NCBI GenBank assembly: GCA_900095095.1
Contig: FMBT01000645.1
Coordinates: 1-29,242, forward strand
Direction: 5' to 3'
DNA: 29,242 nucleotides
From: Fragilariopsis cylindrus CCMP1102
Taxonomy: Eukaryota; Bacillariophyta; Bacillariophyceae; Bacillariales; Bacillariaceae
The position numbers were made by a program, and so were the translations under genes. Positions within the stretch are counted from its first letter, which is position 1. The number at the start of each line of letters is the position of its first letter. The notes beneath the pieces are model-generated. The model saw only the letters and a program-made list of their open reading frames with translations. It did no database searches and was not told the origin of the DNA. Positions 1 to 29,242 of this stretch are shown in pieces.

Positions 1-1127
1 GTACAAAAAACAACCGTTTGGCAGATACTGGACAGATTGAATATGTTTCCCTCCTACCATCTCTGGTGGTTCATCATCATTGACTAAAGTAATTCTGATT
101 GGTATCATTTCTACCGCACAAATTCTCCAGTAGAGTTTGGTTATTGAATATTAAACAACTTTGAATAGGAAGAAGATAGATGAATAACTTACTTCTCCTT
201 AGGTGAATGATTCCAGAACCAGCATGGTGCACCAAAATACCACCCAGTTATCAATCTCATACCCATAAAGCATGAACAAAGGGTCACGATCCCTATATTT
301 ACCTTATTCTTGCCTCCAGAACACAAACATTTGCATTTTGGCCAACATGTCATATTTCCATGCCCAAAAGTACCATTCAGAAATAGGCTGCCACAACATC
401 AAAAAAGGATTGGACAGTGGTTTAACACCCAGATACCTTCCATATATGCATATAGTCAAAATACACCAACAATACTTGGAACATTTGCCATATGGTGGTG
501 TGGTGGGGAAGAAAAAATAAAATAGACATAAAATAGCCCAAAATGCACACGTTGCAAAAATAAATATATGAGATGCACCGCCCCATACAGGTATGCTGAG
601 TCCCAAATAAAATAGCTAGGCATCAATCTAATTCATAAAGGTTTTGGATTATCTCATTGCTTTAGGTAACCATGCATATATTTGGGGTTTCACGGGTCAA
701 AATCCACCACTATTAAAACACACAATTTCTTTAAGTGCCAAGTGCGCGTGTAATCAAGGCTGTGATGCACCATCAATACAGACCTAATAACCTTGAAAAA
801 TTATTTGGAGCTCAATATTATACCTATTGGTACAAGATCCAACTATTGCTTTGGAGGGATGTCAGGAAGATGTAGGGGTGTGCTAAGCCCCAAAAAGGAT
901 CATTTAGGCCCCAAAACAGGTTTTTCCTTCAGCACCCACATCAGCGTGGTCCTACCTATAGTTGGCCAAGGTTGTATTCTCTTTGATGTATATGGTCAAC
1001 CCCATGTGCTTACTTTGGAACAATTTGTCTTTTTGAGTGTGAACTAGGCCACATACCCCCCCCCCCCCCAAATTCCAGTATGAAGAACACATACCTAGCG
1101 CCCCAAAGTCTGGTCCAGGTATCCACC
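1..1127. other. Gene-poor, repeat-like left end
   Basis: I find no supported coding region here. Open frames are short, usually lack ATG starts and have no recognisable motif. A C-rich run ends near 1069. The block at about 890-925, containing 'aggccccaaaacaggtttt', resembles a motif found again near 1580-1610 and, inverted, near 14520-14550. The stretch therefore probably contains a fragment of the same dispersed repeat family. Confidence 0.6.
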
Positions 1128-1668
1128 CTATGCATACAAACAACAAAAGATCTCATTTAAAAGGGTTGAAGATGAGACACCAGATGGGTTGGGTGCACTA
1201 GCATCCACAGAGTGTATTAGAAGATTGTGTTTGTCTCCTACAGCTTTTCTGTTTGGTTCACTGCTGTAATATCTCATATGAAAGGGTTGCTGTTCATTGC
1301 AGAGGATAACACCAGATGGATTAGGTGCACAAACATCCATTGAGTTTGCCTCCTACAGCTTTTCTGTTCCTGTGGTTGCAGAATAAAATTCGGTTCACTG
1401 TTGTGATTTTCAGTGAGAAATGGACACAAAACACCTCATTTGAAAATGGTTGTAGAGGACAACACTAAATGGTTCAGGTGCACCAGCATCCATATAACCC
1501 TACCTACAAGGTCCACATAATACTTAGGTTTCTTTGGATATTATAAAGTTGTAGGGCTGCACGCATTAAACACAAAATGGGCCATTTAGGTCCCAAAACA
1601 GGGTTTTCCACTTCTGTGCGCACCTAAGCTGGATCATCAAGACAAAGCACCAAGAGTAAGTTCCCTTT
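1128..1668 (+). repeat. Dispersed repeat, left copy (inverted relative to 14461-15290)
   Basis: This block shares long stretches of similarity with the reverse complement of 14461-15290. Shared landmarks, in order, are 'cctacaaggtccacataat', 'gccatttaggtcccaaaac', 'gcgcacctaagc', 'ggatcatcaa' and 'caaagcaccaagagtaagt'. Internally it repeats a module of 'tcatttgaaagggttg', then 'caccagatgg', then 'ggtgcac..catccat', then 'cctacagcttttctgt', at least twice with divergence. I see no open frame, terminal inverted repeat or transposase, so it may be a non-autonomous mobile element or an LTR/helitron-type remnant. Confidence 0.75.
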
Positions 1669-1869
1669 GTTATTTTATAGTACAGACCTGACAACAATCT
1701 TAATAATAATTCCTTAGAAAGACAACTAAGTATGTCCTACAGTGTTATTTTATTTTATGTTATGCTTTGCTACAGTATGGTAGCAGAATACCTACAATAC
1801 TCTTTATATTTACTATTTTTTTAATGTACGTATGTTAACGGTTTTTAATTTGAAATTTATTCTTTGAAG

Positions 1870-3264
1870 TTATTTTATTTCTCCATTCGATATACCACGT
1901 ATACGATTCACAATTAAATCCATAACCTTTTGTTGTATATTATGCAATCCACCTAATATACTATAATTTTTTAATGCTTGTTCATTTAATCCACCAGGTG
2001 TTTGTTCATTAATTAAATGTTCTAACATATCAATATCAGTGTTGTCTTCAGTATCAGCACTGTCGTTATCTTCCATATTATTATTATTATTATTAAATTT
2101 ATATGTTGCATCTAATATTGCACCCTGAAATTGTTTCAATACTAAATTAGTCGCATCCTTTTTGTTAGTCCATTGTATTATCTAATAACCAATCTCTTTG
2201 TTTTTTCATTGTACCATATAATGGTCCCATTGTCATGTGTTACCATACATGCTTCTAAATCATATTCTGTATCTAAAACAACACATCCGCCCATTGAATT
2301 AAATATTGATTTAATAGAACTTTGTTACTGATTTTATTATCGCCAGTATCGTCATTACTAGTACTATCATTACCACCACAACATAATAATGCAATACCCT
2401 CATGACGTGCAATTGATGGTAAACAAATCATTTTGGATACATTGATAAATTTAATTTTGAATAATTGCTAATTGTTCTAAATTTGTCGTCGACTACAACG
2501 AACGGAGAGAGAAGGAGAGAGATATAGGAAAAAAGAAGGAAAATGTGAGATTGTGTTCGGGTAGAGATGATTGAGCTGAGATTTGATATAGGGATGAACA
2601 TGATATTGCTTGATTGATTGACCACTTAATAGTAACGTAACATAACGTAACGTAAAACAAAACTTACAACTAATGATATGAGTATATGACGTTTTGGATC
2701 AAATTTTAAATTATTCAATACATCTTTTGCTTGTGTTGGTAATACTGTTAAAAAAATTATGTCAGCTTGATTGACAATTTCTTGATTATTGTCTGTAATA
2801 TCAAATTAAATGATTAATTAGTACATAAAAATTTTTCTTTTAATTGATTTGATTTATTCGGATCGTTTTGAAATAATCATTGATTTGATTTTGGACGCTG
2901 TCATTTTTCCTTATATTGTGGGCAAGGACAAGACCTGTTGCTATACTTGATGCAATTGTACCACATCCAATAAATCCAACTGAAATTCCATTATTATCAT
3001 CACGTTATTGTTATGTTGTCGTCGTCGTCCAGTATTGTCCGATGATGACTGATGAATGATATGATGATGAAATGATAATGCTGATTGGGTAGTAGTACGA
3101 AGCAATGTAGTCGAAGTTGAAGCAACGACTGATGTTTGTTTCTTCTGCTTGAACAACAACGTTATCTATTACAGAGTAGTTATAACGAATGAATAGCAAG
3201 ATGTATCAATCTTAGTAAGTAAGAGAATAGTAAAAAGTACTGCCGTCGTTATTCTTATTGTCAT
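1870..3264 (-). CDS. Pyrroline-5-carboxylate reductase-like protein (disrupted frame)
   Basis: Read leftwards, three frames together give a ProC-family protein, the enzyme that makes proline from pyrroline-5-carboxylate using NAD(P)H. Near 2985-2930 is the Rossmann loop VGFIGCGTIASSIATGL. It is followed by 'NQADIIFLTVLPTQAKDVL' (about 2775-2720), 'HILISLV', an intron (2667-2493), 'NLEQLAIIQ', 'KMICLPSIARHEGIALL' (about 2435-2385), 'MGGCVVLDTEYDLEACMV', 'MGPLYGTMKKQRDWLLDN', and the C-terminal signature 'NEQTPGGLNEQALKNY' with stop at 1870. Asn/Asp-rich inserts are present. An upstream ATG at 3264 starts a hydrophobic stretch (MTIRITTAVLFTILLL) that could be a signal or organelle-targeting peptide, but its join to the body crosses a stop. 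At least five frame changes of one base are needed. They could be sequencing errors or pseudogenisation. Family assignment is firm; gene integrity and the 5' end are not. Confidence 0.82.
2493..2667 (-). other. Intron of the P5CR-like gene
   Basis: The donor GTAAGT begins at 2667, directly after the codons for ISLV. The acceptor TTGTAG ends at 2493. Splicing gives ISLV-STTNLEQLAIIQ in one frame, which fits the ProC fold. The acceptor is preceded by a CT-rich tract. The intron is 175 bases. Confidence 0.75.
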
Positions 3265-3843
3265 GATATGTATTGTATGGTATTGGAGGGAAGTTTGTGT
3301 GTGTGTTTTATGTGAGTGCGTGTGATGCCGATGTGATTGTTACGGTACTAGTAAGCGCGGCAAAGATGTTGTAACGACGAAATTATTGAATGATGCTGGA
3401 TCTTTCTTGTCCGAACTACGCGCGATAGAACGTGGTCGTACCTTAATATAATACGTACGTATGTACGTAGATACACACTCATAGTATGTATTAGATATGC
3501 TCATAACAAAAAGAAATCTCTTTGTTCATGCATTTTGGCTGTCTCATTTTTTGTTTGTTTAAAATGGACGGTCGGAGAGGTCCAAATATGAGCGACATCA
3601 TCTGCCTAACTTCAAAAGCGTAATTCCGATTTTACTGTACCAGGTACATCGATTATTTGTGTTACAGTACGCACAGCTTCGGGACCATCATAACCAGAGC
3701 AATAGTTGCCGATTGCTGATTTTAGAACAACAACTTTGTTACTGTAGTTTACTGTGAATGTGAATGGAACACATTTTAAACATTAGAAAGAAAGTACAGT
3801 ACACAACACGCACACACACAATCAAATCAAATCAAATCAAATC
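3265..3843. promoter_or_regulatory. Shared intergenic region between divergent P5CR-like and GH5-like genes
   Basis: The two genes are transcribed away from each other across 579 bases, so both promoters should lie here. Visible features are a palindrome-rich run around 3448-3470 (tacgtacgtatgtacgta), a GT-rich stretch near 3296-3310, and a short tandem of 'aatca' units (about 3819-3843) immediately before the GH5 ATG. No TATA box is convincing. Confidence 0.5.
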
Positions 3844-6800
3844 ATGTTTATGAAATTACCAGCATTAATGATGAAAAAAAATGATTATACTCAAATACCA
3901 GAAGATTATCCTGGTGGAATGGTACATTTAATGGTTCAGTAGTGACTGGTGGAGGATCATCTGTATCCTCCAGTGCAGTTAAATCACATGAACGTCGTAA
4001 TCGGAATAGATTTTGGGATGGTGGTTCATTTTTTAGAAGTTGGAGTTTAATGAAATATTAGCATTAGGTATGGTATGTCTTTTGTTGGGTATAATAGTAT
4101 TTCAAGGTATAGAAGAAAATGATATAGTTGAAAAAAAAACTGTTGCACATAACTTGGAAGTATTAAATAATGAACAACTAAAAATAGAAAAATCATTAAA
4201 AGATGACCAAGATGATGATGATGACGATGATTCAATTCAACCATACACACCATTTATTTTCGTGATGCAGATAAAATACCAATACCACCTGGGTACGTTT
4301 TATCTTTATAATTAGATCGTTCGTTCGTCAGAAAGAAAGAGAGAGAGAGAGAGATAGAAGTTCTTGTCTATTCCGCCCACCCGCCCACCAAGTCAAATGG
4401 AATGGAATGAATCCAACTTCTCCGATGAGAGGAATAATGACTACAGTAGTGCGGAAGGGTTATCGCTCTATCTATCTCTCTTTCTCTTTCCGTCGCCACT
4501 TCGTCATTGAATTGATCATCCCCTATTTTCTCATCCCATATTGTCGTCCTTCTTCTTTCTTTTTTCCATCCCTTTACCTTCTTCCGATCCCTCTCCACAA
4601 AAAAATATAACTAACTAACTAAATAGTGTTAATATTGGTTCATGGTTAAGTTTAGAAGATTATTTTTTGCTGGACAACACAATTCAATAGAAGTTGCAAC
4701 TCCTGGACAATTTAAAACAAATGATGCATCTCAAGTTGCATCCTGTTTACCACCACTTCATGTAGGTAAAATAACTGGTCCTAAATGGTATAGTGAAACT
4801 GATTTATTTATGAATTTAATGAATAACTCTACAACGACAAATGTGTTGGTGTAGTGTTCAACATGCAATATCAGTATTCAAGCCCATAGAAGTTCATACG
4901 TTGATTTAGAAATTGATTTAAATAGAATTGCATCTCTTGGTATAAAAACTATACGTATACCAATGAGTTGGTGTCTCACAGATTATGATCCACGTCGTGT
5001 TGATTTAAGTAATTATACTGATAACGAATTACTGAATCGTTTTGCATGTGTCGATCCATTTTTAATAATACCTCAAGTGAAGGGAATAATAATACAACTA
5101 ATACAAATAAAACTGATACAAAAAGTAATACAAGTACAATATATTGGCCAGCCATACCAAAACCATTTATTGAAGATATATTAAAAGCATGTTCACGTGT
5201 TGGTTTACGTGCCTCATTAGATGTACATACCTATCCTGGTGGTACATCCATTGGTACATTTTCAGGTGTATGGCCAAATTGGCCTAAATTTTGGACTCAT
5301 GGTGGTGATGGTGTAAATATTGGTAAAGAATATATTCCTATTACTACTACTAATACTGGTGACGATATCGATAACAAAACTAATAATAACCAAACTACAA
5401 CTTCAAATACTATTGATGAAAAGTATGGAAATGGAAAGAATATTGGACATATATTATTTCATGAATTAGTTTCATGGATGGAAGAATTATCTATTCGTGA
5501 TCCATTTGCATTCAATGGTTTACGTGGATTGGTAAGTTCTTGTTTATCTGTTTTTCCGACTCATGTAACTGTATTACAAGCTGCATGTATACTCTATCTG
5601 TTGCGACTGCATCATCGTCATCGTCATCGTGTCTTTTTGAATGATGGGCGACGGGGGAATTGAATTGAATTGAATTGAATCGAATAAAAAGTGGATGGTA
5701 CGCACGACAGTGGTGTACAATATATTGTACTGTTTACTCGTTCCTTTCAATTCCGCTGACTCTTTATTGTGGAACGGGAACGATCATTTGCCAAAACTTC
5801 TTTTTTATTTTGTGACTCGACTCGACGTATTGTTATCATCATCGTTTAATCCTTATAATTTTACTCACCATGTATCTTTCTTTCCTTCTTTGCTTCTTCT
5901 CAAAATTTCCTACACAATTTATGTGTAGTCCCCAATGAATGAACCAGCACATTTAGCAGGAAATTTTTATATTGATGATGGCGATAATTTTTTACCACCA
6001 TTACCAGATGATTTAGCAATGAAATATAGAAAACAATTATCTCGTACATCCAGCAGCAGCAGTACGGAAGAATCAGATTTTCCAGATGGAACACATTTAC
6101 GTGTATTGTATTGGTTTCACGGTGCGATTGATATATTTAGAAATTCAAAATTACCATCATTAGGTAAAGAATTACATGCTAATATACATGAAAGTGTTTT
6201 TAAAACATTATCATCAAACAGTAGTAAAGTCGATGCACAGATGAGATATACAGCAATTGCTAATTGGTGGTGTTCGGATGTTATCGATGAGAATGTTGAT
6301 GACGATGATGAGAATGAGAATGATGATAGCGACAACGATAACAATTCAATGATAACGATAACACCAACAACAACAGTAGAAGAACGATCAACGTGGGCTA
6401 TATTAGATGTACATCATTATCACGCATGGTCTAATACATGTTCAGGTACAATTGATGGACAAGATAATGCAGCATATGCATGTGGTGATATAGATAAACG
6501 GCATAAAGTCCTTAAAGGATGTGCACGATGGGCACAAACATTTCGTGATATAATTGATACTCAATGTACTATCAAGAAAAAGAAGAAGAAAAAGAAAGAA
6601 AATATGAAGAAGGATGAACAACATATATATCCAGTATTTCATCCACATAAAGATCAAGTGAAATTAATGAGTGCAGAATTTTCATCTGCATCACATCATA
6701 ATTCACGTAAGTCTTGTAATGATATTGGTGGATTACGTGAATCTTATGTACGACAAGTCAATGCTGGCGAAAAAGCAGATGTTGAATTATTTTATTGGTC

Positions 6801-6945
6801 CTATCAAATGCCATATGGTGGTACTTTTAGACAGGCGTGGTCATTTACACAATTGATGTTTAATTTAGGTGTAGTCGATCGACCTGATACACCACAATTT
6901 GATTGTGATTCGAATTCTATTTATGATAATGAAATACCACCCTAA
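3844..6945 (+). CDS. Membrane-anchored GH5 family beta-glucanase-like protein (frame-disrupted, three exons)
   Basis: This is a glycoside hydrolase of the GH5 exo-beta-1,3-glucanase type, expected to hydrolyse beta-glucan such as chrysolaminarin or wall glucan. It starts at ATG 3844 with a short cytosolic stretch. A hydrophobic anchor follows (LALGMVCLLLGIIVFQ, about 4061-4108), then an acidic linker. Exon 1 ends at 4292, and exon 2 (4627-5531) opens with GVNIGSWLSLEDYFF, the typical GH5 entry strand. Next are 'IASLGIKTIRIPMSW', 'RASLDVHTYPG', and at the start of exon 3 (5929) 'MNEPAHLAG'. The acid/base Glu is codon 5941-5943. 'DVHHYHAW' and 'SAEFSSA' follow; the probable nucleophile is Glu at 6675-6677. 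Exon 3 (339 codons including the stop) is open. Exons 1 and 2 need base additions near 3918, 4035-4045, 4250-4260, 4663-4668 and 5059-5063, always to the -1 frame, and there is an in-frame TAG at 4852-4854. Laminarinase-like specificity is inferred. Confidence 0.85.
4293..4626 (+). other. Intron 1 of GH5-like gene
   Basis: The donor GTACGT at 4293 follows CCTGG. The acceptor 'ctaactaactaaatag' ends at 4626 and looks like a branch site next to an acceptor. Splicing restores P-G-V-N-I-G. It contains a (GA)n tract near 4340-4355 and a long pyrimidine-rich segment. Confidence 0.85.
5532..5928 (+). other. Intron 2 of GH5-like gene
   Basis: The donor GTAAGT at 5532 follows GLRGL. The acceptor TGTGTAG ends at 5928. 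The join yields GLRGL-SPMNEPAHLAG, rebuilding the GH5 catalytic acid/base strand in frame. A tandem 'aattg' run occurs at about 5660-5685. Confidence 0.9.
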
Positions 6946-7184
6946 AAAACATAGTAATTTACCTTGATAAAATACAAGCCATCTTCTCTTTATTGCTCCA
7001 ATAGAACAACCCTCCGCCTACAATACATGTCTGTGCTTATTTCACTTCTTATACTAATGCTATTATAATGCTTGAGGATTATAACGTATGTCCATGCTGT
7101 AGTTTAAATCTTTTGTGAGAGGAATATTTTACTTAAATCTCCTTTGTTTATTTCCGTCCTCCTCTTAGTCGCCGAGAAGTGGGT

Positions 7185-7640
7185 TTTGTACATTGCATAT
7201 ACCATTCAAGTTCTTGGCGGATCAGACCAGAACAACAGCCATGAGATATATATTTCCTTCAAGAGGACCATTTTCTAACCAAATCATACTTCCTAAGGCT
7301 AAAGATGCTACCTTGTTTTCATTACCGTATGTCGCGCACGATTTAAATCATAACTACAGTATCCATTGCTGCCGCCGCCGTTTTCATCACCACCCCCACC
7401 ACCACCACCACTAACTGTAGCATTTATAGGATCGGTAATCGGTGCGATGGCTTTATCTATTGGTACTACGATCGGAGCGCTGGTAAGTTCAACAGCTGGT
7501 GGATTAGTTGCTGCAGGAGGAAGAGGAGGAGGAGGGGGAGGAGGGGAGTCGCTATCATCACTAGTAATTGAAGCTTCTGCACAGTTAACAAAAGTCAATG
7601 AGTATACTATAGCAAATCATCTAAGGTCTATAATTTCCAT
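7185..7640 (-). pseudogene. Decayed LPMO/cysteine-module paralog
   Basis: Read leftwards, this contains a copy of the end of the LPMO domain (TFVNCAEASI; the intact neighbour has IFVNCAEVTI), a Pro-rich then Gly-rich linker, 'NGYCSYDL', and a degraded version of the neighbour's C-terminal module. The last part includes an LGSMIWLENGPLEG-like string, readable only after a frame change at about 7320-7300. It then continues to a GICNV end resembling the neighbour's RQCKN. Several cysteines and the loop between ENGPL and the final segment are missing. Stops lie in frame just upstream, and no LPMO body is seen before it. It is about 140 bases downstream of the intact gene on the same strand, so a tandem duplicate lacking hevein and GH18 domains is likely. 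Close nucleotide alignment over the FVNCAE and WLENGPL segments is the support. Confidence 0.8.
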
Positions 7641-7776
7641 TTCAAATTTGTTTTGCTATGTTATAAAGTGTAATCAATAATCTATCTATTTATGTATCAG
7701 GGATCAACATATTTTATGTCGTCCGTCTTTTATCATCTCTCGCGTTAATTTCTGTAATAATGTGCTGTATTTGTAG

Positions 7777-10173
7777 TTATACTTGTATTTCCTGGACGTT
7801 GTTCTTACATTGCCTATAACTGTCAGTCCCTTGGCATACGAGTCCATCGCAACAACCACTGATGTTATTGGTACATCCAGTATCTTTACCAAGGCATGTA
7901 CTACCTACAAGTGGACCATTCTCTAACCACAACATGGTACCTAATGCTTCGCATGTTTGACGACTTTCATTGCCCCATGTAGCGCATGTTTTAAAATCAT
8001 AAGAACAACACCCATTAGCATTTCCACCACCGGTAGGAGCACTGACTGGAGCGTTCGTTGGATCCGGAACAGGAGATACTGGAGCGTTTGTTGGATCCGG
8101 AACAGGAGATACTGGGGCGTTCGTTAGATCCGAAACAGGAGATACTGGGGCGTTCGTTGAATCAATAACAGGAGTGGCAACGGGGGGACTTGTAATAGGA
8201 TTCGTGGGTGCTCGATCAGAACAACTTGTACTATCAAGAGCAAGTTGGGATTGCATTGGTTTAGACCATTCACCATTCAAATCGTCATTTGCAACCCAAA
8301 AGAATGCACCACCGTTACATGGATAAGTTTCAGACAATTGTTCCATTACTTCTGTAGATTGGTACCCATCTAAATTGAATCCACCACAATCATTGATACA
8401 GAATCCATAGACGATCTTGCTTGCATCACCATTAAACAGTTCATTTGTAATTGTAGTGAAATGGGATAATGCACCGGGGAAGTTTGACAATGAGCGAACG
8501 TAGCCATTGTAATATTGCGGCATCAAAAAATCTAATGAACTTGCAACTTCTTTTAATATGTTAAAATATGCTTTTCCAGGTACCATATCAGGCTCCATGG
8601 GAGCGTGTGTTAATTCAGATCCAGCTGGCATACTATTACGTAAACCAACAGTAACATCCTTCAGGAACTTTTGTGCTTGTGCGCCCTTTGTGAAACCAGA
8701 TCCATTCTGATTATCTTCATAAAAATACTCATAGTCGATATCAACACCGTCTAGTCCCATTTCATTCACAATTGTTGTTAAGCGGTTAACAACCTGAGTC
8801 TCACGTCCGAAGCAGTAATCCCAACAATCATTGTTATCACCAGCCCAAGATCCACCCATACCTGCTCCACCAAAAGAAAGAATGATCTTCTTGCCAGCGT
8901 CCTTCCACTTTTGGATCAAATCAGGGCGTGGTGCATTTTCACAAACTGGTGGTGTATCAATTTCACAAGTTTCAGAACAGATATTCTTTCCTGGGGACCA
9001 TGAATAACTAACAGCGAATGCTATAACAATATGAGTGTATTGGGCCATTTGTTCGTCACTTGGACACGACTGCCAATTGCCAACATAGGCAATCAAACGA
9101 GAATCTTCATTTTGGTTTTCGATAAGTGTTGTCGGAGATGGATTTATATCAATCGGTGCTTGAACTGGGGACTCAACAGGAGGTGCTGGTATTCCATCAC
9201 AATGGCCTGTCGCGGCAAAGCCACAATATCCCCACTGTGAGCAGCACATCGATTGATTGGGACAAATACCATTTCCACGATTGCTGCCACCACAAGTACC
9301 GGTAATACTATTATCAGTAGGAGGGGGAAGGACAGGCGCCGGAACTGGAGCAGGAACTTCTACAGGTGAAGGAATAGGTACTGGAGGTGCTGGTGTAGGA
9401 GGAGCGATTGGTGGGGTTGGTGTCGGTTCTCCGGCAATTGTAACTTCTGCACAATTCACAAAGATCTCAGCAATTACAGTTCCAACACGGATCATAGGAA
9501 TATTTTCAGTGGGACCGCAACTTACAACAGCAGGATTCCAATTTCCTTTATTGCTTGTTGGAGTTTGATGTGTCGCAAAATACTGTTCGTATCCATCGTA
9601 GTTACAGTTGTTTGCAGTCCAGTATACCCATTGCAACAAAACTTCATCTCCTGCGATGTTATCTGGAAGCTTGAATTTATAAGAGAGATCTGCACCATCA
9701 CCCCATAGCATGGCACGCTCAGGATTGAGATCATCTTTAGGCATTCCATACTTCGTGTCTTCAACAAAAGTGAGAGGGTAAGCGTCGAAACATTCCTGTG
9801 TCGATGCTCGTCCCATAGGACATGCCTTGAGTGTAAAATGGCCGTAATGATGGGCTGTCATTTTCACGTCCACTTCAATGTCTTGGCCCTTTGAATATGT
9901 TGTTTGTGATCGCCATTGCATAGGACTCCCAGCTGCATCGAGCCACAAATCATAATCAGTCTCGCCTTGTTTCCCACAGACATTTGTGTTACTGTTTAGA
10001 CCCTGTGGAGTCGTCTCGGTCTGTGGCATACCAGCTGTTCCTTGCCAAGTTCCACTGGTAGCTGCCACTTGGTTTCTAGATGCAGGTTCGGTCATGAATC
10101 CATGGCCATCAACGAACGATGGTAGATTGGTAAGAAGGGCGGATAATACGGCGATAGAAAGGATGATGTTCAT
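7777..10173 (-). CDS. Secreted multidomain LPMO - hevein - GH18 chitinase - Cys module
   Basis: An intact 798-residue frame starting at ATG 10173. Residues 1-23 are a signal peptide ending VDG, so the mature protein begins His24-Gly-Phe, the copper-binding N-terminal His of an LPMO. The second histidine-brace residue is probably His109 in TAHHYGHF. The LPMO_10/AA15-like domain runs to about 246 (LLQWVYWTANNC, IFVNCAEVTI). A Pro-rich linker follows, then a hevein-type chitin-binding domain (about 294-326, CCSQWGYCG). The GH18 chitinase spans about 358-645, with SFGG (433-436), DGVDIDYE (475-482; acid Glu482), MPQYYN (551-556) and Trp626. Next is a linker of 11-residue SPVPDPTNAPV-type repeats, then a cysteine-rich module (722-790) of unknown role, perhaps carbohydrate-binding. 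It is expected to be secreted to act on crystalline chitin by oxidation plus hydrolysis. Having both chemistries in one chain is unusual. Domain calls are strong; chitin rather than another substrate is inferred from hevein plus GH18. Confidence 0.96.
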   Translation of the reverse strand: MNIILSIAVLSALLTNLPSFVDGHGFMTEPASRNQVAATSGTWQGTAGMPQTETTPQGLNSNTNVCGKQGETDYDLWLDAAGSPMQWRSQTTYSKGQDIEVDVKMTAHHYGHFTLKACPMGRASTQECFDAYPLTFVEDTKYGMPKDDLNPERAMLWGDGADLSYKFKLPDNIAGDEVLLQWVYWTANNCNYDGYEQYFATHQTPTSNKGNWNPAVVSCGPTENIPMIRVGTVIAEIFVNCAEVTIAGEPTPTPPIAPPTPAPPVPIPSPVEVPAPVPAPVLPPPTDNSITGTCGGSNRGNGICPNQSMCCSQWGYCGFAATGHCDGIPAPPVESPVQAPIDINPSPTTLIENQNEDSRLIAYVGNWQSCPSDEQMAQYTHIVIAFAVSYSWSPGKNICSETCEIDTPPVCENAPRPDLIQKWKDAGKKIILSFGGAGMGGSWAGDNNDCWDYCFGRETQVVNRLTTIVNEMGLDGVDIDYEYFYEDNQNGSGFTKGAQAQKFLKDVTVGLRNSMPAGSELTHAPMEPDMVPGKAYFNILKEVASSLDFLMPQYYNGYVRSLSNFPGALSHFTTITNELFNGDASKIVYGFCINDCGGFNLDGYQSTEVMEQLSETYPCNGGAFFWVANDDLNGEWSKPMQSQLALDSTSCSDRAPTNPITSPPVATPVIDSTNAPVSPVSDLTNAPVSPVPDPTNAPVSPVPDPTNAPVSAPTGGGNANGCCSYDFKTCATWGNESRQTCEALGTMLWLENGPLVGSTCLGKDTGCTNNISGCCDGLVCQGTDSYRQCKNNVQEIQV
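8044..8165 (-). repeat. 33-base tandem repeat encoding the Pro/Thr linker
   Basis: Nearly identical 33-base units (plus strand 'ggagcgttcgttggatcc' followed by 'ggaacaggagatact') occur about four times in phase. They encode SPVPDPTNAPV-type units, residues about 670-711, between GH18 and the C-terminal cysteine module. Copy number is likely to vary between alleles. Confidence 0.9.
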
Positions 10174-10437
10174 GGTGTAAAAGTTTGATGGTGGGTGTGT
10201 TTAAGTTACTGTATCTTTTATCGTATTGTATTGCGTTGTGATTGTTGACCTTTTGAATATCTCAATATTTAGATCTTGTGAGAGGAAGGATCGGATCTTT
10301 TGAAATCAATTGATCGTCTCACATAAACGCTAGCTTTTGATCGCGCTCCTCTACAGTTTCAGTCGCATCGACGCTAAAAAGCGTGTGTGGGCGGTGCATA
10401 CTACCGCTATATTAATTTGATGCAGTCATTATTTCAG

Positions 10438-10543
10438 CGGTATTGATATTTTAATTTTTCAAGTAAAACGCGGAGAAGATCCAAGATCGAATAATCAAAA
10501 TGTCACCGGTATTGATCTATTTTAAATAATCAAACGCGGAGAA
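10438..10543. promoter_or_regulatory. Imperfect direct repeat in the LPMO-chitinase upstream region
   Basis: Two blocks each begin 'cggtattgat' (10438 and 10507) and end 'aaacgcggagaa' (10466-10477 and 10532-10543), with AT-rich DNA in between. They lie about 265-370 bases upstream of the ATG at 10173. Paired conserved cores with variable middles could be regulatory sites or a chance duplication. Confidence 0.4.
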
Positions 10544-10746
10544 TTCACCGACCTCTCCGAAGCGTCTGTACTGTATTATATTTCTGCGGAGTGGTAAAAT
10601 GAATGAATGAATGAATACACACTCCTACTAGTAGAAACTACTAGTAGAAGGAGTAGAAGGAACCACGACTGAATCGAATAGAAGTGTGAATCGAATGAAT
10701 CAAAAACACGTCAAATTGTCGTTTTAGCGAATCGGAAGTACCTTGA

Positions 10747-10812
10747 AAAGGAAATGCGAACCAAGATCAATCCAGCCTTCGAAAGGAAATGCGAACCAAG
10801 ATCAATCCAGCC
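10747..10812. repeat. 35-base tandem duplication
   Basis: The string beginning 'aaaggaaatgcgaaccaaga' and running to 'tccagcc' occurs at 10747-10777 and again at 10782-10812, with a perfect core of 31 bases and a period of 35. It lies about 600 bases upstream of the LPMO-chitinase start. Confidence 0.95.
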
Positions 10813-11421
10813 ACCACGATCGTATCGGGACAATTAAACGTCGTCCACGCGTCTGATTCTCGCTGGGCCGATTAAAGCAACTAGATTGTTTCAATCGGAC
10901 AAGATTGAACGGGACATCAGCATATATGATGAGGAATGCTTGTAAATAGACTGTGGTATCATGATGGCTATTATTTATTTGATCATGACAAGATATACTT
11001 TAGGGCATTGGCATTTTCGACAGACAACTCAAGAGCGAATCAATTAAATCACATCAGCACCATTAAAGAGATGAATTTTCTTTTAAAGTCATGGGTCAAC
11101 CAAGCTGTATATAGCAACTGCGTACGTATGCATGCATGTATAGTAATAGAGAGACCCAACCAACATACCACACAAAAAGATATTGACGTACGAGCGATGC
11201 TTAAATAGACAAAAACACGTGATACTACAGCAGCTAGCCAGGTGATTATCTACGATAGAATGTAATAGTAGGGTACAGTTCTGTTTGTGTAGGTAGCTGT
11301 TATATTCGTTTAGTTTACTTTACATTACTTTACTCTAGTTAACAGTAAAAATTATAAATTTTGTTTTGTTTTGTTTGTTGCTAGTACACGTAGTAGTATA
11401 AGTGTTAGTATCATTTCTATT

Positions 11422-13209
11422 CTATTTTGTTTCGTTGTACCAACTATACCAACTGTCAAAACTTGGTTCACTTGTTTCAGTTGATAATGCATTGATTAAT
11501 TCTAATGTTTTATCAAAGATATTATCATTATCAATACATGTGCTAAGACGTGTTGCTGTTGATGTTGCTGTATTAGTCGGACTGCTACTTCTCGAATAAG
11601 TGGTAGACGACGCTGATGCCGATGATGATGGTAATGATACCAAGCAAGACGATGGTGGTGGTACTAGTATAGTATTACGAGATGATGATACCGGTACTAC
11701 TACGGGTATGACTACTGAAGAATTAGTAGTAGTGGTAGCAGACTTCTTCTTGTTTTTCTTGGAGGTAAATGTGGTAAATTTCTTTGAATTAAGAAATGCA
11801 TTTGCGGGAGATATTACATCTTCATCATCATCATTATTATCATCAATATCATCATCATTATCATTATCGTTTACGTATACGTTGCTATTGTTGTTAAGAC
11901 GATGCTGTGGTAGAGATAATAGCGGTGATTCTTTTAGTTTTAGATGGTGTTGGTGTTGGTGTTGGTGTTGTTTTTCTTCCTTCCTAGTAATAGTAATAGG
12001 ATGTTGCCTATGATAATGTTGAAGTTGTTGTTGATAAAGTTGCAGTTGTTGTAGCATTACTTCCTGTTCTTGTTCTTGCTGTTGATGATAAGATTGAAAT
12101 GGTGTTGTTTCAGGTTGTTCACCATATATTTTTCGGTTATTGACGTTGACATTATTGGGCTGTTGTTGTTGTAATTGTTGCAATTGTTGTTGCAATTGTT
12201 GTTTTTGTAATTGTAATTGTCGTTGTTGTTTGAAATCGATAGTATTAGCAATGGTAGTTGTTGTTGTTGGAGGAGGAGGTGGCGCGGTACCGTTGTTATT
12301 ATCCTTATCATTGCTGATAGATGATGAATCGTTATAAAAATTAGGTTCTTGATGTGTAAATGGATTATTATGTGATGGATATGGTAATGATGATGGCAAT
12401 GAATCTAATAATGATTGTGATCGTGATTGTGGTTGTGATTGTAATGGTAGTGACGGACCGGATAATTCAGATGCAGATGTAGATGTAGATGCAGATGCAG
12501 ATGCAGATGCAGACGCAGCAGATGCAGCAAATGCTGCTGCAGATAGAACAGTACTATGATTACTACGTACTTTACCTTTAATTTTAGATCGTATTATACC
12601 TCTACATAAATGTCTAGATCCACGTATAAAGTTCGTATGATAATAGGCACCTTTATCTTTTGAGCAACGTGATGAAAATCGTTGAAAGCCATACATATTT
12701 AATTGTCTTTGAAAACTTGTATATTTCGATTGACTAAAAAATTGTGGCATAATATAATTGACAAAATCCGTTGGATTATGTACTTTAAATGCTTTGCCAT
12801 GTGGCATCCATGAAACAATTTGTTTTAATTCTAATGTATTGTCTTTTTCCATTGCTTCTAACATATTATACAATTTCCATGGAAAACTGTAAGGAAGAGA
12901 GATACAGATAGAAGTTGAGGAAGTGAGTGGGAAGAAGAAGAAGAGTTTGGCTTTTGTGGGAAACGAACGCACATATAAGCCACATCGTAAAGGAACTTTG
13001 AAAGGGGGGTGGGCAGAGATATAGAGATCGAGTGATCGAGAATGCAGGCGAGAGAGAGAGAAAAGAAACGATAGAAGAGTTCATGCATATGTGTTAAACT
13101 TTGAAAACTACTGTACTTACGGTGTTGTTACTCCACCTCTAGCAATGGATTGTGGTACTTGTTTGTGTACACATGTTGTTGTATCAAGATTACTACCCAT
13201 AATCATCAT
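11422..13209 (-). CDS. Heat shock factor (HSF)-type transcription factor
   Basis: Two exons give 517 residues in one uninterrupted frame: ATG at 13209, exon 1 to 13121, exon 2 from 12886 to the stop at 11422. The HSF DNA-binding domain occupies about residues 31-135: FPWKLYNMLEAMEKDN, IVSWMPHGKAFKVHNP, then SKYTSFQRQLNMYGFQRF, which is the recognition helix and wing. It should bind heat-shock-element-like sites in the nucleus; stramenopile genomes carry many such genes. The rest is low complexity: an Ala/Ser run, a Gln-rich tract (QQRQLQLQKQQLQQQ-type), Asn-rich and His/Gln stretches, an Asp-rich patch, and a Ser/Thr-rich tail ending with an acidic/aromatic segment (SFDSWYSWYNE) that could be an activation motif. 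No clear heptad trimerisation domain is seen apart from the Gln-rich stretch. An upstream Ser/Thr-rich frame (13528-13238) would need a frameshift to join, so the in-frame ATG at 13209 is chosen. Confidence 0.93.
12887..13120 (-). other. Intron of HSF-type gene
   Basis: The donor GTAAGT starts at 13120 after ACAACACC. The acceptor CTTACAG ends at 12887. The join codes GVTT-PFPWKLYNML, placing the intron just before the DNA-binding domain and keeping the frame. The intron is 234 bases and contains a CT-rich tract. Confidence 0.92.
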
Positions 13210-14460
13210 TTTACTATTATTATTATTATTATCGTCATCATTTTGTGTTTTTGTCGCTGTTGCTGTTGCTGTTGGCGATGACGACAATGTCGATGATAAT
13301 GGTGAGGATGGTGATGGTGATGGCCGATGGCGATGATGATGTATTTGAAGCCAATAGCATCGGGTCAATTGGTGGTGTGACAGAAGCAGCAGCAGCAGCA
13401 GCAGCAGAGGATGTCACGGAACACGTCACGGAAGTTGAAATCGGAGGAGTAAATTTATTAGAAAATCCATGTTTCACATTCAAAAGAAGAAGATGTACTG
13501 GAAGAGATGAGGTTGATGTTGACATCATTATTGCTTGTTACGGTGTATATCCAGCGTATCAGTTTGTTCTAGTTTTCAAAAAAAGATTGTCGAATCAAAT
13601 TCAAATATTGACTTCTTAATTGGATTCAATTTTTTATTGTTGGTGTGCTTTGTTTGTTGAATGTTTGTTGTGAGGCAGCAGTAGGTAGACACTGTGTTAT
13701 TTGCTGTATCGGCAGTTTTGTTTTGTTTTGATGTGTTTTGTGATATGAGTGGATTCCGATTTTGATGCTTCTTGTTGCTTCTTTTGAGTCGATGAGAGTT
13801 TATGTGAATCTTTCTTATGTTTCTTCTTTTTGATGCCGTGATTTTTTGTGTTTGCGTGGAAGCACAGAATACCGAACTGTATATGAATGAGATGGCATGC
13901 CGCGTCATCATACTGTAATAATAAAAAGAGAAGGGGTTCTCAAATTTTTTTGGTTCAACCACACGTGTTCGAATAAGCCCCTTTATCAAAATTCTTCAAC
14001 TTGTTAATTATTATATTTTAAACACGGAGAGCGATGGATGGCTGTGCTTCAATTTCAAAGAATTTAGTAGGATGCTTGAGGGCGAAGTGAATTAATTAAT
14101 CGTACAGTGTACTCGCGTTAACAAAACAGGTAGTGTTGCAAATATAAAAACTAAATCATGCCCAAATTTTACTAGTAATTGTTAGTCTACTATATAATAA
14201 CAACTTTGCATCAAGTATATACACCTAAAAAGTCATATTTTTGGAAACTTAAAGTATGAAGTTTACAATTGATCTATTGGATGGAGAAATGTTATATTCC
14301 TTAGTCTCCTAAGCCTACTGGTATCTTATAATGTAGACTCACACACAGAACACATCAAATAACCCCTAAAAATGGCCCATTTGCAGTGTTTTGTGGACAT
14401 ATAGTGCCTCAAAAAGGTGAATCATCACAAAATATGTGGATGAGGTGCACCATATATACC
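13210..14460. other. HSF 5' flank and intergenic DNA
   Basis: The segment 13210-13620 has simple-sequence coding-like frames (Ala, Ser/Pro and Asn/Asp runs) on the minus strand, possibly transcribed leader or an alternative N-terminus of the HSF gene. Downstream to 14460 I see no gene. The longest frame (13989-13576, minus) begins with TTG and is unusual only in composition, being Lys/Asn/Thr-rich. Confidence 0.5.
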
Positions 14461-15290
14461 AAAGGGACTTACTCTTGGTGCTTTGTGTTGATGATCCGGC
14501 TTAGGTGTGCGCAAAATTGGAAAAACCTGTTTTGGGGCCTAAATGGCCTATTTTTTGGTTAATGCGGCCCTACAACTTCATACCCTCCATAGAAACCTAA
14601 TTATTATGTGGATCTTGTAGGTATAAAATAATTGATGCTAGTAACCCTGCCCATCTTGTGTTGTCCTCTGCAACCCTTTCAAATAAGATATTTTGTGTTC
14701 ATTTCTGATCAAAAATCTTGTTATTTTTGTGCGTGCAACAACAACAGCGAATAGAATTTCATTCCGCAACCACAGGAACAGAAAAGTTGTAGGAGGCAAG
14801 CACCAATTTCTAGTGCACTATGTGGATGTTAGTGCACCTGACCTGGAAGGTGTTGCCTCTGCAACCCTTTCAAATGAGATATTTTGTGTTCATTCCTGAT
14901 CAAAAATCATCTTGTTGTTTTTGTGTCTTCCCACAACAGTGAAATGAATTTCATTCAGAAGGCAAACATAATATTCTATTACTCTATGTGGATGTTAGCG
15001 CACCCAACTCATCTGGTGCTGTGCTCTGCATCCCTTTCATATGAAACATTTTGTGTTCATTCCTGATCAAAAATCATGATCAAAAATCATCTTGTTGTTC
15101 TTGTGTCTTCCACAACAGTGAAATGAATTTCATTCTGCAACCACAAGAAATATGTTGTAGAAGGCAAACATAATATTCTATTTCTCTATGTGGATGTTAG
15201 CGCACCCAACTCATTGGTGCTGTGCTCTGCATCCCCTTCATATAGACATTTTGTGTACATTCCTGATCAAAATCTTGCACAACAGTGAAA
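14461..15290 (-). repeat. Dispersed repeat, right copy, with internal tandem units
   Basis: This is the inverted counterpart of 1128-1668. It contains about four diverged tandem units of roughly 170-190 bases. Landmarks are 'gaatttcatt' at about 14755, 14945 and 15126 with a degenerate copy near 15289, and a unit carrying 'tcctgatcaaaaatc', 'atgtggatgttag' and 'ctctgcaaccc'. Short open frames translating to similar peptides (VDVSAP, MWMLAHPTH) reflect the repeat and not genes. No transposase or clear terminal structure is present. Confidence 0.8.
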
Positions 15291-17815
15291 TGAATTTTAA
15301 AACATACCTATATCTGTCGGTTGGTTTCTACTGCATTGAAACACCAACCAATCATCTCAATACTACTGTTCAATTACTGAATACACCTTGTATTCAATGT
15401 CATTTCTATATCTTAAAATAAGAAATAAAACACACCATCCCACACTACACAGTAAGATTTATACCCCAAAACACACTCTTCGTTATCATTATTTACACAT
15501 ACCACCAATTAGAACACAGAATTGATTCACTTTCCTTACTAGGAAATATTACTTGTGAATGGAAAGCATCATCATCCCAACCCACCAGTATTCTGGATGT
15601 GAATGCAGTTTTCCCCTGTTTCCATCAAAAAATCTCATAAAAAGCAATCAAGGACCCGTCATTAAAATAGTCACTGTTGGTTGGAAAATGCTCCACATCA
15701 ATTTTGACAGGAACGTTGACACAAATACTCATAAGATAAACTAACCCATCTAAATCCCCCATTAATAGGGCCTCTGGTTCACATGGTACACTTCATGCAA
15801 GATAATTCCTAGTGGATTTTAGCTAATCTAGGGTAAAAATTGGCTTTTGGCCCTTGAAGAAGTAAGTAAACCCCTGTTCACCAATGTCGTCTGGCAGACA
15901 TATATTTTTTTCCAGAAAAAATCCTCCAGCAAAAATAATAGCCAAGAAATTAACTAGTAACATGGTGTGTTTTAGAATAATTAAGACTCTCTATTTCTTA
16001 TTCCATATATAGATGTTTTTAGGTAAAAGTCATACAGAGTATAATAGCCATTTAGCTTCCTTTGTAACTTTCAAATTTGTTACTATGCCTTCCTGTTATG
16101 TTTAAATCATAGCCTAAATAATATACAAGTGCATTCTCTTGCAAGTAGTTTGTATGGATATTATTTGCTTTGATGTTTGCTCATTCCTAGATGGAGCGCA
16201 GTTGCTCGTTCATTATGTGGTGATGAGATGCAAGGTGAAGATTGATGTTCTATTGGTGTGTGTGTGTGTGTGTGTGTGTGTTTGTTTGTGTGCTTTCTTC
16301 CTTGTGTTGAGAGGGGATTTGAGGTTCAAATGAATCCAAAGATAAGCACTAAAATGCTACACTTCTCCACAGCACCTTACTTACTAGCGCTTGCTAGTTG
16401 GTTGACAATGATGGTAATAGAATCTCATAATTCCCAATTCATGTTGTATGGAAGGCTTTTCTATTCACTTACACATTAGTATTTTAACTTCACCACACTG
16501 TTTACAACAATTACCAAAATTTAAGAATGGGACTGGGTGTATCACTGCGACTGGGATGATAAAAATATGGCCCTCACTAACCCCTACCTAAAAATAAGTC
16601 TTAGTCTACTATGCAGTTCTGTCTAGTTTTCTTCTAATTTATCCAATGAGATTTACCAGCAGCAGAACGATCAAGAGTTATTACAGAGAGGGAAGGGGTG
16701 TAGGGCGTGCATTATTGCCATGTCCTGTACGTACTGCACTGGTTATGTTTGTTATATTGTTAGCCCTTATTTTATCTTTTTGATCCCCCCCCCCCACTCA
16801 CACTTACACTTACACTCACTTACACTCACACACACACACACACTCACACTCACACACACACTCATTTCTTACTTAATCTATCTCTATCTCCTCTCTCTCT
16901 TGCTTCACACACACATATACACCTATCTGGTGGATTTGTTGTGTGTTAGTAGTATGGTATACAATGTAAATCTCCCCCCAAAAAAAAACGAAGTTAAGAA
17001 CCACAATACATTTAAGTTGTTTGTGGTAAAAGAAATAGAACTCAAAGGTGTGATATATTTATAGTCTGATACATTGAGCAATTCCATGCATAGTTGCTAT
17101 TGATGAGTGTTGTGTCACTATTTCATCTAAAAGGGATATATTTAGTTGTATGCTGGCATCAAGAAGTATGCTGGCATCAAGAAGTGATGATTTTTAGAAG
17201 GCTGCTGCTGCTGCTGCTGCACCACACTTTATTTATTGTTTGTGGAGGCAGTGTATTGCAAGAAGATCCTCATTCAAAAGAAGAACTAGCTACACACTAT
17301 GAGACTTCATCATAGCTATCTAGACTGACGATATACTGCAACACCGCCATCCTGAACTGTTGCATTTATCTTTTGATGATGTCACTTTAAACCGTGCGTA
17401 GCTAGTACTGTACTATCCTGTTTTTGTGGTGAGTGTAATAGAAGTCAGATATGCGACTTCTCTTGTTTGTATGGTGTTGTTCGTGCGCAAATAATGATAG
17501 AGCGTTATCTGGGCAGATATAACTGGGAATGAGTAGGAGCGAACTCTAATGAAAAGGTAGATCTCAAATCCTACTTGTCCGCGTACTATCATATACTGTA
17601 TATTGATGCGTCATATTATTATCTGACAGTTTTATTTGAAATCTGCTTCGCTTTACACAAAAGAAATATGATTTTACGACTGGTACTACTAGTGCAGAAC
17701 ACCAACTTCGATCATCGTATTCAACAATACGACATTAATCCAAAGACAAGCAAAATACAATTTAGAGTGATCGCATCGTGGATCTTACTTACAATACAAG
17801 AATATAGAGATTATT
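15291..17815. other. Gene-poor, microsatellite-rich region
   Basis: No supported coding sequence in 2.5 kb. It contains (GT)13 at 16256-16281, a C run near 16787-16795, CA/CTCACA-rich simple repeats at about 16797-16863 and CA-rich DNA at 16906-16921. It also holds an 18-base tandem duplication of 'tatgctggcatcaagaag' (about 17149-17186) and a CTG/GCT triplet run near 17203-17220. A 17575-17844 frame overlaps the start of the next gene and has no motif. Confidence 0.65.
16256..16281. repeat. (GT)13 microsatellite
   Basis: Perfect dinucleotide run in gene-poor DNA; it makes a spurious Val/Cys open frame. Confidence 0.97.
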
Positions 17816-18381
17816 ATGCCGTCGTTGCCATCACATGGTCGTAAAGCTTCTGCTGGTGGCAATCACAATGCTTCAACTTCTGAAATAACGTTTGAGGAAA
17901 CAAGAAGACATTGATTGCAATAAATCAGTCATTATTTGAAGAATTAAATCAATCACTATTGAACAAAATCAATCACTATTGAACTCAATTGTTGATTTAA
18001 ATTTGAAGCATATGATTTTCTATGTTCGGATGATATGTCGTGCATAGAACCGGAAACGAATCGGAATGTTGTTAGTGGGAAAGAATTTCATAATATTATT
18101 TTGATGTATTTGGTTCAATCAAAAAAGATGGCGAGGAAGGTGAAACTGGAATGATGGCGAAAACAGCAGCAGCAGCAACAACAACAAAGGTAACAATGGT
18201 AATGCCCCATGTACAAATTATGTGTGAAGGAAATGCGGCAGTGATATCGTACGTCAAATTAACACAACATACATCATCAGGAAAGCCACCAATAACCATT
18301 CAAGAAAGTGAAACACGTGTTTGGGAAAAACGAGACAGTAAATGGGTCAATATCCATTTTCATAAATCAGACAAATCCTAG
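17816..18381 (+). CDS. CaMKII-association-domain-like protein (frame-disrupted, stand-alone)
   Basis: It begins at ATG 17816 (MPSLPSHGRKASAGG) and ends at the stop 18379-18381. Successive frames resemble the association (hub) domain of Ca2+/calmodulin-dependent kinase II, a SnoaL-like fold that oligomerises. The matching stretches are 'AINQSLFEELNQSLL', 'YDFLCSDDMSCIEPETNRNVV', 'GKEFHNII', then an open frame to the end with 'MCEGNAAVISYVKLTQH' and 'ESETRVWEKRDSKWVNIHFH', the family's C-terminal signature. No kinase domain precedes it, so this is a single-domain form, as known in algae and bacteria. Lost bases are needed around 17905-17915, near 17980-18010 and at the T run near 18095 (FHNII-FDVFG). 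The 17940-17980 part carries a direct duplication of 'aatcaatcactattgaa'. Role unknown; a ligand-binding or oligomerising function is inferred. Confidence 0.78.
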
Positions 18382-18785
18382 ATCCTACTAGCGTGTGAGG
18401 ATGAAAAAAGAAGAAAATTCAATAGTGTAAAAAAAAGTCTAAGAATTAAGTCTATTAATTCTATCGATCTCTCCCCCTCTACCCGACGTAAAAAAACAAA
18501 TATAGCTAGTACGTTTCGTTTACATTCGCTTTCCCACACAAATATAATTGTACGTTTCGTTTACAATCTCTCCCCCCCCCCCCCCCCCTACAATTTGTCA
18601 TATGTGTTATTAGATTTACAACAATCTAAATATAGTCGTAATAACAGCACACACATACTACGCAATGAAAGTACAAATAAGAATCAGAACTTGACAGAAA
18701 AAATAATGGAAGATGCATTATCAGCATCAACTTCGTCATCAACATAGTCTTCGTCGACTTCCTCGTCTTTGTATCCTTGATTGAT
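18382..18785. other. Intergenic region between convergent genes
   Basis: No gene seen. Two copies of 'gtacgtttcgtttaca' (near 18510 and 18551) lie 41 bases apart, the second followed by a run of 17 C (18572-18588). Both neighbouring transcripts end here, so it is 3' flank for each. Confidence 0.6.
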
Positions 18786-20542
18786 TTACTTCTGTTGACG
18801 AAGACGACGTCGATTGCCATTATTACCACTCCTATCAATATAACTAACCAACGTTGTTGGTGATAGAGTCCGAGGGGGAAAGGTCGGTTGGGGTAGTTTT
18901 AGTTCACTCGGTACGTTACTACTAGTAGGAGAAAGAGTACTCGATACACTCGGTGCTGCGGTTGGCGATAGAGTAGGTACAGCACTAGGAGATACAGTAT
19001 TCGATACACTCGGTGCTGCGGTTGGCAATAGAGTAGTAGGTGCTCTACTTGGTGCTGTGGTTGGCAATAGAGTAGTAGGAGCTTCACTCGGATGTTGTGA
19101 CGGAGAACTTGATACACTACCACTCGGTGCTGCAGTTGGCGATATAGTAGGTACTACACTCGGATGGGATATGAACTTGATACACTTGGTGCTGTACTTG
19201 GAGATGCGGTAGTACGTACTACTACACTGGGCGACGATGAAGTACGACGCAAAGTAGTAGTTGTGTTGTTGCTGTTGTTGTTGCTGTACTTGGTACAAAA
19301 GTATTGGCATACTAATTGGTGCTTGACTCGGCACTTCATCATCACTTGACATCGCTTCCTCTCTGACGACACTTGTAGGCGATACGTAGTGGTTGGTATT
19401 GACGTAGTAGGCTGTGATGGCATACTCATTGTATCGTCTTCGAGAAAGGATTTCATCATAATCATATCTGATGATGTTTCAAATTCAGATATTGTTTCTA
19501 ATTGTTTCTTTTGAACCATATGATTCATTTGCATCACATGATTCACACCCTCCACCTCAACTTTTTCGTTGTCTGTACCATCTTCGAGAAAGGATGATGT
19601 TTCAAATTCAGATATTGTTTCTAATTGTTTCTTTTGAATCATATGATTCATTTGAGTCACATGATTCACACCCTTCACACCAGCTTCTTCTTCGTTGTCT
19701 TGATCAAGAAGGGGTTTCATCATAATCATATTTGATGATGTTTCAAATTCAGAGATTGTTTCTAGTTGTTTCTTTTGGACCATATGATTCATTTGAATCA
19801 CATGATTCACACCCTCCAAACCAACTTCTTCTTCGTTGCCTATATCATCTTTGAGAAAGGATTTCATCATAATCATATCGGAGGATGTTTCAAAATCAGA
19901 TATTGTTTCTAATTGTTTCTTTTGATTCATATGATTCATTTGAATCACATGATTCAAACCCTTCACACCAACTTCTTCGTCGTCTTGATCATGTTGTTCA
20001 TTATGATCATTGTTATTGTTATTGTTGTTGTCTATTTCATTGTCTTCTGTCATTATCTTAATCTCTAATTCTTCTACGGAAGAAGAATATGAATCTTCTG
20101 GATATTCATTATTATTATTAGTATGATAATAACTTTTAGTTTGTTCCTTTGATGATTTGCGTCGTAATCGACGTCGACGTCGTCGACTACTACTACTACT
20201 ACTACTCTTTTTGGATTCTACAGTAACTTCCATAGCTGTTGCTGCTGCTGCTGCTTTTTGTGCTTCTGTCGTCGTCATACCTATTGACATCACATTATCG
20301 CTATCATGTTGTTGATGTACATCTACATGTTCAAGTGATGACTTGCGTCGACTTAATAATACTGTATCGTGCATTGATGACGACGATGATGATGATGATG
20401 ATGATGATTCCGTTGTCACAGCTTCCACACCGAGTAAGATGATCATACCTGAGCTTGATATCACAACTAACACGACTACTAGTAGTAGAATACCTCCGTT
20501 AATGAAAACCCGTAGGTCTATAGATCTCTTCATCTCGCTCAT
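18786..20542 (-). CDS. Secreted or membrane repeat protein with PTAAPS-type tail (frame-disrupted)
   Basis: ATG at 20542 opens a 462-residue frame. Residues about 14-41 are a strongly hydrophobic signal-anchor (GGILLLVVVLVVISSSGMIILL), followed by a poly-Ser run, a basic RRRRRRLRR patch and Asn/Asp-rich stretches. Four in-phase repeats carry 'QMNHMVQKKQLETISEFETSS' variants. The frame then drifts. Neighbouring frames supply PSQAPISMP, SPSVVVRTTASPSTAPSVSS and a 188-residue frame whose body is PTLSPTAAPSVSSTLSPT-type repeats ending RRRLRQQK (stop at 18786). Such PTxAPS tails are typical of diatom extracellular proteins, so I read one gene with about three one-base frame changes. Function unknown; wall or surface association is inferred. 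Confidence 0.65.
19430..19990 (-). repeat. Four in-phase coding repeats of 41-49 codons
   Basis: The plus-strand core 'catatgattcatttg' sits at 19517, 19640, 19781 and 19928. The spacings are 123, 141 and 147 bases, all multiples of three. Each unit encodes a VNHVIQMNHM-QKKQLETISEFETSS segment followed by a variable Met/Asp/Glu spacer, so length change has preserved the frame. Confidence 0.93.
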
Positions 20543-21327
20543 TTGATTTAGCCTAGTAAGTTAGCTAGCTAAATCCCAAAATTACTACAATCGATTTTGA
20601 TTCGATTCGATTCGATTTGATTTGATCTTCGATTCGTCCCTCGTGTGAGTGAGTGTTAATGAGAAACTATTGCAATTCTTTCCCTTTTGTGGAACTTATA
20701 GCTATGTATAATTCTCGACGATGCAATACAATATATGAAATGTTACTTTCTCTATCGCCTTTTGTATATCCCTGAGTAGTTTGCACCTCGATCTACTGTG
20801 TCTCAGTGCTCTCGAACTCTATCTTGTGTACTAAGTATGGTAATTAAGCTAGATGTGACATTCCAATTCGCGTTTTTCGTATCGAAACACACACACGGGC
20901 CAGCCACATACAAATCCAATGTTTGGCGCGCTTTTTTATTCTCGAAGTCTAGTCCCGAACGGATTTCCAATCATTATATTCTTGTCGATATCAGAAACGG
21001 TATTTACGATTACACGTGTAAGTAAGATAAGACTAACGCACTCTCCCTACTGTAGTCGAGGCAGTCAAACGGCGAACCCGTTAGGATACGAAATTGTACC
21101 ACACATTCATAATATATTCAATACGTGTGCTTATTCCAGAATTCACAAATACCGGAATTTCTTAAAACGCGTGCGTTTCTTGGTTCGCAACGCCACATCC
21201 TCACCTCCACTCTACAATTAATTGTATATGGTATCTCGACAACAACAAAACTCAACATAAATAGCTAATTGTTTCATCTAAACATACACCTTTTACTCGA
21301 AAAATAGGAAAAGTAATAGACATAACA
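20543..21327. promoter_or_regulatory. Shared upstream region of divergent repeat protein and PGAM genes
   Basis: Both flanking genes are transcribed away from this 785-base stretch. Near the minus-strand gene is a run of 'gattcgattcgatt'-type repeats (about 20590-20635). Open frames here (20798-21025 and 20919-21221) overlap each other and carry no recognisable motif. No definite core promoter element is visible. Confidence 0.5.
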
Positions 21328-22832
21328 ATGTTTTCTGTATCTAAATCAAGTTCTCTTTTGGCACACCGTGTTGCCTTCACTCGCAGGTACGTTCAAATTC
21401 TTTGTCTAATGGTGGATTGTAAGGATCGAAAAAGATTGATTCATTCGATGGGGGAGAATGGCAAGATAATAGCTAGTACGAGAATATTTTTTTGTCGTTT
21501 GACATGGCATGGCATGGCATGTCAAGTCACTTTGAAACGCAGTCTAAAAGAAGGTTGTGAAAACAGCGTCGTCGTCGTCGACCTCGTCGACCTCGTCGAC
21601 CTCGTCGTCATATCATCGTCAATAAGTATGTCATCAAAAGTTGACTTGTACCGGAAGCGACAATTGACAAATAAATGACTACGACGACGACAACGGCAAA
21701 TTCCCGTATAATGGTTTCTTTCGCATTCGTTTTCAAATTCACACAATCACAATCACAATCCCATCGAAATTCAATAAAGGATGTTAAATTGGCTGCGCAT
21801 CGATCGAGGCAGGCCAGAGACTACTTACTTGATTCATATTTTTGTATTTCGATTTTGGATATTCTACAGTAGTTGAAGAAGACGACGACGTCATTCATGC
21901 CTTTTTCTGCTCGTTTTTCCAGTCCAGTCTATTTTATTTATATGTTTTGTTTCCTTACAAAAACGCCTACCTGCCTCTTACATCTCTTGTCTTTTTTCTT
22001 CTTTTTTTGTCCCCTTTTAAAAATATTTATATTAACAACAAATAGTTTCGCTGGTGCACGTGATAAGCATACATTAGTATTAGTACGACATGGTGAATCT
22101 ACATGGAATTTAGCAAATAAATTTACTGGATGGTATGATTGCCCGTTAAGTGAAAAGGGTCATGTGGAAGCTGCAGAAGGTGGACGTCTTATTAATGACG
22201 CTGGTATTAAACCAAATATTGCATTCACGTCACTCCAAAAACGTGCTATTCGTACATTATGGCATGTCCTCGAAGAAACGAATCGTATGTGGATCCCTAC
22301 CATCAAATCATGGAAAATTAATGAACGTCATTATGGTGGATTACAAGGATTAGATAAACAAGAAACTGTGGACAAGTATGGTAAAGATCAAGTATTGACC
22401 TGGCGTCGATCGTATGATATTCCACCACCAACTGTTGATAAAACAAGTGAACATCATCCATCGAATGATGAACGTTATGCGGATGTTGCGGATTGGCCCG
22501 AAGAATTTACTGAAAGTTTAGCAACCACATTAGATCGTGTGGTACCATATTGGGAAAGTGAAATTGCACCAGAATTAAAATCCGGTAAGACTGTATTAAT
22601 TGCTGCACATGGTAATAGTTTACGTGCCTTAGTGAAACATTTAGATGGTATTGATGAATCGGAAATTTCCAATTTAAATATTCCAACCGGTACACCATTA
22701 GTCTATGAACTAGATGAAAATTTAAAACCAATTCCACAAGCTGGTTCATTCTTACCATTGACTGGTCGGTACTTAGGTGATCAAGATGCGATCCGTAATC
22801 GTATTGAAGGTGTTAAGAATCAAACAAAATAA
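21328..22832 (+). CDS. gpmA: Cofactor-dependent phosphoglycerate mutase, mitochondrial-type presequence
   Basis: Exon 1 is 21328-21386 and exon 2 is 22046-22832; together they encode 281 residues without interruption. It interconverts 3- and 2-phosphoglycerate in lower glycolysis through a phosphohistidine. Key motifs are LVLVRHGESTWN (His35), FTGWYDCPLSEKG, TSLQKRAIRT, NERHYGGLQGLDK, WRRSYDIPPP, and AAHGNSLRAL (His208), plus the C-terminal GSFLPLTGRYLGDQDAIRNR. These fit the 2,3-BPG-dependent family (about 230-250 residues). The first 25 or so residues (MFSVSKSSSLLAHRVAFTRSFAG) are Ser/Arg-rich, lack acidic residues and look like a mitochondrial targeting peptide. Mitochondrial lower-glycolysis isoenzymes are known in diatoms, so that location is inferred. 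Exon 1 encodes essentially only the presequence. Confidence 0.95.
21387..22045 (+). other. Intron of the PGAM gene
   Basis: The donor GTACGT at 21387 follows ACTCGCAG. The acceptor ...acaacaaatag ends at 22045. The splice reads T-R-S-F-A-G-A-R. The intron is 659 bases and contains a GTCGAC-rich stretch (about 21569-21611) and a pyrimidine-rich zone at 21940-22020. Confidence 0.92.
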
Positions 22833-23836
22833 ATGTAAATACATTAATTAATAAATAATAAATAGTAAAATACAATAAATAACAATAAGTTTTTATAACA
22901 ATCTTATCAGTAATCATAAGTTCACATTTTTAACTTTCCATCTATCGGCACGTTGTTGTTGCTCGTGATGATGTTTGGATTCGTTCTTTTTGTTCTATAC
23001 GTATTGCATTTCTAAATAATGTGTATGCACAGTTCTGTGTACCCCATATACACAGAAACAAAACAATTTCATATAGTGTCATACTTCCTTAGCTTTTGTT
23101 CATTCGATTGTTAGCGCTTCATCTCCAATTAATAAAAGCCAATTGTCCTCCTCCTTTTTTCCTTACAGTTTCCTGCACGATAAAAAGTATAAAGAAAAGG
23201 AGTAGGAAACAAAGGTAGGAGAGAGAGAGAGAGAGAGAGAGAGAGGGACGAAAAAAAGAGCAAATGATTAAGAAAAATAAGAATGGGTTCAGAAATATTA
23301 ATACCTATGGCATGACTTTCCTCTAAATTCCTAGTAACTGATACGATACTATACTCTCTTTGTAAATACCTGTTACAATAGAGCAACTACGACAATACTG
23401 ATAATTGCGTGGTCGTTTTATGCCACATTGCACTCAAAGAAAATGAAGCGATCCTCTAGCGGTGTTAGCTACCGGGTGTTAATACACTACAGTGCACTAA
23501 CATAGATAAGATGCAGTAACTACTAGTAATTAGATAGCATAAAGCTCGAAGGAAAAAATTTTAAGCTTTGGATATTTTTTGTCAGCACCGTACGTACGTA
23601 CCACAGGGGTGCAAACATATGTTGTCTAAATGGCACAAAAAATATAAAACCTTGGAAAAGATAATTGATTTAATATTTAATATTTAATATTGATACTGTT
23701 TATTTCTATTCTTTCATCTTTACAAAGAGTTACATGTAGTATAAATTTTCGTTCATTGTAGTTCATTTCTCAGTTTTTTTTTCATCACCAACATTGTCCG
23801 TTACTACCAATCGTCGCATCATATGTAAATACCTTT
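22833..23836. other. Intergenic DNA between convergent genes
   Basis: No supported coding region. It contains AT-rich post-PGAM sequence with 'aataaa'-like signals near 22850-22880, a (GA)n tract at 23219-23246, a 'gtgttaatacactacagtgcactaaca' imperfect dyad near 23475-23505 and 'cgtacgtacgtac' near 23590-23602. A minus frame at 23386-23129 has no ATG and no motif. Confidence 0.6.
23219..23246. repeat. (GA)n microsatellite
   Basis: Perfect purine dinucleotide run downstream of PGAM; similar GA/CT runs occur in several introns of the window. Confidence 0.95.
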
Positions 23837-25322
23837 TTAAATAACGATATGATTGGTATTAGAAGAAAATCTTGTAGCACCATCAGAAGTATTAGACTCT
23901 GCTTCTACTCTTCTGGAAGCACGGTTTCTACTAGATGCAATTGTTGGTGCATCCGTGGGTGTTGGCACTGGCATTTCTGTTGGCAAATCCGTGGGCGTTG
24001 GCACTGGCATTTCTGTTGGTGCATCCGTGGCCGCTGTCACTGGCATATCTGTCGGCGCTGGGACTCCAGATAAGATTGGTATTTCTGTGGGTGCTGGTAC
24101 ACCAGACAAGACTGGCATTTCTGTAGCTTCACGCGTTGGCATATCTGTCGGCGCTGGGACTCCAGATAAAAATGGTGCGGCAGTGGTACTACTGATTCTT
24201 CGCAAGGTGTTTCCCATGGTTTGATGCACTCTTTTTTCAATTCACACCAAGAATATCCTGCAGAAGGTATACACCCATATTCGTCTCTATCACAGCCAAC
24301 TTCACCTTCACCGCATGATGGTTTCTCCGTTGGACTTGGAGAATCAGTTGGAGAAACAGTGGGAGAAACTGTTGGAGATCAGTTATAGGATCAAGTGGAG
24401 TAACAGTTGGAGAAGCAGTTGGAGAAGTAGTTGGAGAAACAGTTGGAGAAACAGTTGGAGAAGTAGTTGGAGAATCAGTTCCGGTCGGTGACATCGTTGG
24501 TGCATCTGACAAAAGACCATCAAATTGACGGAATGTTTTTGATAAACAAACACCGGTGGTAGTTGTAGAACGCAGTAGTAGTAGTATCAGGTTGGATACC
24601 GCAGTCATCACCAAAAAGTAGTGGGATCTGTGTCGCGTTGAAAATTTGAACGTTCGATGAACGACCGTCTACTGTGTCCAGGCGAAAGAATGTTTGGAAT
24701 AATGCCAAAAAATCCGTTTGACTAGGTCCAGCACAAGCACATTCGTTAGGAGGCTTACTGAGTCTTTCAAGCTTATTGAGTGTTTCAATATAATCTGTCA
24801 ATCCAACTTCAGTATCATTGAAAAGCTGCCAGACCTCATTGTCGTAACCGCATGAGTTGCACTTTATATCAACCTCAACTAGCCATGTGAAATTACCCCG
24901 GGGAAATCATACTGGAAGTTACTTGGTTCCTTGAGCTCTGTCGCAGCATTAATGATTATTGCTTCATCGACCGCTCGTGTTGATCCTTCTTGCGAGCACA
25001 ATGAATCGTAATGGTATGCCTGAACGAATGTATTATTCAATGCGGCGTATCATTTGTATGGCAACAGCATATTCGTCGGACCCATTTAATTCCAAAAGCA
25101 CGAAGAAGATTGCTGAGTATAGTCGGCCATAGGAGTGCATGTTTCTTGAGTTAGGGTTCTTCCTCTAAGACTGCCCCCTTTTACGACGAAAGGAAGGATC
25201 GAAAGAAAGTAAGGTTTAGCTTCGTGAAAATCATTTTGAATTTTTTTGGTTTGAATTGTAATATTATTATCTGGTGTTGCTTTTTTAGTTTGTTGCTGTT
25301 TTAATATTGTGAGGAAGATCAT
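23837..25322 (-). CDS. Secreted Cys/PT-repeat protein of unknown function (frame-disrupted)
   Basis: Probable start ATG 25322 (MIFLTILKQQQT...), a weakly hydrophobic leader. The likely body reads, across frames, 'TLTQETCTPMADYTQQSSS', 'FVLLELNGSDEYAVAIQMI', 'NNTFVQAYHYDSLCSQEG', 'IINAATELKEPSNFQYDFP', 'GNFTWLVEVDIKCNSCG', then an open run from about 24820 through 'NECACAGPSQTDFLALFQTFF' and 'FGDDCGIQPDTTTTAFYNY'. Next come 'CLSKTFRQFDGLLSDAPTMSP' and SPTVSPTTSPTASPT repeats. A small cysteine module follows (CGEGEVGCDRDEYGCIP, SAGYSWCELKKECIKPWETPC), and the tail is PTDMPVTAATDAPTEMP-type repeats (stop at 23837). The GYSWC...KECIKPWE.PC module and PT repeats are common in stramenopile extracellular proteins. 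About six one-base frame changes are needed. No enzymatic motif is recognised. Confidence 0.62.
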
Positions 25323-26684
25323 TATTAATACTACTACTGTGTGTGTATCTTTCAAAACAAAAAAAACAAAACTGAACTGGTATCAAGAAAGAATGATGCG
25401 CCTGATGCTTTCCAGTGAATAAAAAGGATAAAATATTGCTTTTCCTGCCCGCCGTGCGCGAACAGAGTATTTTTATGTCTGTGCTGTTTTTGAAACAATT
25501 CACGTTGATCGTTTATCGTTAGTTTAATTTCTATTAAAAATTAGTGAAAAGTAAAATCTCGTTGACCAATCTCCAAACCCAACTAGATTTTGATCCGCAT
25601 TTAAGTTACTTGCCCCTCCAAGTGATAAAACCTCAATGCGTTTCCAGTGAGAGTTTCGGTCGTACTTAACATAAAATACTGCTTTTCTGTCCGCTTTAAG
25701 TACTTGTTATAACACTGATGTAGTGCATTTTATTATGCTGTTGCTGTTTTTAAATTCACGTTTGATCGTGTGTTAAGTTATTTAAGATCAAAGAACTGGT
25801 GTGAAGATAGAATGAATGAAGGAATCAGATCAATCTCCAAAAACCCAAATTCGAAGTAACGATACAGTACGTGCAATTTTGTTTCTTTTAACGACAAATC
25901 GATAGCAGCAATGTGTGTGTAATTGGTAATCAAGATAGTAAATAGTAATGCATGCTGCAAAAGCACAGCGAGCCGCGACCAAATCAGGTTGTGTATGGTC
26001 GGTAAAATCGCTCTTAAGTGTACTTGTACTTGTACAGTCTCGATCGACAAAATCAACAGAGAAAGAAAGATAAGGTTTCAAGTACAAGTACAAGTAACTT
26101 TAGCGCTTTCACTAGTAATGCAATAGACTTTTGAGCGATTGCGTATGGATGATCTTGGAGCTATTCTATATATTTATTTTTAAAGTACTTTCAATAGTTC
26201 GTAGCAGTAGTAGAAGTATTATAGTAGTAGTAGTAGTATTAGATACCCTGACCCCTAGTCTTTTTCTTTTTTACTTAATTTAATTTACTGTACTCTACTT
26301 TTTGTTTTGTCTGTTGTTTTTCGTTTTCGTTCGCCCAATTATTTATTTCCAATCATTTTTTTTCTTCCTATTTTTTCCTTGTGTTTACATTAAAGTTGTT
26401 TGCTCTCTATTATCCTGTCATCTTTTTCATATGCTATATTGGGTATGGTAGTATGATTGAAAATAATCGTTCAATTCGACATCAAAGGTCTAAATCAATT
26501 ATTTCTTGTCATTATCAATTATCATTATCGTTCATCATCACGACATACTATGCTACGGTTTTTTTTATCATTACTACGTGTATCTTTCTTAACGTTATTA
26601 TTTGTTGTTGTTGTTGTTTGAGTGACAATGATTTCGGTGTTATCCACGATGACAAAGAATTCATATCCAAAACTTATATATCCT
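25323..26684. other. Intergenic region with an imperfect duplication and an inverted repeat
   Basis: No gene I can support. It holds the upstream flank of the Cys/PT gene and the 3' flank of the next gene. The notable parts are a diverged direct duplication (about 25409-25515 and 25637-25772), a perfect 15-base inverted repeat at 26021-26035/26082-26096, and a 'gtagtag' triplet run at 26196-26242. Open frames at 25778-26093 overlap the hairpin and have no motif. Confidence 0.55.
26021..26096. repeat. 15-base perfect inverted repeat with 46-base loop
   Basis: 'tacttgtacttgtac' at 26021-26035 is the exact reverse complement of 'gtacaagtacaagta' at 26082-26096. It lies in a gene-free stretch with the nearest coding ends more than 580 bases away, so it could form a cruciform or a transcript hairpin. 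Confidence 0.9.
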
Positions 26685-28437
26685 TCAAATGTATGAGGGA
26701 AGATTATTGTTAATAGAAGTAGTAGTAGTAGAATTCGTATTCGATGATGTCAGTGATGATACTGTTGCTGTTGATGGTGCTGGTGATGGTAGAACATATA
26801 ATCCACCATATACTATCGACGATGCCATAATTGTTGCAAACAATAGAACAATAAACCTAAAATTATTTTTACAATAATATTATCTAATAAATAATTTTTG
26901 GATCGTTTCTTTACTGGTAATGGTTTACCTAACATTACCGCTGATGATGATGAATGATTTGGATTATTATTATTAGATATTCCTATTTTATTTGTTGTTG
27001 TTGTTGTTGTTGGTATTGTACCATTCCATCCAGATAAATTATAACCATTACTCTGCATTAATTGTGTAACTTTTGGATCCATAAAAATTGGTTTGGATAA
27101 TTTTATAGCTTTTTTGAATTTTTTCATTTGATACCTCAAAAACTTCAATACTATCAGTATTATTTTCAGTAGAATTTGTTGTTGTATCAGTGTTTGTTGT
27201 ATCAGCAGCATTATCACTAAAATATCCTAATAATATATCCCGATGTGGTTCACCACTATATGTTAAATCACATAATGATTTTGAAACACCACTACACATT
27301 GTACTACGTGATGGACATGGACGTGACGAGCATGCTATATCTAAATTACATGTACCATAATGTATTCTTCTGTACGATCAATTAATCCAATTGGTCGTTG
27401 TATGATTCTGTGGAATTTGATTTTAATGATTCTTCTGTTAACGACTCCGATGTTATTGATTTAATACATCTTGGACTGTTAATGTTAACTTAAGTGATGA
27501 TGGACTGGTTTCACTTTCACTTTCATTGTTTTTATTTCTTCTACTACTGGTTCGATTTTTTGTTATTTCTACTACTTTTTTTATTACTACTACTATTTGG
27601 GATAGTACTAGTAATATGGGATGCTAAATCAAAATCTAATGATAATAATTCAAATCGTAATGAAATTGGATCAACTAATAAAACAACTAATGAAAGTGGA
27701 TCAGCAGCAGCCGTAGCAGCAGTACCTTTCGTTTTTTTGTTTTCCTAGACTTCGATCCTCCTCCTTCTCCTCGTGGTGATCCTCTTGTGATGATGATAAT
27801 GAGGATGATGAAATGGATCCTGAATTTGAATTTGAGATATAACCACCACGATCACCCTTTGTTTTCGTTGGTGATGTGTAAAACTTTTTTCTCATCTTAT
27901 TCATGCCACTAGTATGTCTTTCTTTTGCACTATGAGCACTATTCGCTCCTAACCCTAAATGTCGATCACTGTCATAATCTTCATCTTCCCCTTCTTCCAC
28001 TTTTGGTAATGCCAAACTACTAGGAAGTCTATTGTTGCTGTTTCTGTTGCCGTTATTTTTATAATTATTATTCCCGCTGCCATCACTACCACCGCCACTA
28101 CCGCCACCGCTTAAAGCCCATTGTTCTTCTCTTGTTGTTGTTGGATTTCCATTATCATCAAAGTCTCTATAATCATATTTTGATGACATCGATGCTCACT
28201 ACCATAAGATACCCAACTACTATCATCATCGTCATTATTGCCGCCTTCTCGTTTCTTACGTCTTTTTTTTCTTCTTCGTTTTGAATTACTGCTGCTAAAT
28301 ACATTCTTTAATGATTTTCCTAATCCTTTTATTAATCCTTTTTTCTTAGTACTTTTACTGCGACTACCACTTCGTTGTGATGAAGTATCATCATCATTAC
28401 TGTCGGCGGCGACGAACTGCTGCTGCTGTTGACTCAT
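26685..28437 (-). CDS. Membrane-anchored basic protein of unknown function (frame-disrupted)
   Basis: It begins at ATG 28437 (MSQQQQQFVAADSNDDD). A very basic segment follows, GLIKGLGKSLKNVF then KRRRKKRRKKRE; the former has an amphipathic spacing typical of peripheral membrane contact. One frame step near 28195 leads to a Ser/Asn/Gly-rich acidic stretch from 28189. The next segments are 'ADPLSLVVLLVDPISLRFELLSLDFDLASHI' (about 27715-27620), 'SITSESLTEESLKSN', 'YGTCNLDIACSSRPCPSRS', 'MCSGVSKSLCDLTYSGEPHR', 'ILLGYFSDNAAD', 'KPIFMDPKVTQLMQSNGYNL' and 'LGKPLPVKKRSKNYLLDN'. A hydrophobic helix (FIVLLFATIMASSIVYGGLYVL) is near 26855-26790, and the Thr/Ser tail stops at 26685. About five frame changes are required, one at a T run near 26865. 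I do not recognise the family. It might be two adjacent genes. Confidence 0.5.
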
Positions 28438-29242
28438 ACTAATGCTAAGCAAGGATATTACGGTATATTTGTAACAAAAATTGACAGTTAGTTATAAAAA
28501 CGAAAATGACCCGCTTTTTGTTTTTGTTTTGTCGGGTTTTTTGTCCTTAGATCTCTCTGATCAAAATATTTCAGTGCTGTGTATCTCTCCCTATCTAATA
28601 TACGTTTTCGTTTGTCTATTGTATCTCCTCTTTTCGACCTCCTATCTCTCTCTCTCTCTCTTTATTTATTGTACTGTACTGTATGTGTTGTTTGTCTGTC
28701 TGCTGCAAGGTTTAGTTTTATGATTACTTCCTCCAGTCAACGGAAATTGCCGCGCGGGCTATCACGTGAAAAAATTAGCACGCGTTATTAACACGTTCAA
28801 ACGGTCAATCCATAATTTTTCAACTGAAGATTTGGATTCTTTTTTTCTTTTTCAATCGTAAGCTTTTTCATTATTATTTTTATTCCATCGTACGATAGAT
28901 TTGACAATGGTGATCCATTTTAGACCACTTCCAATGAATGAATAGGAACGAAACCATACCTCCATCACAAGCAACTCAACTACTACTATTGTACTACTTT
29001 TTTAGATCCCAAGTCCTATTATTTAAGCTAAAAAATCTCATGGTTTTTTAAAAAACTGGATCTGTTGACACATCAAGAAAGTAGAAATTTTCATAAAATC
29101 AACCATATTAAATCTTCCATGGTCTAATCACAAAACGAATTCGGTGCACTCTCTTCTATATTAATAGCACAAGGTACACCACGAAGCGGGACCTTCTAAC
29201 TCCTTTTTTTGACGAAGAAAAAAATAAAACGGTTTTGCTTCT
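28438..29242. other. Right-end flank
   Basis: Upstream flank of the preceding minus-strand gene. It contains a pyrimidine-rich CT tract (about 28645-28665) and AT-rich DNA. Short frames around 28481-28791 are hydrophobic or Ser/Leu-rich products of the CT tract and lack a motif. No gene is seen to the window end. Confidence 0.55.

Follow-up and report, generated by a model that had tools for sequence, protein, structure and literature searches.

Fusions of an AA15 domain with a GH18 domain have been reported in Bacillariophyceae, Chlorophyta and tunicates, and the same paper describes activity of the AA15 family on both chitin and cellulose (Sabbadin et al. 2018, PMC5823890). A comparable arrangement is known from Jd1381 (JdLPMO10A), an AA10-CBM5-GH18 protein in which intramolecular synergy was measured (Mekasha et al. 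2020, as described in the review PMC10154629). Among AA15 proteins with disordered C-terminal regions, 18% are given as multimodular, with GH9, GH18, WSC or other modules (PMC8615602), and in two surveys of Thalassiosira LPMO_10 appears as an auxiliary domain of chitinases (PMC7874618, PMC12028343). Diatom metatranscriptomes from Tara are reported to hold 1,232 LPMO_10 and 1,337 GH18 sequences (PMC10134812). Among the papers listed by literature searches, there was neither an assay of an AA15-GH18 fusion nor activity data for any diatom LPMO.

The window analyzed here, 29,242 nucleotides from Fragilariopsis cylindrus CCMP1102, contains a gene of this kind. A single intronless frame on the minus strand, at positions 7777-10173 with the stop included, encodes a protein of 798 amino acids; measured from stop to stop the open reading frame has 807 codons, and the plus-strand frame across the same interval is broken by stops. 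The intact frame of 798 residues described in the initial annotation, which gave no strand, was thus present, as a single-exon coding sequence, and the features of the protein described below lie on the same strand. The protein has a hydrophobic start, and residues 1-23 (10105-10173) form a likely signal peptide that ends in VDG before His24. In an alignment of 40 fused proteins, which also gave the conservation counts for the two catalytic domains, 38 reach this point, and the residue preceding His24 is glycine in 29 and alanine in nine. The cut, which the initial annotation called exact, was placed here by eye and by conservation.

Residues 24-246 (9436-10104) form an AA15-like LPMO domain. 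The Pfam family LPMO_10 matches residues 24-243 (E 2.1e-15; 58.3 bits, cut-off 23), and a profile of 10 LPMO domains matched the AA15 structure 5msz with an E-value of 7e-15, the next LPMO-type chain being 5fjq, an AA10 enzyme, at 0.094; these matches to structure chains served as a surrogate for the CAZy AA15 model. Both histidines proposed for the copper brace were recovered: His24 (10102-10104) is aligned with His1 of 5msz and is histidine in 38 of the 38 rows with a letter at that position, and His109 (9847-9849) is aligned with His91, as counted from the printed alignment, and is invariant (40/40). The domain has six cysteines, compared with the ten conserved cysteines stated for Thermobia and the best animal AA15 matches, a number that the paper does not present as a family-wide requirement (PMC5823890). 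The LPMO half is likely to be of AA15 type, and a putative copper-dependent chitin oxidizer.

The second catalytic half, a GH18 domain, occupies residues 355-652 (8218-9111). Pfam Glyco_hydro_18 matches residues 359-559 (E 1.2e-10; 42 bits, cut-off 29.6), and the best solved relative is the GH18 chitinase 6k7z, with an E-value of 5.4e-14 that improves to 1.3e-21 with the family profile. The DGVDIDYE motif, residues 475-482 (8728-8751), had been noted from the start; it aligns with the same motif of 6k7z and contains the presumed catalytic acid, Glu482. Asp475, Asp478, Asp480 and Glu482 are found in all 40 aligned fused proteins, as are Met551, Gln553, Tyr555, Asn556 and Trp626. Chance motif matches, here and in the LPMO half, were rejected on the E-values and the invariance of the residues. 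The GH18 half is likely a chitinase, with a putative chitin-hydrolyzing activity.

Between the two halves lie a proline-rich linker (residues 247-291, 9301-9435; 42% proline) and a hevein-like motif of CBM18 type with six cysteines (residues 293-326, 9196-9297). The initial annotation had named a hevein domain. Its CCSQWGYCG core is present, starting at residue 310, and the family profile matched the hevein chain 1t0w (E 0.0009); however, Chitin_bind_1 fell short of its cut-off (21.9 of 27.8 bits), and residues 293-330 contain six cysteines. The motif is called hevein-like because classical hevein has eight. Among nine relatives that were scanned, four (P0011, P0097, P0098 and P0102) reached the Chitin_bind_1 cut-off, with the best-matching stretch between LPMO and GH18 in P0097 only and in C-terminal copies in the other three. 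A second proline-rich linker, in which short TNAPVSPVxD-type repeats occur, follows the GH18 domain (residues 653-718, 8020-8217).

The predicted cysteine module was also found, at residues 720-789 (7807-8016), and the cysteine pattern of its second half is cystine-knot-like. In 19 module sequences, four of the six cysteines of this C-C-CC-C-C framework are invariant and one is present in at least 90%, and at least two sequences (P0023 and P0035) lack the first. Single-domain cystine-knot chains matched the module at E-values from 0.0012; the best whole-chain value, 5.9e-6, is a sum over two repeats with single E-values of 0.011 and 0.095. Pfam Toxin_35 gave 23.7 bits, under its cut-off of 26.8. 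From its sequence, the module appears to resemble an inhibitor cystine knot in scaffold only, and nothing points to a toxin function. The pattern W..C...CC.GL.C...WY.QC had suggested that it was a CBM1, but this identity was not supported: the matches of CBM1 chains were not significant (E 0.09-0.49) and Pfam CBM_1 had no match in the 19 members. The same module adjoins an expansin-like DPBB domain in another gene of the genome (L031), and it is a candidate for a new family of binding modules.

The explanation that best accommodates this layout, and one that is quite probably correct, is that a photosynthetic and probably pennate diatom secretes this protein as a bicatalytic enzyme for the breakdown of chitin. 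Removal of the signal peptide would expose His24, which together with His109 would hold one copper ion. The AA15-type LPMO would then break chains oxidatively on the surface of crystalline chitin, while the hevein-like motif, and probably also the cystine-knot-like C-terminal module, would anchor the protein to the polymer. The GH18 domain, carried on flexible proline-rich linkers, could hydrolyze chains from the adjacent LPMO nicks, and GH20-type genes, which had 18 matches in the genome, would be able to finish the products. Tethered dual activity on crystalline chitin is proposed here by analogy. The natural protein would make it possible to learn, for a eukaryotic enzyme, whether coupling oxidation with hydrolysis on one chain accelerates chitin turnover, which forms part of the marine carbon and nitrogen cycles.

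The origin of the chitin is a separate question, with two possible answers, both of them tentative. The enzyme may act on the wall of its own cell, remodeling chitin or a GlcNAc polymer made by the diatom, e.g. in cell separation or fiber release. In diatoms, chitin is said to form part of the wall and to serve as a scaffold (PMC7874618), and a chitin synthase that rises in one growth phase is annotated in sea-ice Fragilariopsis cylindrus (PMC5932028), an annotation that also counts against a foreign substrate. The genome itself has other GT2 genes, one of them weakly similar to a poly-beta-1,6-GlcNAc synthase (46.1 bits, cut-off 422.3). However, the domain by which diatom chitin synthases are recognized, PF03142, had no match and no first-look candidate in the genome, in an exon-by-exon search that can miss genes and that gave a match in four of 14 control genomes. 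PF13632 matched three times, in the near-identical L041 and L042 and in L043, and Pfam and NCBIfam scans placed neither L042 nor L043 in a chitin synthase family.

Alternatively, the enzyme may attack the chitin of chytrid parasites, grazers or detritus, for defense or as a nitrogen supply. A hevein domain joined to a chitinase is a layout of plant defense chitinases, and the likely secretion signal is also consistent with such a role. The usual diatom chitin synthase was not detected in a genome with 104 matches to light-harvesting proteins, which together give a weak hint that the substrate is foreign; against this, the exon-by-exon search of the assembly could have missed a synthase, and the PF01644 search, like that for GH19, was uninformative since no control genome gave a match. 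A fuller version of this second answer is doubtful as a whole. In it, a photosynthetic diatom without the chitin synthase usual in diatoms would direct a secreted, tethered machine, both oxidative and hydrolytic, at chitin from chytrid parasites or detritus; its anchors would be the hevein-like motif and a cystine-knot-like module, the latter a carbohydrate-binding type as yet undescribed that diatoms shuffle among their extracellular enzymes.

It is improbable, though conceivable, that the target is not chitin at all but some other glycan, cellulose-like or not, or glycoproteins that bear GlcNAc, or that the LPMO half has a non-catalytic role. The AA15 family includes activity on cellulose (PMC5823890), and the cysteine module adjoins the expansin-like domain of L031. 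The GH18 half also resembles the EndoS TIM barrel, weakly and below threshold (19.8 bits, cut-off 27), so that a role like that of an endo-N-acetylglucosaminidase is possible. On the other hand, the LPMO is joined to a GH18 domain and a hevein-like motif, the solved structure that best matches the GH18 half is that of a chitinase, and the brace positions are invariant. Finally, although the related genes L026-L030 and L032 of this genome appear to be interrupted by introns and the fusion gene is not, it is very improbable that an assembly chimera or a gene-prediction artifact joined two genes, as the 770-residue relative P0002 shares the full layout and aligns with 99% of the protein at 91% identity, and LPMO and GH18 share a single chain in four proteins from transcriptome collections (P0011, P0018, P0056 and P0070). 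The latter also answer, for relatives and not from the RNA of this strain, the question of whether the two halves are separate genes.

The combination of LPMO and GH18 had been singled out as the most unusual system in the window. This was not upheld: 65 of 120 listed homologues, in a list drawn with the fused query, carry both domains, diatom AA15-GH18 fusions are in print and a bacterial analog has been assayed. With the query included, both domains occur in 66 of 121 proteins, with the LPMO first in all 66; the 121 proteins contain 69 LPMO stretches, eight of them shorter than 180 residues. The distance matrices of the two domains, compared for 64 of the 66 fused proteins, are correlated (Spearman 0.489; highest of 999 permutations 0.177), suggesting that the halves tend to travel together. 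The GH18 tree also suggests that partners have been exchanged: across its 122 rows, 21 switches between fused and unfused were counted, compared with a mean of 40.5 after shuffling, and at least 15 are forced by starred branches; L026, whose domain is too short, was left out.

In the LPMO tree, the unfused LPMOs of this genome sit among fused ones, and an ancestral fusion is not demonstrable from it because the homologues were sampled with a fused query. Other members in the genome keep the parts separate, which implies that fusion is not required: L029 and L030 combine LPMO and hevein with no GH18 detected, L026 combines hevein and GH18 with no LPMO detected, and L027 and L028 join a CE2-type esterase to GH18. 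Pfam LPMO_10, which missed two of nine fused relatives scanned (P0011 and P0097), found only the LPMO of the 798-residue protein in the genome.

Next to the gene, a decayed relic of a related gene (7192-7600, minus strand) retains the end of an LPMO (FVNCAE, 7566-7592), a linker and a broken cysteine module (7192-7350), with stops. A surrounding cluster of chitinase genes was sought and rejected: the plus-strand open reading frames at 5046-5663 and 5935-6945 had no Pfam match at an E-value of 0.01, and the latter had none in the PDB at an E-value of 1. Carriage by viruses was likewise rejected, there being no match to the pattern in viral contigs with a single-protein query that detects close relatives only.

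More than one origin is probable for the arrangement of LPMO, binding module and GH18, as judged from AA10 with CBM5 in a bacterium, presumably Jonesia denitrificans, and AA15 with a hevein-like motif in a diatom. Jd1381 has an N-terminal LPMO, a binding module and GH18 in one chain, as does the 798-residue protein, but is bacterial, with AA10 in place of AA15 and CBM5 in place of the hevein-like motif (PMC10154629). LPMO_10, Chitin_bind_1 and CBM_14 occur with Thalassiosira chitinases, and LPMO_10 is likewise found there on diatom chitinases; Thalassiosira is, however, centric, and the surveys' passages on LPMO_10 handle it as a chitin-binding or auxiliary domain, with no word on oxidative attack (PMC7874618, PMC12028343). 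The AA15 proteins of Saprolegniales with X473 or X474 likewise have short C-terminal cysteine modules, which are also found on GH18 and GH19 chitinases, but those modules are reported from Saprolegniales only and with fewer than 40 residues (PMC8393829), whereas the module described here has about 70. Long low-complexity linkers are shared with the AA15 proteins that have disordered C-terminal regions, known from a bioinformatic survey in which a term search did not find diatoms named (PMC8615602). The fusions of Sabbadin et al., like the 798-residue protein, have AA15 and GH18 in one protein and include examples from diatoms; the section concerned gives the fusion one sentence, with no biochemistry and no mention of a hevein-like motif or C-terminal module (PMC5823890). 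The 798-residue protein is therefore a further example of a kind of fusion that has already been reported, and not a new system.

The fused gene is encoded by one frame on the minus strand, from 10173 down to 7777, comprising 798 codons (807 from stop to stop) without an interior stop, and the intact 798-residue frame described in the initial annotation at 7777..10173 is present. A Pfam scan of the product identified LPMO_10 at residues 24-243 (E 2.1e-15) and Glyco_hydro_18 at residues 359-559 (E 1.2e-10). Both catalytic assignments of that annotation were thus recovered, whereas its hevein domain was seen only as a Chitin_bind_1 match at residues 293-326 that fell under the cut-off (21.9 of 27.8 bits). 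The hevein-like motif contains six cysteines. EndoS TIM barrel, Toxin_35 and Peptidase_A4 were also matched below threshold, and an NCBIfam scan of the protein gave no match near any cut-off. The closest solved structure was the GH18 chitinase 6k7z (E 5.4e-14), and the single-sequence match to the Thermobia AA15 LPMO 5msz was weak (E 0.003). With the homologue P0002, 99% of the protein aligns at 91% identity, and four fused relatives (P0011, P0018, P0056 and P0070) derive from transcriptome collections.

A profile built from 10 LPMO domains matched 5msz far better (E 7e-15), starting at residue 1 of that structure; the runner-up LPMO-type chain was 5fjq (E 0.094). In this match His24 pairs with residue 1 of 5msz and His109 pairs with its His91, as would be expected of the histidine brace initially proposed. 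Conservation was examined in an alignment of 40 of the 66 fused proteins, selected for coverage, in which two rows stop short of His24. His24 is kept in all 38 rows covering the site, preceded in each by G or A and with V at position -3 in 29 of the 38, and His109, Glu236, Phe238, Asn240, Cys241 and Glu243 are each found in 40 of 40. By analogy with LPMO structures, Phe238 would be the axial residue of the copper site. In the GH18 half, D475, D478, D480, E482, M551, Q553, Y555, N556 and W626 are invariant (40/40) and Y554 occurs in 34 of 40 rows. Thermobia LPMOs have been described with ten cysteines (Sabbadin 2018), whereas the LPMO domain here has six.

The fusion was counted in 121 proteins, comprising the query and 120 listed of 259 homologues, drawn with the fused protein as query. 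GH18 was present in all 121 and was accompanied by an LPMO in 66, always N-terminal to it, as judged with an LPMO profile built from 40 of these 66; Pfam LPMO_10 detected the domain in seven of nine relatives scanned, missing P0011 and P0097. A hevein core lies between the two domains in 33 of the 66. Named fused proteins come from Pseudo-nitzschia multistriata (P0015), Fragilariopsis kerguelensis (P0011, assigned by taxid), Seminavis robusta (P0043), Skeletonema marinoi (P0097), Ditylum brightwellii (P0102) and Cyclotella cf. meneghiniana (P0108). Among 64 of the fused proteins (two were set aside because their LPMO pieces were short), LPMO and GH18 distances correlate at 0.489, a value that 999 permutations approached no closer than 0.177, which suggests that the halves tend to travel together. 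Partners have also been swapped: a GH18 FastTree tree (122 rows, 66 fused) shows 21 switches of the fused/unfused label, of which starred branches force at least 15; shuffled labels gave a mean of 40.5, and none of 500 shuffles was as low as 21. An LPMO tree, for which 67 of 69 rows had sufficient length, puts the unfused LPMOs of the genome at two separate points within the fused set (2 changes), a placement in a sample drawn with the fused query that would fit loss of GH18 there.

Related loci in the 67.9 Mb, 818-contig assembly were seen as tblastn pieces and open frames. The window gene was the sole Pfam LPMO_10 match, and four GH18 matches lay on its own contig (C604), C253 and C421. Loci L029 and L030, whose longest piece is 91% alike, combine LPMO and hevein with what is apparently a lysine-rich cysteine tail, GH18 being undetected; L026 is hevein-GH18 with LPMO undetected, and L032 is an additional LPMO. 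At L027:1428-4550 (C434) and L028 (C462), CE2-type esterase frames adjoin GH18 and two C-terminal cysteine modules of the type CxAIPxxELPxGxWAT. These two loci, 98.9% alike over the longest piece, are perhaps two haplotypes, and apparently encode a predicted fusion of esterase and chitinase, a counterpart to that of LPMO and chitinase; the listed homologues P0061, P0064 and P0110 likewise have esterase-type and GH18 Pfam labels. Matches at L026-L030 and L032 are interrupted as if by introns, and the window gene has none; it may have arisen as a retrocopy or by intron loss. Directly downstream of it, a decayed relic of a related gene at 7192-7600 (minus strand) runs from an LPMO end through a linker into a disrupted cysteine module, and no GH18 lies between them. 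Elsewhere in the window are an HSF-type DNA-binding protein with long glutamine-rich stretches (11422-12972, minus; HSF_DNA-bind 5e-22), a histidine phosphatase superfamily protein (21873-22832, plus), presumably phosphoglycerate-mutase-like, and two plus-strand open frames (5046-5663 and 5935-6945). Neither frame matched Pfam, nor the second any PDB chain; by eye, we take them to resemble pieces of one glycosidase.

An iterated profile was used to trace the C-terminal cysteine module (residues 720-789) through the 121 proteins, the window and nine loci of the same genome. It gave 22 matches: in 19 of the proteins, at locus L031 and at two places in the window, the fused gene and the relic next to it. 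An LPMO is also present in 16 of the 19; P0059, P0075 and P0099 have the module and GH18 with LPMO undetected. Six (P0017, P0023, P0035, P0041, P0075 and P0099) lack the hevein core, and the module of P0042 sits between its LPMO and its hevein core. At L031:1891-3642 (minus strand, C108) a single frame encodes an expansin-like DPBB domain and, after it, the module; the adjoining open frame 573-1838 had no Pfam match. Because all 121 proteins came from a GH18-protein query, L031 alone shows spread of the module to other enzymes. When the module region by itself served as query, 5 of 20 candidates passed, and each was a near relative carrying the fusion. The cysteine order of its second half is cystine-knot-like. 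Toxin_35 was matched by 14 of the 19 members (Pfam, E up to 10; best 6.9e-06), and the module profile matched a two-repeat ICK chain (E 5.9e-6; repeats singly 0.011 and 0.095) and single ICK chains (E from 0.0012), all values that cysteine richness can inflate; CBM1 chains gave only E 0.09-0.49. The likeness is read as a common small scaffold, not a toxin.

Use of the enzyme on the diatom's own wall and on foreign chitin appear about equally likely. A PF03142 chitin synthase search of the assembly gave 0 candidates and was positive in 4 of 14 control genomes. Among the diatom transcripts of the Tara data that bear a chitin synthase domain, 420 are of the PF03142 type and 4 of the PF01644 type (PMC10134812). 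Pointing the other way, a chitin synthase is annotated in Fragilariopsis cylindrus (PMC5932028). The genome's GT2 genes include L041 and L042, without a closer family, and L043, weakly like poly-beta-1,6-GlcNAc synthase. GH20 gave 18 matches; several GH20-like open frames are arrayed on C158 and C95 with matching spacing, and the arrays are probably haplotypes. The 104 light-harvesting-protein matches make it very likely that the assembly is that of a photosynthetic diatom, and this is likely a pennate one, since a Fragilariopsis and a Pseudo-nitzschia supply the protein's best matches among named relatives. The protein is probably an enzyme that would both oxidise and hydrolyse chitin; that it acts on something other than chitin, as the sub-threshold EndoS TIM barrel match might hint, is unlikely. 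Also unlikely, given the weaker evidence for the knot, is the reading in which a diatom without the usual chitin synthase turns the enzyme on foreign chitin with the knot-like module as a carbohydrate-binding anchor.

The combination had been thought unusual, a view that is not supported by the 66 of 121 proteins fused or by the AA15-GH18 fusions in Chlorophyta, Bacillariophyceae and tunicates already reported by Sabbadin 2018. Where the C-terminal regions of AA15 LPMOs are disordered, PMC8615602 counts 18% of the proteins as multimodular, with GH9, GH18 or others, and Thalassiosira surveys list LPMO_10 as an auxiliary domain of chitinases. No assay of a diatom LPMO was found in literature judged by titles and abstract beginnings. 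A review (PMC10154629) names CBM14 as the binding module that accompanies AA15 and CBM18 as that of AA9, and presents Jd1381, whose full-length form outdid its separated domains, as the sole bicatalytic LPMO enzyme characterised. The window protein is a new example of an already reported kind of fusion, and its C-terminal module is the less familiar part.
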